DNA of 56,478 nucleotides, from NCBI RefSeq assembly GCF_015207265.1, contig NZ_JADEXE010000010.1:1-56478 (forward strand). The letters run 5' to 3'. The translations under genes were made by a program, and so were the position numbers. Shown in pieces: positions 1-56,478 of the stretch; the stretch's first letter is position 1, and every line of letters begins with the position of its first letter. Under the pieces are notes generated by a model that was not told where the DNA came from, searched no databases, and was given only the letters and a program-made list of their open reading frames with translations. The DNA is from Nodosilinea sp. LEGE 07298. Lineage in GTDB: Bacteria > Cyanobacteriota > Cyanobacteriia > Phormidesmidales > Phormidesmidaceae.

Positions 1-826
1 GCCCACCCCCGCACCTATCAGCGAGGTCATAAACCGTCGCCGCCGCCAAAATACCCCTTCGGGAGTTATTTCAGAGTAAGGCTGTTGCCAGTCGGGGTGA
101 GCTTTAAAGAAAACCATGCTCAAGTTTAAGGATGAGGGGGATGGGCCTGGCGATCGCTATCTTCCTCTATCCTTTCACAACCAGTTCCTCTGTGGATGAG
201 GCCAGGGTGAGAAAGCTAGCGTCTGAACCGTCACTGAGCTGATTACGCCTGATCTAGCGAAAAATTTATGTAACGTTTCTATCTCTACCCCAGGGAATAT
301 ACGGGCATTGAATCCAAAGATAGCCGGGAATTTCACATTTTCCTTGGAAGAAAAATAAGATTTCGGCGGTCAACCCGCCAGAAAGCAGATCGTTTGACTA
401 AAAATTCATAGAGCTGTGGGTATTTCATGAATAAGCCGGAATCCTTTATGGCATAAGGGTTGGCCATAGGCCAAAACCTCTTTGGACGGCCTTGGTAGCC
501 ACTTCAGGCGTCAATTTTTCGCCACCGCCGCTACTGCTTTTGAGAATAGAATCGTCAGATTCTATACTGAGTAGGCGAGTCCAGGGCTGATCCGTAGTTC
601 CGCTATTGTGAGCTTTCTCCCCTAACCTTAGGCTGATATCACGAGCACACCATCTTTCCATATGCCGCCTCGTAATCAACAGCGCCAACAGCGATTGACA
701 AGGGCAGGGCAGCAGGTATTTGCCTGCGCCCATAGCCGGTAGTTCACCGCCTTGGTGCCAGGGTTACTCCACTTGGGGGCACAGTTCTCGGTTATCCAGT
801 TGGATTTGACGTTTCCTGAAAACGCT
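1..826. other. Left-edge region with no confident gene
   Basis: I see no recognisable gene here. Frame 1 on the plus strand is open from the window edge to a TAA at 127-129 (42 codons), so the 3' end of an upstream gene could lie there, but the peptide is not recognisable. A 95-codon minus-strand frame (446-733) has no ribosome binding site and no family likeness. Visible structures are a HIP1 octamer at 150-157, a short dyad GGCGG/CCGCC at 365-379 and a perfect 8-bp inverted repeat ATAGAATC-GTCA-GATTCTAT at 546-565. The 3' part probably holds the promoter and leader of sigF. Confidence 0.5.
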
Positions 827-1606
827 ATGGTCGCTACTTCTCGGTTTCACGCTAAAGGCAATACTCTAGAGCTGCTGCGGCAGTATCAAAGCAACCCTGA
901 TCTCAACTTACGCAACCAGCTGGTACAGCTCAACATTGGGTTAGTGCGCCGCGAAGCCTATCGCTGGCTACAGCAGACTACCGAAACCTTTGATGACCTG
1001 ATGCAGGTGGGTAGCCTGGGGCTGATTCGGGCTATCGAGCGGTTTGATATGGCCAAGGGCTATGCCTTTAGCTCTTTCGCTATTCCTTATATTCGGGGTG
1101 AAATTCAGCACTACCTGCGCGACAAGAGCACGTCTATGCGTATTCCGCGACGGTGGCAGGCACTGCAAAGTCAGTCAACCCGCGTGATTCGCCAGATGCA
1201 AGCCGAACTGGGCCGAGGCCCTACCGATGCCGAAATTGCCGTTGCGCTTGAAATCTCGGTGGCTGAGTGGCAAGACGTAAAGCTGGCTAACCGCAACCGT
1301 TCGTTGCTCAGCCTCGATGCCCCAGTGCAAGATGAAGAATCGGCTTGCCTAGGTGATCTGCTGCCCGATCTCAAGTACAAAAGCTTTCAGCTGGCTCAGG
1401 AAGATCAAATCCGCCTACAGCAAGCGCTGCACCAGCTTGAACAACGCACTCGCGAAGTGCTGGAGTTTGTCTTTCTCTATGACCTGACTCAAAAAGAAAC
1501 CGCTGAGCGCATGGGCATCAGCGCTGTTACCGTATCGCGACGGGTCAAGCAGGGGCTCAGCCACCTCCAGACCCTAATGGTCTCTAACGAAGATGAAATT
1601 GCTTAA
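827..1606 (+). CDS. sigF: RNA polymerase sigma factor, group 3 SigF type
   Basis: This alternative sigma factor of 259 residues directs RNA polymerase to a specific promoter class. Region 2 is clear: DDLMQVGSLGLIRAIERFD followed by FSSFAIPYIRGEIQHYLRD is typical of the SigF/SigB branch. Region 3 follows (IPRRWQALQ). Region 4 ends in a helix-turn-helix (LTQKETAERMGISAVTVSRR). Region 1.1 is absent, as expected for group 3. The frame is open upstream to 752, but the ATG at 827 gives the usual SigF length and N-terminus. In Synechocystis SigF is known to control type IV pilus and motility genes. No anti-sigma factor gene is adjacent. The downstream gene begins 89 bp later on the same strand and could be co-transcribed. 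Confidence 0.9.
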   Translation: MVATSRFHAKGNTLELLRQYQSNPDLNLRNQLVQLNIGLVRREAYRWLQQTTETFDDLMQVGSLGLIRAIERFDMAKGYAFSSFAIPYIRGEIQHYLRDKSTSMRIPRRWQALQSQSTRVIRQMQAELGRGPTDAEIAVALEISVAEWQDVKLANRNRSLLSLDAPVQDEESACLGDLLPDLKYKSFQLAQEDQIRLQQALHQLEQRTREVLEFVFLYDLTQKETAERMGISAVTVSRRVKQGLSHLQTLMVSNEDEIA

Positions 1607-1695
1607 ATCACGCCGTATCGGTAGATAATGAACCGCATCAGCAGAATTGAGCTATCGTTGAGAAACATCGGCTCAGGAAGCAAGGAGGCTTGGCC

Positions 1696-2712
1696 ATGGG
1701 GGCGATCGCGTTTTTAGTTTTATTTGTACTGGGTTTTTTGCTGGCTACCGTAGGCGGCATTGTTGGCCTGGTAGACGCGTTTCGAGTTAGCCCTGTATGG
1801 GGCCTGCTCTCGCTGTTTGTGCCCTTTGTTCTACTGGTTTACTGCATCAAGTTTTGGGGCCGCAAGTGGGCTCGCAACGGCTTGATCATGAGCCTGGGCG
1901 GTTTGGGAGTAATGTTGCTCTCCACACCGCTGCTTGGTGCTTTTATAGCTCAGCGGGCTGGTCAGATTGGCACATCCATCGAAGAAAACATTCCTACCGA
2001 AGGTGCCGTGATCGAGCCGGTGCCGGTGCCCGAAGATCAAGTGGCCACTGACGAAGAATTTGCCGAACCTCTGGTGCCTGTTGCGCCTCAGCTATCGCCC
2101 ATTGCTCGGGCCGATTTGATTCAGTCTACGGACCCAAACGAGCGACTACAGCAGATCAACAATAACCGTATCGATCCCTTTGCGGCTGTGCCCATACCAC
2201 CGCCGCCCCAGGTGGTGGCCCCACCAACTCCACCTGGTTCTCCCTCTCCTGTTGCCGCTAGCCCAGCAGGCGCTACTTCAGCTGGCGCTGGTGGTACCGC
2301 TGGTGGTGCTGGCTCACCAGTGGCAGCGGCTCCTGGCACTCCAGGTGGCGCAGGTACTGGGGCTGGCACCACAGGCGGTGCTGCTCCCGGTGCCCCAGGA
2401 GGCAGGACTCAGCCCGGTGGTACGCCGCCCTTGGCACCCCTGCCGGCCCTACCGCAGCCTACTCTGGCTGAAGCGGTGCTCGTGAGCGGGGTAATGACTA
2501 TTGGCAACGAAAACTTTGCGGTGGTAGAAACCTCTGCTGGTAGTCAGTACGTCAAGGCTGGTCAGCGCGTTGCCAATGGGCGGGTGCTGGTCAAGCGCAT
2601 TGAGGTGCGTGGTAGCGATCCAGTGGTAGTGTTCGAACAAAATGGAATTGAAGTATCTCGCCCGGTGGGAGCCGCCCCGGCAACCGCTGCCGACGAACAA
2701 CCTTCGGCCTAG
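1696..2712 (+). CDS. Membrane protein with Pro/Ala/Gly-rich linker and C-terminal PilP-like region
   Basis: This is a hypothetical protein of 338 residues. I chose the ATG at 1696 because AAGGAGG at 1682-1688 sits 7 bases before it; a TTG at 1690 is too close. Residues 1-85 contain two or three hydrophobic segments. A low-complexity stretch of about residues 165-260, rich in Pro, Ala, Gly and Thr, follows. The C-terminal 65 residues (GVMTIGNENFAVVET, then VKAGQRVANGRVLVKRIEV) have the short beta-strand pattern of the PilP/GspC homology region. The architecture suggests an inner-membrane anchor that crosses the periplasm. That likeness is inferred from pattern only. Its place behind sigF fits a surface or pilus role but does not prove one. 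Confidence 0.7.
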   Translation: MGAIAFLVLFVLGFLLATVGGIVGLVDAFRVSPVWGLLSLFVPFVLLVYCIKFWGRKWARNGLIMSLGGLGVMLLSTPLLGAFIAQRAGQIGTSIEENIPTEGAVIEPVPVPEDQVATDEEFAEPLVPVAPQLSPIARADLIQSTDPNERLQQINNNRIDPFAAVPIPPPPQVVAPPTPPGSPSPVAASPAGATSAGAGGTAGGAGSPVAAAPGTPGGAGTGAGTTGGAAPGAPGGRTQPGGTPPLAPLPALPQPTLAEAVLVSGVMTIGNENFAVVETSAGSQYVKAGQRVANGRVLVKRIEVRGSDPVVVFEQNGIEVSRPVGAAPATAADEQPSA

Positions 2713-2751
2713 GCTAAGACCTGGCTCCTCCCACATCTAAATGTTTGAAGT

Positions 2752-2777
2752 AAGCCCTGGGCCTAGGCCCAGGGCTT
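2752..2777 (+). terminator. Intrinsic terminator after the linker-containing membrane protein
   Basis: Arms AAGCCCTGGGCC (2752-2763) and GGCCCAGGGCTT (2766-2777) form a perfect 12-bp inverted repeat around TA. In RNA a few central bases would open as the loop. It is followed by TTGCTATTGC, a weak U tract. It lies 40 bp past the stop codon of the upstream gene. Confidence 0.7.
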
Positions 2778-2843
2778 TGCTATTGCTCTACAGCCCTGCA
2801 CCCCGTATCAAGTCGTGTCAGAATGTGAATTGCTCGACTTGGT

Positions 2844-4040
2844 GTGAATATATTTATGCCGCTTGAAACGGTTGTTTGGCAGGGGTTGTGGGGCGCGATC
2901 GCGATTGTGATAGCAGAGGCCCTACGGGATGTTTACCACGTGGTCAGCCACTACTGGCCCCCGCTAATGCGGCTGCACAATTGGCACCATCGGGCCTACA
3001 AAAAAGACTTTACGCCCGTTAGCCCTACCCTCTATCGCCAGGCCCAGCTCTACAACGACGCCCCGGAATCCATAGTTATGGCCGGGGCATTGGCAGGATT
3101 AGCCATTTCCACGGGCATTGCTGGGCTATGGATAGGCTCGCTGTACGGCCTGAGCTTTTTGGTGGCCGCGATCGCTCGCTCTCAGGGCTGGTGGCTGACT
3201 ACCGACCTCACCCATGAACCTGGCGAACTCACCACTATTCCTGGCAATTGGCGGGTCAACCGCACTTACCACTGGCGGCATCATTTTGACGATACCAACG
3301 CCTACTTCTCTGGCTACTTAACCTTTCTAGATAAGCTCATGGGCACTGCTGTTTCCCTCAAGGGCAAAACTGTTGCCGTTACTGGCGCTTCGGGCACGAT
3401 GGGCCGTGCCCTACTGCAGGAGCTAGCCCGTCAAAAGGCCCGACCCATTGCTCTCACCACCTCAGCTGATGCGACCTTTGCCGATGGCATTCCCTGCTGG
3501 ACGTGGCAACCTGGGGCTGAGGCTGAGCTGCGTGAGGCGCTCAAGAAGGTAGATATTTTGATTCTGAACCACGGGCTGAACGTGCACGGCGATCGCACCC
3601 CCGAGGCCATTCACACCTCCCTAGAGGCCAACGCTCTCTCGGGCTATCGCCTGATGGAAGTCTTCTTTAGCACGGTAGAAACGTCTCCCCAACGGGCCAC
3701 GAAAGAGGTGTGGGTAAATACGTCTGAGGCCGAAGTTAACCCGGCCTTTAGCCCACTGTATGAGGTGTCTAAGCGGCTAATGGGCGACCTGGTCAGTCTG
3801 CGGCGGCTCGATGCCCCCTGCGTGGTGCGCAAGGTGATTTTGGGGCCGTTTAAGAGCAACCTCAACCCGATTGGAGTGATGTCTGCCGACTGGGTCGCCT
3901 GGGCGGTGGTGGCATTGGCTAAGCGGAACGTGCGCAATATTATTGTCACCATTAACCCGCTTACCTATTTGGTCTTTCCTCTCAAGGAACTGGGCCAGGG
4001 GCTTTACTTTAGGCTCTTTACTCGCCCTGATCAAGATTAA
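2844..4040 (+). CDS. Sterol desaturase / short-chain dehydrogenase fusion
   Basis: This is a two-domain protein of about 398 residues. The N-terminal half is a fatty-acid-hydroxylase/sterol-desaturase type membrane domain. It has hydrophobic segments and histidine clusters that would bind a di-iron centre (LHNWHHRAYKK near residue 50, WRHHFDD near 145). From about residue 173 a Rossmann NAD(P)-binding domain begins (KTVAVTGASGTMGRALL), with a Tyr-x3-Lys pair in YEVSKRL. The fusion occurs in cyanobacteria and is usually annotated as bifunctional sterol desaturase/short-chain dehydrogenase; its substrate is unknown to me. The start is GTG at 2844 or ATG at 2856, and neither has a good ribosome binding site. 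Confidence 0.85.
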   Translation: MNIFMPLETVVWQGLWGAIAIVIAEALRDVYHVVSHYWPPLMRLHNWHHRAYKKDFTPVSPTLYRQAQLYNDAPESIVMAGALAGLAISTGIAGLWIGSLYGLSFLVAAIARSQGWWLTTDLTHEPGELTTIPGNWRVNRTYHWRHHFDDTNAYFSGYLTFLDKLMGTAVSLKGKTVAVTGASGTMGRALLQELARQKARPIALTTSADATFADGIPCWTWQPGAEAELREALKKVDILILNHGLNVHGDRTPEAIHTSLEANALSGYRLMEVFFSTVETSPQRATKEVWVNTSEAEVNPAFSPLYEVSKRLMGDLVSLRRLDAPCVVRKVILGPFKSNLNPIGVMSADWVAWAVVALAKRNVRNIIVTINPLTYLVFPLKELGQGLYFRLFTRPDQD

Positions 4041-4085
4041 GTAGAGACTCTTGGCTAAAGACAAGCGGGAGTCTAACCCTTTCAG

Positions 4086-4385
4086 CTAGCTGCGGTTAAA
4101 GAACTCTACCTGGGGCAGACGGGGGTCATTGACCATACCCAACCCCTGAAAATCCCAGCGGCTGATCAAAGGCTTGAGGCTTGAGGTGGTAATGGTCTCG
4201 ATCGCAAATTTGTCGCTGAGCTCAGGGGCGTGAGCATTTAGGTAGCTGAGGGCATCGTAGTCGGCGGTAAACACCAGCAAAAACCCAGTAGGCAGTGGCT
4301 GGTTAGGACTGCCGCCGTGGGGGCGGGCGACCAGGTAGCTGCCGTCGGCGCGCGATCGCAGCAGGTAGTAAAGCTGAGAAACCAT
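4086..4385 (-). CDS. Small conserved cyanobacterial protein, function unknown
   Basis: This 99-residue protein has no signal peptide or membrane segment. It reads as one small folded domain (SQLYYLLRSRADGSYLVAR, then GFLLVFTADYDALSYLNAH). I do not recognise a Pfam family, though it has the look of a conserved cyanobacterial hypothetical. It begins 15 bp after the stop of the upstream permease gene on the same strand, so the two are probably co-transcribed. ATG at 4385 is the only good start. No function is proposed. Confidence 0.7.
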   Translation of the reverse strand: MVSQLYYLLRSRADGSYLVARPHGGSPNQPLPTGFLLVFTADYDALSYLNAHAPELSDKFAIETITTSSLKPLISRWDFQGLGMVNDPRLPQVEFFNRS

Positions 4386-4400
4386 AGGTCTAAGGCTGCC

Positions 4401-5456
4401 CTAGTTAATATCCGACAGGCGAATGCGCGGGTCTACAAAACTCAGGGCCAAATCGGCCAGCAGGTTGCCGATAATTAGCATAATTGCTCCAATCATCAGG
4501 CTGGCCATTACCAGATATAAATCCTGGGCCTGCACCGCTTCTAGAATCAGCCTGCTTAGGCCAGGCCAGTTGAAGTAGGTTTCAATAATAAACGAGCCCC
4601 CCAGCAGGCTGGCAAACTCAAAGCCCAGCAGGGTAATCAGCGGGTTGATCGCGTTGCGCAGGGCATGGACGTAAACTACCCGGTTTTCGGAAAGCCCCTT
4701 AGCACGGGCGGTCTGAATGTAGTTTTGCCGCAAAACATCGAGCAGTTGCCCTCTGGTGATGCGCTGTAGTCCAGCAAAGCTGGTAATGCTGAGGGCCAGA
4801 GTTGGCAAAATCAGGTGCCAGCCCACGTCGACAAGTTTGCCAAACCAGTTGAGGTCGTCGTGAATAATGCTGGTGCGTCCGCCAATCGGGAACAGGGGAG
4901 CCACGCTTTGAGCAAAAAATAGCAGCAGTAGGCCAGTCACAATAGTGGGCATGCCCTGTCCCAGGTAGCTCAGCACCCGCAGAGCTTTGTCGAGAAAACG
5001 ATTTTGGTTGACGGCCCCTAAAATGCCCATGGGCAAGGCAACCAACCAGGTCACTGCGATCGCGGCCAAGGACAATAACAGGGTATTGGGCACCCGCTCC
5101 AACAGCAGCTCGACCACCGGCCGCTGGTAGGCAAAGCTGAGGCCAAAGTTACCGTGAAAAATGACCTGGTAGAGCCAGTTGAGGTACTGCCGCCACACCG
5201 GTTGGTCGAGGCCAAACTGGGTTTCAAGCTGGGCCAGGGTCTCAGGAGAAAACTGAGGGCTCTGGCGGTACTGGTCAAGGAAATTGCCTGGAGCCAGCTG
5301 AATCACAAAAAAGCTGAGGGCTGAAGCCAGCAGCAGCGTCAGCGCCGCTTGCAAAATACGCTTCACCACATAGAGTACGGTTTCGCTGGTGGCAAAAGTT
5401 ACCAGGCGGTCCCAGGGGCTCACCAGCGGGCGGCGGGAAGTAGAAGACTGAGCCAT
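4401..5456 (-). CDS. ABC transporter permease, DppB/OppB family
   Basis: This inner-membrane permease of 351 residues belongs to the peptide/nickel ABC importers. The N-terminus has the family's first transmembrane helix and periplasmic pattern (ALSFFVIQLAPGNFLDQY, then LDQPVWRQYLNWLYQ). The cytoplasmic EAA loop that contacts the ATPase is ARAKGLSENRVVYVHALRNA. About six transmembrane segments are visible, and the family ending DPRIRL is present. I chose ATG at 5456 over a TTG six bases upstream. No binding protein, second permease or ATPase lies beside it, so partners must be encoded elsewhere. Substrate is unknown. Confidence 0.88.
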   Translation of the reverse strand: MAQSSTSRRPLVSPWDRLVTFATSETVLYVVKRILQAALTLLLASALSFFVIQLAPGNFLDQYRQSPQFSPETLAQLETQFGLDQPVWRQYLNWLYQVIFHGNFGLSFAYQRPVVELLLERVPNTLLLSLAAIAVTWLVALPMGILGAVNQNRFLDKALRVLSYLGQGMPTIVTGLLLLFFAQSVAPLFPIGGRTSIIHDDLNWFGKLVDVGWHLILPTLALSITSFAGLQRITRGQLLDVLRQNYIQTARAKGLSENRVVYVHALRNAINPLITLLGFEFASLLGGSFIIETYFNWPGLSRLILEAVQAQDLYLVMASLMIGAIMLIIGNLLADLALSFVDPRIRLSDIN

Positions 5457-5514
5457 TCCCAAAGCAAAAGGGTAAAGGATTATCTGTGGTGATTCTAAAC
5501 CAATCGCGCCTGCT

Positions 5515-6768
5515 CTATCGATGCGGGTAAGTATCGGGTTTGAGAAACGCCATGGCTACACCAATGCCAACGACCGCCAGCCCCATCATGGGATAGAAAG
5601 CATAGGTGTAGCTGCCCAGCCAGTCGCGAATTTGACCGGCGCTCAGGGTGCCGACCAGGGCACCCACCCCGTAGGCGGTAAAGACCAATCCGTAATTTTG
5701 GGCGTACTGGTCGGGGTTAAACATGCGTAGGGTGAGGGTAGGGGCCATAGCTAGCCAGCCCCCTAGGCAGAACCAAAACAGGCAAAAGGCTACTAGATAG
5801 GTCACGACCTGGCCAGTTTGAGCGTGAAGCATCAGAATGCAGGCCACCACGATCAGACTGTAGGAGGCGATCGCCACATAGTGGGGCCGATAGCGATCGC
5901 TCAACCAGCCAAATAGCGGGCGGCTCAGCCCGTTGAAGATTGCAAACAGGGCTACACTACTGGCGGCTACCGTAGGGTCAAGGCGAATGATTTCTTCGCC
6001 CACCGGACTAGAGATGCCAATGGCGCTCAGACCCACCAGGGCACCAATGGCGTAGCAAATCCACAGTCCGTAGAAGGCACGACTTGTGAGCAGGTGGGTA
6101 GGGTAGGAGCGGTTGACCATTGCCTGGGCCTGGAGCGAGTTGGCCGAGGAGGGGTGCCAGCCTTGAGGAGGAAACCTGAGGGTAGTGGCGATCGCCAGAA
6201 TTATGGCCGTAAACACCAGCCCAAAAATACGCAGCGTTAACCGCGCCCCAAAAGCTTCAATAAGGCTATTGGCCAAAGGGGCAGTGATCAGCGGTGATAG
6301 GCCAAACCCAATAATGGTTGAGCCCACTGCCAGCCCTTTGCGCTCGGGGAACCAGCGGGCCACCACCGCCATCGGCACACCGTAGGCAATGCCAACCCCA
6401 GTACCCGCAATGACGCCGTAGGCAAGGGTGATGGCACCAATGTGGGGGGCAATACTGGCCAGCACATAGCCTGCTCCCAGCACCAGGCCACCTAAAGTCA
6501 TCACCAGACGCGGCCCCCACCGAGGAATGTAAAAACCAGCAACGGGCATCAGCCCGGCGTAAAATACCAGCGCCACGGTGTAGGGCAGCAGACTCTCCGT
6601 CGCGCCAATACCCAGTTCCAGTTCTAAAGGTTTTCTAAAAATGCTCCAGGCATAGACCGTACCCAAGCACAGCAGCACCACAATGCCCAGGGGAATCAAT
6701 AGCCAGCGGCCCCGTTCTGCGGGCAGTCCAAACAGGGTTAATGGGGAGCTATGGGAGGTAGCAGCCAT
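5515..6768 (-). CDS. MFS transporter, OFA (oxalate/formate antiporter) family
   Basis: This major facilitator of 417 residues has about 12 transmembrane segments. The N-terminal helix carries the OFA signature GTVYAWSIFRKPLE. The loop WGPRLVMTLGG and the matching central motif GLSRPLFGWLSDRYRP are the MFS cytoplasmic signatures. OFA members exchange small carboxylates such as oxalate, formate or lactate; the substrate here cannot be read from sequence. The frame is open up to 6849, but those codons overlap a terminator hairpin in the leader, so ATG at 6768 (MAATSHSSP) is preferred. The gene is preceded by a 450-bp region with a hairpin and a short tandem repeat. Confidence 0.85.
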   Translation of the reverse strand: MAATSHSSPLTLFGLPAERGRWLLIPLGIVVLLCLGTVYAWSIFRKPLELELGIGATESLLPYTVALVFYAGLMPVAGFYIPRWGPRLVMTLGGLVLGAGYVLASIAPHIGAITLAYGVIAGTGVGIAYGVPMAVVARWFPERKGLAVGSTIIGFGLSPLITAPLANSLIEAFGARLTLRIFGLVFTAIILAIATTLRFPPQGWHPSSANSLQAQAMVNRSYPTHLLTSRAFYGLWICYAIGALVGLSAIGISSPVGEEIIRLDPTVAASSVALFAIFNGLSRPLFGWLSDRYRPHYVAIASYSLIVVACILMLHAQTGQVVTYLVAFCLFWFCLGGWLAMAPTLTLRMFNPDQYAQNYGLVFTAYGVGALVGTLSAGQIRDWLGSYTYAFYPMMGLAVVGIGVAMAFLKPDTYPHR

Positions 6769-6833
6769 TAGTTCAGTTGGGTAGTTTAATTGGAAAGTTG
6801 AACGATACCCACGTTGAGGCAATTCCCACAAAA

Positions 6834-6859
6834 AACCCCAGCCGTCCAAAGCTGGGGTT
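6834..6859 (-). terminator. Terminator-like hairpin in the leader of the OFA transporter
   Basis: Arms AACCCCAGC (6834-6842) and GCTGGGGTT (6851-6859) pair perfectly over 9 bp with an 8-base loop. Read on the minus strand, the hairpin is followed by TTTTTTG, a proper U tract. It lies about 65 bp upstream of the transporter's start. It could end transcription from the photolyase gene 360 bp further upstream, or act as an attenuator in the transporter's own leader. Confidence 0.7.
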
Positions 6860-6884
6860 GTAGGTTAAATGGCTGATTCAACGC

Positions 6885-6923
6885 TTTGATTTAAGGTTTT
6901 GATTTAAAGGTTTGATTTATGAA
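6885..6923. repeat. Three 13-bp tandem repeats containing TTTGATTTA
   Basis: The nonamer TTTGATTTA occurs at 6885-6893, 6898-6906 and 6911-6919, exactly 13 bp apart, within units that otherwise vary slightly (TTTGATTTAAGGT, TTTGATTTAAAGG, TTTGATTTATGAA). They lie just upstream (minus strand) of the terminator-like hairpin at 6834-6859. The regular spacing suggests a short slippage-derived repeat or protein-binding sites; function unknown. Confidence 0.8.
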
Positions 6924-7220
6924 AATGCGTTAGCGCTGGCTCTGTCCTAGCAACTGCTTTTACCCGTCCAGGCTTGCCCGTAGGGTGAGTCAGTGAACTG
7001 TGACATTGTCAACACTGCATAAAGTGTATGTTAGCTCAACATCGCTTGCCGTTACAAAGACTACGGTTAAATGAATCAATAAAATAGCTGTGTTGGGTTC
7101 TGGCTACCATCGAAGCAGCAGCAATAACCAGCCATATCTGAAGTTTACAGATGGAGCTGTGGGTAGCATTTGGGCGCTGTTGCGACAGCAAATCGTTACA
7201 GCTCAGCGTGAGCAAAACTC
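6924..7220. other. Intergenic leader between cry-DASH and the OFA transporter
   Basis: No gene is visible. No riboswitch class could be recognised in the minus-strand reading. A TTGACA hexamer is present on the minus strand near 7010, but I see no convincing -10 partner. The segment probably holds the transporter's promoter and the 3' untranslated region of the photolyase-family gene. Confidence 0.4.
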
Positions 7221-8678
7221 TTAACGAATTTCGCGGGCGGCATTGTAGATTTTTTCGTTGGCCTGTACTGATTTATGCAGGTCTACGATGGGGCGCGGGT
7301 AGTCGACACCGATGGTTACACCAAAGCGTTTCTGCTCCACGGGCTGCAGTTTCCAGGGTTCATGTACCTTAGCGGCGGGAATATTTTCTAGCTCGGGCAG
7401 CCAGTGTTTGACGAAGAGGCCGTCTGGGTCGTAGTCCTTCGCCTGCTTTGGAATGTTGAAGTAGCGAAACCCGCGCGCATCGTTGCCGACGCCAGCGGTA
7501 TAGTTCCAATTTCCATAGTTGCTGCACACGTCGTGGTCAATCAGAAGTGACTCAAACCACTCGGCCCCTATGCGCCAGTCAATGCCCAAATTTTTGGTTA
7601 AAAAACTAGCCACATTTTGTCGGCCCCGGTTTGACATAAATCCAGATCTAGCCAGTTCGCGCATATTGGCATCGACTAAAGGAAAGCCCGTTTCGCCATT
7701 TCGCCAGGCTTCAAAACGCGTCCAATCCTGTTTCCAATCGATCTGTAGCCCCCGTAAGCCAGAAGGATAAAAGACGCGATCGCCGTGCTTGGCGCAGATA
7801 AAGCGAAAGTAGTCGCGCCACAGCAGCTCAAAGATGAGCCAGTAGGTGGAGTCATTGCGAATGCGTTTAGATTCGTAGTCCTGTACCGTTTCGTAAACTT
7901 GCCGAGGCGACAGACAGCCCAGCGCCAGCCAGGCCGAGAGCTTGGCCGAATAGTTGGCCCCCACCATGCCGTTGCGGGTTTGTTTGTAGGTCTTGAGGCA
8001 GTCGGCTTCCCACACATAGTGGTTGAGGCGGTCTCGGCCAGCGGTTTCGCCCCCCGCAAAGCTGAGCACGGCGCGGCTGTAGGAAATAGGTGGCTCCAGG
8101 CCAAAATCAGCCAGTGTTGGCAGCGGACCAGGCTCTATTGGGGGCATCGGCGGCAGTTTGGCTGGCCGGGGCAGGGCCATATCTATAGTGCTGTGCTGCT
8201 CAACTTGTTTACGAAACTGGGTAAATACCTCGGGCAGACGCGCAATCTCGAAGGGTAGGTTATCAGGATGGTAGAGCGTTGCGCCCCAATACACCTCGGT
8301 TTTACAACTCATCTCCCCTAGCCTAACTTCCAGGGCTTGCTCGACCCGCCGTTCCTCACTGGTCACTTCCTCATGCCAGTAGACGGTTTCAACCCCATGG
8401 GCCTTTACCAGGTCTGGAATGATGTCTTCAGGTTTGCCGACTCGCACGACCAGATGGCTGCCTAGGGCTTGCAGCGATCGCCGCAAATCGGCCACGCTCT
8501 CCAGCAAAAACTGCGCTCGGTAAGCCCCCGTTTTGGGAAAGCCAAAGGATGTCTGACCAAACTGGCGCGGGTCAAAGCAGTAGACCGGCACAATCGGTTT
8601 TCCGGCCCGTAAAGCCTCATCGATCGGCTGGTGGTCATGAAGGCGAAGATCGTTGCGGAACCAGACGAGAGTGGACAT
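7221..8678 (-). CDS. Cryptochrome DASH / deoxyribodipyrimidine photolyase family
   Basis: This flavoprotein of 485 residues belongs to the photolyase/cryptochrome family. The N-terminal antenna domain has the DASH wording (MSTLVWFRNDLRLHDHQP, then YCFDPRQFGQTSFGFPKTG). The FAD domain contains LLWRDYFRFI, GFMSNRGRQNVASFL and LLIDHDVCSNYGNWNY, which match the cofactor-binding core. The C-terminal ARGFRYFNIPKQAKDYDP is typical of cry-DASH rather than class I CPD photolyase. Cry-DASH proteins repair pyrimidine dimers in single-stranded DNA and may signal blue light. It is divergent from prxQ, so both promoters must fit in the 72 bp between the two genes. Confidence 0.92.
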   Translation of the reverse strand: MSTLVWFRNDLRLHDHQPIDEALRAGKPIVPVYCFDPRQFGQTSFGFPKTGAYRAQFLLESVADLRRSLQALGSHLVVRVGKPEDIIPDLVKAHGVETVYWHEEVTSEERRVEQALEVRLGEMSCKTEVYWGATLYHPDNLPFEIARLPEVFTQFRKQVEQHSTIDMALPRPAKLPPMPPIEPGPLPTLADFGLEPPISYSRAVLSFAGGETAGRDRLNHYVWEADCLKTYKQTRNGMVGANYSAKLSAWLALGCLSPRQVYETVQDYESKRIRNDSTYWLIFELLWRDYFRFICAKHGDRVFYPSGLRGLQIDWKQDWTRFEAWRNGETGFPLVDANMRELARSGFMSNRGRQNVASFLTKNLGIDWRIGAEWFESLLIDHDVCSNYGNWNYTAGVGNDARGFRYFNIPKQAKDYDPDGLFVKHWLPELENIPAAKVHEPWKLQPVEQKRFGVTIGVDYPRPIVDLHKSVQANEKIYNAAREIR

Positions 8679-8750
8679 ATCCGTTGAGCATGAGGTGCTT
8701 TATTAAGTATTCTAAAGAACTATTAACCCCTGCGCAGGAGATTGGCATCT

Positions 8751-9212
8751 ATGGCGATTCAGGTTGGCGATGCGGCCCCCGATTTTACGCTGCCTAACCA
8801 AAAGGGTGAACAAGTCACTCTGAGCAGCTTTCAGGGCCAAAAGACGGTGGTGCTATACTTCTATCCCAAAGACGACACCCCCGGCTGCACGGTAGAATCG
8901 TGCTCGTTTCGCGACAGTTATGATGACTTCGTCGCAACAGGGGCCGAGGTGATTGGCATTAGCAGCGACTCGCCCGACTCGCACCGGGCCTTTGCCAGCA
9001 AGCACAATTTGCCCTTTACGCTGGTCAGCGATGCCAATTCGGCGGTGCGAAAGGCCTATGGTGTACCTGCTACCCTAGGGCTACTGCCGGGTCGAGTGAC
9101 CTACGTTATCGATCGCGAGGGTATAGTGCGCCACATCTTCAATTCGCAGTTCAACCCCAAAGGTCACATAGCCGAAGCTATGGGCATTTTGAAAACCTTA
9201 CCAGCAGCTTGA
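8751..9212 (+). CDS. Peroxiredoxin Q / BCP type thiol peroxidase
   Basis: This 153-residue peroxiredoxin reduces hydrogen peroxide and organic hydroperoxides at the expense of thioredoxin. The motif DDTPGCTVESCSFRD holds the peroxidatic Cys46 and, five residues later, the resolving Cys51, which is diagnostic of the atypical 2-Cys PrxQ class. The start at 8751 has GGAG about 10 bases upstream; an in-frame TTG at 8742 is less likely. The next gene begins one base after the stop codon, which implies a bicistronic mRNA and translational coupling. Confidence 0.93.
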   Translation: MAIQVGDAAPDFTLPNQKGEQVTLSSFQGQKTVVLYFYPKDDTPGCTVESCSFRDSYDDFVATGAEVIGISSDSPDSHRAFASKHNLPFTLVSDANSAVRKAYGVPATLGLLPGRVTYVIDREGIVRHIFNSQFNPKGHIAEAMGILKTLPAA

Positions 9213-9213
9213 T

Positions 9214-9627
9214 ATGGAACTTCAACCCCACCACAGCGATTTTGTCACCTGTTTGACGGCCTTGGAGGAGGCGATCGCCGGTCTCTGGTACCCGAGCGAA
9301 ACCGATGCTCCCCTGGCGATCGCCATCTATGCTGACCCTAACCTAGATGCCACATCCCTGGGCAAGCAGCTAGGCACCAACGCTGACACCTTCGAGCACC
9401 GCTCTGCCGACGAATTCTTCCGGCGTATATTTGATAACTTTTACTGGAGTACACCTCAAGGCGGCAATCTGACCCAGCGGTATAAGCGTCTGCAAGAGGT
9501 GTTGCAAACGCACCTGCAAGATCTCAATTTTTACCGGGTGGGAGCGGTAGATGTAAATCTGTATCTGCTGGGTCGTCACCCCAGCGGCTGCTATGTTGGG
9601 GTTTATACCCATATGATAGAAACTTAG
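9214..9627 (+). CDS. NuiA-like nuclease inhibitor family protein
   Basis: This small protein of 137 residues resembles NuiA, the tight inhibitor of the non-specific nuclease NucA known from Anabaena. The C-terminal half carries the family pattern: a helix QRYKRLQEVLQTHLQDL, then FYRVGAVDVNLYLLGRHPSG and a terminal IET. The N-terminal half (LTALEEAIAGLWYPSETDAPL) also fits. No NucA-type nuclease gene is in the window. It follows prxQ with a single-base gap, so it is almost certainly co-translated with it. Assignment rests on pattern likeness; inhibition of a nuclease is inferred from the family. Confidence 0.75.
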   Translation: MELQPHHSDFVTCLTALEEAIAGLWYPSETDAPLAIAIYADPNLDATSLGKQLGTNADTFEHRSADEFFRRIFDNFYWSTPQGGNLTQRYKRLQEVLQTHLQDLNFYRVGAVDVNLYLLGRHPSGCYVGVYTHMIET

Positions 9628-9781
9628 GAAAAATCACGGTGTGCTGCTTTGCCAAAAACCGTTGGATAGGGCAAGCTGGGACTCAAAGTTTTCCAGCCAA
9701 AATCTTTTGCTCAGGGTATTTTACCGTGGCCACTCCGCCCAGATGACGGTAGCCTAACGGTAGAAACCGAGGCAAAAATCC

Positions 9782-11230
9782 ATGGCTTTTCAAACCCCGG
9801 ACTGGGTGAAGCACGCTGTCTTTTACCAGATCTTTCCCGACCGGTTTGCCCGTACCCAGCGGCATCTCGATCACCCCGCCATGGCAGTAACACTAGAACC
9901 CTGGGAAACGCTCCCTACCCCCTTTGGCTATAAGGGTGGCGACCTGTGGGGCGTAGCTGAGCAGCTCGACTACCTAGCCGATCTAGGTGTTACTGCCATC
10001 TATATGACGCCGATTTTTCAGTCGGCCTCCAACCATCGCTACCATACCCACGATTACTACCAGGTTGATCCGCTGCTGGGGGGGAATCCAGCCTTCTTTG
10101 ACCTGCTAGAGGCGGCCCACGCCAAAGACATGAAAGTAGTGCTCGATGGCGTGTTTAACCACTGCAGTCGCGGCTTCTTCTTCTTTAATGACATTCTCGA
10201 AAATGGCCCCAACTCCCCCTGGCTGGAGTGGTTTGCGGTAGAAGGCTGGCCGCTGTCGGCTTACGATGGAGCCCTGCCCGCTAACTACACTAGCTGGGTC
10301 GACAATCGCGCCCTGCCCCAGTTTAAACACGACCACCCAGCGGTGCGCGAGTACCTGATGCGGGTGGGCGAGTACTGGGTGCGGCAGGGCATCGACGGCT
10401 GGCGGCTAGATGTGCCCTTTGAGGTGAAGACCGAAGGGTTTTGGCAGGAGTTCCGCGATCGCATCAAGGCCATCAACCCCGACGCCTACATCGTGGGCGA
10501 AGTTTGGCTCGATGCCCGCCAGTGGCTCGACGGCACCCAGTTTGATGGGGTGATGAACTACTTGTTTACGGGGCCAACGATCGCCTTTGCGGCGGGCGAT
10601 CGCGTTCGCATGGACCTAGTAGAAGATCCCCACTACTACCCCTACCCAGCCCTAGATGCAGCTGGTTACGCTGACAAAATTCAGCACTTGCTGGAGCTTT
10701 ACCCCTGGGAGATTCAGCTTACCCAGCTCAATCTACTCTCCAGCCACGATGTCGCTCGCATTTACTCGGTTGTGGGTGAAGATGATGCCAGCATGGTGCT
10801 CTCAACCCTGCTGCTGTTTACCTTTCCGGGTGCGCCCAGCATTTATTACGGCGATGAAGTAGGTCTGCCGGGCGAGCTTGACCCCGACTGCCGCCGCACC
10901 TTTCCACCCGAAAAAGAGTGGCACCAGGATATGCTCAAAATTCACCGCGAGCTGATTGCCCTGCGCCACCGCTACCCGGCCCTGCACACCGGCACCTACG
11001 AGGTGCTGCATGCCGAGGGCATGGGCTATGTCTTTAGCCGCAGCCTGGAGGGCGATCGCGTCATTGTGGCGCTGAATCCTGGCTCCGACGATACGATTAC
11101 CCTGTCCACTGATGCCCTCACCCCAGCGGTCAAGTCCGCTGAGCAGGTCTTCGCCTACCACGGCGCAACCTGGGCCAGCGACAGCCTGACGCTGCCCCCG
11201 CGATCGGCCATGGTCGTAACCGCAGAGTAA
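9782..11230 (+). CDS. GH13 alpha-amylase family glycosidase, cyclomaltodextrinase/neopullulanase-like
   Basis: This enzyme of 482 residues should hydrolyse alpha-1,4-glucan or cyclodextrin-type substrates. The (beta/alpha)8 barrel starts almost at the N-terminus (KHAVFYQIFPDRFAR), so there is no N-terminal starch-binding domain. The conserved GH13 regions are DGVFNH (122-127), DGWRLD with nucleophile Asp210, VGEVW with acid/base Glu240 and LSSHD with transition-state Asp323. A C-terminal beta domain follows. No signal peptide is visible, so it is probably cytoplasmic and acts on glycogen-derived dextrins. No glycogen gene is adjacent. Confidence 0.92.
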   Translation: MAFQTPDWVKHAVFYQIFPDRFARTQRHLDHPAMAVTLEPWETLPTPFGYKGGDLWGVAEQLDYLADLGVTAIYMTPIFQSASNHRYHTHDYYQVDPLLGGNPAFFDLLEAAHAKDMKVVLDGVFNHCSRGFFFFNDILENGPNSPWLEWFAVEGWPLSAYDGALPANYTSWVDNRALPQFKHDHPAVREYLMRVGEYWVRQGIDGWRLDVPFEVKTEGFWQEFRDRIKAINPDAYIVGEVWLDARQWLDGTQFDGVMNYLFTGPTIAFAAGDRVRMDLVEDPHYYPYPALDAAGYADKIQHLLELYPWEIQLTQLNLLSSHDVARIYSVVGEDDASMVLSTLLLFTFPGAPSIYYGDEVGLPGELDPDCRRTFPPEKEWHQDMLKIHRELIALRHRYPALHTGTYEVLHAEGMGYVFSRSLEGDRVIVALNPGSDDTITLSTDALTPAVKSAEQVFAYHGATWASDSLTLPPRSAMVVTAE

Positions 11231-11320
11231 CCAGGGATGCTGAACCAGCAGATGAACTAGCTACAAGGTAAGGTTCGGGCCTTTACTGCCCAAAGGATAA
11301 ACACCAAAAGGTGACTTCCC

Positions 11321-12337
11321 TCATCGCCTTACCTTCCTTATCTCCTCTCCTTCCTTCAGCTTATCTCCGGCTTGGCGCTGGCGAATTTGGGCAATAAAAA
11401 ATTCTTCCAGGGTGGGGCGAGCTTGCTGTAGGGTAACCAAGTGCCCCCCCGCCAAAGAAATTTGTTGCGTAAATCCGTAGGGGTCGCCCTTAATGTGGCC
11501 CTGCCAAAGGTCGCCCTGCACAGTTATCTGGTCGAGCCAGGGCTCAAGCTCAGCTATACGCCCACCACGCCCTTTGACCACATATTGGTCAGCGGTACCC
11601 AGCAGGTCGTCTAGGCTGCCTATGGCAACCAGTTCGCCCTGGTCGAGAATGGCAATGCGATCGCAAATGACCTCGACATCCGACAAAATGTGGCTGTTAA
11701 AAAAGATCGTCTTGCCCTCCCGCTTCAGGGCCAAGATAATCTCCCGCACCTGAAATCGTCCGGTGGGGTCAAGCCCCGACATCGGCTCATCCAAAAAGAC
11801 CACGTCGGGATCGTTCATGAGTGCCTGGGCCATACCTACCCGCTGCAGCATACCCTTTGAGTACTGGCGCAGCTGTTTCTTTTTGGCAGCAGCTTGGGGT
11901 AGCCCCACCAGATCGAGCAGTTCGGTAATGCGGCGCTGTTGGGCAGCTCGCGAGAGGCCAAATAGCCCAGCGGTGTACTGCAAAAACTCCCAGCCGGTCA
12001 AGAAGTCGTAGAAGTAAGCATTTTCAGGCAAATAGCCAATCCGCTGCTTCACGGCGCTATCGCCGAGGGGATGACCCAGCAGCATGGCGCTACCGGCCGT
12101 AGGCCGAACGATCCCCAGCAAAATTTTTAGCAGGGTCGTTTTACCCGCCCCGTTTGGGCCAAGCAGCCCGAAGGTTTCGCCTTGCCGAATTGTCAATGAA
12201 CAGTCTTTCAAGGACGTAATCTGTTGGTTCAGCCAAAACCCGGTGCGGTAGGCCTTACTTAACCCAGTCGTTTGCACCACGACCGGAGGCTGATCCGGTA
12301 GTGTGGTTAACTCATGCTGTGACAATGCCGCGCCCAT
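11321..12337 (-). CDS. ABC transporter ATP-binding protein (ABC-2 export type)
   Basis: This ATPase subunit has about 338 residues. Walker A is GPNGAGKT (60-67), the signature is YSKGMLQRVGMAQAL, and Walker B is VVFLDEPMSGLDP. The single ATPase domain followed by about 90 residues ending in TLEEFFIAQI is usual for ATPases that pair with ABC-2 type export permeases. No permease gene lies beside it in the window. The ATG at 12337 is chosen; a second ATG at 12358 would add seven residues. Substrate is unknown. Confidence 0.9.
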   Translation of the reverse strand: MGAALSQHELTTLPDQPPVVVQTTGLSKAYRTGFWLNQQITSLKDCSLTIRQGETFGLLGPNGAGKTTLLKILLGIVRPTAGSAMLLGHPLGDSAVKQRIGYLPENAYFYDFLTGWEFLQYTAGLFGLSRAAQQRRITELLDLVGLPQAAAKKKQLRQYSKGMLQRVGMAQALMNDPDVVFLDEPMSGLDPTGRFQVREIILALKREGKTIFFNSHILSDVEVICDRIAILDQGELVAIGSLDDLLGTADQYVVKGRGGRIAELEPWLDQITVQGDLWQGHIKGDPYGFTQQISLAGGHLVTLQQARPTLEEFFIAQIRQRQAGDKLKEGEEIRKVRR

Positions 12338-12642
12338 AAACGATGCCCTCAAGACCATCCTGCCAATACTGTGCGCCTCAACACTGCGCGCCTCAAATGT
12401 ATCCCTGAAGCAACTGTCATTCTATTGTGCCAATCCATTACGCTCAATCGCCTAATCAATAGGGAAAAAGCGGTGAAAATGGTCAGGCCAGCATTGGTCG
12501 GTTACTGTTCAGGATACCCACCTAATGGCACTATGGTACTAGCCTCTAGGCCCGGCTCCAATCCGCCAAGCCACGCCTGGATGCGCTAGGTTTAAGGTCG
12601 TCGCTTAATCCTGCTTCGTGCCCTCAAGTTCTTGCAACTCCT
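12338..12642. other. Intergenic, nothing recognised
   Basis: I see no coding pattern, RNA gene or strong hairpin in this stretch. It must contain promoters for the divergent ABC ATPase and for the small plus-strand gene that follows. Confidence 0.4.
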
Positions 12643-12828
12643 ATGGATCGATCTAAGCTGGTCGCCGTTGTTACTGGCATCATTTCTTTGCTGTTAGCCG
12701 TGGGCTATTTGGTGCTGGTGCAGCTGCTCGATTTTCGTGGCGAAATGGTGCCTGCCCCCTTGTCTAGCCTGCTGTCCTGGTCGACAATTTTTTGTCTCAA
12801 TTCCACGGTTTGCCCAGGTTTCTTCTAG
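12643..12828 (+). CDS. Small single-span membrane protein
   Basis: This 61-residue protein begins MDRSKLVAVVTGIISLLLAV and continues into YLVLVQLLDFRGEMVPAP, a single transmembrane helix with a short hydrophilic tail. Short proteins with this opening are, as far as I recall, widespread in cyanobacteria and of unknown function. The last 20 residues are less protein-like; a frameshift near the end relative to relatives is possible. Upstream sequence offers no strong ribosome binding site. Confidence 0.55.
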   Translation: MDRSKLVAVVTGIISLLLAVGYLVLVQLLDFRGEMVPAPLSSLLSWSTIFCLNSTVCPGFF

Positions 12829-13231
12829 GCCAGCAATCTACCCTAAAAAATTTCAATCTACGACCTTAAATACTCTCAATTTAACCGTTAAGACTGGCGG
12901 GCATTCACTATATCGATCGCTCAGGTTTTCTATATTTGCAAAAGCTTGAAAGTAGATCGGAAAGGCGAGGGAGAACCCCCCGATTGCTTGAATCAACCGC
13001 TATTGGCGCACAGCCGTTACCCGGTCTACTCATTAGTAATACTTATGAAAAAGTGGGAGATGACTCTTTTTTTCTATGGTGTTTATTGCTCTTTGGCAGG
13101 TGTTAACAGGCTTTTGGGCAGAATAACTTTGCTTTTATCCCTAAGGTGCCCCCAAAGGCCGTTGACTTTGGCATAGTATTATTGCGATCAATATAATATT
13201 TAGAAAGTTATCCGCTAATCAGCAGGAACCC
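12829..13231 (+). other. Intergenic upstream of the aldehyde deformylating oxygenase gene
   Basis: No supportable gene is present. The last 70 bases are AT-rich and contain TATAAT at 13192-13197, the likely -10 element of the alkane gene. A TTGACT at 13162-13167 is 24 bp upstream of it, too far for a canonical -35. The leader would be short, about 30 bases. The first 300 bases show nothing I recognise. Confidence 0.45.
13192..13197 (+). promoter_or_regulatory. Candidate -10 element of the alkane gene ado
   Basis: A perfect TATAAT lies 34 bp upstream of the start codon at 13232, in an AT-rich stretch. No -35 at the normal 17-bp spacing is evident, so activation by another factor or an extended leader is possible. 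Confidence 0.45.
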
Positions 13232-13933
13232 ATGGCTATGCAACAGCTTGAGACGATGTCGACCCTTGACTACCAGTCAGATCACTACAAGGATGCTTAC
13301 AGCCGCATCAACGCTATTGTGATTGAAGGCGAGCAGGAAGCCTACGACAACTACTGCAAGCTGGCTGAGTCTCTACCTGACGCTAAGGATGACCTGCTGC
13401 GCTTGGCAAAAATGGAAAGCCGTCATATGAAGGGCTTTCAGGCCTGCGGCAAGAATCTGGCCGTCACGCCTGATATGGAATTTGCCGCCAAGTTTTTTGC
13501 TCAGCTGCACCAAAACTTTCAGCAGGCTTGGGCTGAAGGCAAGATTGTCACCTGCCTGCTGATTCAGTCGCTGATTATTGAAACCTTCGCGATCGCCGCC
13601 TACAACATTTACATTCCCGTAGCCGACGACTTTGCCCGCAAAATCACCGAAGGCGTGGTTAAAGATGAGTATAGTCACCTCAACTTTGGCGAAGAGTGGC
13701 TCAAAGCCAACTTTGAGTCGGCCAAGGCTGAGCTAGAAGTCGCCAACCGCCAAAACCTGCCCATCATTTGGGCCATGCTCAACGAAGTCGCCGACGATGC
13801 TCAGGTGCTAGGGATGGAAAAAGACGCCCTCGTCGAAGACTTTATGATTACCTACGGCGAAGCCCTGGCCAATATTGGCTTTTCTAGCCGCGAGGTCATG
13901 AAGCTATCAGCCCAAGGGCTAGCGGCCGTCTAA
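13232..13933 (+). CDS. ado: Aldehyde deformylating oxygenase (alkane synthesis)
   Basis: This di-iron enzyme of 233 residues converts fatty aldehydes to n-alkanes (one carbon shorter) and formate, using O2 and reductant. The ferritin-like ligand set is complete: Glu34, Glu62, His65, Glu117, Glu146 and His149. The spacing is the same as in the Synechococcus enzyme, within motifs [29 protein letters not shown] and [13 protein letters not shown]. Start ATG at 13232 or 13238; AGGA lies at 13224-13227. The product heptadecane or pentadecane sits in thylakoid and plasma membranes. It is followed by a hairpin and then the aldehyde-supplying reductase. Confidence 0.97.
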
Positions 13934-14033
13934 CCGCCATAATATAGGCTGCGGCTGCCCCAAAACGGTCTACGGCGGTTCTTCGGGCTGCGGCTTTAAG
14001 GCCATGGCTCCCTTGTGTACCGCTACCTACTTG

Positions 14034-14068
14034 CTGCCCAGTGTGCTATTCAATCCAGCACTGGGCAG
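14034..14068 (+). terminator. Hairpin between ado and aar
   Basis: Arms CTGCCCAGTG (14034-14043) and CACTGGGCAG (14059-14068) pair perfectly over 10 bp and are followed by TTTATCG. It lies 100 bp after the ado stop and 70 bp before the aar start. It suggests at least partial transcription termination between the two alkane genes. Confidence 0.6.
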
Positions 14069-14138
14069 TTTATCGTAGGTGAATTGTTAACCTGCACCAT
14101 ACTTCCTGGCGCACTATCCCCAGTAACCTAGATTTGCG

Positions 14139-15191
14139 ATGTTTGGCCTAATCGGACATTTAACCAGCCTTGACCATGCCCAGCTTGTAGCCCGAGATCT
14201 GGGGTATCCAGAATATGCCGACCAGGGACTTGACTTTTGGTGCAGCGCCCCGCCCCAAATTGTTGACACTATTAAGGTGACCAGCGTCACGGGCCAGCAG
14301 ATTGAAGGTCGCTACGTCGAGTCGTGTTTTTTGCCCGAAATGCTAGCAGCAAAGCGCATCAAAGCGGCTACCCGTAAAATCATCAACGCCATGGCTCATG
14401 CTCAAAAGCACGGCATTGACATCACGGCCCTAGGTGGGTTTTCGTCAATTATTTTTGAGAACTTTAACCTCAATCAAATTCAGCAGGTGCGCAACGTCAC
14501 TCTAGAGTTTGAGCGCTTCACTACCGGCAATACCCACACGGCCTACATCATTTGCCAGCAGGTGGTCGCGGCTTCAGCGAAACTAGGCATTAATCTATCT
14601 GATGCCACTGTGGCCGTGTGTGGTGCTACTGGCGACATCGGCAGTGCCGTCTGTCGCTGGCTCACGGCTCGCACCGATATTAAAGACCTATTGCTCATTG
14701 CCCGCAATCAAGAACGCCTACATCGCCTGCAAGAAGAATTGGGCTGTGGCATAGCGATGGATCTTGATACCGCTCTGCCTAAGGCTGATATTGTCGTCTG
14801 GGTAGCGAGTATGGCCAAGGGCGTTGAGGTCGATTCCAACACGCTCAAACGCCCATGCCTCATGATTGACGGCGGCTATCCCAAAAACCTTGATCAGCAC
14901 TTTAACTATGACGGTGTTTACGTGCTCAAGGGCGGCATTGTTGAGCACTCTCTCGATATTGACTGGCGCATTATGAGCATTGTGAACATGGATGTGCCCG
15001 CTCGTCAGCTGTTTGCCTGTTTTGCTGAGTCGATGCTGCTGGAGTTTGAAAAGTGGTACACCAATTTTTCCTGGGGACGCAACCAGATCACCCTCGAAAA
15101 AATGGACATGATTGGCCAGTCATCTCGGCGACACGGGTTCCGCCCGCTGCTTGACCTCAATGTGACTCCTCTGGCCGCTGAACTCTCCTAG
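14139..15191 (+). CDS. aar: Long-chain acyl-[acyl-carrier-protein] reductase
   Basis: This NADPH-dependent enzyme of 350 residues reduces C16/C18 acyl-ACP to fatty aldehyde, the substrate of the upstream oxygenase. The N-terminus [21 protein letters not shown] is family-typical. A Rossmann motif [11 protein letters not shown] lies at 161-171. The catalytic Cys294 in LFACFAES falls at the same number as the active-site cysteine of the Synechococcus 7942 enzyme. No membrane segments are present. Together with ado and the following accA it forms the conserved cyanobacterial alkane neighbourhood. It probably has its own promoter behind the 14034-14068 hairpin. Confidence 0.97.
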
Positions 15192-15347
15192 GAGACATTC
15201 CCCTTCCGGCTGGGTTGGGCTCTAACCTTAGGCGATGGGGACGTCATCTTGGTATTCTAAGAGACGGATGGATCAGGATTCCCTGCCCAATGGCGGAAAA
15301 GTCTTTGCTTTACGCTAACTTGTTTATGTTTTTGTACACCCCTGGCT

Positions 15348-16328
15348 ATGGCCCCACCTGAGCGCAAGTCGATTTTGCTGTCGTTTGAAAAGCCCCTGGT
15401 CGAACTAGAGGCTCGCATAGATCAAATTCGAGATCTGGCTGAGGAAAACGACGTTGATGTCTCGGCTCAGCTGCGTCAGCTAGAGGCTCGCGCTACCCAT
15501 CTGCGCCAGGAAATTTTCTCAAATTTGACTCCGGCTCAGCGCTTGCAGGTAGCTCGTCACCCCCGCCGCCCCAGTACCCTCGACTATATTCAAGCTATTA
15601 CCGATGAGTGGATTGAGCTGCACGGCGATCGCAGCTCCGGCAAAGACGATCCTGCCCTAGTCGGTGGCGTAGCCCGCCTAGATGGACGCCCCGTGGTGAT
15701 TTTGGGCCATCAAAAGGGACGCGATACGAAAGACAATGTAGCCCGTAATTTCGGCATGGCCTCGCCTGGAGGCTACCGCAAAGCGATGCGGCTGATGCGT
15801 CACGCCGATCGCTTTTCAATGCCAATCATTACGTTTATTGATACCCCAGGGGCCTACCCTGGCTACGAAGCCGAAGAAATGGGTCAGGGCGAAGCGATCG
15901 CCTACAACCTGCGAGAGATGTTTAGTCTCACGGTTCCGATCGTTTGCACCATTATTGGTGAGGGCGGCTCTGGCGGTGCTTTGGGTATTGGGGTGGGCGA
16001 TCGCCTGATGATGTTCGAGCACTCGGTGTACACCGTCGCCAGCCCCGAAGCCTGCGCCGCCATTTTGTGGAAAGACGCCGCCCGGTCTGGAGAAGCCGCC
16101 GAAGCCCTCAAGATTACCTCCTGGGACTTAAAGCAGCTGGGGCTTTTGGACGTACTGCTGACCGAACCCGTGGGTGGAGCCCATGCTCACCCAATTGAGG
16201 CAGCAGATAGTCTTAAGCAGGCGCTGATCCAGCAGCTAGCCGATTTATCTCAGCTCACCCCAACGGCGCGACAGCAGCTCCGCTACCAAAAATACCGTCA
16301 GATTGGCGTTTTCGCTGAAGCGGCTTAG
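15348..16328 (+). CDS. accA: Acetyl-CoA carboxylase carboxyltransferase subunit alpha
   Basis: This alpha subunit of 326 residues joins AccD to transfer carboxyl from biotin to acetyl-CoA, the committed step of fatty-acid synthesis. Diagnostic stretches are [66 protein letters not shown] and [17 protein letters not shown]. Length is normal. AccD, AccB and AccC are not in the window. Placement directly behind ado-aar puts malonyl-CoA supply beside acyl-ACP consumption. The start at 15348 follows an AT-rich region rather than a strong ribosome binding site. Confidence 0.97.
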
Positions 16329-16606
16329 GGGCACTTTAGGTTCAACAACTGCAGCGCTGTTGCCACAGTTAACACAATTGTTGGCATCTACCCGAGCAGG
16401 AGTTAATCGTCTACTCATTTGTCTGTCTGGGGCTAGCGCTAGGGTGAAAAAGTCCCGGTACTGGACAGCGATAACTACGTTAATAAACCGTTTACATTTG
16501 TTAACATAGTTGATGGGGTTGTTTTAGACCCTTAGTTGGGCTTCCCTCAGCCCTAGTGACCCTGGGTATTAACTACCCTAAGTTCTTTGTTAATGGGTAC
16601 TTTCTA

Positions 16607-17344
16607 TTGCAGACTTCTACGTTTCCTGACCTGCCGCGCCGCGCCCTGGTAACCGGGGCTAGTCGTGGTCTTGGCCGTGCGATCGCTCATGCCCTGGCCC
16701 AGTCGGGGTACGACGTGGCCTTAATTAGCCGTTCCTTGGACTCGCTCCAGCCGGTGCAGGAGGAATTAGCGGCCTGCGGGGTAGTGGCTAAAGCCTATGC
16801 CGTTGATCTGGCTCAGATGGAGGGGTTGCAGGACCGGATGGCAGAGGTGCTAGCTGATTTTGGCCCCCTTAGCGTAGTGGTTAACAACGCCGGAATGGGC
16901 TATACCGGCGCGATCGCCACCATGCCTTTGGCCGATTGGCAGCGGGTGATGGATTTAAACGTGACCAGTGTGTTCCAGTGCATTCAGTCGATTTTGCCAG
17001 CGCTGCGGGCGGTTGGCGGTGGCACCATTGTCAACATTGCCTCCGTTGCCGCCAAGTCCGCTTTCCCTGACTGGGGTGCATACACCGTTAGTAAAGCTGC
17101 CCTGGTGGCGTTGTCGCGGGTATTGGCGGTAGAAGAACGGGCTCATGGCATTCGCGTGGTGACTGTGTCTCCGGGTGCCGTCAATACGTCTATTTGGGAC
17201 ACCGACACCGTGCATGCCGATTTTGATCGCTCCTCCATGCTGTCTCCAGAGGTAGTAGCGCAAACCATTTTGCACACTATTCTCTTGCCCCCCCAGGCGG
17301 TGATTGAAGATCTCACCCTGATGCCTGCTGGCGGAGCCCTGTAG
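16607..17344 (+). CDS. Short-chain dehydrogenase/reductase (SDR)
   Basis: This classical SDR has about 245 residues. It shows the NAD(P)-binding TGASRGLG, the structural NNAG, the catalytic Ser in VNIASVAAKS, and Tyr-x3-Lys in YTVSKAAL. The substrate is unknown; FabG-like and other oxidoreductases share these motifs. The frame is open from a GTG at 16556. No in-frame ATG exists before the Rossmann motif, so the start is uncertain between GTG 16556 and TTG 16607; the latter gives an N-terminus of family length. It follows accA by about 280 bp and precedes folE. Confidence 0.8.
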   Translation: MQTSTFPDLPRRALVTGASRGLGRAIAHALAQSGYDVALISRSLDSLQPVQEELAACGVVAKAYAVDLAQMEGLQDRMAEVLADFGPLSVVVNNAGMGYTGAIATMPLADWQRVMDLNVTSVFQCIQSILPALRAVGGGTIVNIASVAAKSAFPDWGAYTVSKAALVALSRVLAVEERAHGIRVVTVSPGAVNTSIWDTDTVHADFDRSSMLSPEVVAQTILHTILLPPQAVIEDLTLMPAGGAL

Positions 17345-17425
17345 CAAGTTTTTACCCTGTAGCAAACCGGCTAACTCAGCGAGTGGCCTCAATTCTGTTG
17401 AACCTTTAGAGTGTTTAAAACCCCT

Positions 17426-18133
17426 ATGACTATTGCATCCTCAAATAACCTTAACGACAAAGTTGCCGCCAATGGTGGCCCCAAAATCGCCCAGCCTGAA
17501 GTGCGCCCCGATCGCACCCGCAGCTACCGAGACGATGCTGATCAGTATCCCATTCCTGAAACCAGCCACGAAGATATGGCCGACGCCGTGCGCACCATGC
17601 TGCTGTCGGTGGGCGAAGACCCTGAGCGTGAGGGGCTGCTCAAAACGCCTAAGCGGGTCGCCGAAGCTATGCGATTTCTGACCAGTGGCTACCAACAGTC
17701 CTTAGAAGAGTTGGTCAATGGGGCTATTTTTGACGAGGGCCACAACGAGATGGTGCTGGTGCGCGACATCAATTTATTTAGCCTCTGTGAGCACCACATG
17801 CTACCCTTTATGGGGCGAGCCCACGTTGCCTACATTCCCAATCAGCGAGTGGTTGGGTTGAGTAAGCTGGCCCGCATTGTTGAGATGTACTCTCGCCGCT
17901 TGCAGGTGCAGGAGCGCCTCAACCGCCAGATTGCTGAGGCTGTGCAAGAAATTCTTGACCCCAAAGGCGTGGCCGTGGTGGTGGAAGCCAGCCACATGTG
18001 TATGGTCATGCGCGGGGTGCAAAAACCCGGTTCCTGGACGGTAACTAGCGCCATGCTGGGGGTATTTCAAGAAGACTCTAAAACGCGGGAAGAATTTCTC
18101 AGCCTGATTCGCCACCAGCCTTCGTTCTTCTAA
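17426..18133 (+). CDS. folE: GTP cyclohydrolase I
   Basis: This enzyme of 235 residues converts GTP to dihydroneopterin triphosphate, the first step of folate and tetrahydropterin synthesis. Zinc ligands Cys121, His124 and Cys192 lie in [10 protein letters not shown] and [10 protein letters not shown], with spacing equal to the E. coli enzyme. [25 protein letters not shown] is the family core. The N-terminal 40 residues are poorly conserved. I chose ATG at 17426; a GTG at 17411 would add five residues. A strong terminator follows. Confidence 0.95.
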
Positions 18134-18179
18134 ACCAGCATCCGGCTTAGGGAAACCCGATTCAAACAATGGCACCTGT

Positions 18180-18210
18180 AGGGGCAAACAACCGTTTGCC
18201 CCTTTCTTTA
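18180..18210 (+). terminator. Intrinsic terminator of folE
   Basis: A perfect 10-bp stem (AGGGGCAAAC at 18180-18189 and GTTTGCCCCT at 18194-18203) closes a four-base AACC loop and runs into TTCTTTA. It lies 47 bp after the folE stop codon. Confidence 0.85.
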
Positions 18211-18254
18211 CTAGTCAAGGGGTTATCCAGCTAAAGACTTCGCACAGTAGGGCT

Positions 18255-18322
18255 AAAACCCCGGTTTCTTTGTCGCTGCCCTAACGGCATGACGGGCCTG
18301 TTGGCCAAGAAACCGGGGTTTT
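18255..18322. terminator. Long bidirectional inverted repeat between folE and the GH9 gene
   Basis: AAAACCCCGGTTTCTT (18255-18270) and AAGAAACCGGGGTTTT (18307-18322) are perfect 16-bp inverted arms around a 36-base loop. Both ends carry T runs when read outward, so it can act as a terminator for the minus-strand GH9 gene that stops at 18334 and as a back-up for folE. Confidence 0.7.
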
Positions 18323-18333
18323 TTCTCGGCGCT

Positions 18334-20739
18334 CTAGTCTCGCCCAGTCAGATATCCCCAGGCGTAGGCGGCGTCGGCCATGCTTTGCATGACGGTGAAC
18401 TCGTTGATGTTGGGCACAAAGTAGATATCGAAGTAAGTCTCGATGGAGGGCCACTGGCGAGCGGGGGGGACCGCCACCGATTCCAGCACGCCAAAGAACC
18501 ACTCGTCACCGTAGAAACCTGTGTCAATGGGGCCGTACAGCGTGATGCCTGGTAACAGGTCGCCAGTAATGCGCTGGTCGACTATCAGCGGGTTCTGGGG
18601 TGATTTATGGCCCAAGCCAGTGGTATAGGTCATGTTGTCAGGGTTGGCCCCAGCGGAGAACTGGCAGGCCAATAGGGCGGCCTGAAGGTAGCGATCGCTG
18701 TCGGTCAGGGCATGAGCCCGCAATAGGGTACGCGCTTTAGGTGCGCCCAGGCCATCGCCCCAGCCGACAGGAGTGGAGGGAAGGAGCTTTGTCCAGCCAA
18801 AAGCTGTGGTTTGGCCAGTGTTCAGCGCTGCATCAGCTTCGGCGAGCAGCGCTGCTCGTAGCTCGGCTTGCAGGTCGGCATCGACCTGCTCGTCGGGCAA
18901 TCGGCTGTAGAGAAAGGCGATTTCCCGCTGGGGGATGGCAATGCGGTAGTCATTTATAGCCTCTGCGGGAATGGCCGATTGCGCTGCCACAAAGCGATCG
19001 TGCCAGGCGCGATCGCCCGTCAGATGGTAGATCTCCAGGGCGGCCAGGGCGCGATCGGCCTCAATTCGATGCCGGGGCCACTCCTGGGCCTTAATGCCGC
19101 TCTCGTGACGGGCTTCGGCCCAGTCCATAGCGGCTAGGGCGCTGTCGCGGTAGCTTTGGGATTGGCTAGGGGCATAGGTACTCATCAGCCTGGCGGTACG
19201 GGCGGCTACCCCAGCGTAAACGTAGCTGCTCCAAGGGTCTGGGGCATAGGCCATGATCGGCAGTGACTCCTGCCAGCTGGTCTCACCTCGACGGGGGTGC
19301 TCGGATGACTCAATGCCGCCGCGCACGCCACCCTCAGGGGTTTGAAGGCGGCGAAAGAAGTCGACTCCCCAGAGCACTTCATCGAGCAAATCGGGCAGAT
19401 CGTTATCAGATTCTGGAATGTTGAGGGCCAGATTTTCCATCGGCTGGGGAAATAGCTCTAGCAGTTCTAGCAATTGGCGAGCTACCTCAAGGTGCTGAAT
19501 CCGACGGTCCCAATCGCCTGCATCAAAGTAGCCGCCCCAGGCGTTGGCTACAGTCGTATTAGTTCTGCCCCGCACCAGGTTGGCAAAGTTGCCTTGGTCG
19601 GTGCCCTGGGCATTGAGGCCGTTGCCGGTATCCATCAGCCCGGTCGACGATTGGTAAACGGTAACCCCGTCGTCGGGGTGAAAGGGACGGGGGCGAACCA
19701 CATCGGTGTAGGGATGCCCTAGGGCAACACCGCTGCGCTGGTGGTAAAACCCTCGAGCGGCTAGGCGAAAAGCCTGCTGCCAGGCATCGTTCGCTACCGC
19801 AAAGGTGCTAGAGCAACCGACCGTGTCTACACAGAGGCGATAGCGTCCGGACTGGTTGAGGGTGCTAAAGTCGAGCTGGTCAACATCGGCAAGCGTGTAG
19901 GTGCGATCGCGACCGTCTTCAACATCACCGCTGCGGTGGCGGCGGCTCGCTTGCCCAGTGAACACTATTTCTTGGTTGGCCTCGTCAATCACCTGAAATG
20001 ACAGCCCTTCTGGGTAACTTAGCCCCCCACCCGTGCCCATCCAGGTCGACAAAAAGCCCACTTTTAACGGGTCGTCGGGGCGAAAACCGACGGCGGAGAT
20101 GTGTACGGCCTCGCTAAACTGGCGATCGGGCTGGTAAGTAAAGGTAAGTGGTGGTAGCTCTTGCTCTGTCAGCTCAATTTTGTAGGTTTTCCCTGGTGTC
20201 AGGGCCGTGGGCAACCGCAAGTAAAAGCGATGTTCCATAGCCCAGCGCAAGTCGCCGTTCCGACCCGTGCGAGCGAGATCCACCGGCTTGCTTTTGCGAT
20301 GGACCTCGGCAGGGGTAGCAGGCTGTTGGTAAACAGGGTCGTCTTGAGACTGAATGCGATAGCTGCGGGGCTGGCTGGCGCGATCGGCATTAAAGGGTGT
20401 TTCAGTGTATTGATCAAACCCATAAAGAATGTTCTGGTCAGGGCTAACCAGCGTACCTAAGGCTTGCCCCTGCCGTATCACCCAGGTATCGCTGCCTGAG
20501 GTTTCTAAACGGTCTTGGGGTTCAGGCTGGTAAGGTACCTGGCGAGCGTGGGTTATTTCGCCCTGGTGCAGCATAACTACTACGACTTCAGGGCTAATGA
20601 CGGACGCTGTCATATCAGGTTGCTCAGATTTGGCAGTGGGCATATGGCCCAAGGTACCGGCAGTACAAGCCACGGCAAAAGTCAGTATGCCAAGCCAGAG
20701 CGCTGCTTTGCGAGGCCAGCAATTGAGCTTAAACAACAT
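18334..20739 (-). CDS. Glycoside hydrolase family 9 protein with N-terminal Ig-like domain
   Basis: This exported beta-glycosidase of 801 residues is cellulase-like. The N-terminus has a basic n-region and hydrophobic core ending near Cys25 (LGILTFAVAC), a signal peptide or weak lipobox. An Ig-like CelD_N-type domain precedes the catalytic (alpha/alpha)6 barrel. GGYFDAGDWDR holds the catalytic Asp406 and Asp409. The C-terminal PNINEFTVMQSMADAAYAW supplies the acid Glu780. The usual GH9 PHHR motif is altered (LGHKSPQNP then DQRITG), so substrate may not be cellulose. Start ATG 20739 follows AAGGGG; a TTG at 20763 is less likely. Activity is inferred from family. Confidence 0.88.
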   Translation of the reverse strand: MLFKLNCWPRKAALWLGILTFAVACTAGTLGHMPTAKSEQPDMTASVISPEVVVVMLHQGEITHARQVPYQPEPQDRLETSGSDTWVIRQGQALGTLVSPDQNILYGFDQYTETPFNADRASQPRSYRIQSQDDPVYQQPATPAEVHRKSKPVDLARTGRNGDLRWAMEHRFYLRLPTALTPGKTYKIELTEQELPPLTFTYQPDRQFSEAVHISAVGFRPDDPLKVGFLSTWMGTGGGLSYPEGLSFQVIDEANQEIVFTGQASRRHRSGDVEDGRDRTYTLADVDQLDFSTLNQSGRYRLCVDTVGCSSTFAVANDAWQQAFRLAARGFYHQRSGVALGHPYTDVVRPRPFHPDDGVTVYQSSTGLMDTGNGLNAQGTDQGNFANLVRGRTNTTVANAWGGYFDAGDWDRRIQHLEVARQLLELLELFPQPMENLALNIPESDNDLPDLLDEVLWGVDFFRRLQTPEGGVRGGIESSEHPRRGETSWQESLPIMAYAPDPWSSYVYAGVAARTARLMSTYAPSQSQSYRDSALAAMDWAEARHESGIKAQEWPRHRIEADRALAALEIYHLTGDRAWHDRFVAAQSAIPAEAINDYRIAIPQREIAFLYSRLPDEQVDADLQAELRAALLAEADAALNTGQTTAFGWTKLLPSTPVGWGDGLGAPKARTLLRAHALTDSDRYLQAALLACQFSAGANPDNMTYTTGLGHKSPQNPLIVDQRITGDLLPGITLYGPIDTGFYGDEWFFGVLESVAVPPARQWPSIETYFDIYFVPNINEFTVMQSMADAAYAWGYLTGRD

Positions 20740-21104
20740 CTTTTTAGATCCCCTTTTCGGCAATTTACCCTGACGCTATTGGGTCTGGCCAATCCTGATG
20801 ACTCAAGCGGTTAACTTGATACCCTCGGGCCATAGTAGCGACTCTGAAGGAGGGTGTGTGGGTAGGTTCTTTAAGGGCTGCCAAAGTTTTACGGCAGCTA
20901 AACAATTAAGGCTTTACTTCATTAAAAGTGAGCTAATATCTAAGCCGATTCAGCCGCTCAATCTTTGCTTGAATGGCCATTTTTGAGCTTTAGGGCCAGT
21001 TTCTAAGGCTTTATGTTGGCCGGTCAAGGGAACTAGAGCTGGCTCGGTTGATGACCAGCGATCGCACTGCGATCGCTGAAAGGGTGAGCTAAATTCTGTG
21101 GTGC
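20740..21104. other. Divergent promoter region between GH9 gene and amidase gene
   Basis: The two envelope-related genes diverge from this 365-bp region. The amidase side contains two HIP1 octamers arranged as an inverted repeat (21056-21078). I see no recognisable RNA gene or small coding sequence. No clear -10/-35 pairs could be assigned. Confidence 0.4.
21056..21078. repeat. Paired HIP1 octamers forming a dyad
   Basis: CAGCGATCGC (21056-21065) and GCGATCGCTG (21069-21078) are perfect 10-bp inverted arms separated by ACT. Each arm contains one HIP1 octamer GCGATCGC, the abundant cyanobacterial palindrome. The dyad ends 26 bp before the amidase start, so it would lie in the leader or at the promoter. 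Confidence 0.8.
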
Positions 21105-22703
21105 GTGGGGAGATCAGCCCAATTGCGGCTAAGGCAGTTATTTTCTGGGGTGATTGGCGTGGCCGGAGTATGTCTATTGGGCAGCCTCCCGGCCAAGGCC
21201 AGCGCACGTCTACAGGCCTGGCAGTTTGACACGGGCCAAAACCGCCTAATCTTCACTACCGAGAGCGGGGTAGAACCTCAGGTTAGTTTATTGGCGAACC
21301 CTCATCAGCTGGTCATCGACCTGCCAGGGATTGTGTCGAATGATGCCCTAGGCAATCAGGTTGTCGGTGGGCCAGTTCGAGCGGTGCGGGTGACTCAGGC
21401 CAATGCCCACACCACCCGGATGGTGCTAGACCTCAGCCCCGACTACAATCTTGACCCCAAGCAGGTCAAGGTGTGGGGAATGACCAACCAGCAGTGGGTA
21501 GTGCAGTTGCCCACTGCAACTCAGGCTAACGCCCCCATCGACACGTTTCCCAATAGCCCTTTAACCATTCCCGATCTTTCTAAAGCCTCAACCTCGCGAC
21601 CTCTAACCACAGTGGGTATCGAGCCTCTACCTTCACTGATTAGCCGCAATCAGGTAAATACGGTTGCAGTTAGGGCTACAGCCACGGTGCTGCGAGGCGT
21701 TCAGGCTGCCGCCGAAGGTTTTTTTATTCCCACGGCTGGGGCCGCACCCCAGGTGCAGGTCTACCGAACCCGAGATACGAACCATTCGCGGCAGATTGTC
21801 ATTGACCTACTGGATGCGGCCATTGCCCCAGGGTTATCGGCTGAGGCGCTGCCCCAGGGCCGCTACGGCATTTCTCGCTGGAGCCTAACTCAATTTGCGA
21901 CGGCCCCGCCTGCCATTCGCGTTACCCTAACCTTGGATGAGCACAGCCCCGACTGGCAAATCACGCCCCTGGCCAGCGGCGGTATCTGGGTAACGCCGAT
22001 CGGTGTGTCCCCCAGCCAGATTGCCACGCCGCCGACCACGGTGGTGCTGCCGGTTATTAATGCGGTAGTCGCGCCGCCGCCCGTCAATCGAACCGTAGCT
22101 CCCCCAGCGGTGGCTACCCCAGTGCCGCAGCCCACGGTTACCCCCAGTTCACCTCGTGGCCAGGTACTGGTCATGCTCGACCCTGGCCACGGCGGGGTTG
22201 ACCCAGGGGCTGTAGGCATTGGTGGCCTTCAGGAAAAGGGCGTGGTACTGGCGGTGGCCCAGCACACGGCGGCGGCGCTACAGTCTCAGGGCATTGCCGT
22301 GCAGATGACTCGCCAAAGCGACCAAACGGTGGATTTGCAGCCCCGCGCCACTATGGCCGAGACGGCTCGGGCGACGGTGTTTGTCAGCATTCACGCCAAT
22401 GCGGTCAACATGCAGCGCCCTGAGGTGAACGGCCTAGAGACTTATTATTACTCCGATACGGGGCAGGTGCTGGCCACAGCCCTGCAGCGGCAGGTGTTAG
22501 GCACTATGGCCATGAACGATCGCGGCGTACGCCAGGCCCGGTTTTTGGTGCTGCGTCGCACCTCCATGCCTGCGGCCCTGATCGAAATTGGCTTTGTGAC
22601 TGGGGCTACCGACGCGCCGAAGCTACGCGACCCCCGCTGGCAGGCTCAGATGGGCCAGGCGATCGCCCAGGGCATTCTCAACTACCTGAACGGTCGGCCC
22701 TAG
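21105..22703 (+). CDS. N-acetylmuramoyl-L-alanine amidase with AMIN domain (AmiC type)
   Basis: This exported zinc amidase of 532 residues cleaves the amide between MurNAc and the stem peptide during cell separation and septal peptidoglycan processing. A signal peptide spans about residues 8-32. An AMIN domain (LQAWQFDTGQNRLIFTTESG) follows and a second AMIN-like block is near 215-310. The C-terminal Amidase_3 domain has zinc ligands in LDPGHGG, LQEKG and VSIHANA and the catalytic Glu in LIEIGFVTG. A Pro-rich linker separates the halves. Start is GTG 21105. In filamentous cyanobacteria AmiC proteins also drill septal nanopores; that role here is only possible. Confidence 0.92.
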   Translation: MGRSAQLRLRQLFSGVIGVAGVCLLGSLPAKASARLQAWQFDTGQNRLIFTTESGVEPQVSLLANPHQLVIDLPGIVSNDALGNQVVGGPVRAVRVTQANAHTTRMVLDLSPDYNLDPKQVKVWGMTNQQWVVQLPTATQANAPIDTFPNSPLTIPDLSKASTSRPLTTVGIEPLPSLISRNQVNTVAVRATATVLRGVQAAAEGFFIPTAGAAPQVQVYRTRDTNHSRQIVIDLLDAAIAPGLSAEALPQGRYGISRWSLTQFATAPPAIRVTLTLDEHSPDWQITPLASGGIWVTPIGVSPSQIATPPTTVVLPVINAVVAPPPVNRTVAPPAVATPVPQPTVTPSSPRGQVLVMLDPGHGGVDPGAVGIGGLQEKGVVLAVAQHTAAALQSQGIAVQMTRQSDQTVDLQPRATMAETARATVFVSIHANAVNMQRPEVNGLETYYYSDTGQVLATALQRQVLGTMAMNDRGVRQARFLVLRRTSMPAALIEIGFVTGATDAPKLRDPRWQAQMGQAIAQGILNYLNGRP

Positions 22704-22732
22704 GTACACAACATTGCTAATCCAATATCACC

Positions 22733-24835
22733 TTAGGCGCGTTTTGAGGGTTTGGCTGGGAAATGCAGTACCAGAATGTTGGTATCCCAGTTGGCGCGGG
22801 TGATAGCCTCGGGCTCTCGACCCAGGGCCGACTGGCCGACAATGTGGGTACTGGCGATCAGAATCAGCAAGGTATTGGGCTGCACCGCCTCTGATACGTG
22901 CTTAACGGTGTTGCCATGCACAGGCTGTACGGCAATACCCTTTTCCTGTAGCAGGGTGGTGAGCTTGCGATCGCGACCCGAGCCTACCGTCATTTGCACG
23001 ACGTGGAGGGGGGCCTTCAGCTCTTCCGCTAAACACTGGGTAATGGTTAGAGTCTGCTTAATTTGCCCCAGGTTGGCCTGCCTGCCGGTAATGGCCAGCA
23101 CCACTTTCTCGGTATTCTCAATTGGCTGTGGAAATCGGCTGATTAGCACCGGAATGGTTGCCGATCGCACAATGGTGTCGATGACGCTGCCAAAGAAATT
23201 TTCGCGATAGGTCGAAAAGCCCTTCCAGCCGCAAATCAGCAGGTCGGCATTGCGTTCTTGAGTGGTGCGCAAAATGCCCCAGGCAATAGAGTCGTCAATC
23301 CGGCCAATGGTTTCGACCGGAATTGTAGCGGCGTGGGCGATGGTTTCGGCGGTTTCAAGCAGACGGTTTTGTCGGGTTCTGTCGGCCTCGGCGATGGGTT
23401 GATTGCGATCGGGCAGCACGTGCAGGGGCAGCAGGGTACCCCCCACTCGCTTGGTCAGAATAATCGCCAGCTGCAGCAGGTTGTCTTCGGTACTGGGGTT
23501 CGCCACCGGAATTAAAACGCGCTGGCCCAGAGCCGGAGCTGTCGGTGTAGCCTGATCACCGACCGGGGCAGCTTCGGCCTCAGCGGGCTGAGTTTGGAGC
23601 TGAGCGCCCCAGCGCGCTACGACCCACGGCGACAGCACGCAGCTGACCAAAATCATCGCGATGATAGCATTCACCACCAGTTCATCGACGAGACCAATAT
23701 CGAAGGCAATGGTGATAGCCGCCAGGGTAGAGGCCGCCTGAGCCATCGATAGGCCAAACATCACCATGGCGCTGGGCAGCTTCCACTTAAACCAGCGGGC
23801 CGAGCCCCAGGCCGCCACAAACTTGCTGGCCAGTTCGACCGCCACAATGATCACCGCAATTAGCAGACCCTGGGGCTCGCGTAGCAGGATCAGCGGGTCA
23901 ACTAGCATGCCTACCGAAATCAAAAATATCGGCACAAAGAGCGTGTTGCCGATAAACTGCACCCGGTTCATCAGCGGGCTGAGGCGAGGAATAATTTGGG
24001 TGATCGCTACCCCAGCCAAAAATGCCCCCACAATAGGCTCAATCTCAATCAGGCTGGCCAGGTACGACGCTACGAACAGCGTGGCCAGCACAAAGGTAAA
24101 CTCTGCCCCTTCGTCGTGACCAAACTTTTTGAAGAACCAGCGGCCCAGCTTGGGTACCCCCCACAGCACCGCAAAGGTATAAATCGTCAGGGCCGGAATT
24201 AAAAACAGCCAAAAGCCTAGGGTTAGGTCGCCCTGGTCGGCTTTGACCACCACCGCTAGCACCAGCAGCGCCAGCACGTTGGTGATCAGCGTGCCCCCCA
24301 GAGTGGCAATGGAGGAGGGATGGCGCATGATGCCCAGTTTGGTCAGCACCGGCAGCGCCACCAGGGTGTGAGAGGCCAGACAGGAGGCCACCAGCACCGA
24401 CGCCCAAAAGCCATAGCCCAGCACGAGCATAGCTCCGGTGCCCATCAGCATCGGCACTACAAAGGTGGCCAGGCCAAAGATAATTGGCTTATCAGCGTCT
24501 TTTTTGAGATCGTCTAGACTGGTCTCGAGTCCGCCTAAAAACATCAAAAACAGGAGACCCACGGTGCCCAACAGCACAATGGTAGGGTCGCGATCCAAGA
24601 TTCCCAAGCCGTGGGGACCCACCAACACCCCGGCTAAAATCAGGCCGATAATGCCTGGCAGCCGCAGTCGCTCCACCAGCAGCGGGGCGACCAGCATAAT
24701 GGCCAGAATCGTGAGAAAGATTGCTACTGGGTCAGTGATGGGCTCTTGTAATAGCTGACCCAGGGGTAAGGGTACTGCCCTATCTAAAGCCGACGCGGCG
24801 ATCGCCGCGTGAAATTTCAGCCCAAAGTAAGTCAT
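22733..24835 (-). CDS. CPA2-type cation:proton antiporter with two C-terminal Usp domains
   Basis: This membrane protein of 700 residues has a hydrophobic domain of about 12 helices (residues 25-410) in the CPA2/KefB-NapA style (LRLPGIIGLILAGVLVGPHGLG; EPIVGAFLAGVAITQ). Cytoplasmic residues 435-570 (QRVLIPVANPSTEDNLLQLA) and 580-695 (KVVLAITGRQANLGQ) each look like a universal stress protein domain. It exchanges Na+ or K+ for H+; the Usp pair may sense nucleotides. No TrkA-N domain is present. It converges on the amidase gene with only 29 bp between stops. Confidence 0.87.
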   Translation of the reverse strand: MTYFGLKFHAAIAASALDRAVPLPLGQLLQEPITDPVAIFLTILAIMLVAPLLVERLRLPGIIGLILAGVLVGPHGLGILDRDPTIVLLGTVGLLFLMFLGGLETSLDDLKKDADKPIIFGLATFVVPMLMGTGAMLVLGYGFWASVLVASCLASHTLVALPVLTKLGIMRHPSSIATLGGTLITNVLALLVLAVVVKADQGDLTLGFWLFLIPALTIYTFAVLWGVPKLGRWFFKKFGHDEGAEFTFVLATLFVASYLASLIEIEPIVGAFLAGVAITQIIPRLSPLMNRVQFIGNTLFVPIFLISVGMLVDPLILLREPQGLLIAVIIVAVELASKFVAAWGSARWFKWKLPSAMVMFGLSMAQAASTLAAITIAFDIGLVDELVVNAIIAMILVSCVLSPWVVARWGAQLQTQPAEAEAAPVGDQATPTAPALGQRVLIPVANPSTEDNLLQLAIILTKRVGGTLLPLHVLPDRNQPIAEADRTRQNRLLETAETIAHAATIPVETIGRIDDSIAWGILRTTQERNADLLICGWKGFSTYRENFFGSVIDTIVRSATIPVLISRFPQPIENTEKVVLAITGRQANLGQIKQTLTITQCLAEELKAPLHVVQMTVGSGRDRKLTTLLQEKGIAVQPVHGNTVKHVSEAVQPNTLLILIASTHIVGQSALGREPEAITRANWDTNILVLHFPAKPSKRA

Positions 24836-25035
24836 GGCCTATTAGGTAGGGGGTTAATTTACTAATTGCTTAATCTATAACATCACGCTCGGGCTGCGCC
24901 CCTCAGCCTGCCTAGGGAGATTAATCCAGGGAGATGGGGCGAAGTGCTAGGCCGCCCAAGGGGCAGTTGAAAATATCTTTATCTTGGCCCGCCAGGTTTC
25001 GAAGCTTTTGACCGCCACCCTCGACCTCACCCCAG

Positions 25036-26454
25036 TTAGCTCACCGAAACTTGGGCTAATTTACTGCCATCGGTACCTTCACTGGCGTCTTTACCCAGAT
25101 CCTGAGCGGATTGATCGGACAGTTCTGCTAACAGCGCCAGCAGTTCACGTTCAAAGGCCACCTGGGCACGGTTGGTTCTGCCCCCCACATAGACGGTGCC
25201 ATCCTGCTCCAAGGCCCACACCTGGGAATGCGAGACGTAGCTCATGATGACTCCCAGCATGAGCAGGCCAAAGCCACCGTACACCATCGGAATACCGGGG
25301 TCGGCCTTGATCTGGAGGCCGGTACTGCCCACGACATCCACTAGCGTTAGCCTGACTCCATTCACCTCTGCGGCCATGCCCTTGCGAACGGTGGAAACAA
25401 GTTGCCCCGCGTTGTCATAGATCAGCACCGACCCTTGCAGGTCACTGGCCAGTAGGGTGACACCCTCGCTCATATCGGGCTTGGTGGGTAGCCAGGTACC
25501 CCAAAAGCGGGGGCCGTCGTTTTCGAGCGGCTGCATGGGCAGCTGCAAAACGGGGCTGTTGTTGAGCTTGATCCGCACCGCCGCAATGCCCCAGTCGGCC
25601 TGGTAGAGCGTCACGCCCCGATGGCGCAGGGGTTCATTGACGTGAATAGTTTTGCGATCGACTTCGGCCCCGGCCTGATTTAGCACCGATAGGTCAGAGT
25701 AAAACTGGTCGATCTTGCCCTCGGGCGTGTAGTCGATCCAAAAGCGGTTTACCCGCACTGCCCAGTCTTTAGGGATTTGGGGCTCAGCCCAGGGACCCGC
25801 ATCAAAAATATTACGAATTTGAAAGGTCTCGCCGCTGGGCACCAGTTCCTGGGCAAAAAAGCCGGTCATAGCCCCCCAGATCGCTCCCAGCAAAATCAGG
25901 ATCATGCTGGCGTGAACCACAATCGGGCCAATGCGGCCCACAATTCCCTTTCGCCCGTAGAGCTGAGAACCATCCTGAAACACTCGATAGCGCCTTTTGC
26001 CTAACCGGCTAGACAAAGCGGTTAGATCGGTCTCGGTGAGTTCGGCACTGAGGGCCAGCTTTTGAAACTGACGCGGCTGGCTGTAGTACTTCCAGTTTTG
26101 AGCCGCGCCCAACGCCGGAAACTGGCGGGTAAAGGTGCAGGCAATCAGGCTGGCCCCAAAAACAATCAGCAGCGCTAAAAACCACCAGGTGCGGTAGACG
26201 TGGTCGAGCCCGCTGATCAAAATGACCTTCCAGCTCAAAAAGCCAAACAGAGCCGGATCGTCGGGGTAGTTGGTCTGATAAAACTCCAGGGTTTGACCCT
26301 GCTCGATTACGGTACCGCTGACGCTGAAGGCCGCGATCGCCAGCAGCAGCACGATCGCCAGCCGCAGATCCGCCAGCAGCGGCAGCAAGTCTCGTCGAAA
26401 GTAAGCGCTCACTCCCTTCAACAGGGAGTCGCGGGGATCGTCAGATGGGGCCAT
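25036..26454 (-). CDS. ccsB: Cytochrome c biogenesis protein CcsB/Ccs1 (ResB family)
   Basis: This membrane protein of 472 residues belongs to system II cytochrome c maturation, which delivers heme to apocytochromes on the lumenal or periplasmic side together with CcsA. The N-terminal [27 protein letters not shown] and [21 protein letters not shown] are family-diagnostic. Three N-terminal transmembrane helices, a large soluble domain ([20 protein letters not shown]) and a last helix near residue 400 are visible. CcsA is not in the window. Its partner ccdA lies immediately upstream in the same orientation. Confidence 0.95.
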
Positions 26455-26529
26455 AGTACCTTTAGTATCCCTCGAAGGTCAGCACAAATACACCCGTCAC
26501 TATTGCACTAGTCCTTTAAATCTAGACGC

Positions 26530-27273
26530 TTAGACTAAGGTAGACGGCAGCAGTCGCGACAGCAGTGAAAAGACCCCAAACCCCAGCAGCAGCGCACCGC
26601 TAGCCGGAGTAACCCAGCTCGACCACTGACGCAGGTTCAGCAGGCGCTTGAGGCTGGCGGTGAAGGTGCCTGCCAGCACTAGGGGAGTCACATAGCCCAC
26701 CGCATAGGCCAGCAGTAACGCACTGCCCAAAACAGGATCTTGCGTCGCCGAAATCCAGGCCAGTAAGGTAGCCAGCACCGGGGTACTGCACGGCGACGCC
26801 ACAATACCAAAGGTAAGGCCCAGGGCGTAGGCCCGTAGCCAGGGCGGCAAATTCCAGCCTTCGAAGGTGGGGCCTGCACCGGCAGGTAGAGCGAGGGGAA
26901 CAATGCCCAACAGATTTAGCCCCATGACAATGGCCACCAGGCTAACCACTACTGGCAGACCCCAGGCTACCTGGCCGTAGACGTAGCCAAAGAGCCCGGC
27001 GATCAGCCCTAATACCGCCAGGGTGGTGGCTAGGCCAAGGGCAAAGGCAAGCGATCGCCCTACGGCATCGCGGCGGCGATCGCTCTCATAACCTCCCATA
27101 TAGCCCACCATAATGGGCAACATCGATAGCAGGCAGGGCGACAGACTGGTCAGCAAGCCTGCCAACCCTACCACCGATAGGCTGACCCAAGATATGTGAG
27201 TCAGCTGGTCGTTGACTAGCTGGTTGGCCCACTGGGCAATGTCATACAAATAAAGCTGAAGGCTTTGGAGCAT
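26530..27273 (-). CDS. ccdA: Cytochrome c biogenesis protein CcdA (thiol reductant transporter)
   Basis: This six-helix membrane protein of 247 residues passes reducing equivalents from stromal/cytoplasmic thioredoxin across the membrane to keep apocytochrome c cysteines reduced. The two functional cysteines are in LTSLSPCLLSMLPIMVGY and GIVASPCSTPVLATLL. I chose ATG at 27273 (MLQSLQLYLYDIAQW), which matches relatives, over one nine codons upstream. It is 75 bp upstream of ccsB and 81 bp downstream of ftsW, consistent with one operon. Confidence 0.95.
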   Translation of the reverse strand: MLQSLQLYLYDIAQWANQLVNDQLTHISWVSLSVVGLAGLLTSLSPCLLSMLPIMVGYMGGYESDRRRDAVGRSLAFALGLATTLAVLGLIAGLFGYVYGQVAWGLPVVVSLVAIVMGLNLLGIVPLALPAGAGPTFEGWNLPPWLRAYALGLTFGIVASPCSTPVLATLLAWISATQDPVLGSALLLAYAVGYVTPLVLAGTFTASLKRLLNLRQWSSWVTPASGALLLGFGVFSLLSRLLPSTLV

Positions 27274-27354
27274 TGCCGAAATAGTGAAATGTAAAAGCAA
27301 TCCCTATTGTAACAATCTCGCAACCCGCCCTCAGATTTCAGTTTTAAAAAAGTT

Positions 27355-28572
27355 TCAAGACAAAAGATTGCCGCCGTCTAAGACTCGTAGAGATAATTGT
27401 TCCCGATCCCCAAGTTTTGACCTGCGCCGTAGGGGAACTGGCGCTTCCAAATTAATTTCCCGCGCTGCCCGTACTAGCAACCCCGCCGTAACCAGACTAG
27501 CAACCATCGAGCTACCGCCGTAGCTCAATAGGGGAAAGGGTAATCCCGTCGTAGGTAGTATTCCTGTAGCCACGCCCATGTTCAGCAGCGACTGCCCCAC
27601 CAATACCACCATTGCCCCTACGGCTACTAACCGATGTAGGGGCTGCTTCAACCGCAGTGCTACCAGCAGCGCTACAGAAGCATAAACGCTTAAAAGCATT
27701 AGCAATACCAGGCAGCCCACGAAGCCAAATTCTTCAGCAAATACCGCAAAAATAAAATCGGTGTACTGAATTGGTAGTGAATACAGCTTTTGCTGAGATA
27801 GGCCAAACCCCTGCCCCCAAAAACCGCCCGAGCCGATGGCCAACAGGCTCTGCACCAGCTGGTAGCCCTGGTCACCAGGGTCAGCCCAAGGATTTAAAAA
27901 CGAAATAATGCGCTGGCGCTGGTAGGTCTTAAGACTAATGCTCACTCCCGCTGCCAATAGTCCGCTGCCAGCAGTTAGCAGTAAATAGCTGTAGGGAATA
28001 CCCGCTGCCAAAGCAATTAGCCAGAGGGTGAGACCACAGATAGCCGCTGTACTCAGGTTAGGCTGAATCAAAATCAGCCCCAAAATAGCTGCAAAAATGC
28101 CTAGCCAGGTGAGGCGCGTTGGCCAAGTGAGCTGTGGCCAGCGGCCAAACAGCCGCGCCCCCTGCAAGACTAGGCACGGCTTAATAAGTTCTGAGGGCTG
28201 AATCATAAACGGTCCCAAGGGCAGCCATCGGGTCGCCCCATTCACCGTCACGCCGAGGGAAGGAATTAGGGTAAGCGCCACCAACCCCACCAGCACCAGC
28301 AGCACAATGCCTGACCCTTGAATTAGGCGATCTAGAGACGTATGAACAATGCGATTAAAAATGACTAAACCGATGGCTACCCAAAGCACCTGCACCATAA
28401 CGTAGTGCAAACCATAGCCGTGCTCTACCACCGCTAAAGCATAGGAGGCCGAAAACAGCACCAGTAGCCCGCCTCCCAACCATAGAAAAGTTAACCACCG
28501 CAGCCAACGCGCTTCTGCCGACCACTGACCTACTGTGGAGTCAATCCATGGAACTAATCGAGCAATGTTCAC
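27355..28572 (-). CDS. ftsW: FtsW/RodA family lipid II polymerase (SEDS)
   Basis: This polytopic membrane protein of 405 residues polymerises peptidoglycan glycan strands with a class B penicillin-binding protein, most likely at the division septum. Diagnostic motifs are NGATRWLPLGPFMIQPSEL, the loop NPWADPGDQGYQLVQSLLAIGSGG and GLPFPLLSYGGSSM. About ten transmembrane helices are present. GTG 28572 (NIARLVPW) gives the N-terminus expected for cyanobacterial FtsW; a TTG at 28593 is less likely. It begins a minus-strand run with ccdA and ccsB. Confidence 0.93.
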   Translation of the reverse strand: MNIARLVPWIDSTVGQWSAEARWLRWLTFLWLGGGLLVLFSASYALAVVEHGYGLHYVMVQVLWVAIGLVIFNRIVHTSLDRLIQGSGIVLLVLVGLVALTLIPSLGVTVNGATRWLPLGPFMIQPSELIKPCLVLQGARLFGRWPQLTWPTRLTWLGIFAAILGLILIQPNLSTAAICGLTLWLIALAAGIPYSYLLLTAGSGLLAAGVSISLKTYQRQRIISFLNPWADPGDQGYQLVQSLLAIGSGGFWGQGFGLSQQKLYSLPIQYTDFIFAVFAEEFGFVGCLVLLMLLSVYASVALLVALRLKQPLHRLVAVGAMVVLVGQSLLNMGVATGILPTTGLPFPLLSYGGSSMVASLVTAGLLVRAAREINLEAPVPLRRRSKLGDREQLSLRVLDGGNLLS

Positions 28573-28803
28573 ACCTATACCCCGCGTGCCCAAGGGCCAA
28601 CTCTTTTCAGGGCCAAGTATAGCGGAGTGAACTATTTTTGTGATTTTTGATCAAGCAAATAAGCATAAAAATATCTCTTTAAAGCACAACGGCAGGGCTA
28701 GCTCTTTGGCCGACCCTGCGCGTATAGCAGCATTAAAATGCAGTAAAAATCTTTGTCGGATGCCTTTTTAATCTTTTTTGGGGCATCTTTTAGGGCTAAA
28801 CCA

Positions 28804-29007
28804 TTAGAGCAAACCAGTATTGGATCCTTGCCGACCGGTGGCCAGTTCAACCTTAACGATTTTGCCGCCCATTTTTTGAATTCGCTGCTGCTCTTTGAAC
28901 CAGTTATCGTAGGGAACGAGCTTAGTAAAAAAGGTATTTTGCAGTTCCCGCTGGGTACGGATCCTGGTTTGGCTAGGAACACAAGCGGTGATCTTAAACA
29001 TGCGCAT
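28804..29007 (-). CDS. apcC: Phycobilisome small core linker ApcC (Lc 7.8)
   Basis: This 67-residue linker caps allophycocyanin trimers at the ends of core cylinders. MRMFKITACVPSQTRIRTQ, then KLVPYDNWFKEQQRIQK and VELATGR, are near-invariant ApcC sequence (CpcD-type fold). The frame is open to 29052, but the ATG at 29007 has AGGAG nine bases upstream and gives the standard length. It is the last gene of the apc cluster, separated from apcB by a 253-bp structured region, which fits the lower stoichiometry of this linker. Confidence 0.97.
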   Translation of the reverse strand: MRMFKITACVPSQTRIRTQRELQNTFFTKLVPYDNWFKEQQRIQKMGGKIVKVELATGRQGSNTGLL

Positions 29008-29128
29008 GGCCGAAAACTCTCCTGCTATCTCACGGGACAGATGTGAATCCAATCCAAGTCCAGAAATGGTTTTTTGCCACCGGCAAAAACAACAGATCTT
29101 GAGATTGACTTGTTAAAAACACTGAAAA

Positions 29129-29213
29129 GCCAGAGTCGAAAGCCAATGCTATGGACAGCAGGAAGACAGTACAGCACAACCTAGTGTCCTCAACACTCAC
29201 CCCTGACTCTGGC
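29129..29213 (-). promoter_or_regulatory. Intercistronic RNA structure between apcB and apcC
   Basis: GCCAGAGTC (29129-29137) and GACTCTGGC (29205-29213) are perfect inverted arms, and a smaller hairpin AGTGT-CCTCA-ACACT (29183-29197) nests inside. No U tract follows on the minus strand. A processing or partial-termination element that lowers apcC relative to apcAB is the likely role; both a long and a short apc transcript are known from other cyanobacteria. Confidence 0.5.
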
Positions 29214-29260
29214 CTAGATTCGCTTTAGCTAATGGCCAAAGCGCAATGGATGAGCCTGGA

Positions 29261-29746
29261 CTAGCTCAAGCCAGAGCAGATGTAGTCAAAGTAAACGCCC
29301 ATTTCCTTACCAGCGTCAGCGCCTACTAGGCTGGCGGTGACTTCTTTCATGGCTTGGATGGAGTTGACGGTAGCGCCGATGGGTACACCCAGGGAATTGT
29401 AGGTTTCCTTGAGGCCGTTGAGCACCCGCTCATCTAGGATGGAGGGATCCCCAGCCAGCATGGCATAGGTAGCGTAGCGCAGGTAGTAGTCGAGGTCGCG
29501 GATGCAGGCCGCATAGCGACGGGTGGTGTACATGTTGCCACCGGGACGGGTGATATCGGAGTACAACAGGGACTTAGCCACAGCTTCCTTCACGATTTCA
29601 GCGGCGTTGGCGCTGATGGTGCTAGCGGCACGAACCCGCAGTTCACCGGTTTGGAAGTAGGCCTTGAGCTTGTCGAGGGCAGACCCATCCAGATACTTGC
29701 CCTGCACATCGGAGGAGTTGATAACAGATGTAATTGCGTCTTGCAT
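29261..29746 (-). CDS. apcB: Allophycocyanin beta subunit
   Basis: This 161-residue phycobiliprotein pairs with ApcA to form the trimers of the phycobilisome core. Cys81 in [20 protein letters not shown] binds phycocyanobilin, and Asn71 (GGN) is the conserved residue that is methylated in this family. The globin-like fold is complete, with no insertion. It sits 64 bp downstream of apcA, and the two are surely co-transcribed. Confidence 0.98.
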
Positions 29747-29810
29747 TGGTGAAGCTTCCTTAGAACTGACGTAATCTCAACAACGAATCGACGGAGTAGC
29801 GCAGCTGCGA

Positions 29811-30296
29811 CTACTGCATAGCGCCGACAACATAGTCGAAGTAGGATGCGGCTTCAGCGGCATCATCGCTGGACAGCAGCCCGGTTGCAACAGCTTTCAT
29901 GGAGCGCACAGACTCAGCCACAGCGGGAATGGGGGTGCCCAGGGAGTTGTACATTTCACGCACACCTACCAGACCAATTTCCTCGATGGGGGTGATATCA
30001 CCAGCAACCACACCGTAGGTGATCAGGCGCAGGTAGTAGTCCATGTCGCGTAGGCAGGTAGCGGTCATTTCTTCGCCGTAGGCATTGCCGCCGGGAGAAA
30101 CAACATCGGGGCGCTTTTGGAAGAGCTGGTTGCCAGCTTCCTTAACGATGCGCTCGCGGGATTCGGTCAGTACTTGAGCAATCCGCAAACGGCGCTCGCC
30201 AGAGGTAACAAAGCCCTTGATGCGATCCAGTTCACCGGGGCTGAGGTAACGAGCCTCAGCATCGGCATTCACGATTGACTTCGTGACAATACTCAT
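29811..30296 (-). CDS. apcA: Allophycocyanin alpha subunit
   Basis: This 161-residue phycobiliprotein alpha chain has phycocyanobilin bound at Cys81 ([18 protein letters not shown]). The start [23 protein letters not shown] is canonical. With ApcB it makes the 650-660 nm emitting core cylinders. A GGAGGA sequence just upstream (plus-strand TCCTCC at 30304-30309) is a strong ribosome binding site. The 413-bp upstream region likely carries its own promoter in addition to read-through from apcE. Confidence 0.98.
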
Positions 30297-30709
30297 TGAT
30301 GGATTCCTCCGAAAAATATGACCAGATAGTATGAAACTGGCATTTAAGGGTGCAGGGCCAGAGCTAACGCTATACAGAACCTTAGTTCTGAAGGCCTTCC
30401 CGATTAATTGTCCGGTATCGTGTCAGCCTTCTTCAAAGTAGCGAAATATTTTGTAACAGTTTTCCTCAGATTCTCCAAGGGTTGATAGCAACGCCATCTT
30501 GGAGGCTGAATAAGATGCCTAAAACCTCAAAAAAACTATAAGCCGGATGCAACTTAGAGTCAGGCTTTAATATTTCGCAACAAGTTCAGGTAGCTTTGCG
30601 ACCAGGACAATGATCTGTTTAAAAGACCAGTTTGTTCTTAATCGTCAAATTATGCCGTTGCACCAGTTTTAAGGGGATGGCCCAAACCATCCCCTTAAAG
30701 TTGTGGCGT
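30297..30709. other. Intergenic between apcE and apcA
   Basis: This 413-bp region contains the hairpin at 30668-30699 behind apcE and then AT-rich sequence expected to hold the strong apcA promoter and a long leader. I could not single out a -10/-35 pair. No small gene or RNA was recognised. Confidence 0.45.
30668..30699 (-). terminator. Hairpin downstream of apcE
   Basis: TTTAAGGGGATGG (30668-30680) and CCATCCCCTTAAA (30687-30699) pair perfectly over 13 bp with a six-base loop, 11 bp after the apcE stop. The minus-strand sequence after it (ACTGG) lacks a U tract, so it may be an attenuator or mRNA-stabilising element rather than a full terminator. Confidence 0.6.
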
Positions 30710-34538
<3,829 letters not shown>

Positions 34539-35792
34539 ATGGACGACTCGACAACCACCCAGGTCGTTAGCGATGCGGTAGCTCGCCTCTATAACACCTA
34601 TCCCTTTCCGCCTGAACCGATTCTCGACGAGGCCCCGCCGGGGTATAACTGGCGCTGGTACTGGCCTACAGTACATAGCTTTTGTACGGGGGCGACCCCA
34701 GCCTCACATTCAGTGCGCGTGTTAGATGCAGGCTGTGGCACTGGGGTGAGTACTGAATATATTAGTCACCTCAACCCTGAGGCCAAGGTATTGGGTATTG
34801 ATTTGAGCGAGCGGGCGATCGCCACTGCCACCCAGCGCTGCCAATCGTCTGGGGCCAACAACGTTCAGTTTCGCCAGCTCAGCATCTACGACGTTGACCA
34901 GCTTGAGGGTGAATTTGACTGGATCAACTGCGTTGGTGTTATCCACCACATGCCCGATCCGCTTAAGGGTCTACAGGCGCTAGCCACCAAGCTGGCCCCT
35001 GGTGGGTTTATTCATTTATTTGTATATGCCGCCATTGGCCGCTGGGAAATTTCGCTGATGCAGCGGGCGATCGCTCTGGTTCAGGGCCGCCAGCGGGGCG
35101 ACTACCGCGACGGCGTGCAGGTGGGTCGGCAAATTTTCGCTACTCTGCCCGAGGGTAACCGTCTCAAGCAGCGAGAGCGCGATCGCTGGGCAATGGAAAA
35201 CCACCGCGACGAGTGCTTTGCCGATATGTATGTCCATCCCCAGGAAGTCGATTACACCCTTGATAGTTTGTTTGAGCTGATCGAGGCATCGGGGCTGGAG
35301 TTCGTGGGGTTTTCAAACCCCCAAGTCTGGCAGATCGATCGCCTGCTAGCCTCAGACCCCGCCCTGCTAGCGCGCGCCCAACAGCTTTCAGAAAAAGACC
35401 AGTACCGCCTAGTTGAACTGCTGGATCCTGAAATTACTCATTTTGAGTGGTTCCTGGCTCGTCCCCCGTTCCCTCGCACTACCTGGGAGAATGATGCCGA
35501 TCTGCTAGCGGCCATTCCCACCCGTAATCCCTGTATGGAGGGCTGGCCCAGCCAGAGTATTTTCGATTGCAACTATCAAATCATTTCGTTAGACACAAAG
35601 GAGTTTGAGTTTTTACAGGCCTGCGATGGTCAAGTGTTGACCCTGGGGGGCGATCGCCCAAGCCCTGTTCCCCATCAGCCTCCTGCGACAGTCGCAGACC
35701 TGCTCAGCCAAAGCGAGTTAAGCCTTGAAGACGTGCGCCAGCTGCACCAGCGTCAGTTAATCTTGTTGCATCTGCCACAGCACAGTCCATAA
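34539..35792 (+). CDS. Class I SAM-dependent methyltransferase
   Basis: This protein has 417 residues. The N-terminus VARLYNTYPFPPEPILDEAPPGYNWRW resembles a conserved cyanobacterial group. The Rossmann methyltransferase core follows with motif I VLDAGCGTGVST (about residues 62-73), motif II LGIDLSERAIATA and FDWINCVGVIHHMPDPLKG. The C-terminal 170 residues are a family-specific extension, perhaps substrate-binding. The methyl acceptor is unknown. It lies between the apc and atp clusters in the direction of atp but with its own upstream region. Confidence 0.88.
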   Translation: MDDSTTTQVVSDAVARLYNTYPFPPEPILDEAPPGYNWRWYWPTVHSFCTGATPASHSVRVLDAGCGTGVSTEYISHLNPEAKVLGIDLSERAIATATQRCQSSGANNVQFRQLSIYDVDQLEGEFDWINCVGVIHHMPDPLKGLQALATKLAPGGFIHLFVYAAIGRWEISLMQRAIALVQGRQRGDYRDGVQVGRQIFATLPEGNRLKQRERDRWAMENHRDECFADMYVHPQEVDYTLDSLFELIEASGLEFVGFSNPQVWQIDRLLASDPALLARAQQLSEKDQYRLVELLDPEITHFEWFLARPPFPRTTWENDADLLAAIPTRNPCMEGWPSQSIFDCNYQIISLDTKEFEFLQACDGQVLTLGGDRPSPVPHQPPATVADLLSQSELSLEDVRQLHQRQLILLHLPQHSP

Positions 35793-35853
35793 AGTTAAGC
35801 CGAAGATAGCAGATTTACTTTTGGGAAGCGTCTATTAAGTATTATTGCCGTGA

Positions 35854-35882
35854 TATGATCTCCCATGGCCTGCATGTGCAGG
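35854..35882 (+). promoter_or_regulatory. Candidate promoter and dyad ahead of the ATP synthase cluster
   Basis: TATGAT at 35854-35859 is a plausible -10 element without an obvious -35. It is followed by the dyad CCTGCA-TG-TGCAGG at 35869-35882, which would lie at or just after the transcription start. The first gene starts at 35918. Confidence 0.35.
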
Positions 35883-35917
35883 TCAAACCCTTTAACGGCT
35901 AAGGATTAGGCGCTTTC

Positions 35918-36403
35918 GTGGCCCCATTGCCCTCCGAACACACTGACCCTACTGCTCCAGCTGAGGCAGACCAAGACCTGGGTCAAACCGACGGTCAAGA
36001 TCTTCCTCCAGCTTCAGCAGATGCCATGGCAGAGTACTACCAGCTGCAGCAAAATTTGCTGCTGACCACTCTGGCATTCAGTGGCGTGATTTTTGTTTCT
36101 GTCTGGCTGGCCTACTCGCTACCAATTGCTCTGAATTATTTAATAGGAGCGTGCGGTGGTGTGGTTTACTTGAGGATGTTGGCAAAAAGCGTGGCCAGCA
36201 TCGGACGTGGAAGCGTCAAGCTAGGCAGCGGCCGATTGGCTCTCGTGGTCGGATTGGTTCTGGTAGCTACTCAATGGCAGCAGCTTCAGGTCGTACCTGT
36301 TTTTCTGGGTTTCTTGACCTACAAGGGGGCGTTAATTGCTTACACCCTCTGGACTGCGGTGCTGCCAAAATCATCGTCGGGGTCATTCCAGGAACCTGGC
36401 TAA
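35918..36403 (+). CDS. atpI: ATP synthase assembly protein, subunit I
   Basis: This small membrane protein of 161 residues opens the ATP synthase cluster. The N-terminal 45 residues are acidic and Pro/Ala-rich. Four hydrophobic segments follow (LTTLAFSGVIFVSVWLAY; ALNYLIGACGGVVYLRML). AtpI-type proteins help assemble the c-ring. The GTG at 35918 is the best start. Sequence conservation in this family is low, and assignment depends on both position and topology. Confidence 0.85.
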   Translation: MAPLPSEHTDPTAPAEADQDLGQTDGQDLPPASADAMAEYYQLQQNLLLTTLAFSGVIFVSVWLAYSLPIALNYLIGACGGVVYLRMLAKSVASIGRGSVKLGSGRLALVVGLVLVATQWQQLQVVPVFLGFLTYKGALIAYTLWTAVLPKSSSGSFQEPG

Positions 36404-36474
36404 CCCTAGATCGGTGGTTCCCCAGCATAGCATGCTTTTTCCTAGTAGGTCTTAAGGAGAAGTTGATTTAAGAG

Positions 36475-37224
36475 ATGGCGCTCAATATGTTAATGATTCA
36501 TCCCTTAGTCCTGGCAAAGCTAGAGGTTGGCGAGCATTTGTACTGGCAGATCGGTGGACTTAAACTCCACGGCCAGGTATTTCTCACTTCCTGGTTTGTC
36601 ATCGGTGCTCTGCTGCTGGTGTCGTTTTTGGCCACTCGCAATATTCAGCGGATACCCTCTGGCCTCCAAAACTTTATGGAGTATGCCCTGGAGTTCATTC
36701 GCGACCTGGCCAAAAACCAGATTGGCGAGAAAGAGTATCGGCCCTGGGTGCCTTTCGTAGGCACTTTGTTCCTGTTCATCTTTGTCTCTAACTGGTCTGG
36801 GGCGTTGATTCCGTGGAAGCTGATTCACTTGCCGTCAGGTGAACTAGCTGCTCCCACCAACGACATCAATACCACCGTGGCGCTAGCGCTGCTGACGTCT
36901 TTGGCCTACTTTTACGCTGGGTTTAGCAAGCGTGGGTTGGGGTACTTCGCCAAGTACATCGAACCAACGCCAATCTTGCTGCCTATCAACATTTTGGAAG
37001 ATTTCACCAAGCCTCTCTCCCTCAGTTTCCGTCTGTTTGGAAACATCCTGGCCGATGAACTTGTGGTCGCCGTGCTGGTTTTGCTGGTACCTCTCTTCGT
37101 ACCGCTACCGGTTATGGTCTTGGGTCTGTTTACCAGTGCTATTCAGGCGCTGATCTTTGCAACCCTAGCTGCGGCCTACATCGGCGAGGCCATTGAGGGG
37201 CATGGTGGTGAAGAGCATGGATGA
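36475..37224 (+). CDS. atpB: ATP synthase F0 subunit a
   Basis: This membrane subunit of 249 residues provides the proton half-channels beside the c-ring. The essential arginine is in [17 protein letters not shown], and the last helix carries [17 protein letters not shown]. Five or six transmembrane helices are visible. The N-terminus ([13 protein letters not shown]) is typical of cyanobacteria and chloroplasts. The start codon at 36475 follows AAGGAGA at 36454-36460. Confidence 0.97.
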
Positions 37225-37367
37225 CCCCTAGGGGCATTCAGTTTGGTATTGGCTGGTGGGGCAGGTGCTGCCAGCCGACGTGGTCTTAGGGCCGTACCGA
37301 AAGAAACGCCTATTGAGCGTTGTCTACGACCTGATTAACGAGTTGTTGATTGTCCAAATCGAGGTAA

Positions 37368-37616
<249 letters not shown>

Positions 37617-37633
37617 ATAGTCTTCGGCGGGCT

Positions 37634-37658
37634 AGGGAGAGGTTCTATGCCTTTCCCT
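37634..37658 (+). promoter_or_regulatory. Hairpin in the spacer after subunit c
   Basis: AGGGAGAGG (37634-37642) and CCTTTCCCT (37650-37658) form a 9-bp stem with one G-U pair and a 7-base loop. It lies 18 bp after the subunit c stop. No U tract follows, so an mRNA-stabilising role that raises subunit c expression is more likely than termination. Confidence 0.5.
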
Positions 37659-37737
37659 GCCTATCGATATTCACGGTTTTCTGTGGAATTCCACTCTGTA
37701 GTGCTGGCCCTGGGCCGGGTTAAAGGGCATACCCACA

Positions 37738-38229
37738 ATGATGAATTTTGTTTGGTTGTTAGCGGTTGAAGCCGCTGAAACAGTTGAGGAGGGTGGTGGT
37801 CTGTTTGACCTCGACGCCACTCTGCCGCTTATGGCGGTGCAATTTGTGCTGCTGGCGGTAGCCCTCAACGCGCTGTTCTACAAGCCTTTAGGTAAAGTTT
37901 TAGACGAGCGTGACGGTTATATTAGCTCCAATCAGGTTGATGCGGCAGAGCGTCTGGCTAAGGCTGAGCAGATTGCTAAGCAGTATCAGCAAGAGCTGGG
38001 TGAAACTCGTCGCCAGGCTCAAACGGTAATTGCCGAGGCTCAGGAAGAAGCGCAAAGGATTGCGTCTCAAACGGTTGCTGCTGCTCAACAGGAGGCCCAG
38101 GCCCAGCGAGAGCAGGTGCAGCGGGAGCTAGATGAGCAAAAGAGTCAGGCAATGACCACCTTAGAGCAGCAGGTGGATGGCCTGAGTCAGCAAATTTTAG
38201 ACAAGCTGCTAGGTTCTTTGGCGGCCTAG
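37738..38229 (+). CDS. atpG: ATP synthase F0 subunit b'
   Basis: This diverged second b subunit of 163 residues pairs with b to form the peripheral stalk in photosynthetic organisms. One transmembrane helix ([19 protein letters not shown]) is followed by a long coiled coil with many Gln, Glu and Ala residues ([14 protein letters not shown]). Also called atpF2. Starts at 37738 and 37741 are tandem ATG codons. It ends four bp before the open frame of the next gene. Confidence 0.95.
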
Positions 38230-38296
38230 ACTATTGGTAATGACGGGGTGGTTTAGCCCCCTAGCGTTGCCCGCGTCGTTGACGGAAAGTAGGGAT

Positions 38297-38818
38297 ATGA
38301 TTATCGGTTGGTTATTGGCGGCGGAAGCAGGTGGTTTTGGTGTGGATTTCAACATCCTAGAAACTAACCTGATCAATTTGGTCATTATTATTGGCGTGCT
38401 GTACTACTTTGGCGGCAAGTTTTTAGGGAAAACCCTATCGACCCGCCGAGCGGCGATCAAAACAGAAATTGTTGAGGCCGAGCAGCGTAAGCAGGAAGCC
38501 GCCGCCGCGTTGGCAGAGCAGCAGCAAAAGCTGGCTCAGGCTCAACAAGAGGCGAAAAAGATTTTGGCTGAAGCCAAAGTGACAGCAGATCGCACCCGTG
38601 ATGAGATCTTGGAACAGTCTCAGATCGACGTAGAGCGCATGCGGGCTAACGCCGCTCAAGACCTCACTTCCCAGGAGGCTCGGGTTATGAGAGAGCTACA
38701 GCAGCGCATTGCCACTCTGGCCATTGAACGTAGCGAAGCCGCTCTGCCTGGTCAGCTAAACGACGATTTGCAGCGGCGTCTGGTTGACTCCAGTATTGCC
38801 ATGCTTAAAGGAGAGTAG
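38297..38818 (+). CDS. atpF: ATP synthase F0 subunit b
   Basis: This peripheral-stalk subunit has 173 residues. A transmembrane helix ([21 protein letters not shown]) precedes a long coiled coil ([20 protein letters not shown]). The frame is open from a TTG at 38234, but ATG 38297 ([19 protein letters not shown]) has an AGTAGGG-like site just upstream and gives the family length. It precedes the delta gene with a 2-bp gap, implying coupling. Confidence 0.95.
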
Positions 38819-38820
38819 CT

Positions 38821-39378
38821 ATGAACGACACAACACTGAGTTCTGAGATCGCCGGTCCCTACGCCAAAGCCCTGATGTCGGTGGCTGACGATAATAATGC
38901 TGTCGACCAGGTAGGCGGTGAAGTCGCCAATCTGCTGGAGGTGCTGGCCAGTTCTGAAGAACTGATCGCATTTATGTCCAACCCACTGATGGCTCCCGAT
39001 TCTAAAAAAGAAGTGCTCCGCCAGATTGCTGACGGAAACGTGAGCGGCTTCCTGCTGAACTTTCTAATGCTGCTGGTTGATAGAGGTCGGATAGCATTCT
39101 TGACGCCTGTGCTTCAGCAGTACCAGGCCCTGCTGCGAGAGCGGAACCAGACGGTTTTGGCCGATGTGATCTCTGCTATTGAGCTAACTGACGATCAGCA
39201 GAACGCGATTCGCGATCGCGTCAAAGCCATGACCGGAGCCAACAGTGTCGATCTGTCAATCCAGATTGATTCATCTCTGATTGGGGGGCTAGTCATTAAG
39301 GTGGGCTCACAAGTCATTGACGCCAGCCTCAAGGGTCAGCTTCGTCGCATTGGTATGCAGCTAGCAGCTACCGCCTAG
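38821..39378 (+). CDS. atpH: ATP synthase F1 subunit delta
   Basis: This subunit of 185 residues joins the peripheral stalk to the top of the F1 head (called atpD in some cyanobacterial literature). IAGPYAKALMSVADD, LLNFLMLLVDRGRIAFL and the C-terminal LIGGLVIKVGSQVIDASLKGQLRRI are family-diagnostic. Its start lies 2 bp after the atpF stop, and AAGGAG is just upstream within atpF. Confidence 0.97.
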   Translation: MNDTTLSSEIAGPYAKALMSVADDNNAVDQVGGEVANLLEVLASSEELIAFMSNPLMAPDSKKEVLRQIADGNVSGFLLNFLMLLVDRGRIAFLTPVLQQYQALLRERNQTVLADVISAIELTDDQQNAIRDRVKAMTGANSVDLSIQIDSSLIGGLVIKVGSQVIDASLKGQLRRIGMQLAATA

Positions 39379-40977
<1,599 letters not shown>

Positions 40978-41057
40978 GCCTGTTTTTGGCCCTCTGTTCC
41001 AGCCGGGGTGGTGTTTGTACAGCATCCCGGCTCTCGACGACCCCTTAGGGATCCACT

Positions 41058-42005
41058 ATGCCTAACCTAAAAGCGATTCGAGACCGCATTAAGTCTGTTA
41101 AAAATACTCGCAAAATTACCGAAGCGATGCGTCTAGTGGCTGCGGCTAAGGTGCGTCGCGCTCAGGAGCAGGTGATTGCCACCCGGCCCTTTGCCGATCG
41201 CCTAGCTCAGGTGCTCTACGGCCTGCAAAGCCGCCTCCGATTTGAGGAGGCCGATCTGCCTCTGCTGAAGCAGCGCGACGTTCAAACCGTGGCTCTGCTG
41301 GTCATCTCCGGCGATCGCGGCCTCTGCGGCGGCTACAACACCAACGTCATTCGCCGAGCCGAAATCCGCGCTCAGGAACTGGCGGCTGAGGGCTTGAACT
41401 ACAAGTTTGTTATCGTCGGTCGCAAGGCCAACCAGTACTTCAAGCGCCGCGAACAGCCAATTGAGTCTAGCTTTATCGGTATGGAGCAAATTCCAACCGC
41501 TGCAGAAGCATCGACGATTGCCGACGAGCTGCTCTCGCTGTTTCTGTCTGACGAAGTTGATCGCGTTGAACTGGTCTATACCCGATTTGTGTCGCTGGTC
41601 AGCTCTCGTCCGGTGATTCAAACGCTGCTGCCCCTCGATCCCCAGGGTCTAGAGGTATCGGATGACGAAATTTTCCGACTCACTACCCGAGCTGGAGTTT
41701 TTCAAGTGGAGCGTGAGAAGGTGACTGGGCCGACTCCAGCGGAGTTTCCCCAGGACATGATCTTCGAGCAAGATCCGGTGCAAATTTTAGATGCGCTGCT
41801 GCCTCTATATCTGAACAACCAGATTCTGCGGGCGCTGCAGGAGTCGGCGGCGAGTGAACTGGCCGCCCGAATGACTGCGATGAACAACGCCAGCGACAAC
41901 GCGAAGGAATTGGCTAAGTCCCTCAACCTGACCTACAACAAAGCGCGTCAGGCCGCTATTACCCAGGAAATTCTGGAAGTGGTAGCAGGGGCTAACTCTC
42001 TGTAA
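41058..42005 (+). CDS. atpC: ATP synthase F1 subunit gamma
   Basis: This central rotor shaft has 315 residues (named atpG in E. coli). The N-terminal [20 protein letters not shown] and C-terminal [20 protein letters not shown] helices form the coiled coil. The cyanobacterial/chloroplast insertion lies around residues 198-232 ([16 protein letters not shown]). It lacks the cysteine pair that makes the plant enzyme thiol-regulated, as is normal in cyanobacteria. A strong terminator follows. Confidence 0.97.
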
Positions 42006-42033
42006 GCCTGGAACAACCTACATTCACGATTCG

Positions 42034-42069
42034 AAAGCCCGCCACAGTTGTGACGGGCTTTTCTTTTTT
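42034..42069 (+). terminator. Intrinsic terminator of the ATP synthase cluster
   Basis: AAAGCCCG (42034-42041) pairs with CGGGCTTT (42054-42061), with partial further pairing of CACA and TGTG inside. It is followed by TCTTTTTTA. It lies 29 bp after the atpC stop and ends the transcription unit before the convergent galE. Confidence 0.88.
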
Positions 42070-42162
42070 ATAGGGTTTGTGGGAGCCTTAGGGACTGGGT
42101 GAGGTCTCTGGGGGGCAAGCTGATCCGTTCGCGAAGCGTCTCCGCCACCAAGGACAGATTCT

Positions 42163-43161
42163 CTAGCCGTGGCGGGTTTGGTGCCAGGCCCAGGCGTGGG
42201 TCAGAATGGTGTCAATGTCGGCGTACTGCGGGTTCCAGCCTAGGACGCTGCGGGCGCGATCGCTGCCTCCCACCAGCGCAGGTGGATCGCCGGGGCGGCG
42301 TTCAACTTCCACCACCGGGATAGTCTTACCTGTTACCCGTACCGCCGCATCAATCACCTCTCGCACCGAGAAGCCGCTGCCGTTGCCCAGATTAAAGACA
42401 TTGCTCTCGCCACCTTTTAGCAGGTACTCCAAGCCCAGAATATGGGCATCGGCGAGGTCGCACACGTGGATGTAGTCGCGGACGCAGGTGCCGTCGGGGG
42501 TAGGGTAGTCGGTGCCAAAAACGCTGATCGACTCTCGCTGCCCCAGAGCTGTTTGCAGCACCAGGGGAATCAGGTGGGTTTCGGGATTGTGGTCTTCGCC
42601 CAGTAGCCCGTTGGGATGGGCACCCGCCGCATTGAAATAGCGAAAGCGTACCGATCGCAAATCGTAGGCTTTGTCGTAGTCGGTCAAAATGCGCTCAACC
42701 ATTAGCTTGGTGGCACCGTAGGGGTTGATCGGGTTTTGGGGATGGGACTCTGTAATCGGCATTTCCTGGGGCACGCCGTAGGTAGCGCAGGTCGAAGAAA
42801 AGACGACGTTTTTGACCCCGGCTTCCACCATGACATCGAGCAACGACAGTGTGCCTACAACGTTGTTTTCGTAGTATTTGGCAGGGTTGCTGACCGACTC
42901 GCCCACATAGGCGTAGGCCGAAAAATGCATGACGGCGCTGACGTCGTAGCGGCTAAAGATTGACTTGAGCAGCTCTTTGTCTAGGGTACTGCCCTCAATT
43001 AGTTCAGTTTTTAGCACATTCTCGACTAGGTCACGATGGCCATAGACCAGGTTGTCTAGAATCAAAACTCGATAGCCTTCCTGCTGAAGGGCCATCACGG
43101 CGTGGCTGCCGATGTAACCAGCCCCCCCTGTCACCAGGATGGTTTTTGCCTCAGTTGTCAT
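42163..43161 (-). CDS. galE: UDP-glucose 4-epimerase
   Basis: This extended SDR of 332 residues interconverts UDP-glucose and UDP-galactose, feeding polysaccharide and galactolipid synthesis. NAD-binding GGAGYIGSH (12-20), catalytic SSTCATYG with Thr124 and Tyr148-x3-Lys152 (NPYGATK) are present. FRYFNAAGAHPNG and CVRDYIHVCDLADAH are GalE-specific. It converges on the atp terminator. No other sugar nucleotide genes adjoin it. Confidence 0.95.
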   Translation of the reverse strand: MTTEAKTILVTGGAGYIGSHAVMALQQEGYRVLILDNLVYGHRDLVENVLKTELIEGSTLDKELLKSIFSRYDVSAVMHFSAYAYVGESVSNPAKYYENNVVGTLSLLDVMVEAGVKNVVFSSTCATYGVPQEMPITESHPQNPINPYGATKLMVERILTDYDKAYDLRSVRFRYFNAAGAHPNGLLGEDHNPETHLIPLVLQTALGQRESISVFGTDYPTPDGTCVRDYIHVCDLADAHILGLEYLLKGGESNVFNLGNGSGFSVREVIDAAVRVTGKTIPVVEVERRPGDPPALVGGSDRARSVLGWNPQYADIDTILTHAWAWHQTRHG

Positions 43162-43370
43162 AGGAATTATCTCTAGGGTATTCAGTACTGTTTAAGCTGC
43201 GGACTCGGTGCAGTACTGTTGGTGCTGGCCGAGTGATGCCATTTTAGCTTTGGCCCCCGACCCACCCTGATGTCTAATGGTGGGGTTACTAACTTTTTAT
43301 CTCTAAGCAAGGGTGCCTTACAGAAAAAAAATGCTGAGGGATTGCATCTGCTAGCGCCGCCCTGGCCTCA

Positions 43371-43411
43371 CTTAAATAAGCTTTAACCAAAGCTTACCGC
43401 CCACTTAGTCC
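43371..43411 (+). promoter_or_regulatory. Four 11-bp-spaced CTTA repeats resembling a Pho box
   Basis: CTTAAATA (43371), TTTAACCA (43382), CTTACCGC (43393) and CTTAGTCC (43404) start exactly 11 bp apart, each 8-bp unit separated by 3 bp. Cyanobacterial Pho boxes bound by SphR/PhoB are tandem CTTAACCT-like octamers with 3-bp spacers. Individual matches are only 5 or 6 of 8. The array precedes a predicted phosphoesterase gene. The segment also contains the inverted repeat TAAGCTTT-AACC-AAAGCTTA (43377-43396), an alternative reading. Confidence 0.45.
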
Positions 43412-43492
43412 TCCCATGAAGCTTTGCCGTACGCAATGGCCGAAGATAGCTCCGTAGCAATGACTACAAGATGTAACCCCCAAGTGTTATCT

Positions 43493-46400
43493 ATGGCTGA
43501 CTTCAAGCTCCAACTCTTTCATGCGGCCGATCAAGAGGGTAATATTTCTGCCCTGGATGATGCTCCTCGATTTTCAGCTGTATTAAACGCTCTAAAAAAC
43601 CAGGATATTGATGGTGACGGCGTCGCTGGATTTGCTAATACTCTAATTTTGTCTTCTGGAGATGCCTACATTCCCGGCGTATTTTTCAGCGCCAGTGGTG
43701 AGGCGTTCGGCGGAGCTGGCAGAGGCGATATTTTAATTCAAAACGCCCTGGGCTTTCAGGCGATCGCCTTTGGCAACCACGAGTTTGACCAGGGTACCGG
43801 CCTAGTGGCTAACCTGATCAGCGCTGGAGAAGATGATCCTGAAACTGCGATCGACGAGTCTTTCCCGGGCACTGCGTTCCCCTACCTGAGCAGCAACCTC
43901 GACTTTAGCACCGATGCTAACCTGGTCGACCTGGTGGTGCCCGATGCCCAGACACCTCTGCCCAACAGCATTGCGGCTTCTACGGTGATTGAGATCAATG
44001 GCGAAAGAATTGGTGTAGTGGGGGCTACGACCCCGACCATCAGCAACGTTAATGTGCGCATCTCTAGCCCTGGCGACGTGACGGTGCTGCCCCAGCCGTT
44101 TGACAGCAGCCCTACCCCAGCACAGCTCGATGCGCTAGCGGCTGAAATTCAGGCTGATGTGGACGCGCTGCTGGCAGCTAACCCCGACATTAATAAAGTC
44201 GTGCTGCTGGCCCACATGCAGCAGATTGCCATTGAGCAAGAGCTAGCTCAGCGCCTGTCAAATGTAGACATCATTGTGGCTGGCGGCTCGAACACTCGTC
44301 TGCTTGATGAAACCGATCGCCTCCGCGCTGGCGACATCGACCAGGGGGTCTATCCCATCGTTCAAACCGGGGCCGATGGCAATCCCGTAGCGGTGGTCAA
44401 CACCGACGGCAACTATAAGTATGTGGGCCGCCTGGTGATTGACTTTGATGAGAATGGGATACTGCTGCCAGAAAGCTATAATCCCGCAATCAGCGGTGCC
44501 TACGCTACCGATGAGCAGGGCGTTGTCGAGGTTGGTGGTGTAGGATTGGCCGATCCCAAAATTGTGGCCATTACTGATGCCCTGCGCGAGGTAATTATTG
44601 CCACCGAAAGCAATGTCTTTGGCGTTAGCGAAGTCTTTTTGGAGGGGCGTCGCGGTGAGGTTCGTACTGAAGAAACTAACCTGGGCAACCTAACTGCCGA
44701 CGCCAATCTAGCCGTTGCGCGCGAGGTTGACCCCACTACGGTCATTTCGCTCAAGAATGGCGGTGGCATTCGCAACCCGATTGGGCAAGTTGTGGTGCCA
44801 GCTGGCGGCACAGGAGAGGCTGAACTGTTACCCAATGAAGAAATTCCTGGAGTGAAGCCTGCGGGCGGTATTTCCCAGACCGACATTGAGAACACGCTGC
44901 AATTTAACAACGAGCTATCGCTTGTCACCGTCACCGCTGCAGAATTGGTAGCGCTGATTGAGCACGGCGTTTCGGCCAGCAGCCTGGATGACAGTGCCAC
45001 CCCTGGTCAGTTTCCTCAAATTGGTGGATTTTCCTTTAGTTTTGATGTCACTGCTGAACCGGGCAACCGTGTTCAGTCGCTGGCGATCGAATCTGAAGAC
45101 GGCACCGATCTTGATGTCGTGGTACAAAATGGTGAGATTGTCGGTGACCCCAGCCGCACGTTCCGTATGGTAACGCTGAGCTTCTTGGCTGGCGGTGGCG
45201 ATGGCTATCCTTTTCCTACGAGTGAAGCAGCCAACCGAGTAGACCTAGTGGATGAAGATGCGCCTACTACGGGAAATGCGACCTTTGCCGCCGACTTTTC
45301 TGAGCAGGATGCGCTGGCAGAGTATCTGTTCGACAACTTCGGGGCAGCAACCCCCTTTGCCGCTGCTGAGACCGATCGCAGTCTAGACACCCGAGTCCAG
45401 AATCTGGCCTTCCGCAGCGATACCGTTATCGACGCCAGCACCGGTGAACCCATCCTACCTCCCGTCGATGGGCCTGATTTCTCCGGTGGTTTCGACGGAC
45501 CCTTTGCCCAAATCGGCAGACTAGACCTCGCCGATGGGGCCGAGATCAACGCTTACGATCCCGGATCTAAGAAGCTCTTCGTGGTTTCTGGCGAACCCAC
45601 GCTGCAAGTCGTTGATCTCAGCGACCCCACTGCTCCGATCGCACTGCCGCTGATCGACTTGAGCGCCTACGGCGGGGGCATTAACAGCGTTGCGGTCAAC
45701 AACGGCTTATTGGCTGTTGCAGTGGCAGCTGACTCAGCCACCGATAACGGCGTGGTCGTCTTCCTCAACGCTGAGGGCACTGTGCTGAACAGCCTCACCG
45801 TGGGGGCACTGCCCGATATGGTGACCTTCACCCCCGATGGCACCAAAGTTCTGGTGGCTAACGAAGGTGAGCCCAATGCTGACTACACCGTCGATCCTGA
45901 AGGTTCAGTTAGCATTATTGACCTCAGCAATGGCGTAGACAATGCAACGGTTGCAACTGCCGGGTTTACACAGTTCAACGATCGCGCCGATGAGCTAAAG
46001 GCGGCAGGTGTTAAGCTGTTTGGCCTAAACGCTACGGTGGCCCAAGACGTTGAGCCGGAGTACATCGCGGTTTCGCCCGATGGCACCACCGCCTGGGCCA
46101 CGCTGCAAGAGAGCAATGCCTTTGCCCTGATTGATATCGCTAGCGCCACCGTTACAGATATCTTGCCCCTGGGCTTTAAGGATTACAGCACTGGCCCTAA
46201 GCTTGATGCCAGCAACGAGGATGGCGGCATTAACCTCCAAAACTGGCCCGTATTTGGGGTTTATCAGCCTGATGCGATCGCAAGCTACGCCGTTAATGGC
46301 ATGACCTACTACGTCACCGCCAACGAAGGCGATGCCCGCATCCGCCCCGACGGTGACATCGAAGACGAAGCGGGCAACGTCATTGTTGAAGAGGGTGTCT

Positions 46401-47482
46401 TTTTTAACGAAGAAGCCCGCATCAAAGATGTTGTGCTTGACCCTACAGCCTTTCCCAATGCAGCTTTCTTGCAGCAGGACGAAAATATAGGCCGCCTCAA
46501 CATTACTACGGCTCTGGGAGATACCGATGGTGATGGTGATTTTGATGAGCTCTACAGCTTTGGCGGTCGCTCCTTCAGCATTTGGGATCAAACCGGCAAT
46601 CTCGTCTTTGATAGCGGCGATGACATGGCCAATATCACCGCGCAGCTGACCCCAGAACTCTTCAACGCTAACGACGGTGACCCTGCGGAGTTCGACCAGC
46701 GTTCTGACGACAAGGGAGCCGAACCCGAAGCGCTGACTGTTGCTAAGGTTGGTGATACAACCTATGCTTTTGTTGGTCTTGAGCGGGCTGGTGGAGGCGT
46801 CTTGATCTACGACATCAGCAATCCCTTTGCCCCCACGTTTGTGCAGTACATTCGTGACGATCGCGATGTTGCCCCTGAAGGTTTATCCTTTATTGCAGCG
46901 GCAGACAGCCCCAACGGCAACCCGCTGTTAGTAGTGGCCAACGAGGCCAGCAGCACCATTACTGTGTTTGAGGCCAGCGCTCTGATCGGGGAACCTGAGC
47001 CCGAAGTACCTGGCGTATTCCTCGACCTGCGCGACATTACCGGTGATGTGGACACCACCTTTACGGTTAACCGGGAAGCTGCCTTCGATAACTTCGTCGG
47101 CTTCTACCAGGTGACCGACACCAATGGAGGCATCGACCTAGACGGTGATGGAACTGCCGACGTTGCTCCCGGTCAGGCGGGTTACACCAAGGCGGCCCTG
47201 GCTGCTCGCGCTGAGTCTGTGGCGTTAACCACAGCTAACTTAACCGAGTCTGTCTTTGAGACAACCGTGGCTGGGGGCAGCCTCTACGCTCCCTTCTTGA
47301 TCGTCAACGGCACTCCAGAGGACTTTAGTGCTAGTCAGGTGTACTTTGCCTTTGGGGCCGCCAACGCCGATGGCATTGAGCATGTGCGCGTTGCCGATGG
47401 GGCGATTGGGTTTGAAGACCTGTTTGGCGGTGGCGACAACGACTTCAATGACATAGTTGTCGCGTTCTCGTCGCTGGCCTAG
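43493..47482 (+). CDS. Very large 5'-nucleotidase-like phosphoesterase / choice-of-anchor I / DUF4114 protein
   Basis: This acidic protein of about 1329 residues has three parts. The N-terminal third is a UshA-like metallophosphoesterase: metal motifs LQLFHAADQEG, LILSSGDAY, AFGNHEFDQG and VVLLAHMQQ, then a C-terminal nucleotidase domain (LKNGGGIRNP, SFLAGGGDGYPF). The middle is a propeller-like choice-of-anchor-I region (VNNGLLAVAVAAD, VTFTPDGTKVLVANEGEPN, DTDGDGDFDELYSFGGRSFSIW). The end is a DUF4114-type domain (FEDLFGGGDNDFNDIVVAF). No signal peptide is visible, so type I-like secretion is inferred. Starts at 43424, 43436, 43460 and 43493 are all open; 43493 fits the fold best. Confidence 0.85.
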   Translation: MADFKLQLFHAADQEGNISALDDAPRFSAVLNALKNQDIDGDGVAGFANTLILSSGDAYIPGVFFSASGEAFGGAGRGDILIQNALGFQAIAFGNHEFDQGTGLVANLISAGEDDPETAIDESFPGTAFPYLSSNLDFSTDANLVDLVVPDAQTPLPNSIAASTVIEINGERIGVVGATTPTISNVNVRISSPGDVTVLPQPFDSSPTPAQLDALAAEIQADVDALLAANPDINKVVLLAHMQQIAIEQELAQRLSNVDIIVAGGSNTRLLDETDRLRAGDIDQGVYPIVQTGADGNPVAVVNTDGNYKYVGRLVIDFDENGILLPESYNPAISGAYATDEQGVVEVGGVGLADPKIVAITDALREVIIATESNVFGVSEVFLEGRRGEVRTEETNLGNLTADANLAVAREVDPTTVISLKNGGGIRNPIGQVVVPAGGTGEAELLPNEEIPGVKPAGGISQTDIENTLQFNNELSLVTVTAAELVALIEHGVSASSLDDSATPGQFPQIGGFSFSFDVTAEPGNRVQSLAIESEDGTDLDVVVQNGEIVGDPSRTFRMVTLSFLAGGGDGYPFPTSEAANRVDLVDEDAPTTGNATFAADFSEQDALAEYLFDNFGAATPFAAAETDRSLDTRVQNLAFRSDTVIDASTGEPILPPVDGPDFSGGFDGPFAQIGRLDLADGAEINAYDPGSKKLFVVSGEPTLQVVDLSDPTAPIALPLIDLSAYGGGINSVAVNNGLLAVAVAADSATDNGVVVFLNAEGTVLNSLTVGALPDMVTFTPDGTKVLVANEGEPNADYTVDPEGSVSIIDLSNGVDNATVATAGFTQFNDRADELKAAGVKLFGLNATVAQDVEPEYIAVSPDGTTAWATLQESNAFALIDIASATVTDILPLGFKDYSTGPKLDASNEDGGINLQNWPVFGVYQPDAIASYAVNGMTYYVTANEGDARIRPDGDIEDEAGNVIVEEGVFFNEEARIKDVVLDPTAFPNAAFLQQDENIGRLNITTALGDTDGDGDFDELYSFGGRSFSIWDQTGNLVFDSGDDMANITAQLTPELFNANDGDPAEFDQRSDDKGAEPEALTVAKVGDTTYAFVGLERAGGGVLIYDISNPFAPTFVQYIRDDRDVAPEGLSFIAAADSPNGNPLLVVANEASSTITVFEASALIGEPEPEVPGVFLDLRDITGDVDTTFTVNREAAFDNFVGFYQVTDTNGGIDLDGDGTADVAPGQAGYTKAALAARAESVALTTANLTESVFETTVAGGSLYAPFLIVNGTPEDFSASQVYFAFGAANADGIEHVRVADGAIGFEDLFGGGDNDFNDIVVAFSSLA

Positions 47483-47495
47483 GCACTAGGGCAAC

Positions 47496-47531
47496 CGGTG
47501 GGCATGGCTTACCTCTGAGCCATGCCCACCG
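47496..47531 (+). terminator. Hairpin after the large phosphoesterase gene
   Basis: CGGTGGGCATGGCT (47496-47509) and AGCCATGCCCACCG (47518-47531) pair perfectly over 14 bp with an 8-base loop, 14 bp after the stop codon. There is no U tract after it, so it may end transcription only partly or protect the mRNA 3' end. Confidence 0.65.
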
Positions 47532-48011
47532 CTAATGCTGCGATCGCAGGCCCAGCCACTGGGTCTGCTTTTTAGATGGCCAAAAGGTGCGATCGCATGA
47601 TTGTTTTCTGTCTATCAAAAATTGGCGATAGCAAAAACTACTAAAAAGTGGAGGTCTTAGAGAAAACTAACAATAACGTTATAAAAAGCAAGTAATCTTA
47701 GCCTGCTTAATTAAGTTTGGCCTTATGAAGACTTAGTATTGTGTCTTAACTGCGTTGTCCAAGGCTTCGGTTCCTGCTTAATATGCCAATTAAAATGGCT
47801 GTGCTAAAGTGATTTGGTGATCGATTGACAATCCTTAAAAGCTCATCAAATAAGGATTTAGAGAAAGTAGGTCACAAAAGAAAGCGCCGTTCTAGGCCTA
47901 TCTTATTCTGGACATACCCTACTTAACTGAGGCGCTATTCCTGATTACTTTCTAATAGCCAAAGGGCAACATTACTGTAGAGGCTTTCGGTTACTTTAAA
48001 AATTACCGTTG
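47532..48011. other. Intergenic, AT-rich, before the diguanylate cyclase
   Basis: No gene or known RNA was recognised in this 480-bp, AT-rich stretch. TTGACA at 47825-47830 could be a -35, with AAATAA at a 17-bp spacing as a poor -10. It overlaps an 8-bp inverted repeat AATCCTTA (47830-47837) / TAAGGATT (47851-47858), which could be an operator. Confidence 0.35.
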
Positions 48012-48974
48012 ATGAAATCTCTGGACACCCTTGACGTTAGTCAACTCTTTGACTTCAACACCGCTGCCCTAGCCGTTCTGACCTACCTTCACGATCGGCT
48101 CGGGTTTGACTTGTGGATGGTTACCCGCACCGAGGGCAACGATTGGATTGTCTTGCAGGCCAACGATCAGGGTTATGGGGTAAAAGCAGGGGATGTCTTT
48201 AGCTGGACTGATTCGTTTTGCTCACGCATGATTCAAGGCGAAGGCCCCCGCATTGCCCCCTGCTCCGATGAAGTCGCCGCCTACGCCGAAGCGCCCATTG
48301 GCCAACAGGTCAAAATTGGTGCCTACGTGGGCGTTCCCCTAGTCAATGAAAATGGCTCGTTGTTTGGTACCCTGTGCGCCATCGATCCAGCCCCTCAGCC
48401 ACCGACTATTCAGCAAGAATTACCCTTGATTGAGCTGATGGCCCAGCTGCTCAGCCGCATTCTCCACGCCGATACTAAAGCCGCCGAGCAGGCGCGTCTG
48501 GCTGAACGACTGCAAACTGAAGCCCTTACCGATGGGCTGACCGGCCTGTATAATCGCCGCGGTTGGGACCAGCTGCTCGACAGTGAAGAAGAGCGCTGCA
48601 CCATCTATGGCTATCCAGCCTGCATTATCGTTGTCGATATAGATGGCTTAAAAACCATCAACGATAGCCATGGCCACGCGGCAGGCGATCACCTCTTGCA
48701 GCAGACTGCCACTGTGCTGCGGCAGATTACCCGCAAGCAAGATGTAGTCGCTCGCCTTGGCGGTGATGAGTTTGCCATGCTGTGTGTTGAGTGTTCTTTA
48801 GATGAAGGCGAACCCTTAAAAACGCGTCTAGAGCAAGCTCTGGCCGCTAGTCAACTACAGGCTTCGGTGGGTATTGCCGGACGTCACCCGAGCCAGGGAC
48901 TGCGGTGGGCCTGGGCGAACGCCGATCGCATGATGTATGGGTACAAACGTATTCGGCAGACACTGTCTCCTTAA
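48012..48974 (+). CDS. GAF-GGDEF diguanylate cyclase
   Basis: This soluble protein of 320 residues is predicted to make cyclic di-GMP from GTP. The N-terminal 155 residues form a GAF sensor domain (AAYAEAPIGQQVKIGAYVGVPL; GTLCAIDP). After a helix the GGDEF domain begins (LTDGLTGLYNRRG). The active-site motif is intact in VARLGGDEFAM. An RxxD inhibitory site (RKQD) sits five residues before it, so product feedback is expected. No EAL domain is present. The GAF ligand is unknown; I see no bilin-binding cysteine context. Start ATG 48012 is preferred to a TTG three bases upstream. Confidence 0.93.
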   Translation: MKSLDTLDVSQLFDFNTAALAVLTYLHDRLGFDLWMVTRTEGNDWIVLQANDQGYGVKAGDVFSWTDSFCSRMIQGEGPRIAPCSDEVAAYAEAPIGQQVKIGAYVGVPLVNENGSLFGTLCAIDPAPQPPTIQQELPLIELMAQLLSRILHADTKAAEQARLAERLQTEALTDGLTGLYNRRGWDQLLDSEEERCTIYGYPACIIVVDIDGLKTINDSHGHAAGDHLLQQTATVLRQITRKQDVVARLGGDEFAMLCVECSLDEGEPLKTRLEQALAASQLQASVGIAGRHPSQGLRWAWANADRMMYGYKRIRQTLSP

Positions 48975-49174
48975 CGGATGAATAATTTGATTAGATTTGG
49001 TTAGATCAGAGTGCCCCCATCGGTTTAGAATAATTGAGAGGCGTGACAGTCAGGACTCGCTTGTCTCGGGCACCTTGCCTAAACATCTAGTCCATAGCTG
49101 ACAACCCCAAAAATGAAACTTGGTTTGACAAGGGTTTCCCCTTTATCTATACTGAGAATCGTTGAAAAAACCAG

Positions 49175-49247
49175 GCCCCCATCGTCTAGAGGCCTAGGAC
49201 ACCTCCCTTTCACGGAGGCGACGGGGATTCGAATTCCCCTGGGGGTA
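49175..49247 (+). tRNA. trnE: tRNA-Glu (UUC)
   Basis: All arms of a 73-nt tRNA fold. The acceptor GCCCCCA (49175-49181) pairs with TGGGGGT (49240-49246), and the discriminator is A49247. The anticodon stem CCTCC/GGAGG encloses loop CTTTCAC with anticodon TTC at 49209-49211. The T arm is GGGGATTCGAATTCCCC. CCA is not encoded. In cyanobacteria this glutamyl-tRNA is also the precursor of 5-aminolevulinate for chlorophyll, heme and bilins. Confidence 0.97.
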
Positions 49248-49288
49248 TAGTTAAGACATCACGATAGCATTAGCCCTGTAGCGCTCAA

Positions 49289-49310
49289 AAGCCTACGGGG
49301 CTTGCTTTTA
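49289..49310 (+). terminator. Candidate terminator after tRNA-Glu
   Basis: A short stem AAGCC/GGCTT (49289-49293 and 49299-49303) with a five-base loop is followed by GCTTTTA. It is 42 bp after the tRNA and is the only candidate for ending that transcript nearby. Confidence 0.45.
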
Positions 49311-49634
49311 GGAACACACTTAGGAATGTGTATCAACTCTAATGCACCATAATTAACCCGCTTTTTTAGGCCAAATATTAGGCTACGATTTAGGCCGATT
49401 TATAACGGTAATACTCGAAACCCTTGCAGGGTGGTCTTTGCAGGGCCAGGGCCAGCGGTTTCGACCCCTGGGGGATCGTAAAAATGCCAAAGCCCTGTAG
49501 CTACTGCTACAGGGCTTTGGCGTTTAAGCTCACTACTCTAAGAACTATCGAATAGGCCGATGACAAGCCTAGGTACATCCGGTAGTGTAAGGGTTACCCG
49601 GAGTGTGCAGTACAGCCCTTTGTAGGGGGAATCT
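49311..49634. other. Structured intergenic region before the DUF4278 gene
   Basis: No protein-coding frame is credible. The region has repeated GC-rich dyads (CCCT-TGC-AGGG near 49421-49431; CCAGGG/CCCTGG around 49447-49470) and a 16-bp perfect hairpin at 49486-49521. A small structured RNA is possible, but no class was recognised. Confidence 0.4.
49486..49521 (-). terminator. 16-bp perfect hairpin, U tract on the minus strand
   Basis: GCCAAAGCCCTGTAGC (49486-49501) and GCTACAGGGCTTTGGC (49506-49521) are perfect arms around TACT. On the minus strand it is followed by ATTTTTACG, giving a U tract; on the plus strand only GTTTAAG follows. No minus-strand gene ends nearby, so it may end an antisense or unannotated transcript, or serve the plus strand. 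Confidence 0.55.
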
Positions 49635-50069
49635 ATGGCCTTTTTTACCTTGTTGGCAACCGCCGTGGGGATTGTCTCTGTGCTGGGGTTGGTGATAGTA
49701 GGGTTGGTGGAAGCCCCGTGGCAGGTGCTGTTGTTGGGGCTCTTAGGTGCTCTCTACGCACTACAGCGGCAGATTGGGGCTAGCGAATCGGTAGCTCAAT
49801 CCAGCGATGCCGATATTTCACCCGCGATCGCTCCTGATTCAACTTTGGTCAATACCTTAGTCAAACCAGAGTCGACGGAAGCTGATCAGTCAAACTCAAT
49901 CGACGGCACAGAGGCAGCTAACGATAGTTATGAGTTAACCTATCGCGGCATTCGATACCGCTCGTCTCACGCTGCCCCAGATGCGTCTGCCGCCGATCAG
50001 TCTACCGACTCTGATCAGTCGGCTGCTAAGACCGAGGGCATCTATCGCGGACAGCGGTGGCAGCGCTAG
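49635..50069 (+). CDS. Membrane-anchored DUF4278 domain protein
   Basis: This protein of 144 residues has two adjoining hydrophobic stretches at residues 1-45 (LLATAVGIVSVLGLVIVGLV; VLLLGLLGALYAL). An acidic, Ser-rich spacer precedes a C-terminal DUF4278-like segment with YELTYRGIRYRSS and the terminal YRGQRWQR. DUF4278 proteins are common in cyanobacteria and of unknown function. GTAGGGGGA at 49623-49631 includes a strong ribosome binding site before ATG 49635. Confidence 0.8.
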   Translation: MAFFTLLATAVGIVSVLGLVIVGLVEAPWQVLLLGLLGALYALQRQIGASESVAQSSDADISPAIAPDSTLVNTLVKPESTEADQSNSIDGTEAANDSYELTYRGIRYRSSHAAPDASAADQSTDSDQSAAKTEGIYRGQRWQR

Positions 50070-50118
50070 AGGTAGCTAAATTGGTGCTGTATGTGAGTGC
50101 ATGGACTATTTTAATCGG

Positions 50119-50544
50119 CTACTCTGACTGGGCAAAAATGCGCTCGTCTTGGGCAAAGGCCTTAAACTCCAGGGCGTTACCGCTGGGGTCGGTAATAAAG
50201 AGGGTGGCCTGTTCTCCCACCTGACCTACAAACCGCTGGTACGGTTCAATCAGAAATTTAACCTGAGCCTGACGCAGGCGATCGGCCAGGGTCTGCCATT
50301 CTGTCGGCGTTAAGATGACTCCCCAATGGCTGACTGGAACCCCGTGCCCATCGACGGCGTTAGTGGGTAAAGCTGCTCGGGCTTCATCCACCAGATGGGC
50401 GGTAATCTGATGGCCAAACAGGTCAAAGTCAATCCAGCGATCGGCGGTTCGCCCTACTGGACAGCCCAATATTGTTTCGTAAAAGTGACGGGTGTTAGTC
50501 AGGTCGTACACTGGAAACGCCACATGAAAGGGACGAAGCATCAT
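50119..50544 (-). CDS. VOC family protein (glyoxalase/dioxygenase fold)
   Basis: This protein of 141 residues has the paired beta-alpha-beta3 modules of the vicinal oxygen chelate fold. [25 protein letters not shown] is the N-terminal module with the first metal histidine, and [15 protein letters not shown] near the C-terminus contributes the conserved Glu. The substrate is unknown. Tandem ATG codons at 50544 and 50541 are the likely starts; the frame continues upstream through a tandem repeat that encodes a repetitive, non-family peptide. It diverges from nagA, with the two starts only 79 bp apart. Confidence 0.85.
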
Positions 50545-50553
50545 GTCCTCTAG

Positions 50554-50598
50554 GGTTACGACAGATGGGGTTACGACAGATGGGATTACGACAGGGCT
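50554..50598. repeat. Three 15-bp tandem repeats between VOC gene and nagA
   Basis: GGTTACGACAGATGG occurs at 50554-50568 and again at 50569-50583, and a degenerate copy starting GATTACGACAG lies at 50584-50598. The array occupies more than half of the 79-bp space between the two divergent start codons, so it must overlap promoter or leader sequence of one or both genes. Confidence 0.9.
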
Positions 50599-50623
50599 GA
50601 ATGTCGGGAGTCTTAGCCTTGCC

Positions 50624-51805
50624 ATGGAGGCCCGCTATCCCCGCTATGCCCTTACCAACTGTACCCTCTACACAGGGCATCAAGTTCTGCAAAACCATGC
50701 CCTCGTAGTAGAGGGGGCTAATATTGTTGGCCTAGTACCCGCTGCCCACCTGGCCCCAGATTTGCCCCGGCTAGATGGTTGTGGTTGGGCGGTGGCTCCT
50801 GGGTTTATCGATCTTCAGCTCAATGGCTGCGGCGGTGTCATGTTTAATGATGCGATTACTGTTGATACCCTAGACACCATGCACCGTACCAATTTGCAAA
50901 GCGGTACGACCAGCTTTTTGCCTACGTTAATTACGACGTCCGATGGGGATATGGCTGCGGCGATCGCACTGGTAACTGAGTACCGTCGTCGCCATCCTCA
51001 GCGGGTTTTGGGGCTGCATTTAGAAGGCCCCTACCTGAACCCCAAGCGGGGCGGCATTCACAATCGGGCCTACATTCGCTCAGCCGATGGTGCGATGGTT
51101 AGCCGCCTGGTCGAGGCGGGACCAGAGGTGATTAAGCTGGTCACGCTGGCCCCTGAAATGGTGCCCCCAGAGTACATTCAGCAGCTGGCTCAGGCGGGCA
51201 TTTTAGTAGCTGCCGGGCACACAGATGCCAGTTTTGAAGTTGCTTTGGCCGGTTTTGAGGCAGGAGTTGGCATGGTGACGCATTTATTTAATGCAATGTC
51301 GGCCTGGCAGGGACGCAGCCCAGGTCTGGTGGGGGCTGTCTTTAGCCAACCCGACGTTTACGCGGGCATTATTGTAGACGGTCACCACGTTCACTATGGG
51401 TCTGTTGGCCTGGCAAAAAGCATTAAGCAAGATCGCCTGATCTTGGTCAGCGATGCCACGCCTCCGGTGGGTACTGCCCTGGAGTCGTTTGTGATTGGCG
51501 GTCAGCAGGTGTTTTATCGCAATGGTAAGTGCGTATCGGCTGACGGTACCCTGGGGGGCGCGGCGCTAACGCTCATGGAAGCTGTGAGTAACTGCGTGCG
51601 CCAGGTGGGTATTCCTCTAGCAGAAGCGCTGCGAATGGCGACGTTGTACCCAGCGCGGGCGATCGGGGTAGATCATTGCCTGGGGCTACTGTTGGCGGGA
51701 TACCAGGCCAACCTGACTCTATTTGACTCGGCTACGTTTAGGGTTAAAGGATGTATCGACCAGGGCACTCTCGCCTGGGCCAGTGCTGATTTTGAGCTGG
51801 TCTAG
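50624..51805 (+). CDS. nagA: N-acetylglucosamine-6-phosphate deacetylase
   Basis: This amidohydrolase of 393 residues removes acetate from GlcNAc-6-P in amino-sugar and cell-wall recycling. Metal ligands are Glu134 ([10 protein letters not shown]), His199 (AAGHTDAS) and His220 ([10 protein letters not shown]), and the catalytic Asp277 lies in LVSDATPP. These are shifted by only 3-4 from the E. coli enzyme. ATG 50624 ([12 protein letters not shown]) gives the family start; the frame is open upstream across the tandem repeat. NagB and transport genes are not adjacent. The stop overlaps the end of the convergent next gene by 4 bp. Confidence 0.93.
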
Positions 51806-52098
51806 AGGTGGGGGCGGGGCAGTCCAGCGATCCGCTGCTGCAAAAGCTGAGCCGCCATCATCTGGCTGCGTAGGCTAATCCACAGGCTGCATTGATCATC
51901 GGCGATCGAGACCAGCGCCCCGGCCTGCTGTTCCGAAAACTTGCAGGCTAGATGGTACAAACGGGTGCGTTTGCCTGCTTCAACGGTCAACGCCCGATAG
52001 TACAGCTCATTAGCGTAGTGAGTGCCGTCCTGTAGCGCGCCATTGAACCAAAATTTAAACACCTGAATTCGACTCTCGGGCAAAACCTTGGGCAGCAT
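51802..52098 (-). CDS. Small conserved protein, function unknown
   Basis: This soluble protein of 98 residues has an aromatic N-terminus (QVFKFWFNGALQDGTHYANELYY) and a helical C-terminal half (LRSQMMAAQLLQQRIAGL). I do not recognise a named family, but the composition is protein-like and it does not look like a shadow of another gene. It ends inside the last codons of the convergent nagA. ATG at 52098 is the best start. Confidence 0.7.
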   Translation of the reverse strand: MLPKVLPESRIQVFKFWFNGALQDGTHYANELYYRALTVEAGKRTRLYHLACKFSEQQAGALVSIADDQCSLWISLRSQMMAAQLLQQRIAGLPRPHL

Positions 52099-52223
52099 GG
52101 AGGCTCTCTCTTAACCTAGTTTCAGCATACCCAGTTGGTTTAGCAAATGCTGATGCCAAGGTGGATAGGGTGTATTACCCGGCTAAAATCACCTACTTTA
52201 AACTCGGTTTTTTCTCAATACTG

Positions 52224-52613
52224 TTAATGGCAGATACTGCGGGCAAAGGCTGACTCTACTAGCGATCGCAAAATATCCATGCTCAGAGGCTGCACCAGCA
52301 GGCCGTCTACCCCCGGCGTGTCTTCGCTGTAGTTCCACTGGGGGCTGGTGGAATCGGTGAGGGCCACAATGGTCATATCAGGCGAGTGGCTGTACTGCCG
52401 CAGCTGCTTGACTAACGGCTGCGACCAGGCCTGAAAATTATTGCCCACCAAAATGACGAGGCAAGGTGCCCCTTGACTAACCCGATTTACCGCTTGCTCG
52501 GTGGAACTGGCCACAAACACAGGATATTGCAGGGTAGTCTCCAGGGGGTGAGTGTCTTCACTGTGAAGACGCTCTGGATCAAGCACAAGGATATAGCCTC
52601 GGGTCAAAGTCAT
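52224..52613 (-). CDS. Degenerate receiver-like (pseudo-receiver) protein
   Basis: This protein of 129 residues has the alternating beta-alpha pattern of a response-regulator receiver: YILVLDPE (strand 1), CLVILVGNN (strand 3), TIVALTDS (strand 4) and GLLVQPLS (strand 5). The phosphoacceptor Asp at the end of strand 3 is replaced by Gly, the strand-1 acid pair is reduced to one Asp, and the strand-5 Lys is Gln. Phosphorylation is therefore unlikely. It has no output domain. It could be a phosphorylation-independent signalling adaptor. Assignment is by fold pattern only. Confidence 0.6.
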   Translation of the reverse strand: MTLTRGYILVLDPERLHSEDTHPLETTLQYPVFVASSTEQAVNRVSQGAPCLVILVGNNFQAWSQPLVKQLRQYSHSPDMTIVALTDSTSPQWNYSEDTPGVDGLLVQPLSMDILRSLVESAFARSICH

Positions 52614-52991
52614 GATTAGAAACGACGCAGTTGACTTCTATATTACCTAGGCCAAAATTTGTCTTGAACCCCTGTATTAATGCTCTTTTGGCCTGTAGGT
52701 TAGGGTTTTCGTGGTATTTCAGTGAATCAACTCAAATCCATTCTTTTGTTTTTTTTAGCCTCTCTAAAGGCTTTCCAAAGCCCCTTCTTTTCAAAAGCCA
52801 AACTATATTTAAGTTATGCAAACTATTGATCTGAAAATAGTCTACTGACTACTGTTGGTAACGTTTTGTCCCGATGGCATTGTCCTGAAGGCTTTCGCTC
52901 GACCTTGGGGTTGGGTAACCCTAGCTACAAAACCCCTTCAAGGGCTTTGCTATGTTTAACAAATAAAAATTGCTGTTTATGACGAAACCCA
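52614..52991. other. Intergenic between pseudo-receiver and response regulator
   Basis: No credible gene. A small dyad GGCTTT-CC-AAAGCC at 52769-52782 is followed by CCTTCTTTT on the plus strand and looks terminator-like, although no plus-strand gene precedes it. The rest is AT-rich and probably contains the promoters of the divergent flanking genes. Confidence 0.4.
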
Positions 52992-53741
52992 GTGGGCTCT
53001 GTATCTGTACAGATTATTGAGGGCAACCCCCATTTGCGATCGCTCCTAGGCTGGCATCTTCAGCAAGCTGGCTATAGAGTCTTCCAGTCGTCAGATATAG
53101 TTCGCACCCGCGATGTTTTTCAGAACCGTCAGCCCGACTTAGTAATTTTGGACTCGCAGCTGCCCGATGGCGATGGGGTAGAACTGTGCAGGTGGCTGCA
53201 CAGTCAGGGGCAACCGCTGATTATGATTCTCTCAGCCTGTAATACCGAAACCGACATTGTGACTGGGCTGCGGGCCGGAGCCGACGATTACCTAACTAAG
53301 CCCTTTGGGATGCAAGAATTTTTGGCCCGAGTTGAGGCGCTGACCCGGCGAGTGCGGTTGATGAGTGCCCCGGCATCGCTGACCTACGGCGATCTCAATA
53401 TTGATCTGGTACAGCGGCGGGTCAACTTTCGCGGCGACTATATCGATCTAACACCCCAGGAATTTAGCCTGCTATATGTACTTACCCAGGCGGCGGGTGC
53501 CCCCCTTAGCCGCACCGATCTCTTGCGCCGCGCCTGGCCCGATGCGATCGACAATCCCAGAACGGTCGATACCCACATTCTTTCCCTGCGTAAAAAAATT
53601 GAGGTTGACCCGAGACAACCCAATATTATTCAAACAGTGCGCAATGTGGGCTATCGCTTTAATGTTGAACGCGCCTCTGCTGAATCTAATGGCCACAGCC
53701 CACGCGTTAGCCCGAGCTTGGCCTCCTCCTCATTGATCTAG
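52992..53741 (+). CDS. OmpR-family response regulator transcription factor
   Basis: This protein of 249 residues has an N-terminal receiver and a C-terminal winged helix. Phosphoacceptor Asp54 (LVILDSQLPDGDG) and Lys103 (YLTKPF) are intact. The strand-1 acidic pair is altered: IIEGNPH has Glu but Gly in place of the second acid, so metal binding may be weakened. The DNA-binding domain is clear (LTPQEFSLLYVL; NPRTVDTHILSLRKKIE; TVRNVGYRF). GTG 52992 is the only reasonable start. No histidine kinase gene is adjacent, so it is an orphan regulator with unknown targets. Confidence 0.9.
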   Translation: MGSVSVQIIEGNPHLRSLLGWHLQQAGYRVFQSSDIVRTRDVFQNRQPDLVILDSQLPDGDGVELCRWLHSQGQPLIMILSACNTETDIVTGLRAGADDYLTKPFGMQEFLARVEALTRRVRLMSAPASLTYGDLNIDLVQRRVNFRGDYIDLTPQEFSLLYVLTQAAGAPLSRTDLLRRAWPDAIDNPRTVDTHILSLRKKIEVDPRQPNIIQTVRNVGYRFNVERASAESNGHSPRVSPSLASSSLI

Positions 53742-53919
53742 TTTTTGAAGTTGAGCTGAATACGCTTGAGGGTTATCCGTAGATGTGGCTGGGGCGGCTG
53801 CCAGGGGCTTGGTTGCGATGGCTAGGTTTGAGGCAATAATCTGTCCTATGGCGGAGGTGAAATGCCCCCGTTAGACTAGCCATAGTCAAAGGCTGCTCCT
53901 ACGCTGTATTTCTTCTGCC

Positions 53920-54882
53920 ATGCTCGGTTATCTGCTCAAGCGCCTGCTGGTTGCGATTCCAACGCTGCTAGCTATCAGCGCGGTGATCTTCTTTATTCTG
54001 GCGCTGGCCCCCAGCAACCCATTGGGCGATCTGGCGACGAATCCAGCCATTACACCGGAGGTGCGGGAGAATATTCGGCGATCGCTCGGCCTTGACCAGC
54101 CCATTCCCATTCGCTACCTGAAGTGGACGGTGGCACTGTTTAGCGGCAACCTGGGCTACTCGTTCACCAGTCGTTTGCCAGTGGCAGAGTTGATCGCCCA
54201 GCGCCTGCCTGTAACCCTGTGGATCATTGGGGTAGCCTACCTGCTGAGCGTGATCCTGGCCTTGCCTTTAGGAATGATGGCGGCCCTGCGGCAAAACACC
54301 TGGGTCGATCGCACCATTACCACCGTGGCCTTTATGGGCTTCTCGACACCGCCGTTTTTTTCGGGGCTGGTGCTGATTATTGTGCTGAGTGTGCGCCTGG
54401 GCTGGCTGCCGTTTATCTACGACAACACCCTGGTGGTGAACGACCTGAATAGCCTGGGACAGTGGCTGCGGCAGTCGATTATGCCGATCGCCACGCTAGT
54501 GCTGTTTCAAACGGCGGTGCTGCTGCGGTTTGTGCGGGCCGCCATGCTCGAAGAAATTCCGCAGAACTACGTAAAAACGGCGCGGGCCAAGGGGCTGGGT
54601 CGCTGGCGCATTGTCACCCTGCACATGCTGCGCAACGCCATGATTCCGGTGATCACCCTGGTAGCGCTAGATATTCCTACTATTTTTACCGGGGCGCTGG
54701 TGACAGAGCAGGTGTTTCGGGTGCCGGGGATTGGGGCGCTGCTGATTGAGTCGATTTACCGCAGCGACACGCCGGTGGTGATGGGCATTGCCTTTATCTA
54801 CGCGGTGCTGGTGGTGGCCTTTAACCTGGTGGCCGATGTACTCTACGGCATTGTTGACCCCAGGGTGCGCTATGGCCACTAA
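53920..54882 (+). CDS. ABC transporter permease, DppB family
   Basis: This permease of 320 residues belongs to a peptide/nickel-type importer. YLLKRLLVAIPTLLAISAVIF is the first helix, and GLDQPIPIRYLKWTVALFSGNLGYS the periplasmic motif. The EAA loop is ARAKGLGRWRIVTLHMLRNA, and DPRVRYGH the C-terminal family ending. About six transmembrane helices are visible. It overlaps the following DppC gene by 11 bp, so they are translationally coupled. It differs clearly from the other DppB-type permease at 4401-5456. Substrate unknown. Confidence 0.9.
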   Translation: MLGYLLKRLLVAIPTLLAISAVIFFILALAPSNPLGDLATNPAITPEVRENIRRSLGLDQPIPIRYLKWTVALFSGNLGYSFTSRLPVAELIAQRLPVTLWIIGVAYLLSVILALPLGMMAALRQNTWVDRTITTVAFMGFSTPPFFSGLVLIIVLSVRLGWLPFIYDNTLVVNDLNSLGQWLRQSIMPIATLVLFQTAVLLRFVRAAMLEEIPQNYVKTARAKGLGRWRIVTLHMLRNAMIPVITLVALDIPTIFTGALVTEQVFRVPGIGALLIESIYRSDTPVVMGIAFIYAVLVVAFNLVADVLYGIVDPRVRYGH

Positions 54883-55780
54883 TGCAGTAGTGCCTCAACC
54901 AGTTGCTCTAGCGGGCAGCAAAAATCGAGCCTGGCAGCGCTTGTGGGGCGATCGCACCGCTCGGCTAGCCCTGATTGGGCTAGGAATTTTGGTGGCTGCG
55001 ATCGCCCTTGGCCCGCTGCTTTACCCAGGCTCTCCGAGCGCCATCGACTTTGCCCGCGCCCTACAGCCTCCCAGCGTCGCCTACCCCCTGGGCACCAATG
55101 ACCTGGGCCAAGACCAACTCGCCCGGTTGCTGGTTGGGGGCCGCATTTCTCTAGCGGTAGGGCTGGCGGCTACCCTGGTTGGCATTAGCTTAGGGATGGG
55201 TATCGGTGCGGTAGCTGGGTTCTGTGGTGGCTGGCCAGATGTCGTTTTGATGCGGGTTACTGACCTGTTTTTGGCGTTGCCTCAGCTGCCCCTGGTGCTG
55301 CTGGTAGTCTATCTGCTGGGCGATCCGGTACGGCGATCGCTGGGTCCAGAACGGGGCATTTTTTTGCTGATTGTGCTGCTGATTGGCGGACTGAGCTGGA
55401 TGTCGGTGGCGCGGTTGGTGCGGGCTGGGTTCTTGAGCCTCAAGCAGCGCACCTTTGTGGAAGCTGCCGTTGCCCTGGGCGCGAGGCCGTGGGGCATTGT
55501 TAAAACCCACCTGCTGCCGAATATTCTCGGTCCTGTGATTGTGGCCGCTACGATTGGTGTTGGCAATGCGCTGTTAGCTGAGTCTACCCTGAGCTTTTTG
55601 GGCGTTGGCTTTCCGCCCGATGTGCCCACCTGGGGTCGGATGCTCTACGATGCTCAAAACTATATCGAGAGTGCGCCTTACCTGGTGCTGGCTCCCGGTC
55701 TGGCTATTTTTCTCACAGTCCTTTGCATTAATACGCTGGGCGATCGCCTCCGCGATAGTCTAGATCCCACCAGCCGCTAA
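54872..55780 (+). CDS. ABC transporter permease, DppC family
   Basis: This partner permease has 302 residues. The N-terminal DppC pattern is visible (FARALQPPSVAYPLGTNDLGQDQLARLL, the family's GTD-x-GRD-like motif with GQDQ). The EAA loop is AAVALGARPWGIVKTHLLPN, and SFLGVGFPPDVPTWG precedes the last helix. The ATG at 54872 lies inside the last codons of the upstream gene. ATPase and substrate-binding subunits are not visible before the window ends; a polysaccharide deacetylase follows instead. Confidence 0.92.
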   Translation: MATNAVVPQPVALAGSKNRAWQRLWGDRTARLALIGLGILVAAIALGPLLYPGSPSAIDFARALQPPSVAYPLGTNDLGQDQLARLLVGGRISLAVGLAATLVGISLGMGIGAVAGFCGGWPDVVLMRVTDLFLALPQLPLVLLVVYLLGDPVRRSLGPERGIFLLIVLLIGGLSWMSVARLVRAGFLSLKQRTFVEAAVALGARPWGIVKTHLLPNILGPVIVAATIGVGNALLAESTLSFLGVGFPPDVPTWGRMLYDAQNYIESAPYLVLAPGLAIFLTVLCINTLGDRLRDSLDPTSR

Positions 55781-55785
55781 CCCCC

Positions 55786-56478
55786 ATGGCTCTTCCCCAG
55801 CAGCAGTTGCTCACCCAGGTCGCCCGGATGTTTCCGGATGCGCTGTTCTACGCCCCCACCCAGGCGCGGCTTGTGGCCCTCACCATTGATGATGTGCCGA
55901 CACCGGGCGATCGCAAGGATGCCTCTACTCGCCTGATTCTCACCGCCCTCGATCGCTACAACCGCACCGCCGAGCACCCGGTGCGGGCCACCTTTTTTGT
56001 GATTACCGACCATCTCAATTTGGGCAGCATCATTCTGCAAGAGATTTTGGCCAGCGGCCACGAAATTGCCAACCACGGCACCACCGACACCACCCCTGCC
56101 ATTTTGCAGCCAGCCCAATTTGCCCGCCACTTTCAAGAGGCCCACGATCGCATTACCGACTTAATCCAGCAGCCCCTGCGCTGGTACCGCCCCGGACGCG
56201 GCCTCTACAACCGGGCTATGGTCGACCACATTCGGCTCACCCCCGGCTACGAGTCACTGGTGGCCCTGGCCTCAATGGTGCCGTTCGACACCCTGCGACC
56301 CCTTAGCGCTCCCAACCTCAACACCTGGTACCTGTCTCGATTCATCTTCCCGGGAGCTATTTTTGTCATGCACGGCGGGTCAATGGAGCGCTGCGTGCAA
56401 ACGGCTCAGGCGCTGCCAACGCTGCTTAACCTCATAGACCATCAGGGGTTTCGGGTGGTTACGCTCTCAGATCTATAC
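55786..56478 (+). CDS. Polysaccharide deacetylase (NodB/CE4), 3' end outside window
   Basis: The frame opens at ATG 55786, five bp after the DppC stop, and stays open for 231 codons to the window edge. NodB signatures are visible: motif 1 ALTIDDVPT with the Asp pair, motif 2 GHEIANHGTTD with the metal histidines, motif 3 RWYRPGRGLYN and the late catalytic histidine in FVMHGGSME. CE4 enzymes remove N- or O-acetyl groups from chitin, peptidoglycan or exopolysaccharide. No signal peptide is present, so a cytoplasmic substrate or other export is possible. Tight spacing suggests an operon with the permeases. Confidence 0.88.
   Translation, partial: MALPQQQLLTQVARMFPDALFYAPTQARLVALTIDDVPTPGDRKDASTRLILTALDRYNRTAEHPVRATFFVITDHLNLGSIILQEILASGHEIANHGTTDTTPAILQPAQFARHFQEAHDRITDLIQQPLRWYRPGRGLYNRAMVDHIRLTPGYESLVALASMVPFDTLRPLSAPNLNTWYLSRFIFPGAIFVMHGGSMERCVQTAQALPTLLNLIDHQGFRVVTLSDLY

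Follow-up and report, generated by a model that had tools for sequence, protein, structure and literature searches.

SphR, the cyanobacterial PhoB, is known from Pho boxes in front of phoA, sphX and pstS of Synechocystis PCC 6803, and these boxes, like those predicted in other cyanobacteria, consist of two to four tandem 8-bp units (PMC1906773). The published consensus octamer of SphR is YTTAAYYW (PMC13226834). In Synechococcus elongatus PCC 7942, for which adjacent sphR and sphS genes were reported, the phoA gene (Synpcc7942_1392) carries a predicted SphR box (PMC1906773) and, according to the account of Ray et al. 1991 given in PMC12260270, encodes an atypical alkaline phosphatase. The urtA promoter of Synechocystis, which is repressed by SphR and regulated by NtcA, was the only case of combined SphR and NtcA control that we found in the literature (PMC13226834).

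The array described here lies in a window of 56,478 nucleotides, by which we mean the whole stretch of DNA that was analysed. It shares with the known SphR boxes the 3-bp linkers, the YTTAAYYW/CTTAACCT consensus and the location upstream of a phosphate-acquisition gene, but differs from them by its four units of conserved, unit-specific sequence, two of which (units 3 and 4) are degenerate, and by a GTAN8TAC palindrome located downstream. We consider it highly probable that the array is a Pho box made of four SphR-binding units and belongs to the promoter of a gene for a phoA-type phosphatase. An SphR/PhoB box ahead of a phosphate gene had been proposed in a preliminary description of this DNA, and the proposal gained support from conservation before the orthologues, from the arrays of phoX and pstS genes and from the presence of SphR and SphS homologues.

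Sequence and matrix scores of the array

The + strand at positions 43371-43411 reads CTTAAATA agc TTTAACCA aag CTTACCGC cca CTTAGTCC. The four octamers follow each other in exact 11-bp steps with 3-bp linkers (Table 1), and the four (C/T)TTA octamers of strict 11-bp period were located exactly where the preliminary description had placed them; its count of five to six matches per box to CTTAACCT was also reproduced (5, 6, 5 and 5 of 8 positions for units 1 to 4, respectively). The array thus consists of four tandem octamers, where a Pho box needs at least two to three with 3-bp linkers, and its conservation is periodic. In the alignment of orthologues, the TTAA of unit 1, the CTTA of unit 3 and the TTAG of unit 4 were invariant and unit 2 was almost invariant, while unit 1 had the variant GTTAAGCA in many orthologues. 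A possible degenerate fifth unit is CATTAAGT in many orthologues, or CATGAAGT.

Table 1. Coordinates of the features of the phoA-type promoter and gene in the window
Feature	Coordinates	Strand	Score, evidence or comment
Pho-box unit 1, CTTAAATA	43371..43378	+	8.9 bits, Su 2007 matrix; YTTAAYYW 7/8
Pho-box unit 2, TTTAACCA	43382..43389	+	9.7 bits; YTTAAYYW 8/8
Pho-box unit 3, CTTACCGC	43393..43400	+	0.7 bits, weak alone; YTTAAYYW 5/8
Pho-box unit 4, CTTAGTCC	43404..43411	+	4.3 bits; YTTAAYYW 6/8
Possible degenerate unit 5, CATGAAGC	43415..43422	+	conserved, in phase; -1.8 bits in the window
Candidate -10, CAATGG	43434..43439	+	weak, predicted; lies 11 bp past unit 5
Alternative candidate -10, GATAGC	43445..43450	+	alignment; weak, inferred only
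NtcA-like palindrome, GTAGCAATGACTAC (GTAN8TAC)	43454..43467		fits NtcA consensus GTAN8TAC
1329-aa PhoA-type atypical alkaline phosphatase / 5'-nucleotidase-family protein (predicted)	43493..47482	+	Pfam, NCBIfam, alignment

Given the weakness of single units, we scored the array with a position matrix made of 81 octamers from Table 1 of Su et al. 2007 (PMC1906773), none of which came from the host genus; the PCC 7942 rows, being near-duplicates of those of PCC 6301, were excluded. The matrix was used instead of a covariance model built from the published triple boxes, which was dropped because their alignment introduced gaps. Matrix scoring, which the preliminary description had proposed as a check, placed the array at the top of the window: it ranked first among about 113,000 positions on both strands when two, three, four or five units were considered. 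Units 1 and 2 were strong matches while units 3 and 4 were weak, and the array as a whole fitted the SphR matrix, with a four-unit score of 23.6 bits versus 13.0 for the best unrelated site of the window. When the 331-bp intergenic region was shuffled 5000 times with preservation of dinucleotides, the four-unit score was reached by a fraction of 0.0002 of the shuffles with both strands counted and by none on the + strand. Among 370 background upstream regions, none reached the four-unit score and 0.3% reached the three-unit score. Over 399 kb of the host genome, one other place scored as high as the array, and no such place was found within 400 kb of a relative. A whole-genome search for CTTAACCT-N3-CTTAACCT with three mismatches was rejected as too unspecific, with 49 matches versus 38 for the reversed-pattern control.

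The downstream gene

The start codon of the gene was taken to be the ATG at 43493 and not the in-frame TTG upstream at 43424, as judged by conservation. Pfam and NCBIfam models identified a degenerate 5'-nucleotidase N-terminal half, a 5_nucleotid_C domain, a choice-of-anchor I domain and a DUF4114 domain. The gene was matched in 46 of the 57 genomes searched, and its relatives occur in many cyanobacteria. Over residues 1-1162 its product shares 61% identity with that of locus L025, which has the same domains. L025 lies in the small cyanobacterial genome G044, whose main contig measures 2.7 Mb and in which sphR and sphS are neighbours. The array upstream of L025, TTTAACCAttcCATAACTTgctCTGAATCT, shares 23 of 30 positions with the box published for S. 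elongatus phoA, TTTAACTAtttCATAATCTattCTCAATCT, and this close likeness, together with the adjacent sphR-sphS pair, suggests that L025 is phoA.

The window gene has full-length homology to this family, including its 5'-nucleotidase and choice-of-anchor I parts, and is most plausibly an orthologue of the gene for the atypical alkaline phosphatase PhoA, the phoA of S. elongatus. The likeness to the latter is seen through L025, its presumed orthologue in a sister genome, with which the window protein is colinear over the 5_nucleotid_C and choice-of-anchor I domains. The two differ at the C-terminal end (DUF4114 in the window protein versus DUF4214 in L025) and in the position of the Pho array, which is at -122 of the window gene versus -214 to -231 in the comparison of S. 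elongatus phoA and L025; the upstream regions are not alignable. The earlier designation of the gene by its 5'-nucleotidase-like domain gives way to that of a PhoA-type orthologue.

The Pfam metallophosphatase model did not match the product even at an E value of 1. The last metallophosphatase motif, which is usually the metal-binding GHxH, aligned with GGSN in the N-terminal half; this is a predicted phosphatase without GHxH, yet its family is retained under a Pho box. The product was also predicted at first to be extracellular, a term which we do not adopt because no classical signal peptide is apparent in the sequence. RTX repeats are present in one relative (L034), where they would suit type I secretion. 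The activity and the location of the enzyme, as well as the exact -10 of its promoter, are what we infer.

SphR and SphS homologues and other Pho arrays of the genus

The genome encodes both SphR and SphS, as homologues 65% (L182) and 44% (L271) identical to SphR and SphS of G044, respectively. The downstream neighbour of L271 is a pseudouridine-synthase-like gene, as in G044. A 672-aa kinase (C61) had been considered as SphS but was set aside when comparison with G044 led to the orthologue L271; it presumably resembles NblS. The adjacent pair of G044 was itself assigned as SphR-SphS from the gene order of S. elongatus (PMC1906773), so that these names are presumptive.

Other phosphate genes of the genus have comparable arrays. 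The phoX genes have four units roughly 80-110 bp upstream of the start codon, for example CTTCACTA-N3-CTTAAATA-N3-GCTAAACA-N3-GTTAAACC, and the octamer CTTAAATA is common to unit 1 of the window array and to the phoX arrays of the host genome and of the genus. The four-unit score of the host-genome phoX array, 19.3, was lower than that of the window array. The pstS-type genes also have such arrays, and in the one that precedes a host-genome pstS gene (L050) the third unit is CTTACCGC, identical to unit 3 of the window array.

These arrays bear on the possibility that another response regulator of the OmpR/PhoB family with 11-bp direct-repeat sites, and not SphR, reads the window array. The genome encodes dozens of PhoB/OmpR-type regulators which could in principle recognize 11-bp TTA repeats, and some of the units deviate from YTTAAYYW. 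However, the SphR matrix puts the array first in the window, an identical octamer occurs in the phoX arrays, the pstS arrays are comparable, and the published phoA of the family has a predicted SphR box (PMC1906773). We regard recognition by another regulator as improbable and retain SphR as the protein that would bind the array.

Several further sites and genes were observed. The window contains a gene for a PhoB/OmpR-type response regulator at 52992-53741 (C25:53004-53663) and a two-unit Pho-like site at 52197 with a score of 16.1. Three Pho-like arrays, at L004 1501-1519, L006 1371-1389 and L233 8926 (-), were among the strongest outside the known phosphate genes and adjoin small multi-pass membrane proteins (L004 1780-2514 +, L006 520-1332 - and L233 8089-8808 -, respectively). 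These proteins are alike by eye and may represent an unrecognised Pho-regulon gene; the orientation of the array fits the gene in L233 and is divergent in L004 and L006.

Conservation of the array before in-genus orthologues

Alignments and model searches showed that the array is located at -121 to -123 from the start codon in 16/16 in-genus promoters of the window type, which are related by descent, with the whole 120 bp upstream conserved, and do not count as independent cases. The mean majority-base frequency was 0.51 over the 48 bp preceding the array and 0.85 within the array; the rise is sharp and sets in with its first base, from which conservation runs towards phoA. Columns conserved in 15 or all 16 of the sequences showed an 11-bp period (permutation p 0.0007). 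The array is placed upstream of a phosphate-acquisition gene and conserved before its orthologues. In none of the genomes searched did a model made from the orthologous arrays (R1) reveal another gene preceded by the full array, so the exact array is gene-specific.

Control of the divergent UDP-glucose 4-epimerase-like gene galE (42163-43161, - strand) was also considered, since galE lies divergently upstream at all in-genus loci of the window type. The distance from the array to galE varied from 181 to 346 bp across loci, however, while that to phoA was constant, which assigns the array to phoA; conservation starts at the array and extends towards phoA, and the units point in the same direction. 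We find control of galE very unlikely and rejected it on spacing.

Pho arrays in relatives with replaced promoters

Because the in-genus promoters share their descent and a conserved leader, independent cases were sought in relatives. Two in-genus loci with galE still upstream (L012 and L021) and three loci of other genomes (L024, L031 and L032) have unrelated promoter sequence with the array CTTAARTC-N3-CTTTACCG-N3-CTTTACTT, located at about -330 in L012, L021, L024 and L031 and at about -220 in L032. More distant members (L025, L034 and L037) have yet other Pho arrays. Altogether, in 25 of 26 upstream regions of the family the score was above the level reached by 5% of the background, and the median empirical p was 0.004. 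Conservation upstream of orthologues, the lack of which would have refuted the proposal according to the preliminary description, was found both here and in each of the 16 in-genus promoters.

That TTA-containing octamers fell into such a row by chance, in an intergenic region richer in AT, is hardly credible: each unit alone is a weak match and the row was selected by eye out of a long sequence, but the shuffles and background regions, the fixed position with its 11-bp-periodic conservation and the independent arrays of relatives with other promoters oppose this reading, which conservation effectively refutes.

Traces of promoter turnover were also observed. In L012 and L021, the phoA promoter has been swapped at the same locus for another type with its own Pho array, and L021 has an apparent decayed relic of the ancestral array at -654. 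Genome G012, in which no copy of the phosphatase gene was detected, still carries a degraded fragment of the array promoter, ATTAAGCAATTTTTAATTAAAGC, at L199 1501-1523, as if the gene had been lost.

Core promoter and proposed activation by SphR

No good sigma-70 core promoter was found on the + strand of the array promoter, and neither of the two candidate -10 elements of Table 1 matched sigma-70. The first, CAATGG, follows a position rule derived from E. coli Pho promoters (PMC1906773) and is mostly TAATGG among the orthologues in the alignment; the alternative, GATAGC, is replaced in orthologues by GATAAC, TATGAC and similar sequences.

SphR binding, activation and the start site are predicted by analogy with the known system (PMC13226834; PMC1906773). 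In the mechanism considered most likely, the SphS kinase would phosphorylate SphR under low phosphate, and SphR dimers would occupy the 11-bp direct repeats side by side, all on the same face of the DNA. Bound SphR would then bring RNA polymerase to the weak core promoter immediately downstream, and the large phosphatase that is made would free phosphate from organic esters.

An NtcA-like palindrome downstream of the array

The palindrome GTAGCAATGACTAC has the GTAN8TAC box of NtcA-regulated promoters and is located at -38 to -40 in 16/16 in-genus promoters, where its invariance alone is weak evidence since the segment around it is conserved too. It was absent from the remaining family members and from nine phoX upstream regions. 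The background of GTAN8TAC was 81 per 799 kb, or about one per 10 kb. Canonical activator sites have the box some 22 bp upstream of a TAN3T -10, a geometry that was not found, as there is no TAN3T at that distance, and canonical class II activation is impossible because the -10 would fall on the start codon. The placement resembles that of a repressor site, the only geometry that remains (compare PMC3898017). A conserved hairpin formed by the dyad GTAGC...GCTAC was not favoured, as folding gave no support and the stability of the leader RNA was not significant (z -0.8, -0.1 and -1.0).

We suggest only tentatively, and think it rather doubtful, that in this genus the phoA promoter integrates phosphorus and nitrogen signals, with SphR activating from upstream and NtcA, at the GTAN8TAC site close to the transcription start, repressing under nitrogen starvation, the reverse of urtA. 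Both promoters combine Pho boxes and an NtcA site or NtcA-like site, but the Pho boxes of urtA are near the -10 and repressing, while the window has the Pho array upstream, in an activator-like position, and the NtcA-like site downstream, in a repressor-like position. If real, this would be a logic reverse to that of urtA.

Significance

The array is a sound but expected member of the known Pho regulon. It adds a well-supported Pho-regulon promoter from a genus of filamentous cyanobacteria akin to Nodosilinea and Leptolyngbya. An SphR array is retained before phoA-type genes across cyanobacteria even where the promoter sequence has been replaced, a clear case in which function is kept while sequence turns over. 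The NtcA-like site, if real, would make this a simple two-input promoter with which to study how cyanobacteria weigh a shortage of nitrogen against one of phosphorus.
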